Below are positions 1 through 40,686 of a stretch of 40,686 nucleotides of DNA, piece after piece (within the stretch, counting starts at the first letter, position 1; each line of letters begins with the position of its first letter). Origin of the DNA: Oligoflexia bacterium (GTDB taxonomy: Bacteria; Bdellovibrionota; Bacteriovoracia; Bacteriovoracales; Bacteriovoracaceae). The notes beneath the pieces are model-generated. The model had not been told where the DNA came from. It did not search any database and was given only the letters and a program-made list of their open reading frames with translations. The stretch covers positions 1 through 40,686 of the forward strand of contig JADGAN010000045.1 of the NCBI GenBank assembly GCA_015231955.1, read 5' to 3'. The position numbers and the translations under genes were made by a program.

Positions 1-255
1 AAAAACAGATCCCAACGCTTCAAAACTGGAAGGTCTTGATTTTCATATTGCAGATTGGAATGGCCCCAAAGAATATGCCGATGATGAAATTGGGGTACTA
101 AACAACTATGTTAAAATGAGAAAGTCTGATGTCCTGGATGGCGAGGTTCCACAGGAGGCCAAGGAACTTGTTTATAGCTATCAATTCGCAAAGAAATTTG
201 CGACTGATCAAGATAGAATTAACTCCACGATCTATAACAATTTAAAGAATGCTCC
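1..255. repeat. Terminal direct repeat, left copy (circular overlap)
   Basis: Bases 1-255 are identical to 40432-40686. The repeat lies inside a gene that reads in frame across the join (39134 to 40431, then 1 to 1834; 3132 nt, exactly 1044 codons). This is best explained as the overlap left when a circular molecule is written as a linear contig, not as a functional terminal repeat. Confidence 0.95.
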
Positions 256-1834
256 TGCGGAGGGTTCTGGTTTTCGTGCGTGGGAAAGTCTTTTAGAGGG
301 ATGGGATCATCTCACCTCTCAAATTAAAAAAAACCAATTGCTATTTTCCCATCGCTGGGTCGTGAATAATTATCTTGATAATATTCAGAGGGCCTATCAG
401 ACCGACGGCCTTTCTGCTGCCTTCAAATTGCTCCCTCCACGCATTTTAAATCAGAACTCAATGGATACCTTGGAAGATTTAAACAAGCTTTATAATCCAA
501 AATCAGAGGTTGTTAAGCTTGCAAATTTAAAATCTAACAACCTCCCGATCTTATTAAACAAGGGCATTATAGAGCAAGATATCTTTAAGTCCTTGGGAAA
601 AGAAACAATTGAGGCCATTGATTTGCATAGTAATCCCAGTAAATTTTTTAAAGATGCCATTGAGAGCATTAAAGGGGAGGAAAGATCCAAGTTTTCACCT
701 TTGCGTGTGATCGATGCAATAAATAGCTTGGCCGAAAATACAGTAGGACGAATTGGAAGTATCAGCGAGAGCATGTCAAGATTAGTAACCGCCGAGAGTC
801 AGTATAAAAAACTAGCAGGCAATGAAAGCTATGTTGATAATCTGATTGGATCTCTTGGTATTGGCAAAGATAACAACGTTAAACGGGCCGTAGAGGCGAT
901 AAAGAAGAATGACCTGGTTGATGCCATGGAGGCCCAGCCTCAGCTTACAAATGCGATTTTAGATGATGCCGCCGCCGTTGTGAAAAAAGCGTTCTTCAAC
1001 TATGCCGACGTGACCGATTTTGAACGTAAAGTTATGAAGCGGATCTTTCCGTATTATACTTTTTACTCCAAAAACCTCGGCTTTTGGACTCGTGAGCTTT
1101 TCGATAACTATGCTCGTGCTAACAAACTGGATTTAGCAACTCGGCGGGCATTTGGTGAGCGACTGAATAACTCTGACGCATGGGGAACCCCCGCTTATGC
1201 ACGAGAAGGTGCTGTTGTACGCGTAGAAGATGGGGATAAGCAAAGCACCTTCGACTCCATCGATCTTGTTAATTATGCCGGCAGATCCTTACAACCATAC
1301 TCGGATTTCTTTTCCAATACTGATAAGGCCACATTTGATCTCATTCACCCTATGCTAAAGGCCTTTCATAACGTCTATAGTAATCAATCTTTCCCTAATC
1401 AAGTCTTATTCCCATCAACACTAGAAGAGGCCGAGGATTATAAAAAGCAAAGGGTGCTTTACAAAGGAGGCCTTCCCTATCTAGCTTTAGGAATCCCCCA
1501 AGTGAATACTGATTACAAGTATCGTGATGCCGACTCTGGGGAAGTAAAGACTTGGCCAACTCCAACCAAATATCCACAAACCGACAGCGACTGGTTCTCT
1601 GCTCTCTATGAGTTTATGGCCCCTCTCTTCCCCTCAATCGTTAATGATCTCTTTGACTACGATTGGAAGATTCGCCAAGGAGTAAGAGATCATGACGAGT
1701 CTTTAGATCGCTACTACAGAAACCTATTCTTACCACTGAAGGCCAACTCCTTTCAACGTCGGCCTCCGCAAGAAGTTGCAAAACGAAAAAGGGCCGACAT
1801 CAAAGAGTTCTTTGGCGAAGATCTAAAGCACTAA
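1..1834 (+). CDS. Large virion (ejection-type) protein, C-terminal part of the gene that starts at 39134
   Basis: This is the 3' part of a 1043-aa gene that begins at 39134 and crosses the circle junction; an internal ATG at 116 is not the true start. It encodes roughly residues 433-1043. Around residue 770 is a segment with FERKVMKRIFPYYTFYSKN followed by an aromatic and basic stretch. That pattern recalls C-terminal domains of very large phage proteins (large polyvalent or internal virion proteins), where a D..FE+...PFY motif is common. The C-terminus is basic and helical. It is the last gene of the late operon and is followed at once by a terminator. Its position after smaller ejection-type genes suggests an internal virion protein delivered with the DNA. 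Family assignment is tentative; that it is one real gene is well supported. Confidence 0.8.
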   Translation, partial: KTDPNASKLEGLDFHIADWNGPKEYADDEIGVLNNYVKMRKSDVLDGEVPQEAKELVYSYQFAKKFATDQDRINSTIYNNLKNAPAEGSGFRAWESLLEGWDHLTSQIKKNQLLFSHRWVVNNYLDNIQRAYQTDGLSAAFKLLPPRILNQNSMDTLEDLNKLYNPKSEVVKLANLKSNNLPILLNKGIIEQDIFKSLGKETIEAIDLHSNPSKFFKDAIESIKGEERSKFSPLRVIDAINSLAENTVGRIGSISESMSRLVTAESQYKKLAGNESYVDNLIGSLGIGKDNNVKRAVEAIKKNDLVDAMEAQPQLTNAILDDAAAVVKKAFFNYADVTDFERKVMKRIFPYYTFYSKNLGFWTRELFDNYARANKLDLATRRAFGERLNNSDAWGTPAYAREGAVVRVEDGDKQSTFDSIDLVNYAGRSLQPYSDFFSNTDKATFDLIHPMLKAFHNVYSNQSFPNQVLFPSTLEEAEDYKKQRVLYKGGLPYLALGIPQVNTDYKYRDADSGEVKTWPTPTKYPQTDSDWFSALYEFMAPLFPSIVNDLFDYDWKIRQGVRDHDESLDRYYRNLFLPLKANSFQRRPPQEVAKRKRADIKEFFGEDLKH

Positions 1835-1837
1835 GAG

Positions 1838-1872
1838 AAGAGGTGCCCCCTGCAGGTAGGCACCTCTTTTTT
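1838..1872 (+). terminator. Intrinsic terminator ending the late operon
   Basis: A 10-bp stem (1838-1847 paired with 1859-1868) with an 11-nt loop runs into T(6) at 1867-1872, four bases after the stop codon of the 1043-aa gene. It also separates the late operon from the convergent minus-strand gene ending at 1883. On the minus strand the hairpin lacks a long U-tract, so it should act mainly on plus-strand transcripts. Confidence 0.9.
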
Positions 1873-1882
1873 GCTTTGTCTT

Positions 1883-2983
1883 TTAGAATAAGATTTTTTC
1901 AATACTTTCTATCTTGTTCAGATATTTTTCAAACTCTTTGATTCTCTTGTGTGAATCGTCTTTAAGCGTAATAGAGATACTACCTACTTTGTGAAGTATT
2001 ACCGTAAAGTATTCGTTTTCAAATTTCTCTCTCTGCCCCCAGTCCTTTATGATCTCTTTTGTGATAACCTTCTCTTCCCTTATTTTCTCTATCTTTAAGC
2101 AGTGGCAAAGAAATTCCAAGTCATCTAAGAGGTCAAGAGTGCCGCAAAACATCGATGGCGCATTTCTAGGCAACCCATAATTAAAGGCCCTGTAGCGGAA
2201 GCTTTTCTTAATTCCTGTTCGGTTAGCGTAAATATCAGGACTCCTATAGTCCTTTGCAAATTTCAACTCTTTCAAACTCGTCATCACATTTCTAAGTGAC
2301 CACAAAGTGATCTTCTGGAAGTTCTTTTTTACTCTCTCTGCAAATCCTACGGCATTGGCCTCTGTATAGGCCGATAGCGATTCAAAGGCCATATTTGAAA
2401 ACATTTGTCGTGCAGTGCTGTCAAGAAGCTCTATGGCCTCTAATCCCTTTATATCCTTCCAGAGTAATCTATCTATCTCCTTTTCAATGCTCTCATGATT
2501 TACACTCCATTCTCTTAGGTCAATTTCAGAGGTTACTCGGTACTTATAATTTGAAAATTTTTCATCCTCGAAAATTTCCCCGAGTAATTTAAACGACTTT
2601 TGCACGGTTGCTAATTCTCTGAAGAGCATTTCTTTTTTATTGTCCGTGTCGCTTTCCACCTGCATCTCTTCTGTGTGTATGCAGGTAATTGGAGAGTGGA
2701 GAGCTTCTTCCGTTTCCTCTTCCTCGTGTTTATCATCTCTTTGCTCTATAAGGGGAAGCTTCTCTTTTAGTAGCTCCGTTGGATCTTTAAAGAATGACCA
2801 GCACTGTTTAGGCGCAAACCAGATGCCCCCAATCGCTTTAAGAGTCTCTTTGACGTTCCTCGTGTCTCCAACTACCTCAAAGCACTCTCTGGCCTTTAAA
2901 TGTGCCTTGGTGGGGGTTGTCAGCGTTTTGTTGATACGAATTGATAAACCATTGCTTAGACATAGACTTGCTACTGTCATCAT
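1883..2983 (-). CDS. DUF4942-like phage/plasmid protein
   Basis: 366 aa. Residues 12-65 form a compact basic segment, with GGIWFAPKQCWSF at about 53-65. A charged acidic linker follows (about 80-115), then a long helical part. The C-terminal half (about 205-360) has a tract typical of DUF4942: a helix-rich stretch (SLRNVMTSLKELKFAKDYRS), a DLLDDLEFLC segment, and a final FENEYFTVILHKVGSISITL strand pair before a KYLNK end. DUF4942 proteins occur on phages and plasmids and have no established function. The start has a fair AAAGGG ribosome site; an ATG one codon downstream is equally possible. It converges on the late operon, with the terminator between them. No catalytic motif is visible. DUF assignment is from remembered pattern only. 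Confidence 0.65.
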   Translation of the reverse strand: MMTVASLCLSNGLSIRINKTLTTPTKAHLKARECFEVVGDTRNVKETLKAIGGIWFAPKQCWSFFKDPTELLKEKLPLIEQRDDKHEEEETEEALHSPITCIHTEEMQVESDTDNKKEMLFRELATVQKSFKLLGEIFEDEKFSNYKYRVTSEIDLREWSVNHESIEKEIDRLLWKDIKGLEAIELLDSTARQMFSNMAFESLSAYTEANAVGFAERVKKNFQKITLWSLRNVMTSLKELKFAKDYRSPDIYANRTGIKKSFRYRAFNYGLPRNAPSMFCGTLDLLDDLEFLCHCLKIEKIREEKVITKEIIKDWGQREKFENEYFTVILHKVGSISITLKDDSHKRIKEFEKYLNKIESIEKILF

Positions 2984-3011
2984 TGTTAAACCCTTTTGAA
3001 TTAGATATAGT
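2983..3011 (+). promoter_or_regulatory. Candidate plus-strand promoter for a small RNA
   Basis: TTGTTA (2983-2988), a 17-nt spacer, then TATAGT (3006-3011; 5 of 6 consensus bases). It points away from any plus-strand gene and toward the hairpin at 3041-3073, so the transcript would be about 55 nt. It overlaps the 5' leader and start codon of the minus-strand gene ending at 2983. Confidence 0.4.
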
Positions 3012-3017
3012 CCAGGC

Positions 3018-3073
3018 TTAGGCGTTATTGTCTAAACCCTTGGCAGATTGTTGTCGCAATCTGCCATTTTTTT
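3018..3073 (+). ncRNA. Candidate short antisense RNA
   Basis: Predicted from a promoter-like sequence (2983-3011) followed within about 60 bp by a perfect intrinsic terminator (3041-3073). No plus-strand gene lies in or before it. The RNA would be complementary to the mRNA leader between the two minus-strand genes (3092-3280 and 1883-2983), so it could control expression of the downstream DUF4942-like gene. The transcription start is inferred only from promoter spacing. Confidence 0.35.
3041..3073 (+). terminator. Orphan plus-strand intrinsic terminator
   Basis: A perfect 10-bp stem (3041-3050 with 3057-3066, TGGCAGATTG and its complement) with a 6-nt loop is followed by T(7) at 3067-3073. 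The T-tract lies only on the plus strand. Both flanking genes are on the minus strand, so the terminator has no coding partner. It may end the candidate small RNA or block read-through from the late operon. Confidence 0.8.
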
Positions 3074-3091
3074 ATGGTGTTTCTCTGTCTC

Positions 3092-3280
3092 TTATGGACT
3101 TCGCCACTTCTTTCCACTTTCTTGATCGTTCTTTTCTCTCTCCCTCAGTAAATTGATTACATAGTCTATGGCCGCCGTAAGGCCAGGGAAGTGTCGTTTC
3201 ACTAACTTCATGTCATCATCATTGACACATAGTGTGCGTAGTTTTTTTACTTTATTCTTCGGTTTTTTTATGTTCGCCAT
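3092..3280 (-). CDS. Small basic hypothetical protein, possibly DNA-binding
   Basis: 62 aa. The N-terminus is lysine-rich (about residues 4-14), followed by a short strand-like segment (LRTLCVND), then a helix-turn-helix-like stretch around DDMKLVKRHF and AAIDYVINLLREREK. The pattern of basic tail, strand and two helices recalls small ribbon-helix-helix regulators, but no family signature is definite. A weak GAGAG ribosome site precedes the ATG. The AT-rich upstream region contains a 22-bp perfect palindrome (3307-3328) that would suit an autoregulatory operator. It could be a small repressor, which matters because no other phage repressor is evident. Function unknown. Confidence 0.5.
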   Translation of the reverse strand: MANIKKPKNKVKKLRTLCVNDDDMKLVKRHFPGLTAAIDYVINLLREREKNDQESGKKWRSP

Positions 3281-3306
3281 TTTATTTATCTCTCGTTTAA
3301 TTAATT

Positions 3307-3328
3307 AATATATAATACATTATATATT
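3307..3328. promoter_or_regulatory. 22-bp AT-only palindrome, candidate operator
   Basis: AATATATAAT, then AC, then its exact reverse complement. It lies 27 bp upstream of the start of the small basic gene at 3092-3280, where a minus-strand -10 region would fall. Consistent with an operator overlapping a promoter; the protein that binds it is unknown. Confidence 0.4.
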
Positions 3329-3367
3329 GTTTGAAAACATTTATTTTTGATTATTTCTATTAACTAA

Positions 3368-4102
3368 TTATTTTTTGTAAAAAAAAGGTGTGTTCTCAAG
3401 ATTGGTTTCAATGCAATACTTCGCCAAGTTTACGTCTCTTGTAATCAATGCAGTTTCCAGCGTTTTTGCTTGCACTAGCTTATCTTTGTTCTCAATAAAG
3501 TGACTCAGAAACGCAATGCCTTCTTCTTGTTGATTGTTAGCAACCAAAGCAAGGCCTCTTAGTAAGTTTGCTTCTGAATTGATGCTTATTCCTTCGTCTG
3601 CAATTTTTGTATTCTCGAAAACATCGTTGATACTATTAAAAGCATCCTTGAACTCAAAATTGGATAAGTGATAAATACACCGCAAGCGAAGCACTCCGAA
3701 GTCGTGCCCGCTATTTGTGGGTAAATCAAAAGATAGCTTGCTTCTTACCCTGCCATATCTAATACACTCTGACATGCTCAGGGCATACGCTCTATAATAA
3801 TCAGAGTGGAGCAGAGAAAGACTTTCACATGCCTTTAGTAATCTATAAGCGTCTCTATTTGTACGCAACTCAAGCTTTGCGTGAAAAGAGCGGGCACTGT
3901 AATATTGGTGCAAACTCAACAAAAGGAGTGATTGAATCGAGCGATCTAAGATAATTCTGCTGTAATTAAAACTAAGATCTGGGGAGTAATTGATTAGTGC
4001 GCGAAGCTTTCTATAAATTGCTATTAACTTTTTCTCATCTAACAATGCTTCACTTTGGAGAGTGGTGAAGTCATTTAATAGTTGTGTGATGCCTAGTCTC
4101 AT
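3368..4102 (-). CDS. Helical-repeat hypothetical protein
   Basis: 244 aa, almost entirely alpha-helical by composition, with alternating leucine/alanine helices and repeated YYRAYALSMSE- and EANLLRGLALVANNQQEEG-type segments that look like degenerate tetratricopeptide helices. No signal peptide, membrane segment or catalytic motif is visible. The ribosome site before the ATG at 4102 is weak. It is the first gene of a minus-strand group that ends at 1883 and is transcribed away from the structured intergenic region 4103-4469. I do not recognise a family. A TPR-like protein-interaction role is an inference from the helix pattern only. Confidence 0.6.
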   Translation of the reverse strand: MRLGITQLLNDFTTLQSEALLDEKKLIAIYRKLRALINYSPDLSFNYSRIILDRSIQSLLLLSLHQYYSARSFHAKLELRTNRDAYRLLKACESLSLLHSDYYRAYALSMSECIRYGRVRSKLSFDLPTNSGHDFGVLRLRCIYHLSNFEFKDAFNSINDVFENTKIADEGISINSEANLLRGLALVANNQQEEGIAFLSHFIENKDKLVQAKTLETALITRDVNLAKYCIETNLENTPFFYKK

Positions 4103-4469
4103 TTTTCCATGAGACCATACTCAAAATGGGAAAACAAGGGATTTTAAGACGCTCAGCGGAGCAAGGAATTCCGTGCACATTTTTCTGAAATTCGATGGTA
4201 TTCCCCAGTCTGGATGGTGACGGGGGAGTGTTTTCTCCACACACATGAAAAAGATTTCCTTGCTCCGCAAGGCATCATCCCCCCAAAAAAAAAACGGGAA
4301 AGAGCAAAAGGTTGATGAAAATCCCACCACACGCACGCACATCTCGGTGAAAAAAAACTAACGGAGGGGGCAGGGGGAGGGCGTGCCTCCTCCCCTAGAT
4401 ATGTCCAATACATTTTTTTTGACAGCAATACTCCCCGCTAGATACCATGATCACAGGAGTAAAAAAGAT
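4103..4469. other. 367-bp structured intergenic region between divergent genes
   Basis: No convincing gene. It holds a 13-bp perfect inverted repeat (4156-4168 and 4256-4268), a small hairpin CCTTGC-TCC-GCAAGG beginning at 4258, a G-rich patch (4363-4381) and a GC-only 7-bp hairpin (4374-4380 with 4389-4395). Its GC-rich patches contrast with the AT-rich surroundings. Two overlapping minus-strand frames have implausible compositions. The region separates the minus-strand group from the fibre genes and should contain both promoters. Confidence 0.6.
4419..4448 (+). promoter_or_regulatory. Candidate promoter of the fibre-gene unit
   Basis: TTGACA (4419-4424), an 18-nt spacer and TACCAT (4443-4448). 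It lies just before the AGGAG ribosome site (4455-4459) of the gene at 4470. The -35 is perfect and the -10 is weak (4 of 6). Confidence 0.4.
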
Positions 4470-4907
4470 ATGTCGGATGTTGATTTAGAAACCTCTGTCG
4501 AGTATTTGATCGCTACAGTGGCCTCTCTTACTGAAGAGTTATCTTCACTGCAAGAGACATTTAAAAATTTTTCTTCCTTTGAATGTAAAATCACGGCCAA
4601 GCAAGTGCCCACACGCCTGCAATTCACCCAAGAAAACACCGAAATTGATGTGCAATTTCCCGATGCAATTACTTGCATGCATATTCAGGCCATGGGACTT
4701 ACTGCTGACTCTAGTTTTTTAATCGATCTTTGGGCCAAGAAAGAAGTTGGAACCACCAAATGGAAAATTTTTGGCCGCGATCCACTTGGAACTGGCAAAA
4801 TCCCTCTTGAAATTAGTCTTGTAGAAGAAAATCGTAACGTGTTTTTACTCTACAAGACCAAAGCAGCTCTGGAAGGAAAGCTCAATTTGATCATTACCGT
4901 CTTTTAA
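4470..4907 (+). CDS. Putative virion surface/fibre-associated protein
   Basis: 145 aa from the ATG at 4470, which has AGGAG at 4455-4459 with a good 10-nt spacing; a longer frame from 4383 lacks a ribosome site and overlaps the promoter. Residues 1-40 are helical and coiled-coil-like (VEYLIATVASLTEELSSLQE). The remainder is beta-rich (LQFTQENTEIDVQFPDAITC, IDLWAKKEVGTTKWKIFG, LEGKLNLIITVF), suggesting a small beta-sandwich. It sits 16 bp upstream of the coiled-coil protein at 4924 and shares its terminator. A helix followed by a beta domain suits a tail-fibre tip or adaptor, but no family is recognised. Confidence 0.6.
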   Translation: MSDVDLETSVEYLIATVASLTEELSSLQETFKNFSSFECKITAKQVPTRLQFTQENTEIDVQFPDAITCMHIQAMGLTADSSFLIDLWAKKEVGTTKWKIFGRDPLGTGKIPLEISLVEENRNVFLLYKTKAALEGKLNLIITVF

Positions 4908-4923
4908 ACACCAAGGATGATAG

Positions 4924-5781
4924 ATGTCCGATGAAAAAATCACGCTAGAAAGCATCGATATTGATCAATTTTCCAATGCTGCTTTCGTGCAAATCGGTGA
5001 TAGTGCTAATACAAATGGGGTTGTCTTTAAAAACAATGAGAACTTTACAGTCATTTGTGCCAACAGTAATGGGGGTACGTTGCACTTTATACCTAATCTA
5101 AAAAAAGATGCATTTCTTGATTTTTCCAACAAAAAATTTATTCTTATTAACAAAGAAGATAGTGATAATGAGATACAAAAGCTAAACAACGAACTCGCAA
5201 AAGTAAAAGAGGCCCTTCTAATGGCCCAAAAATCTTTCTCGGATACTATTGAGGAGGTCAAGAAAATTTTTACTAGCAAGATCAATGAACTAGAGCAAAA
5301 GCAAGCACGCATCGTTTACGCCCAATATATTGAGAAAAACTGCTCGAACACACATGGAAGTGAGATCACTACAGACTTAGTCACATTCAAATACACTAAC
5401 AAGACTGCAACAAAGAAGAATCTTGTTTTTACTTTATCTGCGGCCGGTGCCGGTGCTAACGATGATCAGTTCTTTGATTTTGGGCATGAAAGAAATCAAA
5501 CCAATCTTCCAAGGATGAAAAATAGATTCGTTTTGTATCGAAAAGAAGGAGTTTCTGGATCTTTTAAACGAATTGGAGGAGTCATGGCCGAGGCACATTC
5601 CATGTCCAGTGGCCCCTTGATTATATCCTCTCCCTTCTGTTTATCTTTCTCAGACATCAACATAGTTGCAAACGTAGAGTATGAGTACAAGTTGTCTTAT
5701 CTCAAAGAAAAAGAGTACCGAAGTACCTTTAATGCAAAAATCAATTGTGCTGTTTTAGAAGTCCCAGTGGAGATTTTGTAA
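4924..5781 (+). CDS. Putative tail fibre / receptor-binding protein
   Basis: 285 aa with an AAGGA ribosome site. The N-terminal 75 residues look beta-rich. Residues about 78-135 form a long heptad-like helix (EIQKLNNELAKVKEALLMAQ and on), typical of a trimeric coiled coil. The C-terminal 150 residues are beta-rich with many aromatic and Gly/Ser residues and no catalytic motif. Head, coiled-coil stalk and beta tip is the usual plan of phage fibres and receptor-binding proteins. The gene pairs with 4470-4907 and ends before a perfect terminator. It lies outside the 17-kb late operon, about 3 kb downstream with intervening minus-strand genes, so it probably has its own promoter. Function inferred from architecture only. 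Confidence 0.55.
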   Translation: MSDEKITLESIDIDQFSNAAFVQIGDSANTNGVVFKNNENFTVICANSNGGTLHFIPNLKKDAFLDFSNKKFILINKEDSDNEIQKLNNELAKVKEALLMAQKSFSDTIEEVKKIFTSKINELEQKQARIVYAQYIEKNCSNTHGSEITTDLVTFKYTNKTATKKNLVFTLSAAGAGANDDQFFDFGHERNQTNLPRMKNRFVLYRKEGVSGSFKRIGGVMAEAHSMSSGPLIISSPFCLSFSDINIVANVEYEYKLSYLKEKEYRSTFNAKINCAVLEVPVEIL

Positions 5782-5797
5782 AAAATTTAGGATGCCT

Positions 5798-5932
5798 TTA
5801 AGTGGAGAAAAGTAAGTTCTCCATCGAACCCATTTGGCCTGAAACTTTTTCCACTTCTGGTGTCTTTTCTTGAATACCGTTCAATACGAAGATATAATCT
5901 TGGAAACACACACCAGTGTTGAATTTTTTCAT
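5798..5932 (-). CDS. Small ORF, 44 aa, convergent with the fibre gene
   Basis: An ATG at 5932 is preceded by AAAGGAG with ideal spacing, and the frame runs 44 codons to TAA at 5798. The product (starts MKKFNTGVCFQDYIF, ends MENLLFST) shows no signal peptide or known domain. A different minus-strand frame over the same region is longer but has no ribosome site and reads through the terminator stem. On the minus strand the hairpin at 5951-5978 lies just before the ribosome site, which could restrict its translation. Real expression is uncertain. Confidence 0.35.
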   Translation of the reverse strand: MKKFNTGVCFQDYIFVLNGIQEKTPEVEKVSGQMGSMENLLFST

Positions 5933-5950
5933 TGAAGTTTCTCCTTTTAA

Positions 5951-5985
5951 GCAAGGCCTGGAATGATCCAGGCCTTGCTTTTTTT
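5951..5985 (+). terminator. Perfect intrinsic terminator after the fibre genes
   Basis: An 11-bp perfect stem (5951-5961 with 5968-5978), a 6-nt loop AATGAT, and T(7) at 5979-5985. It closes the 4470-5781 transcription unit and insulates the kfrA region. Confidence 0.92.
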
Positions 5986-6028
5986 CTACGGCAACCCATA
6001 CCTACATCTCTAAATTCGATAATTTATA

Positions 6029-6062
6029 TGTAATTATGTATTTACATACATAATTACATACG
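6029..6062. promoter_or_regulatory. Operator-like inverted repeat, distal kfrA site
   Basis: Two perfect 14-bp arms (6029-6042 and 6049-6062, TATGTAATTATGTA and its reverse complement) are separated by 6 bp. Bases 6041-6062 recur unchanged at 6241-6262, just before kfrA. KfrA proteins are known plasmid autoregulators that bind repeats near their own promoter, so this is a likely KfrA site. Confidence 0.6.
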
Positions 6063-6231
6063 GAAAAAGCACTAAAACAGCACGATTCCGCATGCAAGTA
6101 ATAAATGCGACAGCAAAAAAAAGTAAGTCTTCGAGTTGCCTAGGAAATTAAGCAGAGACCGTATAGCGAGGACATCTCTGACTTATTTAAAAGAAACTGA
6201 CCTTCCCTCTTGGCATCCCCTAGTGATAATA

Positions 6232-6262
6232 GTAAATACATATTTACATACATAATTACATA
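6232..6262. promoter_or_regulatory. Operator-like repeat overlapping the kfrA promoter region
   Basis: Bases 6241-6262 repeat 6041-6062 exactly, 200 bp apart. They are joined on the left by a second small palindrome (GTAAATA-CA-TATTTAC, 6232-6247). The site ends 10 bp before the GGGAG ribosome site (6272-6276) of kfrA, so a bound protein would cover the promoter and transcription start. Confidence 0.6.
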
Positions 6263-6282
6263 AAAAAAAACAGGGAGTACAT

Positions 6283-6846
6283 ATGGGCGCACACGGAATC
6301 ACTAAAGAACAAGTCTTTGATGTTGCAGAGAAAATCCAAGAGACAGGGACAGCTCCGACCTTGCAATCTATCCGAGAAGCGCTAGGGGCCGGCAGCTATT
6401 CAACTATTTCAAAGTATCTCAGTGAGTGGAAAGAAACCCTCGCTAGTCATTCAGTCGAAATTCCCGCTCCCCCAGCCGAATATCAATCGTACATGCAAAA
6501 AGTTTGGGCCGCCACTTACAAGGCCGCTAATCAAATTCTAGAGGGAGAAAAAGAGGCCCTCAGGGCAGAACGGGCCAAGATAAAAGAGGAGAAGGATGCT
6601 CTAGTTGGAGCACTCGAACGAGTAGAAGATGATTTAGACAAAGAACGATTGGCAGTTGCAAGAGCGCAAAAGCAAATCGCAGACCTTCAAAAAGAGGTTG
6701 CTGATCAAGAGCAAATCAAACAAGAACTACTCATCATCCGCAATCAATATACGATTGCAGAAGAGCGAAGAGTGGAGACCGCGGCAAGGGCTGAACGCCT
6801 AGAGCAACAGCTTACAGAGTTTTTTAGAGAGCAATTAAAGAAGTAG
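6283..6846 (+). CDS. kfrA: KfrA-type plasmid DNA-binding coiled-coil protein
   Basis: 187 aa with a GGGAG ribosome site 7 nt before the ATG. Residues 3-75 match the KfrA N-terminal domain: a helical DNA-binding segment with GITKEQVFDVAEKIQETG, then TLQSIREALGAGSYSTISKY with the typical GxGSxxTIxKYL pattern. Residues about 85-185 are a long, highly charged coiled coil, as in KfrA. This family is plasmid-encoded, binds operators at its own promoter and has been linked to partition or nucleoid-like organisation. The two shared 22-bp repeats upstream fit autoregulation. It could supply the DNA-binding partner that ParA lacks here, which is inference. Presence of kfrA on a phage genome is one of the main reasons to call this a phage-plasmid. 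Confidence 0.85.
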   Translation: MGAHGITKEQVFDVAEKIQETGTAPTLQSIREALGAGSYSTISKYLSEWKETLASHSVEIPAPPAEYQSYMQKVWAATYKAANQILEGEKEALRAERAKIKEEKDALVGALERVEDDLDKERLAVARAQKQIADLQKEVADQEQIKQELLIIRNQYTIAEERRVETAARAERLEQQLTEFFREQLKK

Positions 6847-6922
6847 GCAATACAGAAAGACGACTCTTGCAAATGGTTTTGCAGGTTAAAATCAAAGAGC
6901 GGAAATTATCGAATATGCCATC

Positions 6923-6958
6923 ATGTCAGTGGGTTTGGAGAAACAATCCCATTGACAT
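6923..6958 (+). other. Imperfect hairpin between kfrA and the toxin-antitoxin pair
   Basis: ATGTCAGTGGG (6923-6933) pairs with CCCATTGACAT (6948-6958), 11 bp with one G-T pair. There is no T-tract immediately after it, so it is a poor terminator. Its right arm contains TTGACA (6952-6957), a possible -35 element for the toxin gene. Confidence 0.4.
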
Positions 6959-6980
6959 AGTGTCTTATTTATGAGACACT
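6959..6980. promoter_or_regulatory. Inverted-repeat operator of the toxin-antitoxin operon
   Basis: AGTGTCT (6959-6965) and its exact reverse complement AGACACT (6974-6980) are separated by 8 bp and end 6 bp before the toxin start codon. Type II antitoxins of the XRE class usually repress their operon through such a palindrome, so the antitoxin at 7307-7597 is the likely ligand. Confidence 0.6.
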
Positions 6981-6986
6981 ACTGTA

Positions 6987-7310
6987 ATGAAATTAGATGT
7001 AGTCGTTATTGGCGCATGTGAAAAAGAAATAAAAGATTTACCAGAGGAAATCCGGTGTGATTTTTTAGATGCTATTGCAAGATTAAAAGAAGGAATATTG
7101 CTATCAATGCCTCTATCGCGACCGATGCCGTCCATTGCTCCTGGTGTAAGCGAATTGAGACTAAAGGATAGATCTGGAATTTATAGAATATTTTATTTAA
7201 TTCGAAAAAACGATGCTATCTATGTTCTTCATGCATTTAAGAAAACAACACAAGAGACTCCCAAGAAGAACATAGAGATCGCCAAAGCAAGAATAAAGAG
7301 GTTTTTATGA
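6987..7310 (+). CDS. RelE/HigB-type (phage Gp49-like) toxin
   Basis: 107 aa. The sequence fits the Gp49/HigB branch of the RelE superfamily: an N-terminal strand and helices (EKEIKDLPEEIRCDFLDAIA), then SELRLKDRSGIYRIFY (residues 55-70), a strand (AIYVLHAF, 77-84) and a C-terminal KKTTQETPKKNIEIAKARI helix. These toxins are ribosome-dependent mRNA interferases. The toxin gene comes first and overlaps the antitoxin gene by 4 nt (ATGA), as in higBA-type operons. There is no clear ribosome site, and the start is only 6 bp past the operator, so the mRNA may be nearly leaderless. Likely role: plasmid stabilisation by post-segregational killing. Confidence 0.85.
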   Translation: MKLDVVVIGACEKEIKDLPEEIRCDFLDAIARLKEGILLSMPLSRPMPSIAPGVSELRLKDRSGIYRIFYLIRKNDAIYVLHAFKKTTQETPKKNIEIAKARIKRFL

Positions 7311-7597
7311 AAACAAAACGCTTTAAAAATATCTCAGAATTAGCAAGTAAACTAGGTCTCTCTGAGGAAATGGCCCTCATCGCCGAAATTAAAGCTAAAC
7401 TAACAAAAAACATAATCCTATCGATAAAAAAGCAAAACCTTACTCACGAGCAAATATCAAAGCTCTCTGGGGTACCAAGAACGGCCATTACAGGTATTAT
7501 CACTGGTAGTTTGCAAAAAGTTACTATCGACCGACTAATCAGACTAAATCACGCTATAGGGATCAAGGTGAGTGTGATCACTAAAAAAGCAGCATAG
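7307..7597 (+). CDS. XRE-family antitoxin
   Basis: 96 aa, overlapping the toxin gene by 4 nt. Residues about 45-90 form a helix-turn-helix of the XRE/HigA type (KKQNLTHEQISKLSGVPRTA, then ITGIITGSLQKVTIDRLIRL). The N-terminal 40 residues are helical and probably contact the toxin. It should neutralise the toxin and, with it, repress the operon through the palindrome at 6959-6980. The coupled arrangement with the Gp49/HigB-like toxin makes the assignment firm. Confidence 0.87.
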   Translation: MKTKRFKNISELASKLGLSEEMALIAEIKAKLTKNIILSIKKQNLTHEQISKLSGVPRTAITGIITGSLQKVTIDRLIRLNHAIGIKVSVITKKAA

Positions 7598-7614
7598 CAA
7601 TTAAATATTTATAA

Positions 7615-8964
7615 TTAAGAAGCTAATAGACTTTGACGATACTGCTCAGCTGGAGCTACCCTAACTACATCCACTATCTTGTCATAGTTTTCATGTATCA
7701 CCTTCTCAATTTCACGAATGTCAGTTTTATAAAATTCTTTCCGACTATTGACCTTATTTAATCTACTAACATGGAAATGCTGATGTATTTTTGCTTCCAG
7801 CGATGGTGCATCTTCGGAAAATATCAACACATGAACATCAAACATAAAAGGAACCGACGCATCTCCAAGTTCATCAATCCTTTCCATTGGATCTAATCTT
7901 CTTGTCATTCCTATTTTATAAACATTCTCTCCAAAAGCACCAATATTTGAAATAACATAGACATAACCAGCTTTTGCATTTTTCTCTCGATAATCGATAA
8001 CTTGCTCTTCTTTTTCAAGCGCTTCATACTGCTGTTTCATTTCATCCATTTTATCATTTATGAGTTTCTTGTCTGATTCATTTTCTGACTCTTTTAATTT
8101 TTTTTCTAATTCATTAAGCGCTGCTTTGAAATGTTTCCTTTCTTTTGCAATTTTATCTCTGGCCTGCTTTATCTCCTGTTCTAATTTTTGTTGCTCCCGT
8201 AATTCCTCTCTTGCCTTTTTTTGATTTTCTTTTTCTTCTAATTTTTTTTCTTGATATTCATGGGCCAAATAAAGCTCTTCTAGTTTTAATTCTCTATAAA
8301 GATCGCTTATACTAACTTGCATTATTTGTCCGAGTTTATTTAATGTTTCGAATGATTTCTCTATCCTTTTTTGATGTGTTTCTATGTTGTTAAACTTAAC
8401 ATTATCAACGCATGATTCACATTCGTTATTAAATGAACGCAAAACTAACTTTACCATATCTCCGGCCATTTTTTTTCCTTGAGATTTATTATTATTAACA
8501 GTCCAGTTTTGGTTTCCAGATACAGCTTTTCCGTTCTTGATCAATTCTTTTTGTCGATCACGAATTTCCTCTAATCGTTTTTTATAATCTTCACTAGATA
8601 CAAAATCAAATTTCGGTTTATAAAGAGCAAAGCTCTCCAGAAGAAGTTCTTCCTCTGTGACAATTAATTGTTTGCGGTTTTCATCTATTTGTTTTTCGTA
8701 TTCACGATTAATTTGCTCCAACTGAGAGCATTTATCTTCTAACTCTTTTAATGCAATTTTGTATTGCCCAGTTTTTTCTTTCAGTACAATTAGATCCCCA
8801 CCTCCTATATCATTAATTATCGAAGTTAATCTTTTGCTTTCATCGTCTGCTGCTTGTGTGCTTGTTTGGATTGTTTGTTTGAGATTTTCTGTGATCTTTT
8901 TCTCTCTAAAAAGAAAGAATGTAAAAACGCCGATAACTAAAATTAGAATTAGAATCAGTGTCAT
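7615..8964 (-). CDS. Membrane-anchored DUF4041 / T5orf172 GIY-YIG protein
   Basis: 449 aa. Residues 2-19 are a hydrophobic membrane anchor. A short coiled coil (60-100) precedes a DUF4041-like region (about 105-220), then a charged coiled coil (225-325). A GIY-YIG domain of the T5orf172/MUG113 type follows (332-425), with GYVYVI (333-338), VYKIGMTRR (348-356) and a likely catalytic Glu in LEAKIH (E390). The DUF4041 plus T5orf172 combination is common on phages and mobile elements. The domain is a predicted nuclease, but the biological role is not established; superinfection exclusion or defence is a reasonable guess given the anchor. The ribosome site AGGGGG precedes the ATG. The gene converges with the toxin-antitoxin operon. 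Confidence 0.8.
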   Translation of the reverse strand: MTLILILILVIGVFTFFLFREKKITENLKQTIQTSTQAADDESKRLTSIINDIGGGDLIVLKEKTGQYKIALKELEDKCSQLEQINREYEKQIDENRKQLIVTEEELLLESFALYKPKFDFVSSEDYKKRLEEIRDRQKELIKNGKAVSGNQNWTVNNNKSQGKKMAGDMVKLVLRSFNNECESCVDNVKFNNIETHQKRIEKSFETLNKLGQIMQVSISDLYRELKLEELYLAHEYQEKKLEEKENQKKAREELREQQKLEQEIKQARDKIAKERKHFKAALNELEKKLKESENESDKKLINDKMDEMKQQYEALEKEEQVIDYREKNAKAGYVYVISNIGAFGENVYKIGMTRRLDPMERIDELGDASVPFMFDVHVLIFSEDAPSLEAKIHQHFHVSRLNKVNSRKEFYKTDIREIEKVIHENYDKIVDVVRVAPAEQYRQSLLAS

Positions 8965-9066
8965 ACTAAATTCGCCCCCTGATTAAGATTATTTTATGGC
9001 CCTGTGAGTTCTTGTCGGTAATTTTTTGAAAAAAATACTCGATAAAAATGGAATGAGTAAAATTAA

Positions 9067-9173
9067 TAACCGAGACATTGACACCATATTAATCTACTCG
9101 GTTACCCGTTGAAGCAAGGGTAAGTAAATGAAGCTTTACTTTTGACAGAGCGTTGTCAGCCATTCAAAATGGC
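9067..9173. promoter_or_regulatory. Cluster of inverted repeats upstream of the recombinase gene
   Basis: Four inverted repeats follow each other in 107 bp: TAACCGAG/CTCGGTTA (9067-9074, 9097-9104), TTACCC/GGGTAA (9102-9107, 9118-9123), TGACA/TGTCA (9143-9147, 9154-9158) and GCCATT/AATGGC (9159-9164, 9168-9173). The last two overlap the recombinase promoter. Such arrays occur at recombinase target or multimer-resolution sites and at autoregulatory operators. No attachment site was proven. Confidence 0.45.
9142..9170 (+). promoter_or_regulatory. Candidate recombinase promoter
   Basis: TTGACA (9142-9147), a 17-nt spacer, CAAAAT (9165-9170; 4 of 6). The predicted start is about 14 nt before the ATG at 9191. 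Two inverted repeats overlap both elements, suggesting repression by a bound protein. Confidence 0.5.
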
Positions 9174-9190
9174 CATTACGAGGGGGAATA

Positions 9191-10303
9191 ATGGACAAAA
9201 ATTTTAGTTCAAATGTCGATGGCGAGATCTCGCCAAAAAATGTGTCGCAAAGGCCGGAGAGAGAAAGGGTTACTATAGACGGAGTGGAATACATTCGCGA
9301 ACTAAAGAATGGGCAGTTGTGGGTGTTTGATGATGAGAGAGCGCTAGGAATCTCTGTATATCAAGACACCGAACAAACGTCTGAAAAAAAATCAGCACTC
9401 TTTGAATTTCTATTATCATCAAATAGTCCTGAGACGAGACGTATTTATAAAATTGAACTCAAACTTTTTTTTGAATTCTTAGCAGAGTTTAAATTTCCAA
9501 GCGATGAAAAAAAATTGGAAAAGCTACACCTCATCGCTTATCGCGATCACTTAAGCAAGCACAACTACGCCTTTAAAACGATTCGCCGAAAAATTTCAGT
9601 CGTAAACAGCTACTTTAATTACTTAGAAGAGAAAGGACTCATTCCAAAAAATAAGTGCACCCTCAAGACAAAAGAGCTACCTAAAGATCAAGTGGTAAGG
9701 CCCACCAATGCTCTTACCGATGAAGAAGCCCTTAAAATCCTAGAGCTCTCACAAAATCATCATAGCGATGAAAGAGTGAGGATTTTTCATCACGCTATCT
9801 TATCGCTCTTTTTAGCAAGCGGCATGCGCGTAACAGAGCTTATCACTCTCAAAAGAAATTCTTACCAAGAAGTAGATGGGATTTATTTTTTAAAAATACT
9901 CGGCAAAGGCGGAAAAATTCGAGAAGTGCCGCTCACTAATAGAAGTAAGCAGGCCCTCGATGAATATTTTTTGATGATGGAGCGGCACAGCCGGCGTATC
10001 GAAAGTGGCGACCCGATCTTTCAGCCGCAATCTAGCAACGATCCCAGTGATAATTTAAAACGAGCATGCTCTCATCTCTTAATTGATAAGATGATTAAAA
10101 AGTATTGCTTACTTGCAGGCATAAAAAAAAGAATCACTCCGCACTCTTTACGGGCCACTACAATTACGCATTTACGGGAACAAGAGGCCGATATTTATGC
10201 GATTGCTGAAATGGCGGGGCATGCTTCGCCGGAGACTACCAAACGCTATATTAAGCGGGCCGACCAGCTTTCTCGATCGGCCGCTTTTAAGTCAAAGTTT
10301 TAG
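9191..10303 (+). CDS. Tyrosine recombinase (XerC/D-like integrase/resolvase)
   Basis: 370 aa with a strong GAGGGGG ribosome site. A non-catalytic N-terminal extension (about 1-65) is followed by a SAM-like core-binding domain (70-155) and the catalytic domain (175-360). All catalytic residues are visible: R213 in SGMRVTEL, K239/K242 in GKGGK, H318 and R321 in HSLRATT, H344 in MAGHASPETT and nucleophile Y353 in TKRYIKR. It is closer to Xer/resolvase-type enzymes than to phage integrases with arm-binding domains. With parA, rep and kfrA on the same circle, a role in dimer resolution is at least as likely as chromosomal integration. No excisionase-like gene is seen next to it. The 60-residue extension is unusual for XerC/D. 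Confidence 0.88.
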   Translation: MDKNFSSNVDGEISPKNVSQRPERERVTIDGVEYIRELKNGQLWVFDDERALGISVYQDTEQTSEKKSALFEFLLSSNSPETRRIYKIELKLFFEFLAEFKFPSDEKKLEKLHLIAYRDHLSKHNYAFKTIRRKISVVNSYFNYLEEKGLIPKNKCTLKTKELPKDQVVRPTNALTDEEALKILELSQNHHSDERVRIFHHAILSLFLASGMRVTELITLKRNSYQEVDGIYFLKILGKGGKIREVPLTNRSKQALDEYFLMMERHSRRIESGDPIFQPQSSNDPSDNLKRACSHLLIDKMIKKYCLLAGIKKRITPHSLRATTITHLREQEADIYAIAEMAGHASPETTKRYIKRADQLSRSAAFKSKF

Positions 10304-10363
10304 TCTGTATATATTCTGTAGGTAATTATGAAAATAACTCAGTAAAGTTTATCTAATCATCTA

Positions 10364-10449
10364 GGAATGAGAATCCTATTGTTTTCCGATTTTCTGCCAT
10401 TCCTGTTATTTAAGTCGTTTATTGTCGGGAGTAATAATATTCTCATTCC
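10364..10449. repeat. Widely spaced 11-bp inverted repeat after the recombinase gene
   Basis: GGAATGAGAAT (10364-10374) and its exact reverse complement (10439-10449) are 64 bp apart in the gap between the convergent recombinase and lipoprotein genes. It could be a terminator-like structure or part of an attachment site; nothing decides between these. Confidence 0.35.
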
Positions 10450-11198
10450 CTATTGGATTGCCAGGAACTATAATCGTTTATTGATAGATTAACTGTCTCC
10501 TCATTTCCGTTTGTTAACCAATATGTAAGCTTAATCTCTTTTATCTCCCCAATTTCTTCATGATCTCTTGTGTTCAATACAACCCATTTTTTCCTAAACA
10601 TCCCTGGAGGAATGATAAACTCTTCATTAAAGAGATGATTCTTGGGGAAGATTTTTGTGCCATCAATTTGCTCTCTATTCTTATTAAAACTATCAACACT
10701 CAAAGAAATTGCTCCACCAAGTAATGCCGCACTTATTGGTAAGGTTGAACGTGACTTATCTGCATATGTCATTCCAGCTGCCACACCGGCCAAAACAGCC
10801 GCTGCCGTTTTTTCATTTTCTGCATCCATTTTCAACTTTTCTTGAACCGCTTCCATGTACACTTCCAAGGGAAGTCCTGATACAAACTTTACCTTGTCAT
10901 TTACATTCTTATTTCCAAAATTGAGTGCAACTTTTTTTATGACGAGCCACTCCTGTGATTTGTTTTCAAATACAAAATCTATATAGCCAAAATATTTAGA
11001 TGACTTGTATGCGTTAACTTCACCACTTATAACAAGACCGTTCGTCGTCTCTTTGTTCCAATGAGATGCTTTCTCATTGGTGACTTTATTTCCGGTGGCA
11101 TCGACCTGAGTTGCCATGTTCTTTTTATGAAGAGACACACACCCACAAAGAAAACTTAGCGATAATAAAAACAATACCATCAATTTACAATTAAGCAT
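10443..11198 (-). CDS. Putative lipoprotein
   Basis: 251 aa. The N-terminus is a lipoprotein signal: hydrophobic residues 6-17, then a lipobox-like LCGC with lipidated Cys20. The mature part is mixed alpha/beta. A small Ala/Gly-rich hydrophobic region lies at about 130-170 (AAAVLAGVAAGMTYAD and ISAALLGGAISLS), resembling a glycine-zipper or membrane-inserting segment. It lies 15 bp downstream of the secreted Cys-rich gene at 11214-12233 and is probably co-transcribed with it. I recognise no family. A cell-envelope protein carried by a phage-plasmid suggests lysogenic conversion, meaning alteration of the host surface. Confidence 0.7.
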   Translation of the reverse strand: MLNCKLMVLFLLSLSFLCGCVSLHKKNMATQVDATGNKVTNEKASHWNKETTNGLVISGEVNAYKSSKYFGYIDFVFENKSQEWLVIKKVALNFGNKNVNDKVKFVSGLPLEVYMEAVQEKLKMDAENEKTAAAVLAGVAAGMTYADKSRSTLPISAALLGGAISLSVDSFNKNREQIDGTKIFPKNHLFNEEFIIPPGMFRKKWVVLNTRDHEEIGEIKEIKLTYWLTNGNEETVNLSINDYSSWQSNRE

Positions 11199-11213
11199 CT
11201 TGCCTGTCTCCCT

Positions 11214-12233
11214 TTATAGCCGAAGCATTTGTATGGAATTATCCGATTTATCATTTATAAATCTTTGGCCACTTTCTTTCTTGTTTAATTTTTTACAAAA
11301 TTCATCTATATGTCCGTCATCGCATCCTGTATTCAAAAACTTGGATTTCATCTGTTCATTGTTATTCTCTGTGGATATTTCCAGGCCTTTTTTGCATGCA
11401 CCAATATTTGATAATTCACATCCTGAATAAAATAGAGATATCTTTTTATTGATGTCTTTTGTTTCTAATTCTCCGGCCAAGGTGCATGCTTCTCCATCTC
11501 GCAGAGCGCATGCGTAATCGAAAAAATACTTTGCAAAATCACCATTTCCTTTTTCTAATTCAACTTTACCATAAGAGTAACATTTTCCTGCTGAAGATAA
11601 ATCACAACCAAGTTCGACATATCTCTTATAACTATCGTCCTTCTTTGAAAAAAAGTTCCATGAAAGTAAAAAGCATGATTGATAGTTTTTATTAGAGCAC
11701 CCATAATCGGATATCTGAACTGCATTCTCGTTATCTTTATCCCATATCAATTTTGAAATCTCATGACAGCTATTGAATTCATTTTGGTTACATCCCTTGT
11801 ATGAATATTGCTTTTTCAATGCTTTTTTATATTCCAAGTATAGCTGTGTAAGTTTTTCATTGGTAATCTTCTCGCGCTTTTCTGAATACTTCATTTCACT
11901 ACATTGACTATCTTTTATGCTAGCTCTTGCATAAGCATGTATCTTCTTGTCCTTATCAGGGAAATCACACCTCTCATGAAATTTCACTTCTTTGTGAATA
12001 GCTCCGCATTCGGAAACCAATCTGTCCAATGCTTGCCCTTCTGCCATTGAATATGCTCTGTCACTTTTATCATCAACGGCGTCTCCCAAAAACCATATCC
12101 ACCCTCCTCCTTGAGAGCGAATTCCACTTAATACCCATTCATGTTTTTCACATTCAAAAGAATGTAACTCAGGAAATAAACCAAAAAAAATAATAGCGAT
12201 AACAAAAGCCTTATTTATTCCGAATATTTGCAT
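11214..12233 (-). CDS. Secreted Cys-rich Sel1-like repeat protein
   Basis: 339 aa. Residues 1-26 are a signal peptide with hydrophobic core 8-20. The N-terminal part (27-110) is a small alpha/beta domain. The C-terminal part (about 145-320) contains six spaced motifs of the form GC or AC, six to eight residues, then C: GCNQNEFNSC, GCSNKNYQSC, GCDLSSAGKC, ACALRDGEAC, GCELSNIGAC and GCDDGHIDEFC. That is the disulphide pattern of Helicobacter Hcp-like Sel1 repeats, which form periplasmic or secreted solenoids that bind other proteins or peptidoglycan. Upstream gene of a two-gene unit with the lipoprotein at 10443-11198. Probably a conversion gene acting in the envelope. Confidence 0.72.
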   Translation of the reverse strand: MQIFGINKAFVIAIIFFGLFPELHSFECEKHEWVLSGIRSQGGGWIWFLGDAVDDKSDRAYSMAEGQALDRLVSECGAIHKEVKFHERCDFPDKDKKIHAYARASIKDSQCSEMKYSEKREKITNEKLTQLYLEYKKALKKQYSYKGCNQNEFNSCHEISKLIWDKDNENAVQISDYGCSNKNYQSCFLLSWNFFSKKDDSYKRYVELGCDLSSAGKCYSYGKVELEKGNGDFAKYFFDYACALRDGEACTLAGELETKDINKKISLFYSGCELSNIGACKKGLEISTENNNEQMKSKFLNTGCDDGHIDEFCKKLNKKESGQRFINDKSDNSIQMLRL

Positions 12234-12343
12234 GGTATAAGCTTAGCATAGGAATAGATATCTTTCTTATGAGGAATTTTATTCTATTGGTTAATAAATC
12301 TTAACCTTTCTTGAAGTAATGCCAGATATTACAATCAATCAAA

Positions 12344-12374
12344 TTGATCCACAACTAAAGTATTTTTATATAAT
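12344..12374 (+). promoter_or_regulatory. Candidate promoter of the HNH-type gene
   Basis: TTGATC (12344-12349) precedes TATATA (12367-12372, spacing 17) or the overlapping TATAAT (12369-12374, spacing 19). The predicted start is within 10 nt of the ATG at 12387, implying a very short leader, in line with the absence of a ribosome site. Confidence 0.45.
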
Positions 12375-12386
12375 TCCGATAACTTT

Positions 12387-13361
12387 ATGTTGTCCAATGA
12401 ATCGATTAATATGCCTATGGAGATTATAAAATTGAAGTGCATCTTATGCAGAAAAGATGAAGCTAATTCAGCAGAACATTTTTATAAAAAATCTATTCTT
12501 GCTGAAGAATTTAATAACGATTTGGATTTAAATTTGAAATTGATCGACGAGATCAGTGGAAAATTCAGAGACGTTCAAGGTCCTGATTCAAAACGTGTTA
12601 AGTATAGTAAAAATATTTGCATCTCATGTAACGGACATTTATCAAAAGACGCAGATAATTTCATTAATAGCATCGTCAGTTGCAAAACATTACCTTTAAC
12701 AAAAATGAGTTCACTCGTTGATGCTTATGGTTTCCCCATGTTCTTCAAAGGACAAACAAGGGACATAGAAGATCTCTGTACACAAAAAACTTACAAGTTC
12801 TTGCTTCGTTTAGATTTAATTTCCATTTATGAATATCTTAAATACAAACGTATTGCAAATTTCTTGTGTGAAAATGAGAGCAGTAAGATGAATTCGAATT
12901 TTAAGAATATGATGAAACATCTTGAATCTCAAGGGTCATTTTTACAGGATATCCCACGTATTCCTTTTTATGGAAAAATATTTAATCCTTTAGTCAAGGA
13001 TGAGGACTTTTTAAATTTAATCAAATATTATTCAAAACAAGCAATTTGTAGTCTGAACGAAACGAATATAGCAATTCCAGTTGGCTTAAGAGCTATATTT
13101 TTCAAAAAGATAATCCCAAAAAACATCACTGCTATAGCGCATGTTTTTGCTCCTCTGAATACACTCCCAATCATGATTATGCCAAATGTTTTCGTTGATT
13201 CAAAAGGAAAACTAGTAATTAGTATTTATCAAGAGTTTTCAAAAAGTCATGCTTTCTTTATTTGTTTCACATTTGAAAAAATTTCCAAAAGATTTAGAAA
13301 TAATTTCAAAGAATCTTTTCTAAGGAAAAAAATGTTCCCCGGATATGTTGAAAAGTTTTGA
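12387..13361 (+). CDS. HNH-type zinc-binding protein (putative nuclease)
   Basis: 324 aa. The N-terminal domain has the HNH zinc-finger pattern: C18 and C21 (CILC), E30-H31 in NSAEHFYKKS, then C78 and C81 followed by N82 (CISCN). The CxxC...EH...CxxCN order is typical of HNH endonucleases. The remaining 230 residues, Lys- and Phe-rich and mainly helical, match nothing I know and may recognise target DNA or regulate the domain. No ribosome site precedes 12387; ATGs at 12411 and 12417 are alternatives. The gene is very AT-rich and isolated between oppositely oriented units, as expected of an accessory or defence-type cargo gene. Nuclease activity is inferred from the motif only. Confidence 0.65.
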   Translation: MLSNESINMPMEIIKLKCILCRKDEANSAEHFYKKSILAEEFNNDLDLNLKLIDEISGKFRDVQGPDSKRVKYSKNICISCNGHLSKDADNFINSIVSCKTLPLTKMSSLVDAYGFPMFFKGQTRDIEDLCTQKTYKFLLRLDLISIYEYLKYKRIANFLCENESSKMNSNFKNMMKHLESQGSFLQDIPRIPFYGKIFNPLVKDEDFLNLIKYYSKQAICSLNETNIAIPVGLRAIFFKKIIPKNITAIAHVFAPLNTLPIMIMPNVFVDSKGKLVISIYQEFSKSHAFFICFTFEKISKRFRNNFKESFLRKKMFPGYVEKF

Positions 13362-13447
13362 ACTTTAATCCTTTTTTAATGGAAGTTGAAGTTGATTATC
13401 TCTATATAACAAATCCTGACCATATTTATCTCCTAGAATAATCACCG

Positions 13448-13606
13448 TTATTTGCCATTAATTAAATAGCTCAACAATATCTCATCTATAAGATAATTTT
13501 TCAGTGGCTCTATTGTTTTCAAGGCTCTCGCAACATCTCCTTTCTCAATCTCTTCTTCCAAAGCCTCTAGTGTATTATATAAATGATTTAATTCCATAGT
13601 GTTCAT
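13448..13606 (-). CDS. Small helical hypothetical protein, 52 aa
   Basis: Start chosen at 13606, where CAGGAG lies at good distance; an upstream frame to 13672 has no ribosome site. The product (MNTMELNHLYNTLEALEEEI, then a helix ending YLINGK) is acidic and all-helical, perhaps a helical hairpin. No signal peptide. It lies alone between the HNH gene (convergent) and the lysis cassette (divergent). It could be a small regulator or anti-protein, but nothing shows this. Confidence 0.5.
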   Translation of the reverse strand: MNTMELNHLYNTLEALEEEIEKGDVARALKTIEPLKNYLIDEILLSYLINGK

Positions 13607-13921
13607 CAATATTCTCCTGTTTTTTGCCATTAAAATTGCATTACCCTGAGTGATTGCAATTTTCGTGCTCATGAAAAATTATCTTAACCCTCCTAATTCA
13701 CAAGCACTGCTCCTTTTGTGGTTAATAAAAAATAAAACCGCAGTACAAATAAAAGACCGCCATGATTAACATACCACTGTTTATTTTCTAGCCAGTTGTC
13801 TCTAGCTCAAACAAATTTCTCCTTCTCGCTTTGTCATTAAATAGTTAGAAAATAACAGGTTAACATCTCTTCCTCCTTGGCATATCTCATGCATTCATTG
13901 CTGGTATTGGGAGTATTTTTT

Positions 13922-14389
13922 ATGAAGTTATCGCAAAATTTTTCACTAGCTGAAGCTACGTTTTCAGAAACTGCTATACGCCTCGGTGTTGCCAACGCCC
14001 CTAATGAATTACAATTAAAAAAAATGATCTTTGCCGCTGAAAAGCTAGAGCAAGTGAGGGCCCTCTTAGAAAAGCCGATCAAAGTAAATTCTTGGTTCCG
14101 ATCAGAAATCGTTAATCGTTCGATCGGTGGAGCTAAAAACTCCGCACATCTAGCAGGCTTCGCAATTGATTTTACCTGTCCTGAATTTGGATCTGTCTTC
14201 GATATTTGCAAAAAAATCGAACAATCAACCATCAAATATGATCAGCTAATTTTTGAATATGCATCGTGGACGCATATTTCTTTTGATAGCAAACAACGAC
14301 AACAAAATTTAACGATACTAAACCCACAAAAAATTTATGTTATGGGAATATGGGGGAAAGATGACTACACAAAAAAGGCCATCATTTGA
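13922..14389 (+). CDS. Endolysin, M15-type peptidase (D,D-carboxypeptidase fold)
   Basis: 155 aa from the ATG at 13922, which has GGGAG at 13909-13913; an upstream in-frame start at 13877 lacks a ribosome site. Residues 55-120 carry the peptidase M15_3 signature: VNSWFR (55-60), SAHLAGFAIDF with zinc ligands H76 and D83, IFE with likely catalytic E112, and WTHISF with the third ligand H118. The domain cleaves peptide cross-bridges of peptidoglycan. There is no signal peptide, so release depends on the holin encoded next. The stop overlaps the holin start region. First gene of a four-gene lysis operon. Confidence 0.87.
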   Translation: MKLSQNFSLAEATFSETAIRLGVANAPNELQLKKMIFAAEKLEQVRALLEKPIKVNSWFRSEIVNRSIGGAKNSAHLAGFAIDFTCPEFGSVFDICKKIEQSTIKYDQLIFEYASWTHISFDSKQRQQNLTILNPQKIYVMGIWGKDDYTKKAII

Positions 14390-14639
14390 AGATGAATTTT
14401 TTAATAGAAAGTGGCGTTCACGAATAGCACTAACTTACGTTGTAATCTGTCTTTTTGATTTCTTCGTTGCACCTATTATGTGGGCCACTGTTTTCTCGGT
14501 CATGGCATGGCAGCCGCTTACGCTCCAAGGAGGGGGCCTATTTCATGTCTCAATGGGGGCAATCTTAGGCGTATCTGCTTTTAGTAAATCAAAAGAAAAA
14601 ATCGCTGAGATAAACAATACATTCAAAGAGGGAGCGTGA
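14361..14639 (+). CDS. Holin, 3-TM gene-transfer-agent type
   Basis: 92 aa from the ATG at 14361 with a GGGGGA ribosome site inside the endolysin 3' end; a longer frame from 14337 has no such site. Hydrophobic segments lie at about residues 22-46 and 55-75. The segment QPLTLQGGGLFHVSMGAILG followed by AFSKSKEKI is the hallmark of the GTA_holin_3TM family (PF11351). It would permeabilise the inner membrane and release the M15 endolysin. The overlap of 29 nt with the endolysin indicates translational coupling. Confidence 0.88.
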   Translation: MTTQKRPSFEDEFFNRKWRSRIALTYVVICLFDFFVAPIMWATVFSVMAWQPLTLQGGGLFHVSMGAILGVSAFSKSKEKIAEINNTFKEGA

Positions 14640-14641
14640 TT

Positions 14642-15046
14642 ATGGCACTAGCAGTTTTTTTAGATTTACTATCAAAGTATTGGCATTTTTGCGCAATTAG
14701 CATCCTTGTCCTTGTTATAGGATTTTACAAATTATCAGGCGATAAAGCAGAGGCAAAGTTACAAGCAGCCATTGCGGAGCATTCTTCGATCGTGTCTCAA
14801 TTTAATACTCTTAAAATTTCCACAAAAGCTTGCAATGAAAAAGTTGATGAACTTAGCAAAAGGGGAATAGAGCTACAAACAAGAGTAGAGGAAGCAAGTA
14901 AAACTATTGCTACTCTTGAATTGAAGAACAGAGACATCATTCGAGAAATAAAAACTGGAATAGTTCCTAAAGATTGCTCTCAAGCCATTAACTATATGAT
15001 TAACAATGTTAAAAAGAATACAAAAGATTGGGAGGCCGGTAAATGA
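14642..15046 (+). CDS. Inner-membrane spanin (Rz-like)
   Basis: 134 aa from the ATG at 14642, preceded by GAGGGAG with 7-nt spacing; a GTG at 14636 is too close to that site. One N-terminal transmembrane helix (about 13-30) is followed by a periplasmic coiled coil (35-110) with two Cys residues, the standard Rz i-spanin plan. It overlaps the outer spanin gene by 4 nt (ATGA, 15043-15046). Together they would fuse inner and outer membranes at the last step of lysis, which requires a Gram-negative host. Confidence 0.8.
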   Translation: MALAVFLDLLSKYWHFCAISILVLVIGFYKLSGDKAEAKLQAAIAEHSSIVSQFNTLKISTKACNEKVDELSKRGIELQTRVEEASKTIATLELKNRDIIREIKTGIVPKDCSQAINYMINNVKKNTKDWEAGK

Positions 15047-15330
15047 GATTATTATTATCGTTAGCACTGCTATTCTCTCTTGCAAGCTGCGGCTCTCTCA
15101 CAAAAAAAGAAGTTATCGAAGTTAAAGTTCCGGTGATCCAACCAATACCAGAACCACCCAAGATAGAACGTCCTTCTCTGGAAATAAATTTCATCACAGA
15201 TGAAGATTTAAAAAATCAAAATTTAGACAAAATTGTAAAATCAATGGAAATAACTATCCAGCAATTACTGGACTATTCACGAAAACTTGAAAAGGCACTA
15301 GATGCTTACAGATTGTTGCCTCCTACGTGA
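15043..15330 (+). CDS. Outer-membrane spanin lipoprotein (Rz1-like)
   Basis: 95 aa. Signal peptide with lipobox LASC and lipidated Cys16, then a proline-rich stretch (VPVIQPIPEPPKIERP) typical of Rz1 o-spanins, then a short helix (about 65-92). It overlaps the i-spanin gene by 4 nt instead of being nested inside it. The partner geometry, size and proline content make the assignment strong. No clear terminator follows before the convergent gene ending at 15451. Confidence 0.83.
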   Translation: MRLLLSLALLFSLASCGSLTKKEVIEVKVPVIQPIPEPPKIERPSLEINFITDEDLKNQNLDKIVKSMEITIQQLLDYSRKLEKALDAYRLLPPT

Positions 15331-15450
15331 AAAAAACTACTCGTCTCATCACAACAAAATCTTACTTCCTCTGAAAATATTGATCTGAAGCCATTATTGC
15401 TACAAAAGATGAAGTATACTCCATTGAAATCTATAAAGACCTTATATAAG

Positions 15451-16725
15451 TCAATGATTTTTTACAACATATTCAAGGTGTTTATCTATGAAATTACAAT
15501 CTCCATATTGTACTTTGCCGTCAAGAGAAAGATCATTGGAAATTTTAAAAAAATATGAAAAATTCTCATCACCTGAAGATGAGACAAGAATCTTGTTTTT
15601 CTTATAATCAATTTCAATATTCACAATATTATTGTTATCGCTAGTGTGAAAATGCCAGCCTTCACTATCCAAAGGTTCATTCGGTATTAGATTATAGAAG
15701 TTATGACTGGTCGTTGCATACCCTCCTTCTTTAGGGTACTCTCCTGTTGTAAGCCAAAAACTAGTAATAGAGTTTGAAAATTCAAAAAAAATACCATCAT
15801 CAGGTTTATAACACGTCAATATAAGTCCATTAATAAGATCATATGTGCTGTTTACTCCACTCCTGCAATTTTCCGATTCAGGCCAGAATTGGCAAAACAA
15901 TCGAGACATTCCATCTTTATCCAACGTTCCTAAATTTTCTTCCGGCCGACACATTACTGTTAGATCTTGACCGTAGCCATCTTGGCACTTTTTATATTCA
16001 CTCCTGATGTAATGATCATCAAAGCCGAAAAGGTGACCAAATTCATGTATTAACGTCTTACAGGGGCTTTTTTCATAAATAGATATCGAGGGCATTGGCA
16101 ATTCATTCGGAAAAGCTACTGCAATATCATCAGTATCGGAAGGGATATTTGAGAAATAATAAATTGGCAATATATTAATTTTCGCAATGCTTGTGTCCAT
16201 GTCACAGTTTTCCATCTGTGCATTAACTACTATTATTTCCTTTATTAAAGCAATTTCTTTATTCTTCTGAATCGGATTTAGCCATTCTAAAATGGCTGAT
16301 TTTATGTATTGTTCCCACTTTAAAAATAAATCATTGCTATGTTCAGTTGACCTACTTATGTCCAAGCAAAATTGAAGAGTTCTTAAGTTTTTGTTTTTTA
16401 TAATGTTTAAAATTGATTTATTAGAGAATCTTAATGGATAGTATCTTTGACACTGAGATATTTGTTCATTCCAAAATTGATTTTCTGGGCAAGTTTGCAC
16501 TAGAGACTGAATTGTACCTGAAGCATCCTCAATTACTGTTGGTGTTGGATTATTTTGATTATCTGAGCTATCATGGTTTGAGGTTGTTCTCTCGTTTTCA
16601 ATTACAGAACTCTGAGAAGAGATACTTTGAGTATCAGTTTGTCTCTCGTCCTTATTGCAACTAGAAAGCAGTAGTAATGAAAAACAAATTGTAGTTGATA
16701 TTATTAATATCTTTTTCACGAGCAT
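15451..16725 (-). CDS. Lipoprotein zinc metalloprotease (metzincin-type motif)
   Basis: 424 aa. Lipoprotein signal with LSSC and lipidated Cys23. A low-complexity Ser/Thr/Asn linker follows (24-70). The catalytic motif HEFGHLFGFDD (H227, E228, H231, G234, D237) fits HExxHxxGxxD of metzincin-like peptidases. A motif like YGQDLTVMCRPEE at about 253-265 could be the Met-turn. The C-terminal 130 residues are beta-rich. The product should sit in the outer membrane and cut proteins outside or in the periplasm. It is 40 bp downstream of a secreted protein gene (16766-18217) under one promoter. The ribosome site is weak; a GTG two codons downstream has a better spacing. Possible roles are host-range change or virulence, both inference. 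Confidence 0.78.
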   Translation of the reverse strand: MLVKKILIISTTICFSLLLLSSCNKDERQTDTQSISSQSSVIENERTTSNHDSSDNQNNPTPTVIEDASGTIQSLVQTCPENQFWNEQISQCQRYYPLRFSNKSILNIIKNKNLRTLQFCLDISRSTEHSNDLFLKWEQYIKSAILEWLNPIQKNKEIALIKEIIVVNAQMENCDMDTSIAKINILPIYYFSNIPSDTDDIAVAFPNELPMPSISIYEKSPCKTLIHEFGHLFGFDDHYIRSEYKKCQDGYGQDLTVMCRPEENLGTLDKDGMSRLFCQFWPESENCRSGVNSTYDLINGLILTCYKPDDGIFFEFSNSITSFWLTTGEYPKEGGYATTSHNFYNLIPNEPLDSEGWHFHTSDNNNIVNIEIDYKKNKILVSSSGDENFSYFFKISNDLSLDGKVQYGDCNFIDKHLEYVVKNH

Positions 16726-16765
16726 AGCCTAGTATAATTTTTTAATAAAATTAATCACAGTGTTT

Positions 16766-18217
16766 CTAAAAACTGAATAAATACTGACATCCATTTTCAT
16801 ACAGTTCCTGCCTTAATTGATTTATGTGCATTTTAACTTCACCCATATCTCTATCAGGGTCAGTGAGATAGAGACGGAGAATTTTAACATTTTCTTTGCA
16901 ATATTCTTCAGTACCTTTATTTTCAGACTCAAAAGCAGTAGCAATTTTAGACATGAAACATATTACCTTTTTAGAGTAAGTGCTATCCTTTTGATCACAA
17001 TCGATGACCGTATTATTTAGATACTTATTACATTCTTTGGGATATTTTTTAATAAAAGGGATAAATTGAACTTCTTCAATAAATTTCTTGCTTATTTCAG
17101 CAAAGCTTTTATTCCCATGGTCGTTTACATCATTCCATCCTATTTTTTCCAGACAGGATAACAAAGATTCTTTTTTATTATTAGACACATATAATTTTCC
17201 TATTTGTGTGGCCAACAAAGTATACGCATTGGTTCTTTCGGGAATTATCAAGATTGGATTACTAACACCAGAAGATGAGTAATTCAACTTAGAAATACAT
17301 TCAAATTGATTACCAGGAAGTACGTAACATAGTTGATCAAAATCTTTTTTGCAATCTACTACAGTGGATTGATTTAAGCATGAAAGCTTAATACCTTTAA
17401 AGAATGGGAGTATCCGATATCCGGTGTAATTTGAATATACAGAAAGTTCTTTATTCGTTTTTTCAAAAAAATACTGGAATTTTGGTTTATTATATTTAAG
17501 TGCGACTTGGTTTATCCAATTGAAATATTGATTTGATGGAGTTTGTTCCAAAAAATCAAAAATGTTTTTGCTTTTAACATCTAATAGTACATTTATTAGT
17601 ATGTCCTCATCAGAAAATGAATATTTTGATTTATTGTCTTTTATAATGGAAATGATCTCTTCAGCGGTTTTGGTATAAGTGGCAAAAGACACTCCATTAA
17701 TATTATAAGAGATAGCGATAACGTGATTATTTTTGTCTGTTGTATAAGACAAGGTGGCCGCATCAACAAATGGAAAAACCCTCTCTGGTGCTTCATCGAG
17801 CATATAAGATATTTCTGGCAATGAATCGCTAAATTTCAAAATCCAGCGATCATAAGAAGATTTATCTAGTAACTTAAGTTGGTCGACAATTTTCTTAAAA
17901 TTCCCAGAAAGTGATTCAAGGTAGATTATTTTTTTTCCGGCATATTTCTTATTTACTTCCTCAATCCAGTAGCCATACCTAGTTACTCGGAGTCTTTGTA
18001 ATTCCTCTAATGTAATAATTGGAAGATCGTTTGTTGTTGTTTTGAGATAATCTATACCATAAGAAGTATTGATGATAACTGGACTATTAAGTATTGAATT
18101 GTCTGAGAAAAGCATTCGCTCATTTAATAGGAAATCAATTGCTTGGGCGAATGATGTTGAAATACAAAAAAGTGAAGTTATTGTAAATAAAATAAAATAA
18201 TTTAATTTTTTTTTCAT
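16766..18217 (-). CDS. Secreted hypothetical protein
   Basis: 483 aa. Residues 1-24 are a clear Sec signal peptide (MKKKLNYFILFTITSLF, cleavage near SFA-QA). The mature protein is large, rich in Lys/Asn and hydrophobic residues, with several Cys after about 290 that may form disulphides. No domain is recognised. AAGGAG lies 9 nt before the ATG, and a near-consensus minus-strand promoter lies at 18254-18282. It is the first gene of an operon with the metzincin-type lipoprotein, so it may be that enzyme's substrate, inhibitor or partner (inference). Its AT content is even higher than the structural genes, in keeping with recently acquired cargo. Confidence 0.72.
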   Translation of the reverse strand: MKKKLNYFILFTITSLFCISTSFAQAIDFLLNERMLFSDNSILNSPVIINTSYGIDYLKTTTNDLPIITLEELQRLRVTRYGYWIEEVNKKYAGKKIIYLESLSGNFKKIVDQLKLLDKSSYDRWILKFSDSLPEISYMLDEAPERVFPFVDAATLSYTTDKNNHVIAISYNINGVSFATYTKTAEEIISIIKDNKSKYSFSDEDILINVLLDVKSKNIFDFLEQTPSNQYFNWINQVALKYNKPKFQYFFEKTNKELSVYSNYTGYRILPFFKGIKLSCLNQSTVVDCKKDFDQLCYVLPGNQFECISKLNYSSSGVSNPILIIPERTNAYTLLATQIGKLYVSNNKKESLLSCLEKIGWNDVNDHGNKSFAEISKKFIEEVQFIPFIKKYPKECNKYLNNTVIDCDQKDSTYSKKVICFMSKIATAFESENKGTEEYCKENVKILRLYLTDPDRDMGEVKMHINQLRQELYENGCQYLFSF

Positions 18218-18253
18218 CGGGGTTTTCTCCTTTGGTTGATTTTAGTCTGCATA

Positions 18254-18282
18254 CGTATACAAGTGAAAAACATTACTGTCAA
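18254..18282 (-). promoter_or_regulatory. Near-consensus sigma70-type promoter for the secreted protein/metalloprotease operon
   Basis: On the minus strand TTGACA (18282-18277), a 17-nt spacer and TATACG (18259-18254). It gives a leader of about 30 nt before the ATG at 18217, which has a good AAGGAG site. Unlike most cargo promoters here, both elements and the spacing are close to consensus, suggesting expression in the lysogen. Confidence 0.65.
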
Positions 18283-18411
18283 CGCATAGTATCGCACTGT
18301 GTATTTTTTTCCGGTAGGCAGATGGCAGAATAATAAAGAGAACACTAAAACAATCCATTCATTGAACTAAAGAGCAATGGGTTAATATTGAGTTATAAAG
18401 CCTGGGTCAAT

Positions 18412-18876
18412 CTATAAACACTTTTTCATCCTAAAAAAACCATTTCGTAACGAGACAAACTTCCAATCATTTTTTTTGTAAAATTGCAAGGCAGCGATAT
18501 TCTTCTCGGAAACGTCTAACTCCATATGAGAGCAATGATTTTGATTTAGTAAATCGATTGCATATTGTTCTAAAATTTTCCCAACACTTTTTCCCCTGTA
18601 TTCAGGAATTAGGTATACAAAAGAGATGAACCCTATATGAATGTTTTTTGGCATTGGGAAAGCATCAACTAATCCAATTATTTTTTTATCATGAAGGGCA
18701 AATACACAAAATCTATCATTCCTCTCTTGTCTTTTTTTAATTGCGGAATAGTACGAATTTAATTCTTCATCGGTAAGGAAGGTCTCTGTAATTGACTTAG
18801 TATCATCAAGAAAATTTTTAACAGTAAAGAGATCTGCTTCATCGTTTGTGTTTACTGGACGAAAGTAAAGATCCAT
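18412..18876 (-). CDS. GNAT-family N-acetyltransferase
   Basis: 154 aa. The GNAT fold is clear: motif A with VYLIPEYRGKSVGKILEQYA (88-107, acetyl-CoA pyrophosphate loop RGKSVG at 94-99) and the C-terminal ELDVSEKNIAALQFYKKNDW (119-138), where N125 and Y133 are typical cofactor contacts. The substrate cannot be told from the sequence. A GAGGG ribosome site precedes the ATG. The gene is transcribed away from the precursor-like protein at 19110. Acetyltransferases occur in some peptide-modification clusters, so a link to the radical SAM pair is possible but unsupported. Confidence 0.85.
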   Translation of the reverse strand: MDLYFRPVNTNDEADLFTVKNFLDDTKSITETFLTDEELNSYYSAIKKRQERNDRFCVFALHDKKIIGLVDAFPMPKNIHIGFISFVYLIPEYRGKSVGKILEQYAIDLLNQNHCSHMELDVSEKNIAALQFYKKNDWKFVSLRNGFFRMKKCL

Positions 18877-19023
18877 TCAGTCCCTCTTGTTATAAATTAT
18901 GCGGTAAGGATGCTGTGTACGGCTTTGAGCTTTTACTTTATTTCCAAACACATGTCAACGCCATGCAAGGATATAACAAAAAAAAAGAAAGCTTCGTGCG
19001 TGAATTCTGGGGATATTTGATTC

Positions 19024-19050
19024 TTGACAGGAATAAACAATTAATATAAT
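19024..19050 (+). promoter_or_regulatory. Strong-looking promoter of the precursor-like gene
   Basis: TTGACA (19024-19029) and TATAAT (19045-19050), both perfect, with a spacer of 15 nt (short). The predicted leader to the ATG at 19110 is about 50 nt. Two perfect hexamers in an AT-rich cargo region stand out and suggest constitutive expression, limited by the short spacer. Confidence 0.6.
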
Positions 19051-19109
19051 TTGCCATGGCTCGGTGCGTACCATAATTAACCCATTAACGCCTTAGAAGG
19101 AGTTGTTTT

Positions 19110-19505
19110 ATGTCAATTAAATTGAATTTTGTAGCACTTGTCGCTGCAGGATTAATCCCCATGAGTGTCTTCGCAGAAAACAGAGATAGCGACACCGATT
19201 CGTTTCCTGATTTTGCCAATCTTTCATCCGATTCTTTAGGTGACAATACTGATGTTACTGGAGCACACTTACTGCCCAAGCATGACCTAGAGTTAGCCAA
19301 GGCCGTGTTGGCAAAAGTTGGTGTCGATGTAAGCAAAATTACAGACAAAGAACTCACAGAACTTCTCAACTCCGCTTTGCGCTCATCCAAGGATGGTTTA
19401 GCAGGAGATGCCAAACTTGAGCAACTCTCCAGAGGGAGAAGTATTTACGCACAGCCATGCATGGTACATGAGGACGACGGTGACGATGTCCCTCCAAGCA
19501 GATAA
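19110..19505 (+). CDS. Secreted acidic protein, candidate substrate of the radical SAM enzyme
   Basis: 131 aa with a perfect AAGGAG site. Residues 1-22 are a Sec signal peptide ending VFA before ENRD. The mature 109 residues are acidic and helical in the middle (LELAKAVLAKVGVDVSKITD). The C-terminal tail has the only Cys (SIYAQPCMVHEDDGDDVPPS). The radical SAM/SPASM gene follows 277 bp downstream on the same strand, and no other likely substrate lies between. Known parallel: the quinohemoprotein gamma subunit is crosslinked by a radical SAM enzyme before export. That this protein is a RiPP precursor is inference; its own expression signals are strong. Confidence 0.65.
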   Translation: MSIKLNFVALVAAGLIPMSVFAENRDSDTDSFPDFANLSSDSLGDNTDVTGAHLLPKHDLELAKAVLAKVGVDVSKITDKELTELLNSALRSSKDGLAGDAKLEQLSRGRSIYAQPCMVHEDDGDDVPPSR

Positions 19506-19782
19506 TCAACAGACTCATAGCATCGTAAAAAAATCCAGAGCTTTGTTTGCCTCGGAAAAAAACCTCGGCATCCTCTTTTTTGACCATTCTTAAGTAGACC
19601 TTGCGCTACCTAGACGCTCAATACTCGGTTAATGTTCGAGCAACTCCGCTTCACGGCCTTAAAGAATGTTCCTCAAATCAATAGTTTATACAAGAGGAGA
19701 CAGATTCGCTCTATTGTACTTAAACTGCATGGTGTTATTATTTAATTAAAGCAACTTTACTTACTGCTCTCCAGAGGATGTT

Positions 19783-20826
19783 ATGGATCTACATAGATTA
19801 ATTTGGGCACTGACAAATAAATGTAACCTGAGTTGCGACTTTTGCTATGCAATGTCATCGCCAAATGCAGAAGAAGGTGTTTCAACAGAGGTAGCACTAA
19901 AGTTTGTTGATGAGATAAATAACTCACCAACAAAACACGTTTCTTTAGTTGGAGGTGAGCCTCTCTTACGCGAAGACATCGAAATTATTGTGCGGCGATT
20001 TCGGCCAGACATTACAATTTCAATTGGAACAAATGGCATATTGATTGATAAAAAGTGGAGTGATTACCTCACAAAAAGAATATTACAAGTATCTATTGGA
20101 TTGGATGGCTCCCCTTCTATTAATTCAATGTTTAGGGCTCAAACAGAACGAGTTGCTTCTAATATAAGAAGCTTGATCAAAGACGGTGTAAGAGTTGCTA
20201 TCCCAATGTTGGTTAATGCAAAAAATTACAATACAATTGATGCTGCTGTAAAATATGTGGCTTCATTGGGCGTTTCAAAAATAAAAATCAATAAATTTAT
20301 TCCTGTATATGGGAGTCAAAACGCGCAAGATCTATCGCTTTCTCGACATCAAGAAATCACAGCTATTTCACTAATGAGAAAAGCAATTGATGAAAACAGC
20401 GAATTAGAGAAACTGCTTTCGTATTCAGGATGGTATAGTCCAGAGTATTTTAAAAAACTTACTAAGGGACGAAACAAACGATCATCATGCTACTGCGGTG
20501 TATGGTCAATGGCCATAGCATTTGATGGCAGTGTTGTTCCTTGTAATGTTTTAACACAACGTAGAGTCTTGGATTTTTTTAACTCGATGAATAAATATAA
20601 AATACTTAATATTGCAGATGGAGATATTTTTAATAAAATATCAACGAATGATTTATTCATTGAGGTTATCAGAGCAGCAGTAGCTTTAATTCCTCCAGGA
20701 TGTAGTAATTGTGACAGAGTGGATAAATGCACACATGGATGCAGGATTTATGCTTTTCTAAAAACAAATAACTGGGAAGGTCACGTACCTTATTGTAATT
20801 ACTTATTAGAAAATAATAGTATTTAA
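19783..20826 (+). CDS. Radical SAM/SPASM peptide-modifying enzyme
   Basis: 347 aa with an AGAGG ribosome site. The radical SAM cluster motif is C14-x3-C18-x2-C21 (CNLSCDFC), followed by GGEP (57-60). The C-terminal part is a full SPASM domain: C238-x10-G-x4-C254, then C307-x2-C310-x5-C316-x3-C320, then C338, ligands for two further 4Fe-4S clusters. Such enzymes install carbon-carbon or thioether links or other radical changes in ribosomally made peptides, or act as sulfatase-maturase-like enzymes. No sulfatase gene is present, and the signal-peptide protein at 19110-19505 is the only nearby substrate candidate. No dedicated peptidase or transporter gene is adjacent. A SPASM enzyme as cargo of a phage-plasmid is unusual. 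Confidence 0.88.
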   Translation: MDLHRLIWALTNKCNLSCDFCYAMSSPNAEEGVSTEVALKFVDEINNSPTKHVSLVGGEPLLREDIEIIVRRFRPDITISIGTNGILIDKKWSDYLTKRILQVSIGLDGSPSINSMFRAQTERVASNIRSLIKDGVRVAIPMLVNAKNYNTIDAAVKYVASLGVSKIKINKFIPVYGSQNAQDLSLSRHQEITAISLMRKAIDENSELEKLLSYSGWYSPEYFKKLTKGRNKRSSCYCGVWSMAIAFDGSVVPCNVLTQRRVLDFFNSMNKYKILNIADGDIFNKISTNDLFIEVIRAAVALIPPGCSNCDRVDKCTHGCRIYAFLKTNNWEGHVPYCNYLLENNSI

Positions 20827-21144
20827 AACCGTTAGTAAGCTTGCGCACAATAGCTATTATCTCATCAACAACGCCGTCTTTTGCGTACTTCGTCTCCTCT
20901 TCCCTCTCTATTACTTACTTGCTCTTTCCTCTTTTATATTCTTTGCAAACAGCAGGCGCAAAGAGCAGCTCAGAAAATCCCTCGCGTATGATGCCTGTTT
21001 TAGCCGCCGTAGGCGGTTTATCTTTTAACCATACACAAAACCATGCTCTATTACTATCACACCTCCAAAGCCCGATCTGACGTCTCTGCGGACCTATTTT
21101 CTCTGCTGCCCACCTGCCTCCGTCAATTTTTCAGTGAAGAGTGG
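20827..21144. other. 318-bp intergenic region between radical SAM and rep genes
   Basis: No credible gene. The plus strand is pyrimidine-rich between about 20880 and 20940. There is one short GC hairpin (21004-21016), and GTCAATTTTT occurs twice near the end (21122-21131 and about 21143), just past the rep stop. The two flanking genes converge here, so it should hold terminators for both; only a weak one is visible. Confidence 0.55.
21004..21026 (+). terminator. Weak candidate terminator after the radical SAM gene
   Basis: CCGCC-GTA-GGCGG (21004-21016) is followed by a T-rich but interrupted tract (TTTATCTTTT). The stem is only 5 bp and lies 180 bp past the stop codon. Confidence 0.3.
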
Positions 21145-22533
21145 TCAATTTTTTCTAATCTCTCCATTTATTTGTCCTAGTTTTTGTGGCCAAAATTCTT
21201 CTTCAAATAGAGTTTTAAGATTAAGCTTGTGAAATGTTCCCATAAACTCCCCTATGCAGTGCTTTGGGTCACGTTTAACAGATTCAGGAAGATCCGCTAG
21301 CCATAGCTCAAACTCAATGTTTTTTAGCTTTTCCTCTTTTTCTTTTTTTTGCCTTAACTGCTCTGCTCTTTTTTTTATCAAGTTATCTAAAGCTTCTTCC
21401 TCTGGATCTCTGAAGCCCGAAGAGATCCAAACTTGACTTTTTTTCGTTGCACCCATGAAGTATCTCACGGCATTTAGATTGGGATTTTTTGTCAACAGTT
21501 GATTGCAGGCGATATCGTGAGCAAAGTTATCCAAAGATTCTTGCAATTTTTCAGCAGGCAGATAGCCCCTGTTTCTTACTTGATCGATTATGTTCCTACC
21601 AAATCCTAACCCTTTTAGTATTTCTGGAGTTTGGATTTCTTTCCACTCGCTTTCAAAGTTAGAACCTTCGCTAGTAGTATTAGTATTTATATTATTATTA
21701 AAAATACTACTATTACTACTAGAGGCCGTTGTTACCTGTTGTGACACCTGTTTGTTACCCGTTGTGACACCTGTTTGTTGTATGTTTGTTACCTGTTTGT
21801 TACCTGTTTGTTGTATGTTTGTTACCTCTTTGTTATCTGTTTGTTGTATGTTTGTTACCTGTTTGTTACCTGTTTCAAGTTGAAGCATCTCGTTGAAAAT
21901 GGAATTAGTGAGAGCAAAAACAGACCATCCTCCTCTTCCTGTTTTTGATTGCTTAACGGTAAGTACTAGTTTCTTTTTTAGTCGGTCGATTGCTGTCTTT
22001 GTCGATGGAATGGGGGCTTCGCTTGCTTGTGCTAAGCATTCAATTGTCATTGGAGGAGTTATTCTTTCGTTGCTGTATTTGCACTCTCCGTATACGACTG
22101 TAACGACGCGCCGTTGGGTTCCTAGGAGCGTGACGAATTTCGGGGGAAACTCTGCTTTTGTTATCTGTTTGTTACCTGTTTGTTGTATGTTTGTTACCTC
22201 TTTGTTACCTGTTTGTTGTATGTTTGTTACCTCTTTGTTACCCGTTTGTTGTATGTTTGGTGTTTCCTTGTTACCCGTTATGACACCTGTTTGTTGTCTG
22301 TTTGTTACCTCTTTGTTGCTCGTTTGTTGTCTGTTTGTTACCTGTTTGTTACCCGTTGTGACACCTGTTTGTTGTCTGTTTGTTACCTCTTTGTTACCCG
22401 TTTGTTGTTCATTGTTTTCATGGCTCAATGCCATGTCTTCATAATAGTCAACAAACCCAGGAGAGTCGTCCGGAGTGCTATCAGTGATAAAACTTTCCAA
22501 CTCTTCTCTTAGGGAGTTCTTTCTCTTTTTCAT
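21145..22533 (-). CDS. Replication initiator-like protein with winged helix and iteron-encoded repeats
   Basis: 462 aa, GGGAG ribosome site, 15 bp after parA. Residues 1-42 are charged. Residues 43-125 are about seven repeats of QQTGNKEVTNI/R type (11 aa, some 15). Residues 128-218 are a winged-helix domain (ITPPMTIECLAQASEAPIPS, TAIDRLKKKL, GRGGWSVFAL). Residues 221-266 are more repeats. An Asn/Ser-rich linker follows (267-292), then a C-terminal domain (300-455) with LQESLDNFAHDIACN and NAVRYFMGATKKSQVW, a pattern I associate with plasmid replication-type proteins. The order DNA-binding domain, iteron-coded linker, AT-rich linker and C-terminal domain mirrors phage lambda O, whose gene contains the origin. 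Direct activity evidence is absent. Confidence 0.7.
   Translation of the reverse strand: MKKRKNSLREELESFITDSTPDDSPGFVDYYEDMALSHENNEQQTGNKEVTNRQQTGVTTGNKQVTNRQQTSNKEVTNRQQTGVITGNKETPNIQQTGNKEVTNIQQTGNKEVTNIQQTGNKQITKAEFPPKFVTLLGTQRRVVTVVYGECKYSNERITPPMTIECLAQASEAPIPSTKTAIDRLKKKLVLTVKQSKTGRGGWSVFALTNSIFNEMLQLETGNKQVTNIQQTDNKEVTNIQQTGNKQVTNIQQTGVTTGNKQVSQQVTTASSSNSSIFNNNINTNTTSEGSNFESEWKEIQTPEILKGLGFGRNIIDQVRNRGYLPAEKLQESLDNFAHDIACNQLLTKNPNLNAVRYFMGATKKSQVWISSGFRDPEEEALDNLIKKRAEQLRQKKEKEEKLKNIEFELWLADLPESVKRDPKHCIGEFMGTFHKLNLKTLFEEEFWPQKLGQINGEIRKN
21671..21722. other. AT-rich imperfect dyad inside rep, candidate unwinding element
   Basis: A 52-bp stretch of almost pure A/T with imperfect mirror-complement arms (about 21671-21688 and 21702-21722), beginning 9 bp from the iteron block at 21731. 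It encodes only an Asn/Ser-rich linker, so selection on the DNA is plausible. In lambda the AT-rich region lies next to the iterons inside gene O in the same order. Confidence 0.5.
21731..21870. repeat. Iteron block B (7 GTTACC repeats) inside rep
   Basis: GTTACC begins at 21731, 21754, 21788, 21799, 21821, 21854 and 21865, with a GTTATC variant at 21832. Spacings are 23, 34, 11, 22, 33 and 11 bp, so nearly every copy lies on the same face of the helix. On the coding strand the core is GGTAACAAA, read in two frames within the repeated peptide. Pattern and position suit Rep-binding iterons. Confidence 0.75.
22160..22398. repeat. Iteron block A (11 GTTACC repeats) inside rep
   Basis: GTTACC begins at 22171, 22193, 22204, 22226, 22237, 22270, 22304, 22337, 22348, 22382 and 22393, with a GTTATC variant at 22160. 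Spacings are 11, 22, 11, 22, 11, 33, 34, 33, 11, 34 and 11 bp. The block encodes the N-terminal peptide repeats (residues 43-125) and flanks the winged-helix coding region opposite to block B. It could bind Rep for copy control or handcuffing. Confidence 0.75.
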
Positions 22534-22548
22534 TTCTTACTCCCTTTT

Positions 22549-23400
22549 TTATATTTGAGTGGTAAGTGATTGCTGTGTTTGAAGAATGGACTCTTGATGA
22601 CTGTTTTTGGCACCGGTTTCGTTTATTCGTGCAATAATGCTTTCGGCAAGCGCCTTGCAATCTTCTGTCAATTTTCCTTTGGGAAATGTGTCTGAAAGAA
22701 ATTTTTTTCTAGATTGTGTTGTTTTCATATTGGAAGATTCTCTTAGTGAAGGAAAGATAACTCCTCCGCTTAGCATATCGTTTTCTTCAAGAACTTTGAG
22801 ATCTTCTAATATCATGTCGTCGACATTTCTTCTTGGATCGAATCTGATTGGCACTATCCCTAGTATTTTCGCAGTGGGGTATTTGATTTTAGAGGAAAAA
22901 CTTTCTATAAAATAAATAATTGAGCGTGTAGCGGCAAAACTAAGCATTTCCATATCACATGGAATGATAATGTAGTCAGCGTAGCAAGTTATATTTGCGT
23001 GGATAAGATTCATTGTTGGGTTAGAATCTATTAGGATGTAATCATATTTGTCCTCTAACGATGCAAATCTTTTTTTCAACAACAGTTCTGATTCGTCCTG
23101 ATTTTTACATGACCGATCCACTCCTTCTATTGCCTTACTACCAGATGAAATGAGATCTACATTACTTGTTGCTGGAATAATTGCTGTTTCTGGCCTGTAT
23201 CCGTGCAGCAGTATACCCGCTGCCGAGTGTTCTTTTTCTGACTTGTCTTTCACGCCCAATAGTGTCCGTTGATTGTTTTGTTGGTCGAGATCAAGAATCA
23301 AAACCCTCCCGATATATCGCAAGTTATCGGCCAGAATATTTACTAGTGTGGATTTTCCAACACCCCCTTTTTGATTCATAATGCTGATCTTAATAGCCAT
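22549..23400 (-). CDS. parA: ParA-family partition ATPase
   Basis: 283 aa, GAGGGG ribosome site. Deviant Walker A KGGVGKST at residues 11-18 (signature lysine K11 and K16), Walker A' at VLILDLDQQNN and Walker B near YDYILIDSNP, the order of ParA/Soj/MinD ATPases. ParA forms ATP-dependent gradients on the nucleoid and moves plasmid copies apart with a ParB-type partner bound at a centromere. No ParB-like gene follows; rep is directly downstream with a 15-bp gap. KfrA, or the Rep protein with its iterons, might act as the DNA-binding partner, which is inference. Upstream DNA contains two degenerate iteron units (23591-23612). Confidence 0.92.
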   Translation of the reverse strand: MAIKISIMNQKGGVGKSTLVNILADNLRYIGRVLILDLDQQNNQRTLLGVKDKSEKEHSAAGILLHGYRPETAIIPATSNVDLISSGSKAIEGVDRSCKNQDESELLLKKRFASLEDKYDYILIDSNPTMNLIHANITCYADYIIIPCDMEMLSFAATRSIIYFIESFSSKIKYPTAKILGIVPIRFDPRRNVDDMILEDLKVLEENDMLSGGVIFPSLRESSNMKTTQSRKKFLSDTFPKGKLTEDCKALAESIIARINETGAKNSHQESILQTQQSLTTQI

Positions 23401-23705
23401 AAATCCCCTCTGTTTTTACTGACGCCTTGTGTGTTAATTATTTCTTGTAAACACCGTTTCTTGTGTTTTATTAGTTTGTGCCTTTTTTCTTTTTTGTTGT
23501 CTATGTAAAAAATGATGATTGAAATCAAATAGTTAGTGTGCTTTGTGGCGAGCCAGCAAGAGAGATCTCTAACTGTTACATGGGCATCACCTGTTTATTA
23601 TCTGTTTATTTCTAGTTCTGTTAGCATGTATGAGCGGCGCCAGCCGGTAAAAACTTCCGATAATGATTATTTAAAACGGAGCCATTTTGAAAAGGTGAGT
23701 ATACT
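23401..23705. other. parA upstream region, candidate operator/centromere
   Basis: 305 bp without a convincing gene. It contains a 10-bp palindrome AGAGATCTCT (23561-23570), an AGTTAG/CTAACT inverted pair (23531-23536 and 23569-23574) and two degenerate iteron-like units 11 bp apart (23591 and 23602). The parA promoter must lie here, but no consensus pair is obvious. A plus-strand frame across 23536-23739 begins with GTG and lacks a ribosome site. Confidence 0.5.
23591..23612. repeat. Two iteron-like units upstream of parA
   Basis: CTGTTTATTAT and CTGTTTATTTC follow each other with the same 11-bp period as the rep iterons (CTGTTTGTTAC type). They suggest that Rep also binds in front of parA and could autoregulate the parA-rep operon. 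Confidence 0.45.
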
Positions 23706-24147
23706 GGAGAGTGGCATTCTTACTTCACAGCATCTCTAAATTCTTGTCCCGGCCGAAATTTAGGTACAGTCTTTGCTTTGATTTTGATCTTTTCTCCGGT
23801 TGAGGGATTAACGCCAACTCTAGCGGCCCTCTTTGCTTTCGTGAATGTTCCGAACCCGACTAATGAAAAACATCATCACCCTTTTTTACACTTGTGATTA
23901 CAGTGCTTATGAGAGTGTTTAAAAAGCGTTCGCCTTGCCTGTTCGACCAGTCTGCGAATTGTTTGTCTTTTAGAATTGTTTCCAGCAATTCTTTCTTGTT
24001 CATGATTCCCCCGTTTTTAGGATTAATAATATTCAGAAAGTTTAGAGAGAAGAGATTGTAGATGGCAAGGTTATTTAGTCCGGGCCTTTAGATGATTTAG
24101 AAAAGTAAATCAATATCAATTCAGTCGGAATATTCTTTAAAAGCAAG
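23706..24147. repeat. Direct duplication, copy 1 (carries the HU pseudogene)
   Basis: Aligns with 24787-25226 in the same orientation. The first 117 bp differ at about 19 positions; the remaining 325 bp differ at only 2 positions plus a 2-nt insertion. The homology stops sharply after TTTAAAAGCAAG on the right. Confidence 0.92.
23720..24003 (-). pseudogene. HU gene copy broken by a 2-nt insertion
   Basis: Reads from ATG at 24003 identically to the intact HU gene (24801-25082) until two extra A bases near 23866-23870. These shift the frame after GDDV and give a stop at 23860, leaving 47 aa. The rest of the HU coding sequence, down to its original TAA at 23720, remains recognisable and differs mostly at third codon positions. 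So this copy was once functional, diverged, was partly overwritten by the other copy, and then broke. The truncated peptide lacks the DNA-binding arm (RxGxNPxTG) and should be inactive. Confidence 0.88.
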
Positions 24148-24174
24148 CAAGCGTTTTCTGATCAAGACATATTC

Positions 24175-24348
24175 ATGCATGAGCTTTTGAGTAAAGCAAA
24201 GTGGCATGAAGAGTTCGAAAAACTGGGTGGGGCGAGAATAGGGTTTGAGGCAGTTGATGATTGGAAATACGATGATGATGGAAATTTCACCGAAGAGTAC
24301 AAGACTTATCTTGAGGAGAGTGGAGGGAGTCGTGAGACTTTAGCTTGA
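24175..24348 (+). pseudogene. Probable 5'-truncated gene fragment, 57 codons
   Basis: An open frame from ATG at 24175 to TGA at 24348 encodes an acidic 57-aa segment with coding-like composition (AKWHEEFEKLGGARIGFEAV, then KYDDDGNFTEEY). The frame is open further upstream to 24109 but without a ribosome site, and it begins almost exactly where the HU duplication ends (24147). It looks like the 3' remnant of a gene cut by the duplication. If it is expressed from 24175 as a small protein, the assignment is wrong; no ribosome site supports that. Confidence 0.45.
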
Positions 24349-24491
24349 CGCAGATTCCAGTAACCTTTCCTGAGTCATCACTACTTTTCACAAAACCAAA
24401 AACCAAACCCCATCACTACTCGTTTTTCCATTAGAGTAGGATTTTTGTGCTTTTTATTGTAGGTTCAAAAAAAATAATCAAGAGGTATTAA

Positions 24492-24779
24492 ATGTTTCCA
24501 AGAATCAGAGGCAAAGTTGGTCAAGCGCAAGATCCAGAAGAGATGAAAGGTAAATGGTTCTTTGAGCTATGGATGAGTACACATATAGGAGAAGGCGTAG
24601 GGGAGTCTATGGGAAAATTCGGACCGTGGGAAACTGAAGCGATTGCAAAGAGTGAGTTAGAGAAAATGGCCCGATTGGCTGTTGAAGCAATTGAAAAAAA
24701 TATGGCCGATGGGAAAACTACGGGTAGATATGTCGACATGAAAACTAACAAGGTTAGAACGTGGGACGAAACTAAGTAA
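24492..24779 (+). CDS. Small hypothetical protein, 95 aa
   Basis: An AGAGG ribosome site precedes the ATG. The product starts MFPRIRGKVGQAQDPEEMKG and has an aromatic strand (KWFFELWMSTHIGEG), a helix (EAIAKSELEKMARLAVEAIE) and a Lys-rich end. Composition and codon use look genuine. No domain recognised and no signal peptide. It lies between the two HU copies, in the stretch the duplication left between its repeats, and converges with the intact HU gene. Confidence 0.6.
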   Translation: MFPRIRGKVGQAQDPEEMKGKWFFELWMSTHIGEGVGESMGKFGPWETEAIAKSELEKMARLAVEAIEKNMADGKTTGRYVDMKTNKVRTWDETK

Positions 24780-24786
24780 AAAATTA

Positions 24787-25226
24787 GGAGAGTGGTAGAC
24801 CTACTTTACAGCATCTCTAAATTCTTGGCCTGGACGAAATTTCGGCACAGTCTTAGCTTTGATTTTGATCTTTTCTCCAGTTGAAGGGTTTACACCAATT
24901 CGTGCGGCCCTCTTTGCTTTCGTGAATGTTCCGAACCCGACTAATGAAACATCATCACCCTTTTTTACACTTGTGATTACAGTGCTTATGAGAGTGTTTA
25001 AAAAGCGTTCGCCTTGCCTGTTCGACCAGTCTGCGAATTGTTTGTCTTTTAGAATTGTTTCCAGCAATTCTTTCTTGTTCATGATTCCCCCGTTTTTAGG
25101 ATTAATAATATTCAGAAAGTTTAGAGAGAAGAGATTGTAGATGGCAAGGTTATTTAGTCCGGGCCTTTAGATGATTTAGAAAAGTAAATTAATATCAATT
25201 CAGTCGGAATATTTTTTAAAAGCAAG
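24787..25226. repeat. Direct duplication, copy 2 (carries the intact HU gene)
   Basis: Partner of 23706-24147. It contains the complete HU gene, its leader with the GGGGGAATC ribosome site and about 140 bp of upstream DNA, so the HU promoter was copied too. Confidence 0.92.
24801..25082 (-). CDS. hup: HU-family histone-like DNA-binding protein
   Basis: 93 aa, the usual length. All HU landmarks are present: N-terminal dimerisation helices (ELLETILKDKQFADWSNRQG), GFGTF at 49-53, the beta-arm motif AARIGVNPSTGEKI with RxGxNPxTG, and the terminal PKFRPGQEFRDAVK. HU bends DNA and helps origin unwinding, nucleoid packing and recombination. On a phage-plasmid beside parA and rep it could aid iteron-origin opening or recombinase synapsis (inference). 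Ribosome site GGGGG. A second, frameshifted copy lies at 23720-24003. Confidence 0.93.
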   Translation of the reverse strand: MNKKELLETILKDKQFADWSNRQGERFLNTLISTVITSVKKGDDVSLVGFGTFTKAKRAARIGVNPSTGEKIKIKAKTVPKFRPGQEFRDAVK

Positions 25227-25262
25227 AGCAGTTAAATTAACCGAGTCATTCCATTAATATGC

Positions 25263-25291
25263 TTGACATTTATTTTTTTGATCAGAATAAT
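25263..25291 (+). promoter_or_regulatory. Late-operon promoter
   Basis: TTGACA (25263-25268), a 17-nt spacer and AATAAT (25286-25291; 5 of 6). It lies directly before the first gene of the structural operon (ATG 25315, GAGGGGG site). Its near-consensus form means that late genes need a repressor to stay silent in a lysogen, or that this is not the only control. Confidence 0.65.
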
Positions 25292-25314
25292 TTCTGGAAC
25301 GAGGGGGAATACTA

Positions 25315-25599
25315 ATGCAAAATGATCGATTTTTTAGTCAATTAAATGATACTGATTTGGCCAGCAACCTTCTGCCTCAGCAAGAGAGCGCTTTAGAAAT
25401 TGATCCTTCCTTGCTAGAGAGACTTAGCGGTAATGGTGATAGGGTAGAGTCTTTTGATCCCGATGCTTCACTGGAGAAGTTAATAGAATTTAAAAAAATG
25501 ATGAATGCTAAAATAGACGAGAGAATCGCTCAATTGAAGCAGATGTCTTTGCAAAATAAATCTCCGTCCGCAAAACAAACTTTTTTCAATTTAATATAG
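25315..25599 (+). CDS. Small hypothetical protein at the start of the late operon
   Basis: 94 aa with a strong GAGGGGG ribosome site. Acidic, helical product; the C-terminal part (EKLIEFKKMMNAKIDERIAQ) looks like a dimerising helix. First gene of the morphogenesis operon, one base before the next gene. Position before the terminase suggests a packaging role, either small terminase subunit or accessory factor, but no helix-turn-helix is recognisable. Confidence 0.6.
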   Translation: MQNDRFFSQLNDTDLASNLLPQQESALEIDPSLLERLSGNGDRVESFDPDASLEKLIEFKKMMNAKIDERIAQLKQMSLQNKSPSAKQTFFNLI

Positions 25600-25600
25600 A

Positions 25601-26047
25601 ATGATGACGGTAGAAGAAAGAATCACTGCTAATTTACCGCCACAGATCCTCCAAAGATATAATGCCGTAAAAAGTATCATTGATCAGCATCCCGAGAGCG
25701 AGTTGATAAGGTTAAGCAAATACAAATTAGTGGACGTTGATTACTATTGTAAATTTTTGTTTTTTGAAAGAATAAAAAAAGAGGGACGATTTTTATTTGC
25801 TAGTATTTTATCTCATAAATTTTGGCGTATAAGAAGAAAGATTATTAGGTGTAATTTTTATTGTGCTTGGTTTTTTTTTCCTTCGGACTTTTTCTTTGAT
25901 AATCAAGAGAGATCAAAAGACAAAAAAGAGAAGGTACCTGTAGTAAAAAATGATGAGGAATCATTTGAAAACTATGAGCTCCCTCATATAAGAATTCAAC
26001 GATTGCTGTTAGAGCGCGAGAAGCTGCTTTCACAAAGGCCTCAATGA
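25601..26047 (+). CDS. Hypothetical protein, candidate small terminase subunit
   Basis: 148 aa; overlaps the large terminase gene by 4 nt (ATGA). The N-terminal 60 residues are helical (EERITANLPPQILQRYNAVK), and the end is a charged helix (HIRIQRLLLEREKLLSQ). In between is an unusual aromatic stretch (about 85-100, NFYCAWFFFPSDFFFDN) encoded around a run of nine T. Coupling to terL is what one expects of a small terminase subunit, which would recognise the packaging site. No recognised family, no ribosome site before the ATG at 25601, and the aromatic stretch could reflect an indel in the T-run. Confidence 0.5.
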   Translation: MMTVEERITANLPPQILQRYNAVKSIIDQHPESELIRLSKYKLVDVDYYCKFLFFERIKKEGRFLFASILSHKFWRIRRKIIRCNFYCAWFFFPSDFFFDNQERSKDKKEKVPVVKNDEESFENYELPHIRIQRLLLEREKLLSQRPQ

Positions 26048-27675
26048 CACAAGAAAAACTAGTTGAAGTTGACAGCTCCTTGTGCTTGGCCGAAGCAGAA
26101 AAAGAAAAGCTTCCACACCTCTACGCCCATGATTGCAAGTGGTATGCTTGGTCTCGAAAGATCTTTGGATCCATAGAGAAGATCATTCTTGTATGTGGAG
26201 CAAACCAAACTTCCAAAAGCTCTGCTGGTATTCGTAAAAATATTCATTGGGCCACGGATAGAAAATTGTGGAAAATATTATGGCCTGATCAATATAAAAG
26301 TAAACCGTATCCCAAACTTATGTTTTGGTATTTATATCCAGATTTTACGACGGTGGATATGGAGCTGGAAACAAAGTGGAAGAAGTACCTTCCTCAAGAA
26401 GAGTTCAAAAATCATCCTTATTGGGGATGGGATTATGATCCTGTCCTGCGAATGATTAAGTTTTGTAATGGCAATATTATTCGTTTTCTGACCTATGGTC
26501 AAAAGTCGAGCCGGCAACAGTCGGGGACTGTTCATATGGTAACTATTGATGAAGAGATGGATCCTAAGCGCTACGGGGAGCTTGCTGCAAGATTGACTGC
26601 GACCGATGGATATTTTTTAAAGATCTACTGCCCCTTGGAAAGATTTTCTTTGTGGAGAGATGCGTTTGAGTGTATTGGGACGCCTAAAGAAAAATTTAAG
26701 GGAGCTTTAAAGATACAGGTGTCATTGCGTGATTGTCTTGAATTTGACGATGGGACACCAGGAACACAGACCGAAGAAAAAATTAAGAAAAGAGAGACAT
26801 ACTATCAGAGTGAAGATGAGAGAAAAGCGCGCGTAGATGGCCAATATGGGAGAGTGGAAAATCCAATCTTCTCCTTTTTTAATAGGGAAAAGCATTTGCG
26901 GCCATTTCCAAAAAACAGCAATGGAAAAACTTATCGAGGTGTGCCTCCTGGATATAGTGTTATTACTGCGGTGGACTTGGGGTCGGGAGGAGAACATAAT
27001 CACCCTGCGGCCTATCTTTTTTTGGCCGTATCGGGGGATGGTAGTAAGGTTCGAGTGGTTTATTGTAGGCGATTGGACTATGAAGAGATTGGGCAAGAGA
27101 CAACCGATGGTGATGTTTACGAATACTACCGTAAAGATAGAGATAGAATCCTTGGTAGCAATTTTCCTGTTTCTCAAGTTTATGATCATGCGGCCAAGGA
27201 CTTTGGGTTGATTGTTGAGCGTAATGGTGATTATTTTGAAAAGGCCCAGAAGGATCGAGTTGTTGGTGAAAACGCTGTCAACACTTTGTTTCGCTATGGA
27301 ATGCTGGTCATTAATGAAGATTCAGAGCATCCAGAATATACCGACTCAGAAAAATTGGCCGACGAACTTTTATCTTTCTCGCGCGAGAAGAAAAAGAGTA
27401 ATGATGATTTGGTGGATTGCTTGAGATATGCTGTCTCGGCGGCATCGAACTTCATTAATTGGAGCGCAATTGAGAGTATTGAGCTGGATCAAATGCCAGT
27501 AATAATAGAAGAGGCCGAAATTAAAAAGCAAGATGATGCATCAGACACTACTCGTGATCGGGCCTGGAAAAATTACTTGGGTGAACGTGAGCAAAGAAAT
27601 AGAAAGCGCACGGATAGTTTATGGCAGATGAATAGGGACTGGGAAATTTACTTTGGTATGAGAGATGAATATTGA
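26044..27675 (+). CDS. terL: Terminase large subunit
   Basis: 543 aa. The N-terminal ATPase has the Walker A-like motif GANQTSKS at residues 52-59 (LVCGANQTSKSS) and a Walker B with VHMVTIDEEMD, the DE pair being catalytic. The C-terminal nuclease (RNase H fold) starts with AVDLGSGGEHNHPAAYLFLA, with a second acidic site near VYDHAAKDFG and a final KKSNDDLVDCLRYAV. The enzyme drives DNA into proheads and cuts concatemers. The Walker A motif has Ser where phage terminases usually have Gly (GxNQxGKS). Translation is coupled to the preceding gene. Followed by portal and capsid genes, as in most tailed phages. Confidence 0.92.
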   Translation: MTQEKLVEVDSSLCLAEAEKEKLPHLYAHDCKWYAWSRKIFGSIEKIILVCGANQTSKSSAGIRKNIHWATDRKLWKILWPDQYKSKPYPKLMFWYLYPDFTTVDMELETKWKKYLPQEEFKNHPYWGWDYDPVLRMIKFCNGNIIRFLTYGQKSSRQQSGTVHMVTIDEEMDPKRYGELAARLTATDGYFLKIYCPLERFSLWRDAFECIGTPKEKFKGALKIQVSLRDCLEFDDGTPGTQTEEKIKKRETYYQSEDERKARVDGQYGRVENPIFSFFNREKHLRPFPKNSNGKTYRGVPPGYSVITAVDLGSGGEHNHPAAYLFLAVSGDGSKVRVVYCRRLDYEEIGQETTDGDVYEYYRKDRDRILGSNFPVSQVYDHAAKDFGLIVERNGDYFEKAQKDRVVGENAVNTLFRYGMLVINEDSEHPEYTDSEKLADELLSFSREKKKSNDDLVDCLRYAVSAASNFINWSAIESIELDQMPVIIEEAEIKKQDDASDTTRDRAWKNYLGEREQRNRKRTDSLWQMNRDWEIYFGMRDEY

Positions 27676-27841
27676 AGAGTTGGAAAGACTAATAGAGTTT
27701 TGTAAGAAAAATGGGGTGCAGAAACTGCAAATTCCAGAGGTAACTTTAGAGTTTAAAGATGAAGTGATTATTAAAAATAAAGAAAAAGCAGTCGATATAT
27801 ACGACAATTCATATGATTATGAAGAGCAACAATTCCAATAA
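27665..27841 (+). CDS. Small late-operon protein, 58 aa
   Basis: ATG at 27665 lies inside the end of terL in another frame, and the stop at 27841 is inside the start of the portal gene. The product begins MNIEELERLIEFCKKNG, then KLQIPEVTLEFKDEVIIKN, and ends in an acidic tail. Overlaps on both sides and a gap-free operon favour a real gene, although it has no strong ribosome site. Such short genes between terminase and portal are often uncharacterised structural or regulatory factors. Confidence 0.6.
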   Translation: MNIEELERLIEFCKKNGVQKLQIPEVTLEFKDEVIIKNKEKAVDIYDNSYDYEEQQFQ

Positions 27842-29819
27842 GACATTTACTGTGGCCCAATTGCAGGAGATGTATTCTAGTGGCCATGCCGCAGATCAAT
27901 CGGTGTTTTCAGAAATGCGATTGGCGGGGAAGATTAAGCTAGGGGATGATTTTCAAAGTAAGTCTAATAAGAAAAATGAGAACATAACCAGAATAAATTT
28001 TAATCACATCTATTATATTATCAAGCATCACGAAGATTCGATTCATGAGGGTTTTCCAAGGTGTGTGGCCACACCGATCAATGAGAGCGAGAGGGAAGAT
28101 GTCAAAAATGCGGAAATGGGCAATGCCGTTATCAACTGGGTTAATGAAACCAATAATGCTGAAAAGAAGGTAAGCGAATGGATAACAGAGTATTCGACTA
28201 GCGGAGAGGTGATTGTTCGGATTATTTTTGATAGGACAAAAGGAACCCTGGTTAGTGGCCATCTTGATGAGGGAGGAAATCGTTTTAGGGCCGGGGAATT
28301 TGTATTGGAAACGATAGTCCCCTGGCAGGTGATTCGCTCAAAAAATTGCACTCGCTTTGAGGATTCAAATTTTATATGCATCTCAAGATTATTCTCAAAA
28401 GGAGAGGTCTTGCAATTGATTGATAAGTCGTTAGAGGGTTTGGAGGATAGAGAAGAGATTAATAAAATCAGGGCCGATTATGATAATGAATTTAAGATTG
28501 AGCGAAAAGCTTATGATGCCTCCTCCGGCCAGTATTACAACGAGAGGGACAAGATCGAAGTTAAGGAGTGGTATTTTAGGCCGACTCCCCAAAAGATTAT
28601 GGGACTTTACGTTTTGCAAATAGGAAATCAGATTGTAAAAGAGCAAGAACTTGTTGGAGGGATCTTTCCAATTTGCCAGACCAGATTTGCGGCCATACCA
28701 CAATCGCCAAGGGGTAAGAGCTTGGTGACGATTTTACGGCCATTTCAAAAAGAGATCAGCCGTATCGTTAGCGCTATGGCCATGATTCAGGCCGGAGGCC
28801 AAGATATGATCTTTAAGCATAAGAATGCTAAGATTGAAGAGGGCGATAATCTGGTAAATTTGAGGGTATTTGATCATACGGGAAAAGAACCCAATGTTAT
28901 TCAACAAAACTATGCCTTGCCATACTTAGACCATCTCAATGCGGTTATCACCAGTATGTATAGGGCCGCGATGGTTTCAGAGCTTTTAAGCGAGAAACCA
29001 ATACAGGGAGATATTAGCTCCATTTTGTTTGAGATGGGATCTCGACGAAAGAAGTTTTCAAGTCACATCAGAAATTTTGAAATTTTCATGAAGGAGATTA
29101 CCACTAAAGTTATTGAATTAAGTCGGTATTATCTGACACCATTTCATTTGTTAAAGATTGCAGGCAAGCAGGAGAGGGTCAATATAGAGCTATTCAAAGA
29201 GAGCATGGATGGTTTTTCTGTTAAGATTGAAAATACCAATACGGACATGAACAGTATCCTCGGCAAGCAGTATATTCTTAATCATGTTCTCCAATACGCG
29301 AGCAGTAGCATGACTCCCCAGCAGTTATCGGCGATCATCACCGATATGCCGTATATATCTGGTATCGAGGGTATCCGCTCTCTTAATAGGGATATGATTA
29401 ATTTTAAAAATGACTGCTTGTCAATAGAGCGTGGCCGTGAAGTTCATGTTAATCCCTACGATGATCACGAATATTACGTGCAGGCCATCACGAGCAGGAT
29501 GAAAGAGCGAGATTTTGAAGATCTCCCTCTTCATATTCAACAAGACTATAATAATTTGCTAAGACAGCATGAAGAGGCCTTGATTTTACAGCAACGAGAG
29601 TTGCAAATGAATAAAGGTTTGTTACCGGATACTGGGCCTTTGGTCACGGTTGAACTTTTTCAACCAGATCCGGCCACTGGGCAATCAGAGAGGATCAAGC
29701 TTCCTTCTGATTTGGTAACATTTATGTATCAAAAATACCAAGAGCAATTAATAAATAAAAACAGAATGAGTCAATTGCCACTACAAGCACAAGTCGATAT
29801 AGCAAAAGGAGTTCAATAA
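27813..29819 (+). CDS. Portal protein
   Basis: 668 aa (666 if the second ATG at 27819 is used). Position directly after terL, size and composition fit podovirus portals: an N-terminal wing and stem region, repeated acidic helices (FQKEISRIVSAMAMIQAGGQ, LDHLNAVITSMYRAAMVSEL) and a Gln-rich helical C-terminus (LRQHEEALILQQRELQMNKG) like the barrel of P22-type portals. The portal forms the dodecameric ring through which DNA enters and leaves. Ends with a one-base overlap with the next gene. No ribosome site is clear, so translational coupling from the 58-aa gene is likely. Confidence 0.85.
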   Translation: MIMKSNNSNKTFTVAQLQEMYSSGHAADQSVFSEMRLAGKIKLGDDFQSKSNKKNENITRINFNHIYYIIKHHEDSIHEGFPRCVATPINESEREDVKNAEMGNAVINWVNETNNAEKKVSEWITEYSTSGEVIVRIIFDRTKGTLVSGHLDEGGNRFRAGEFVLETIVPWQVIRSKNCTRFEDSNFICISRLFSKGEVLQLIDKSLEGLEDREEINKIRADYDNEFKIERKAYDASSGQYYNERDKIEVKEWYFRPTPQKIMGLYVLQIGNQIVKEQELVGGIFPICQTRFAAIPQSPRGKSLVTILRPFQKEISRIVSAMAMIQAGGQDMIFKHKNAKIEEGDNLVNLRVFDHTGKEPNVIQQNYALPYLDHLNAVITSMYRAAMVSELLSEKPIQGDISSILFEMGSRRKKFSSHIRNFEIFMKEITTKVIELSRYYLTPFHLLKIAGKQERVNIELFKESMDGFSVKIENTNTDMNSILGKQYILNHVLQYASSSMTPQQLSAIITDMPYISGIEGIRSLNRDMINFKNDCLSIERGREVHVNPYDDHEYYVQAITSRMKERDFEDLPLHIQQDYNNLLRQHEEALILQQRELQMNKGLLPDTGPLVTVELFQPDPATGQSERIKLPSDLVTFMYQKYQEQLINKNRMSQLPLQAQVDIAKGVQ

Positions 29820-30694
29820 TGTTTGAAAAAGAAGAACAACAAGTCGCTCCTGAGAGTGAGTATCAATTTAATCCTAAATTTAAATACGATGATACTGATG
29901 AAGAGGAACAAATACTTCCAGAAATACTACACCCTTTGATTAAAGATGTAGAGACAGAGCGCAAGTTTAAAGATCTTCATGTTAAGGCCTTTAAGTATGA
30001 TAAGATCACGCCTGAGTATGATCAGGTTAGTAAAAATTATGAAGCGATTCACGGCAATTACAAGCAAGTTCACCAGATGATACAGGAGCAAAACTTTGAT
30101 GCGCTATTGAGGTACATGGAACTCCATGAGAACCCTGCTTTTTTAAATTACATGCTTAAAAGGGTTGCGGATGAGTCTAGCTTTAGGCAGCTTCCAAAAG
30201 ATGAGCAAGAGCGGCAATCAAGATATAAAAAACTGGAAACGGAAAATGATCAATATAAAAAACGAGAAGAAAGCGAGGCCCTTAATTACATCTATAATCA
30301 GGCCAGATCGCCTTCTTATCAAAACATGATCGATTATTATAAGGAATTTAAAAGCGAGGATGACTTTTTAAAAGAGATATTAGTACTAGCAGGTAAGGCC
30401 GAAAAATATGCAGAGGGTGAGCGACGAAGCATTACTCCGCGCCAGTGTATCGACTTGGCATTTCAAGTTTTAGAGCAAGAGACTTCACAGAAGAAAAATA
30501 AGATTTTTGAAAAATATGGAATACGCCAGGATGAAAGCGGCAACAAGATTGTTGACACAAAAAAATTAGATCAGGATCTTCCTACACAAGGATTACAAGC
30601 GACAGGAGGGTCACAAGTAAGACAACCTGTTACAAGCTATAAAGATATTTTAAAAATGAAAGAAGAATATAAAACAAAAGGTATGTATCAATAG
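29819..30694 (+). CDS. Scaffold-like virion assembly protein
   Basis: 291 aa; one-base overlap with the portal gene. Highly charged, Glu/Lys/Gln-rich and helical, with an acidic N-terminus (EEEQILPEILHPLIKDVETE) and a central coiled coil around YKKLETENDQYKKREES. It ends in a basic DILKMKEEYKTKG segment, similar to the coat-binding C-terminal hook of P22 scaffolds. It lies between portal and major capsid genes, the standard place for a scaffolding protein. Confidence 0.75.
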   Translation: MFEKEEQQVAPESEYQFNPKFKYDDTDEEEQILPEILHPLIKDVETERKFKDLHVKAFKYDKITPEYDQVSKNYEAIHGNYKQVHQMIQEQNFDALLRYMELHENPAFLNYMLKRVADESSFRQLPKDEQERQSRYKKLETENDQYKKREESEALNYIYNQARSPSYQNMIDYYKEFKSEDDFLKEILVLAGKAEKYAEGERRSITPRQCIDLAFQVLEQETSQKKNKIFEKYGIRQDESGNKIVDTKKLDQDLPTQGLQATGGSQVRQPVTSYKDILKMKEEYKTKGMYQ

Positions 30695-30703
30695 GAGGGA
30701 GTT

Positions 30704-32086
30704 ATGGGGAGTCAAGAATACGAGAGGAACATGGAACACCTTGAGGTATTGTTAAGGGATAATGTCGTACCTACGGTACTAAATGAGAAGTTGGAATCAG
30801 AAAGTTACATCTGGTCAAAGCTTGAAAAGATTGGAGGATGGAATGGAAAGCCCATCGAGCATAAGTTAATCGTGAGAGCACCAAGCTCTTTAAAGTATAA
30901 TGGACTTGTTCCTCAAGAAGATATTGTTAAGGGTAAGTATGTAGACGCGATCCTTCCTGGTGCTTCCATGATGACGGGTTCTTTGTCGTTTTGGGATCGA
31001 GAATTGAACAAATACCGAGACAAGAAAGCAGCTTTCATTGATGTTTATACCCAGCAATTAGATTTTTTTAATGAGCATATTAAGCAGCAAATCAATACAT
31101 TTTTATTCAATGGAGAGGTGCTGGATTTCACTAAGAAGGTAGGAAATGGAGATGGTAAAAAAGGGATTTTAACCGTTACCAATCCTAAACGATTTCAAAA
31201 TGGGCAGAAGATTTTTATATCCAGAAAGGGTACAGAAGGGCGTTATACTGAATTGGCCAAGGGGTTTATTAATTCTATTGATTTCGATAATAACAAACTG
31301 CAAATGGTACAAAATTTGGATATCGAGACAGTGGTGGATGTCTCTGGAATTGGTGATGACGATATAATTCATATTGATGGCGGATTAGATAATGGGTTTG
31401 AAAATTTAAGAAAGGCCTTGTTGCCAGTGTCGGTGGGTGGTAATGCTAAAATTAATTCACTAAGTAAGAGTGAACACTATTTTATGAATCCATTTACTTA
31501 CGATGCTTCAGCGATGGATCTCTCCAAACGCAATCTTTTGACAATTTTATTCGATATTGTCAGAAAAAAATATACTCACAGTAAGGGGCAAATCGATGAG
31601 ATTATTTGCGGAGATAAGCTCTATTCAGCGATTAATTTTTGCATCAACGTCGATAAGATGGGGGCAACCCGCTATAGGAGTGAGGAGAAGGTTTTTGATG
31701 CCTTTAATGTCTCTCAGTTAACGATTACGGATGTTGAGGGAAGAAAAGTAATCGTGACGGTGGATCGTGATTTACGAGATGACATTGCTTACGTCATGAA
31801 CTGGAAGGCCATAGAGTTTCGTTACTATCAGCTTTTTGAGCGCATGAAAGGGCAAAACGGGGAAGAGTTTTATCGAATCCGTGGTAAGGATGATTATGTG
31901 AATATTGTGGATATTCTCACTGAAGGAAATTTGCATATTCGCGAACCCAATAAGATGGGTATTATTTACAATATCCCTGTCTCTAAACTTGAGATCACAC
32001 AACAAGACATTCTTGAGGGGCCTTATGAAGTAAAAATGCTTACTAAGATCGGTGAACTGATTAACAAAGTTGGAGTAAGAGCATAA
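30704..32086 (+). CDS. Major capsid protein
   Basis: 460 aa with the strongest ribosome site in the operon (AGGAGG at 30693-30698), suiting the most abundant virion protein. Order after portal and scaffold, length, and a mixed alpha/beta fold fit a phage coat protein of the HK97 type with inserted domains (about residues 145-235). Recognisable parts include an N-terminal arm, a long helix near YTQQLDFFNEHIKQQINTFL, and a central helix/strand region (QIDEIICGDKLYSAINFC). Specific family not identified. Confidence 0.85.
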   Translation: MGSQEYERNMEHLEVLLRDNVVPTVLNEKLESESYIWSKLEKIGGWNGKPIEHKLIVRAPSSLKYNGLVPQEDIVKGKYVDAILPGASMMTGSLSFWDRELNKYRDKKAAFIDVYTQQLDFFNEHIKQQINTFLFNGEVLDFTKKVGNGDGKKGILTVTNPKRFQNGQKIFISRKGTEGRYTELAKGFINSIDFDNNKLQMVQNLDIETVVDVSGIGDDDIIHIDGGLDNGFENLRKALLPVSVGGNAKINSLSKSEHYFMNPFTYDASAMDLSKRNLLTILFDIVRKKYTHSKGQIDEIICGDKLYSAINFCINVDKMGATRYRSEEKVFDAFNVSQLTITDVEGRKVIVTVDRDLRDDIAYVMNWKAIEFRYYQLFERMKGQNGEEFYRIRGKDDYVNIVDILTEGNLHIREPNKMGIIYNIPVSKLEITQQDILEGPYEVKMLTKIGELINKVGVRA

Positions 32087-32571
32087 TGCTGGTATTGAGT
32101 GATCTTGAAAAAGCAACACTGGAAGAGATTAGCAATAAGGAGGTTGGTAGGCCAATTAGGAGTATAGGATATGATCCTAAACTTAATGTTGGCCTGCTAA
32201 AAACTCCGAAAGGTTATTTGGAATTTCCGTCAATTCCACGATTGGTAAAAGTCACGCCTGACAAAATAGAGGAGAGATGGGTTGCAAGAATTGAAGGTGG
32301 ACTAGGGAATGTCTATGATATTATCTTTCCCGTTGATCATGGTGACAGTGTCTACATAGACTTAAGCAATGTTCCTAGAAATGAGGCGTTTGTTATCGTA
32401 TTGACAAGCATAGGTGGGGGAACATTTATAACAGAGGATAAAGACTTTTCTATTTGGTCAGTTGTTGACTATGCTTATTCGGACGGAGCAAAGAAAAAAA
32501 CTTTCTATAGCATATTAAGAATTGATAACGATGTGCATGTTTTAGCGATAGATAATTTAAGGAAAGTTTGA
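32086..32571 (+). CDS. Hypothetical virion protein, 161 aa
   Basis: Overlaps the major capsid stop by one base and ends exactly where the next gene begins. Beta-rich composition (RLVKVTPDKIEERWVARIEG, YDIIFPVDHGDSVYIDLSNV), no signal peptide, no catalytic motif. Being just after the coat protein, it may be a decoration or head-completion protein. I recognise no family. Confidence 0.7.
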   Translation: MLVLSDLEKATLEEISNKEVGRPIRSIGYDPKLNVGLLKTPKGYLEFPSIPRLVKVTPDKIEERWVARIEGGLGNVYDIIFPVDHGDSVYIDLSNVPRNEAFVIVLTSIGGGTFITEDKDFSIWSVVDYAYSDGAKKKTFYSILRIDNDVHVLAIDNLRKV

Positions 32572-33585
32572 ATGCTAGTTCCAATGGGACGCACGACAAT
32601 TTTTTCTTACGATGCGAGTAAGGCATTGCTTGGAAAGCGGATCGGATTTAAGTCGCTTCATCTGAAGCGTGGAGAGGTGCTTGTCATTTCTGACGTGAAT
32701 GTGGCCAAAGATGATTTTGTAAATGTTGACATGTCAGAGCGTGAACAAGAGGCCTTTATCTTCTCGGTCTATACTCGTATTACAGAAATAATCATTGAAG
32801 AAAATTTTATCATGGAAGAAGGTTCTTGTCTTAGACTAGCGAGATCTCGGCATGGAGGGTTGTCTCTTAGGGAGAGCTATCACGAATTTAAGGTTCCTCA
32901 AATGGCAGGTGGCCATGGGGGGATGCATTTTGGAAAACCTGCGTTTGGAAATGGAGGAGGAGGATTTTTAATGAAAGGCCTAGGGAGAGAAGAGGTTGAT
33001 GCCAATTATGTGCGTGCAGGAAGAGGCATGTATAGGATGGGTACTCCGGCCCCGTATCCTCCTAAAAGTGGATCAATACTTAATCATGGTATGTCATCGA
33101 GCGGTCGTTTGTGGGGTGCTTGTGGAGGAGCACGAGGGGGCCATGGATCGTCCTTGAGGATTGATTGTAAAGGGATAGTTGATTGCAAAGGGGAGATCGA
33201 TCTTTCAGGGCAAGACGGTGGATGTGGAGGTGCTATTGAGGATAACTATATCAAGCTAATGAATCGTGGTACTGGAGGAGGTGGTGGAGCTGGAGGGAGT
33301 GGAGGATTGTTTTTTTTGCAATATAAAAAAGTGTTGTTAAAAAATGCTCCAAAAGTCAATTTAGTTCCTGGGAAGGGCGGTGTTTGTTATCCCGTAAAAA
33401 ATCCTCTGCGCATGCTTGGAACTTATAGCAATACATTTAACATTCCAAGAGACGATTATGCTGATTACTATTGTAAATATGACAAAAAGACGAAAGAACT
33501 TTTTGGCGAAAACGGACAAGATGGAAAGCAAGGCCAGGCCTTTATGGTTATTGGTGACAGATTAGAGGATTATAAAAATGGTTAG
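32572..33585 (+). CDS. Glycine-rich virion protein
   Basis: 337 aa. The first 110 residues resemble the previous gene in style (beta-rich). From about residue 115 there are glycine-rich tracts: GGHGGMHFGKPAFGNGGGGF, GGARGGHGSS, GGCGG and GGGGGAGGSGG. Phage Gly-rich proteins of this kind form polyglycine-II bundles in fibre tips or adhesive surface fibres, where aromatic and charged loops contact receptors. It lies in the late operon before the nozzle gene, so a head- or tail-fibre/adhesin role is plausible. Cys residues alternate with the Gly tracts. Confidence 0.7.
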   Translation: MLVPMGRTTIFSYDASKALLGKRIGFKSLHLKRGEVLVISDVNVAKDDFVNVDMSEREQEAFIFSVYTRITEIIIEENFIMEEGSCLRLARSRHGGLSLRESYHEFKVPQMAGGHGGMHFGKPAFGNGGGGFLMKGLGREEVDANYVRAGRGMYRMGTPAPYPPKSGSILNHGMSSSGRLWGACGGARGGHGSSLRIDCKGIVDCKGEIDLSGQDGGCGGAIEDNYIKLMNRGTGGGGGAGGSGGLFFLQYKKVLLKNAPKVNLVPGKGGVCYPVKNPLRMLGTYSNTFNIPRDDYADYYCKYDKKTKELFGENGQDGKQGQAFMVIGDRLEDYKNG

Positions 33586-33991
33586 GCAGATTTCCAGAGA
33601 CATAAGAGTTGGTGAGATGGGTGATAGTCTTAAAGAGTTTGCATATGTGACATCGGAGGCCATTGAAAAACTTGTCAAGCGGGTAGACGAAGGGGATGTT
33701 ACAGAGTCTAAAAAGACAAGGATCGAATTTCCGGACAGAGAAACATATATCGATATGCTAAGTGGCGAAGTTGACGAAGATAAGAAGAAAAAGGCCATAG
33801 AGAGTCTTTGGGAACGCCTTCCCAATGGTTTGTTTCGAAGTAAAGAACTCGTTGTTTGCAGAAGAGGGAGTATGCTTTCATTTTGCTTGGACGATGGAAG
33901 GGTTTTTTATCCAAGTTTGCAATGGGAAGAGAATGGGTGCAGAGTTGTTGTGAATAGCAATGAGTATGGGTATGGAGTTATTATAATTTGA
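33578..33991 (+). CDS. Hypothetical virion protein, 137 aa
   Basis: Overlaps the Gly-rich gene by 8 nt and the following TTG-started gene by 4 nt. N-terminal helix (SLKEFAYVTSEAIEKLVKRV), acidic middle, and a beta-rich end (GSMLSFCLDDGRVFYPSLQW). Probably a small tail or connector protein by position. No family recognised. Confidence 0.65.
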   Translation: MVRQISRDIRVGEMGDSLKEFAYVTSEAIEKLVKRVDEGDVTESKKTRIEFPDRETYIDMLSGEVDEDKKKKAIESLWERLPNGLFRSKELVVCRRGSMLSFCLDDGRVFYPSLQWEENGCRVVVNSNEYGYGVIII

Positions 33992-36120
33992 TAACAGATC
34001 AGAGCTTGGTTTTAAATAATTTTGCGCGTGGAATCCAGGAAGGGGGAGATAAAAACGCTTGCTTGCAAGGGATAGAGAATTTTTTTATTGACCAGAATAA
34101 CAAGCTTTGTTCGCGTCCTGGATCGATCCCTTTTGATGTGAAATACACGACTGATTTTGAGAATGCGACCGATTATCGGGGGAGAGGGTTTGCTGATTTA
34201 AACGGGACACTGATTTTAAATAAAGGGTTAAAAATATTTTACCTTGATAAAACCTTTTCAAGGATACCTTCGACAGGCCTAAATAATTTTCTGGAGAGCA
34301 AAGAAAATACAAAGATGCTTTCGTGCTTTACACAATGGAGAGATGAACTCCATTGTGTAAATGCCAATTATGCGTACCCTCTTCGAATTTTTAATAGTGG
34401 TTTTGGGTTATGTTCAATGCGACTAGGGTTGCCGAAAATTAAGACGTATGAAAAATCAGAGTCGAGTGGTGATGGACAATATAAAATAGCGATGGTGTTG
34501 GTTCAGGAATATGCATCAAGTGGGAGATTTTACAAAAATTATGGGGAGGTTTGCGAGATCTACCTTGAAAACATTGGCGATCAAGTTGCGCTCTCCAAAA
34601 TTATCATTGATACCTCTTGCTTAGATTTAGAGGAACGATTTAGTAAAACCTATGTAGAATATTATTGTAGTAACAAAAATGAATCAAGGCCTTATTTAGA
34701 GAGGAGAGATCCGCTAAAGAGCGTGGTGGATGATTCCTATCTTTGCAAAATTGAATTAAACAAGAAAAGAGAAGAGATAGAGCTACCGGAAGAGCTTTAC
34801 GATTTGCAGACAGCTCCACAGTGTCGCTACATTTGCAATGTCGATAACACCTCTTTTTTTGGCAACCTAAAGGACTACCCTCATCGACTGCAACAATCAC
34901 CACCAGGGTCTCCCCATGCCTGTATTCCCTCTGCAAAAGTTGATTTTAGTTCCGAGATTACTGGTCTATGTAATTTCAAAGAGAGAGTGATAGTTTTTAC
35001 AAAAACGGCCTTGTATAGAGTGCAATCAACGATTGATTTTGTGGGAGGAGGAGTTCTTTCTTGTGATTCGATTGATAGCGTGGGGTGTATCGCACCAGGT
35101 TCTATTGTAAAGACAAAAAACGCAGTCTATTTTTTTTCTCAGGATGGCATTTATTACACCGATGGATTAAGAGTTCAAAAGCTGGATAACCAGATCGATA
35201 AGCTTTATCACTCTTTGGAAAAAGAGTTGATGGTGTCGACCTATGATAGAAATAAAGATCGGATTATTTGGGGGATCAACGATACTTGGATTGTCTTGAA
35301 TCCCAGTGGTGGGATTACAAAGTGTTCGGGGGTGGGCCTTTCTACGTCCCATCTGTATTTCTTTAGTGGCCAAGTGTTGAGGCTAAGTAAGGATGGTTAC
35401 ATTTATGGCCATGACGAGAGTTATCGTGGGGATAAGTTGTATTTAAAAGGCAAAGAAGGCATTAATTATAAATTGGTATCTCCTGCATACGATTTAGATC
35501 TTAGTGATACTCAAAAGATATTGAAAAAGATCTCACTAGGTGTGCAAACGAATGGGAAGTTTTATTTAGATATAAAAATCAAGGCCAATACGAATTCTCA
35601 TCAAATGGAGCTGGAGCTTCCACCGCTTTCAGTCTTTGAAAAATCTTTTGTAGATGATGAGAATACACTTTGCTTGGATGACCGCGTGATTATTAACGCA
35701 AGCGACGTGAAATTTTATGATCGGTTGATTACAGGGGCCACAAAGCGATGCCAGTTTTTTCAATTTGAAATAAGCTCTTCTTATGGTGAGCTTTATAGTT
35801 CTGAATATTTTGGATGGGCCAAAATCTTGGTGATTTCAGCGGATGAGATGAAGCTTACTGGGAAATGGCCTTGCAATGTTGTGGGGAAGGATTTGATCAT
35901 TGACTCGATGTCTTTTAGAATCAAAGAGCAATTTGGAAAAAACATCACTATTAAGAGTGTTCGGTCATCACGTTATATCACTGGAGAAAACGTTTCCTGG
36001 AAGATTTTTGGATATTATGAAGATCATAGTTTGAAAATAGATTCAATAATTATGAATTATGCTTTGGCAAAAAGAGAGAGTGATAGCTTTGAAAACAGAG
36101 ATGCAAAGTATGCGAGATAG
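33988..36120 (+). CDS. Tail nozzle / propeller-type tail protein
   Basis: 710 aa, starting with TTG at 33988 (overlaps the previous stop by 4 nt; GGAG lies upstream). The N-terminus LNNFARGIQEGG, with ACLQGIENFFIDQNNKLCSRPGS, matches the start of podovirus nozzle or stabilisation proteins, which usually have an NF-R-G, then a CxxxxNF...RPG pattern. The rest is beta-rich with propeller-like repeats (ERVIVFTKTALYRVQS, KNAVYFFSQDGIYYTDG, RIIWGINDTWIVLNPSGG). Such proteins form the hexameric tip of short tails. Presence of this gene, with no tape measure, supports a podovirus-type virion. TTG initiation is unusual. Confidence 0.75.
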   Translation: MITDQSLVLNNFARGIQEGGDKNACLQGIENFFIDQNNKLCSRPGSIPFDVKYTTDFENATDYRGRGFADLNGTLILNKGLKIFYLDKTFSRIPSTGLNNFLESKENTKMLSCFTQWRDELHCVNANYAYPLRIFNSGFGLCSMRLGLPKIKTYEKSESSGDGQYKIAMVLVQEYASSGRFYKNYGEVCEIYLENIGDQVALSKIIIDTSCLDLEERFSKTYVEYYCSNKNESRPYLERRDPLKSVVDDSYLCKIELNKKREEIELPEELYDLQTAPQCRYICNVDNTSFFGNLKDYPHRLQQSPPGSPHACIPSAKVDFSSEITGLCNFKERVIVFTKTALYRVQSTIDFVGGGVLSCDSIDSVGCIAPGSIVKTKNAVYFFSQDGIYYTDGLRVQKLDNQIDKLYHSLEKELMVSTYDRNKDRIIWGINDTWIVLNPSGGITKCSGVGLSTSHLYFFSGQVLRLSKDGYIYGHDESYRGDKLYLKGKEGINYKLVSPAYDLDLSDTQKILKKISLGVQTNGKFYLDIKIKANTNSHQMELELPPLSVFEKSFVDDENTLCLDDRVIINASDVKFYDRLITGATKRCQFFQFEISSSYGELYSSEYFGWAKILVISADEMKLTGKWPCNVVGKDLIIDSMSFRIKEQFGKNITIKSVRSSRYITGENVSWKIFGYYEDHSLKIDSIIMNYALAKRESDSFENRDAKYAR

Positions 36121-36283
36121 CGTTAGTCAGCTTGCTAAATTTGGCAGTTTTATTCTGACCAATGACGATATGGCGAATGTTAACTTTGAAAAGATCAAAA
36201 TCTACATGATTCAAAGTAATCAAATATTAATTAAAATGCTGGAAATGCTAGAGAAAAATGCAAACAATAAAACAAATCATTAA
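36101..36283 (+). CDS. Small helical protein between nozzle and adaptor genes
   Basis: 60 aa from ATG at 36101 (a second ATG at 36110 is possible; a longer frame from 36059 lies inside the nozzle gene). The product is helical and amphipathic: MQSMRDSVSQLAKFGSFILT, then a long helix with KIYMIQSNQILIKMLEMLEK. It overlaps both neighbours, as is usual in this tightly packed operon. Unknown; possibly a small tail or ejection-associated protein. Confidence 0.5.
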   Translation: MQSMRDSVSQLAKFGSFILTNDDMANVNFEKIKIYMIQSNQILIKMLEMLEKNANNKTNH

Positions 36284-36848
36284 ACAGCTTATTTTTCAAT
36301 GCAATCTTGATCAGACAAAATTGCATGAAGATCGTGTTATTTTGTTTTTAAATGAGGCAATCGGGCATGCAGAGACATTGATTATTGATACTTATCCAAA
36401 CTATCTTCTTGCAAAATCCAAGGGAAATGCGATCCCTTCTGACCTTTATGGAACGATGATTGTAAAAGTTTTTAACGATGGGAAGGATCTAGAGGATTGG
36501 GACTTATCACAACTACAGGGCGATATTGTCATTGAGTACATTAGGAAAGCAAAAAGAATAGAGCTAGTGTCAAGTGAGGATAAATTTAAAAATTTAGTGA
36601 GTGGGGTACTTCGAGATAGTAGAGATTTCCCCTTGGATCTTCCATTGGCCCATGATTATATTGTAACACAAGCGAAGAAGCTGATTTATATCGATGAATA
36701 CGATGAGTACAAGGCCCAGATGATGCAGATTGAAGTAGATCAGATAAGAAATTCTCTTGTTAATGTTTTAACATCGATGAGTTTTGGCCCAAAGAAGAAA
36801 CGAGTTTTCATGAGTGCATCGGAAGTAATTGCGGCCTATCACGATTAA
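36258..36848 (+). CDS. Head-tail adaptor-like protein
   Basis: 196 aa, overlapping the previous small gene. N-terminal helices (IIKQLIFQCNLDQTKLHEDR, VILFLNEAIGHAE), a conserved-looking GNAIPSDLYGTMIVKVF stretch, then HDYIVTQAKKLIYIDEYDEY and a basic end. Size, helical content and the place between the nozzle and ejection genes are typical of the podovirus adaptor that sits under the portal, but no sequence signature is definite. Confidence 0.6.
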   Translation: MQTIKQIIKQLIFQCNLDQTKLHEDRVILFLNEAIGHAETLIIDTYPNYLLAKSKGNAIPSDLYGTMIVKVFNDGKDLEDWDLSQLQGDIVIEYIRKAKRIELVSSEDKFKNLVSGVLRDSRDFPLDLPLAHDYIVTQAKKLIYIDEYDEYKAQMMQIEVDQIRNSLVNVLTSMSFGPKKKRVFMSASEVIAAYHD

Positions 36849-36857
36849 GAGGGACGT

Positions 36858-37958
36858 ATGAGTATATTTTCAAGAATAAAAAATTCTATTTTCTCCAAAC
36901 CACAGGCCATCGATCCTTCGAGATACAGGTTTACTCCTGATAAGATTGAACCTGCTTTGATGAATAAAGATCAACTGCAAAGATATAATTACCAAAAATT
37001 TGATGAGAATAGCTTGGAGAAATTACCAACAAGAAGTTTTGAGCGGACATCAATCGCGCCATTGCAAATGAGAGGTGCCATTCAAAATTACCACTCTAGT
37101 CTACCGCAGTATCAGGAGCGAGAGAAATCGTTGATGAGTAAGCTCAACGATCTTTATGCCTCTGGTTCAGGGCCAATTGAAGGCAGTTCTGTTTTAAAGA
37201 AAAGCTTGGAGAATATTGATTTGCAGACGGAAGGGATGCAAAAAAAATTAAAGGATAAGTTAAGTGCCGACTATAAAAACATGCAAAATCGGATGATGAT
37301 GGGAGGTGCAGATGCTGGGGCCTTGGAGCGATTAAGCAATAATTTTTTACGTTCATCGGCCGATGCTTCGAGTGATCTTTATCGGAAGGGACTTGAAAAT
37401 AAATCAGCGGCCACAATAGAGGATTTTCAAAGATCACTACAGAACAAGAGGGATGATAAATTGCAGGCCCTAGGCCTAGAACAGACAGGACTCGGCCGTT
37501 ATGCGGATGTTCTTAATACAGATGTTTCGGGGAAAAATTTGTTAGAACGTTTGAATGCAGATATATCAGGTGAAAATACAAAGGCCATGAACGAAAGGGC
37601 CTTGCAAGATGCAGAATTATCTAATGCTACCAATAGAATGAATGTTGAAAATGCGATGAAAGGTGATGCTTACAACACTAATCTTTTAAATCAAACCAGG
37701 ATGGGCGAGCATGAGGCCCAAAACAAGTATGGGATGCTAAATGCTGACCTTTTGAACAATCTTTTAATGGGCAACACTCAATCAATAAATAGGGCCAATG
37801 AGATGAATGTGCAAAACGCTAATAATGCTAATGCTTCCTATATGGCAGCGTTAGCTCAGGCGGATGCCTATAATCAAAATCGGCGATCATTATTTCAAAA
37901 TATTTTAAACGCAGGCATTTATCAAGGTGCTGGAAAACTCTTTGGTAAATTGTTTTAA
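36858..37958 (+). CDS. Ejection-type internal virion protein, Asn/Gln-rich
   Basis: 366 aa; GAGGGAC ribosome site. Long helical, Asn/Gln/Met-rich protein with repeats such as NERALQDAELSNATNRMNVE and NAYNQNRRSLFQNILNAGIY. It ends with a small hydrophobic Gly-rich tail (GAGKLFGKLF) that resembles a membrane-active C-terminus. P22 gp7/gp16/gp20 and T7 gp14-gp16 have similar composition and place, after the tail genes. Likely released with the DNA to help pass the cell envelope. Confidence 0.62.
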   Translation: MSIFSRIKNSIFSKPQAIDPSRYRFTPDKIEPALMNKDQLQRYNYQKFDENSLEKLPTRSFERTSIAPLQMRGAIQNYHSSLPQYQEREKSLMSKLNDLYASGSGPIEGSSVLKKSLENIDLQTEGMQKKLKDKLSADYKNMQNRMMMGGADAGALERLSNNFLRSSADASSDLYRKGLENKSAATIEDFQRSLQNKRDDKLQALGLEQTGLGRYADVLNTDVSGKNLLERLNADISGENTKAMNERALQDAELSNATNRMNVENAMKGDAYNTNLLNQTRMGEHEAQNKYGMLNADLLNNLLMGNTQSINRANEMNVQNANNANASYMAALAQADAYNQNRRSLFQNILNAGIYQGAGKLFGKLF

Positions 37959-37971
37959 GAAGGGATGCAAT

Positions 37972-38367
37972 ATGGATCCAACGTCAATGTCGATATTCAT
38001 GAGTTTGCTATCAAAAATGGGAGGCGGTCTTGCTAAGGGAGTAGGGGAGATAGGAACTACGGCCTTGGACAAAACAGAGGCCGATAGGATGAACCGTGCG
38101 AAAACATTGGTTGATATTGCAAAGACAGCGGGTACCCGCTTTAGTGGATTGCAACCAGAAGCGTATCAACCACCGTTACCCATTAATTATTTTTTACGCC
38201 TCAATATGAAACAAGGGCCTGAGGGTGGAGATAGTCTTTTTAATCGCTTATTGAATGATTTAACGGGGGAGAGGGGGAGTACAAGTGCAAATTGGTCTGA
38301 TAAATTTTTAAGCGACTTTCTTGAAGAGAACAAAGACAAGCTAAAAAGCAATATAACTTGGAGATAG
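37972..38367 (+). CDS. Small virion protein, 131 aa
   Basis: Start at ATG 37972, preceded by AAGAAGGGA; an upstream in-frame start at 37927 has no such site. Product begins MDPTSMSIFMSLLSKMGGGL with Gly-rich and Met-rich N-terminal segments, then a helical middle and a Lys/Asp-rich end (KFLSDFLEENKDKLKS). It lies among ejection-type genes, so it may be another internal virion protein. No family recognised. Confidence 0.6.
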   Translation: MDPTSMSIFMSLLSKMGGGLAKGVGEIGTTALDKTEADRMNRAKTLVDIAKTAGTRFSGLQPEAYQPPLPINYFLRLNMKQGPEGGDSLFNRLLNDLTGERGSTSANWSDKFLSDFLEENKDKLKSNITWR

Positions 38368-38369
38368 TT

Positions 38370-39137
38370 ATGGGAATTAAAATTCCATATCGCTCGCTAG
38401 AGATAGAGACGAGCAACAAAGATCTTCTTGATGGATTTCTGAGATCTTTAGGAACAAATATGGAAAAAGAAGATGAGAATATGGATTTGGAGACTAAAAA
38501 TCCGAGTCACCTATTCTTTTCTTTGTTAGGGAATAAAGAAGAGAAAAACAATCAGAGAAAGATCAAAGACGAGTTGGAATCCATCAAGCAAAAATTACTG
38601 AAACAGTATAGTAACTATCCAAGAGAAAATGACTACGGAGAAAGTGCATACAGTGATGCCGTTGCAAAAACATTTCTAACGATTGGCGGATATAACCCTA
38701 ATATTTATCCAGAGTCTTTAAATGCTGTAAAAGCTCAGGCCGATGAAAATAAGAATGCTTGGGGATTACAAACTCAAGCACTTGAGGAGATAAAGAATAC
38801 ATTAATTGCAGAGCTAAAGGATAGTAGAAGCAGAGAAGAGTTTGGCAAAATGTTAGTTGGAAGATTGCTTAGCAAAGGTGGTCAAAGCAAGAATAGTGAT
38901 GAAGCAAGAAAAAAGTTAAAGGATTACATTGATGGCATGAGAGACCTTTCTTCGATTCGAGAATCGAATGCAAAGATAGAAGATTTAAAACTAAAATCAT
39001 ATGATCCAAAAGATCCGCGTACCCAAGATAATTATCCTCCTGGACTAACAAAAGAGGCCTTTACAACCAGCTTGCGTGGTTCCCATAAGTCGATGGAAGA
39101 TGCTCTTATCCAGGCCGTTAAAAGGCTCTTGCAATGA
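38370..39137 (+). CDS. Helical virion protein, 255 aa
   Basis: Start at ATG 38370, with GGAG upstream; an in-frame TTG at 38358 inside the preceding gene is less likely. Charged helical product: RKIKDELESIKQKLLKQYSN, then NKNAWGLQTQALEEIKNTLI and EARKKLKDYIDGMRDLSSIR. Overlaps the giant gene by 4 nt (ATGA at 39134), so translation is coupled. Probably part of the ejection apparatus or its assembly. Confidence 0.6.
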   Translation: MGIKIPYRSLEIETSNKDLLDGFLRSLGTNMEKEDENMDLETKNPSHLFFSLLGNKEEKNNQRKIKDELESIKQKLLKQYSNYPRENDYGESAYSDAVAKTFLTIGGYNPNIYPESLNAVKAQADENKNAWGLQTQALEEIKNTLIAELKDSRSREEFGKMLVGRLLSKGGQSKNSDEARKKLKDYIDGMRDLSSIRESNAKIEDLKLKSYDPKDPRTQDNYPPGLTKEAFTTSLRGSHKSMEDALIQAVKRLLQ

Positions 39138-40686
39138 ACAAAGAAGAGTATGATTATTACAGACTTCAAGATCAAGCAATCAATGATTTTTCAAATGCAC
39201 CGTATGCGCGGTCTGCTTTTGATCGCTTGTTAAAATATTTATCGGCCACGGGTGATATTTCACGAGGAATGCTTATCTCGCAATATGGGTCAAGTCCTGA
39301 TCGAATTACAAATCCTATCGATGCAGCAAAAGCGGCATTAAAAGGCCAAAGAGAGTATGGTGCCGATGAGTTTCGTCGAGAGATGGGTTGGGAGAGTTGG
39401 TCAAAGAAGCTTGGTGATCTGGGGGTTGAAGTTCCTGAATACCCAGAAAGTTCGTTGACGGTTGCAGTGGATAAGATCAAAAAGAATTTACTTTCGGAAC
39501 CGGCACCATTTGCTAAGACGGGTACAATTTCAGATTTTATCACTGCAATTCCTCGGTTGGCATCTGTGCTCTCCGATTCAAAAGAGAAGATCACCACTGA
39601 TGATCCCATTACAATGGGTGATGTGGCCGATACGGCCCAGAGAGTAGCAATAGATTTGGCCACAGATCCCACTAGCATTGCTTTGGGTTTGGGTTCATTA
39701 AGTAAGACAATAAAAGGCATAGAGAAAGGTGCTAATATCTTAAAGCAATCTACATTTTTGCAAAACGCAAAGAAAGCAGGCCTTGGAGCAATTGCTGGAG
39801 GATCGATACTTTCAGATTATAACGATGATGACAGTGATTTAGTAAAAAACATGGGCCTTGGTGCGGCCGGATTTTTCTTGCTTCCTCCTACTTTAAAATT
39901 CGCGGGGAAGGAATTTCTGGATTACGGGGATAACCTGCTTGCAAAATATTTAAAGCATACCAGGCCACAAACTTTTGATAAAGTTCAAGAAAAGCTTATT
40001 GAAAAAAGACTCATTGGTGATGGCACTGTTCTTGATGAGAACAATATCAAGCAAGCGATAGGAGGAGTAAAGGATTTCAAAGATAGGCACTTCAAGATTT
40101 GGCAAGACATCAATTCAAGTAGATCAAAGATCTATAATAATCTTTCTCCCGAAGATCAGGCCTCTTTTACGAATTTCATGCAAGATATGTTTCGGCAGTC
40201 GATCACCAATCGTAATAGTGCCCTGGGATTAAGATTAACAGATAGAGCGCAAAAAATTGATATTGATCCTGATTATTTTAATGAAATAACAAGAACTATA
40301 AATAATCAGATGAACGATGTGGCCAAAGAAAAACTTGTTCAGGGTGGTTACTCTGGTACTGTTAAAAATGCCGTCGAAAATTGGGTGAGGAATAATCAAA
40401 GAATTGTAGGGAATTATAATAATTTTTTGCAAAAAACAGATCCCAACGCTTCAAAACTGGAAGGTCTTGATTTTCATATTGCAGATTGGAATGGCCCCAA
40501 AGAATATGCCGATGATGAAATTGGGGTACTAAACAACTATGTTAAAATGAGAAAGTCTGATGTCCTGGATGGCGAGGTTCCACAGGAGGCCAAGGAACTT
40601 GTTTATAGCTATCAATTCGCAAAGAAATTTGCGACTGATCAAGATAGAATTAACTCCACGATCTATAACAATTTAAAGAATGCTCC
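39134..40686 (+). CDS. Large virion (ejection-type) protein, N-terminal part; continues at base 1
   Basis: ATG at 39134 overlaps the previous stop (ATGA). The frame is open to the window end and, because 40432-40686 equals 1-255, continues unbroken to the stop at 1834. Total 1043 aa. N-terminal part is helical (NKEEYDYYRLQDQAINDFSN, FDRLLKYLSATGDISRGMLI). Residues about 205-255 contain two small hydrophobic Gly/Ala-rich segments (KKAGLGAIAGGSILS, NMGLGAAGFFLLPPTL) that could insert in membranes. The rest of the protein is described at 1-1834. Length, place and these segments fit an internal virion protein that crosses the envelope with the DNA; this is inference. Confidence 0.82.
   Translation, partial: MNKEEYDYYRLQDQAINDFSNAPYARSAFDRLLKYLSATGDISRGMLISQYGSSPDRITNPIDAAKAALKGQREYGADEFRREMGWESWSKKLGDLGVEVPEYPESSLTVAVDKIKKNLLSEPAPFAKTGTISDFITAIPRLASVLSDSKEKITTDDPITMGDVADTAQRVAIDLATDPTSIALGLGSLSKTIKGIEKGANILKQSTFLQNAKKAGLGAIAGGSILSDYNDDDSDLVKNMGLGAAGFFLLPPTLKFAGKEFLDYGDNLLAKYLKHTRPQTFDKVQEKLIEKRLIGDGTVLDENNIKQAIGGVKDFKDRHFKIWQDINSSRSKIYNNLSPEDQASFTNFMQDMFRQSITNRNSALGLRLTDRAQKIDIDPDYFNEITRTINNQMNDVAKEKLVQGGYSGTVKNAVENWVRNNQRIVGNYNNFLQKTDPNASKLEGLDFHIADWNGPKEYADDEIGVLNNYVKMRKSDVLDGEVPQEAKELVYSYQFAKKFATDQDRINSTIYNNLKNA
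40432..40686. repeat. Terminal direct repeat, right copy (circular overlap)
   Basis: Identical to 1-255. See the left copy; the unique circle is 1-40431. Confidence 0.95.

Follow-up and report, generated by a model that had tools for sequence, protein, structure and literature searches.

The stretch of DNA analysed here (the window; 40,686 nt) carries 255 identical bases at both contig ends, and because of this terminal overlap the element is taken to be circular, with a length of about 40,431 bp. Its gene content is phage-like, including portal, capsid and terminase-like genes as well as an integrase and parA. The integrase is of the tyrosine type (9191-10303, +), and an element that bears it together with a parA-rep pair may be capable of both integration and plasmid-type replication. 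The rep-type gene has as a neighbour a gene for a radical SAM/SPASM protein (19783-20826, +), and upstream of parA lies an HU-like gene (23730-24060, -) whose coding sequence is divided between two frames (MNKKELLETILKD...KKGDDVF and FSLVGFGTF...RDAVK), the result of a frameshift or a sequencing error.

The rep-type gene itself is an uninterrupted reading frame (Table 1), the complete product of which has no convincing match in Pfam, NCBIfam or PHROG. The initial annotation had placed within it a winged helix, a repeat-coded linker, an AT-rich Asn/Ser linker and a C-terminal domain, in that order, as well as a second repeat block in the N-terminal coding part; both the order and the additional block are found in this reading frame, the latter ahead of the winged helix. 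Contig C75 from this genome carries a second rep-type copy, 64% identical to the window protein. The window protein (P0001) has no match among phage records, and no related loci were found in viral_contigs, whether sought with the single protein or with an alignment; the pattern AGTAGTAATAGTAGTA was discarded as a search key for the same collection, as it returned at least 120 matches and was hence too unspecific.

Table 1. Positions of the rep-type gene, its parts and associated features in the window
Feature	Coordinates	Strand	Description
Rep-type gene, 462 aa	21145..22533	-	Uninterrupted ORF; N-tail, N-block, winged helix, C-block, AT-rich linker, helical C-terminal domain
N-terminal tail (N-tail), about 38 aa, probable ParA-contact region	22420..22533	-	Inferred from co-variation of N-tail and ParA type in relatives
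N-block, about 18 direct repeats of 11 bp (AACAGGTAACA and variants)	22157..22408	-	Tandem array, period 11 bp
Winged-helix DNA-binding domain (predicted)	21883..22140	-	pLDDT 96-98 and fold matches
C-block, about 11 direct repeats of 11 bp, unit identical to that of the N-block	21729..21875	-	Tandem array; out-of-frame sharing with N-block
Probable DNA unwinding element (DUE), 52 bp	21671..21722	-	CTAGTAGTAATAGTAGTA ... TACTAATACTACTAG; AT-rich inverted trinucleotide element, codes SSSNSSIFNNNINTNTTS (Asn/Ser linker)
C-terminal all-helical domain (CTD), probable contact with host replication machinery	21148..21648	-	AF2 pLDDT 89.7; 95% identity to L209
parA (AAA_31, 283 aa)	22549..23400	-	Directly upstream of rep-type gene
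Two 11-bp repeat-like copies, possible operator	23589..23610	-	Upstream of parA; 1 and 2 mismatches
Terminal overlap	1..255	.	Exact copy of 40432-40686

The winged helix is predicted with high confidence, and a fold search matched it to MarR/ArsR-type structures; TubR (3m9a, Z 8.9) is among its fold matches. The CTD, predicted to be helical, has no match in PDB or BFVD at E<=0.001, the best viral row being a 'replisome organizer' at E 3, and in a profile search of 38 family members one of them weakly matched DnaD_N, a DnaD-like CTD being a trait of the RepA_N initiators of pSK41 type. In the absence of a confident fold match the part of this domain in recruitment remains a guess.

The repeats that the initial annotation had noticed in the gene are real, and only their unit had to be redefined: it is 11 bp long and direct, and the 33-bp (11-aa) peptide repeat is made of three such units, one in each reading frame, the unit AACAAACAGGT being read as NKQV, TNR or QQTG. 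When up to three mismatches are allowed, the window has 25 copies of the double unit AACAAACAGGTAACAAAC versus 0.06 expected from shuffles; all are on the strand of the rep gene, and 24 of the 25 are inside it. The repeat-like pair upstream of parA (Table 1) had escaped the earlier inspection. Across the family 768 copies are in forward and 19 in reverse orientation, and for 31 of 40 genes a spacing of 11 bp is the most frequent one, even though the sequence of the unit varies from gene to gene; the procedure for finding the consensus of these iterons was heuristic.

One could regard such arrays as a property of the protein, that is, a low-complexity linker selected as a peptide, with the DNA repeats a by-product of slippage, and the linkers are indeed rich in Asn, Gln and Thr and predicted to be disordered (residues 121-167 have pLDDT <50). 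However, when each protein was recoded synonymously 200 times and exact 9-mers common to the N-block and the C-block in differing frames were counted, the natural gene exceeded all of its recodings in 32 of 42 cases. Moreover, the unit GGTAACA would introduce a TAA stop if read in frame 0, and all nine window copies in that frame are altered, versus none of 20 in frames 1 and 2. The presence of an identical unit before and after a folded domain is likewise difficult to reconcile with selection on the peptide, as is the fact that unit and peptide change completely among relatives while the 11-bp phase is kept. On the strength of the recoding test and the stop-frame editing the plain peptide reading was rejected, and we regard it as scarcely tenable.

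Further evidence comes from arrays that lie outside the gene. The Cardinium homologue encodes a protein without repeats and has instead a 12-bp tandem array upstream of parA, and in L199 most of the gene's own repeats are situated upstream of parA. Homologues that had retained the peptide repeats and lost the DNA repeats would, according to the initial annotation, have refuted an in-gene origin; the Cardinium case is the opposite. The out-of-frame sharing, the stop-frame editing and these external arrays therefore identify the repeats as a DNA element, and as far as can be judged from sequence comparison DNA-level constraint acts on them. Copies of a gene's own repeats upstream of parA number 21 in the family versus 1.5 by chance and are above chance in a minority of relatives; since most of the 21 belong to L199 they do not constitute a general rule, and autoregulation through them was rejected as a family-wide feature. 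In the Caedibacter plasmid pKAP298 the unannotated gene (L006:13422-14044) has a long N-block, in which AACAGGGGACA is repeated 33 times at intervals of 12/21 bp, and no C-block.

The AT-rich element next to the C-block coincides with the least stable 45-bp stretch in all 40,686 bp of the window, and in the family it is the least stable point in 26 of 42 genes. Nearly all relatives have CTAGTAGTAGTAG...AT...CTACTACTA downstream of the C-block, and 31 of 33 have a significant inverted repeat. Codon usage within the element is strongly biased, AGT accounting for 79% of its Ser codons versus 22% elsewhere (p 7e-37) and ACT for 81% of its Thr codons versus 31% elsewhere. The element is named here as a probable unwinding element (DUE), which sequence comparison shows to be constrained at the level of DNA. 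Its similarity among relatives tracks that of the CTD (partial 0.32, p 0.001) and not that of the winged helix; the C-block or the DUE is missing in a few relatives (L006, L009, L184 and L207). A DnaA-trio/BUS element consists of a DnaA box, a spacer of up to about 16 bp and then 3'-GAT-5' trios (PMC8287927). TAG words are found on both arms of the DUE, the repeat-proximal arm having the opposite polarity to a DnaA-trio, and DnaA boxes are not enriched near the DUE (32 versus 67.6 expected). The canonical form of this reading was rejected on account of the polarity, there also being no adjacent DnaA box and fewer boxes than expected.

GC-skew, which the initial annotation had suggested as a check on an in-gene origin, favours such an origin. 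The raw cumulative minimum of the window falls at 21,719, within the DUE, and the best half-circle split at 21,457. As a control for gene direction, skew was calculated at four-fold degenerate sites for + and - genes separately, and the skew of the + strand was higher to the right of the DUE than to its left for genes of either direction in four replicons (the window, pBdHAGR2, G208:C96 and G225:C9). The differences for minus-strand genes are small in the window and pBdHAGR2, and intergenic skew clearly agrees in three of the four. In pBdHAGR2 the skew split is at 15,216 and the DUE at about 15,000. For G261:C114, G261:C197, pBdHAGR4 and pBdHAGR5 the turning point lies 12-18% of the circle away from the DUE, and in the Piscirickettsia plasmid Psal110 unnamed3 the skew disagrees with the position of the DUE.

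A profile built from five members located the rep-type gene in 28 of 369 genomes of Bdellovibrionota, the phylum of the host, and 42 family genes, mainly from this group, were extracted. Relatives from named genomes belong to the Bdellovibrionales and Oligoflexia, and a family gene also occurs on named plasmids of Bdellovibrio, Piscirickettsia, Caedibacter and Cardinium. The relatives are for the most part contigs from metagenomes, and since the sampled genes are related to one another, tallies of genes do not represent independent observations. Terminal overlaps are present on five contigs; two of these circles are only about 11 kb long, and among their larger ORFs that were scanned no other Pfam initiator was found. 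In all 40 relatives with enough upstream DNA a ParA gene ends beside the rep gene.

Replicons that reside in one genome show how the parts of the gene have been recombined. The CTD and winged-helix identities are, respectively, 97% and 20% in L178/L180, 96% and 31% in L179/L196, 95% and 48% in window/L209, and 87% and 24% in L182/L200; the DUE is shared along with the CTD, and the winged helix and the repeats differ together. In L181/L204 the pattern is reversed: the repeats are identical and the winged helices 77% identical, whereas the CTDs share 11%. The junction lies at the DUE or no more than about 20 bp from it in L178/L180, L182/L200, L179/L196 and L181/L204, and window/L209 can be aligned further upstream than the DUE. 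The complete plasmids pBdHAGR4 and pBdHAGR5 (L245/L246) belong to a single Bdellovibrio isolate. They share 99.7% identity along 7,264 bp but differ in their parA-rep specificity cassettes, the winged helices and repeats being unrelated; similarity returns at base 3094, the start of the AT-rich element. This pair is read as a natural incompatibility switch. Family-wide, the correlation between repeats and winged helix is weak but significant (partial r 0.21, p 0.009).

The regular occurrence of ParA directly upstream could also mean that the locus is a centromere and not an origin, the gene encoding a parB-like partner of ParA, the repeats forming an in-gene parS array and the initiator being located elsewhere. 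Winged-helix centromere binders exist, as the match to TubR illustrates, and the similarity of N-tails tracks the type of ParA and not that of the winged helix (partial Mantel 0.24, p 0.001). In addition, a Piscirickettsia homologue without C-block, DUE and CTD resides on a plasmid that encodes a separate Replicase (PF03090), and pKAP298 encodes another HTH_36 protein. A melting element would be superfluous in a centromere, however, yet the DNA of the DUE is conserved and travels with the CTD; the strand-controlled skew turns at the DUE, no second Pfam initiator was found among the ORFs scanned on the circles of about 11 kb, and the Piscirickettsia salmonis Psal-110 plasmid has a full-length member beside the CTD-less one. 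A centromere alone is accordingly given very little weight. The two members on the Psal-110 plasmid (L244, 1-2446 and 45638-47326) are both linked to parA.

A bifunctional locus is an extension of the in-gene origin and not an exclusive alternative to it: one protein with its repeats would serve partition, the N-tail contacting ParA and the N-block acting as centromere, and also replication, through the C-block, DUE and CTD. All evidence for an in-gene origin counts here too, and it is joined by the separate exchange of three modules (ParA with N-tail, winged helix with repeats, DUE with CTD), by the CTD-less homologue that occurs beside a separate Replicase, and by the lack of a ParB-type Pfam match among the window ORFs scanned. 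The main caveat is that ParA and the N-tail are neighbours on the DNA, so their joint inheritance may be mere linkage; furthermore, small or unknown ParB-like genes are not excluded and interaction data are lacking, and our confidence in the dual function stops just short of an even chance. Because the N-tail co-varies with ParA type, and in view of the CTD-less Piscirickettsia version, the rep-type protein is likely, although unproven, to be the partner of ParA as well, with the N-block as a putative centromere; the N-block may thus serve partition in addition to replication. The more complete scheme, wherein one in-gene set of 11-bp sites is used for both processes, with winged helix and repeats providing origin recognition and centromere, the N-tail the ParA contact, and DUE and CTD the replication half, is put forward tentatively, as a possibility nearly in balance with its negation.

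In lambda O the DNA-binding domain comes first and the recruiting domain last. The initial annotation had called the window gene 'lambda-O style', and with regard to the order of parts this was apt, as both genes combine a DNA-binding domain, iterons, an A+T-rich region and a recruiting domain. The likeness does not extend to the type of repeat, which is 11-bp and direct here, whereas the lambda iterons, inverted repeats of 19 bp, are bound by dimers and have an A+T-rich region adjoining (PMC5043065), nor to membership by sequence: the window protein has no match to Phage_rep_O (PF04492) at E<=0.1, and one of 38 family members matches it weakly (E 0.0023). Lambda O also differs in having no N-terminal repeat block, no ParA and other flanking genes. 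RepA_N initiators (pSK41, pSK1) have an N-terminal winged helix, Rep boxes within the rep gene, an origin-coded linker and a conserved host-specific CTD, and in the chimera pPR9 the N-terminal domain and origin have been replaced next to a CTD of >97% identity (PMC5703833). In the window family, too, the N-terminal domain and putative origin have been replaced while the CTD was retained, and by analogy RepA_N/pSK41 is the closer functional parallel. RepA_N systems are Gram-positive, however, and have four Rep boxes, located only after the N-terminal domain, whereas the window gene has about 29 direct 11-bp repeats flanking the winged helix, a ParA operon and an inverted trinucleotide DUE; RepA_N (PF06970) matched none of the 38 members. 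As judged by profile, the family belongs to neither lambda O nor RepA_N.

The repeats of the iteron plasmids P1, RK2 and R6K lie outside coding sequence. They resemble the window gene in having phased direct repeats near an AT-rich element, the repeats being helically phased and placed beside an A+T-rich opening region (PMC5043065). The window family differs in that no Rep_3 match was found among the 38 members and DnaA boxes are not enriched. In the repABC plasmid p42d of Rhizobium etli the origin is in an A+T-rich stretch inside repC and is disabled by silent mutations (PMC3155836). As is proposed for the window, a ParA gene shares an operon with an initiator gene that contains the origin, but repC is without iterons and ParB is separate; the RP-C (RepC) Pfam family has no match in the window protein or the 38 members. 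Extrachromosomal parABS mycobacteriophages have plasmid-type phage genomes with ParA and RepA and an origin suspected in or near repA; they differ in that their origins showed no repeats and ParB is separate (PMC7157519). The ParABS feature present in the window family is ParA with an adjoining partner gene, in 40 of 40 cases.

We consider it very probable that the gene is a plasmid or prophage replication initiator that also contains the origin, as had been proposed initially, because of the DNA-level selection on the repeats, the constrained DUE, the strand-controlled skew turn and the natural swaps. What can be read directly from the DNA is the constraint on repeats and DUE, the 11-bp phasing, the position, the skew turning point and the module swaps; binding (for which there are no data), melting, recruitment, bidirectionality and autoregulation are inferred, without wet-lab evidence. 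By analogy with known systems, the gene is best read as containing an iteron origin that resembles lambda O in the order of its parts and is closer to RepA_N/pSK41 in its logic. In such an origin parA and rep would be expressed as an operon, and Rep would bind the 11-bp direct repeats through its winged helix, one per helical turn and in a single orientation, the arrays that flank the winged-helix code loading it beside the AT-rich element. This loading would open the 52-bp element, which has an identical trinucleotide word on both strands, and the helical CTD might then recruit host helicase/primase for bidirectional replication. Replicons in one cell would be compatible through exchange of winged helix and repeats as a cassette, with DUE and CTD kept.

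As the family genes carry the annotation 'hypothetical protein' in the plasmid records examined, replicons of the Bdellovibrionota have been without an assigned initiator of this kind, and the family now names a likely initiator and origin for replicons of these predatory bacteria and their relatives, as well as candidate vectors for hosts with few tools. The swapping of winged helix and repeats offers an explanation for the possible coexistence of several related plasmids within a cell. An 11-bp DNA word persists in all three frames of a functional gene, its copies being edited where a stop would arise, and it exists in dozens of sequence versions; the co-evolution of initiator and site is therefore directly testable. 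The independent exchange of three modules makes the family a natural domain-swap set, and if the dual use of the sites were true, the recognition code between winged helix and repeat would be readable from it. Dozens of related plasmids retain the layout, and in them the word is exchanged along with the domain predicted to read it.
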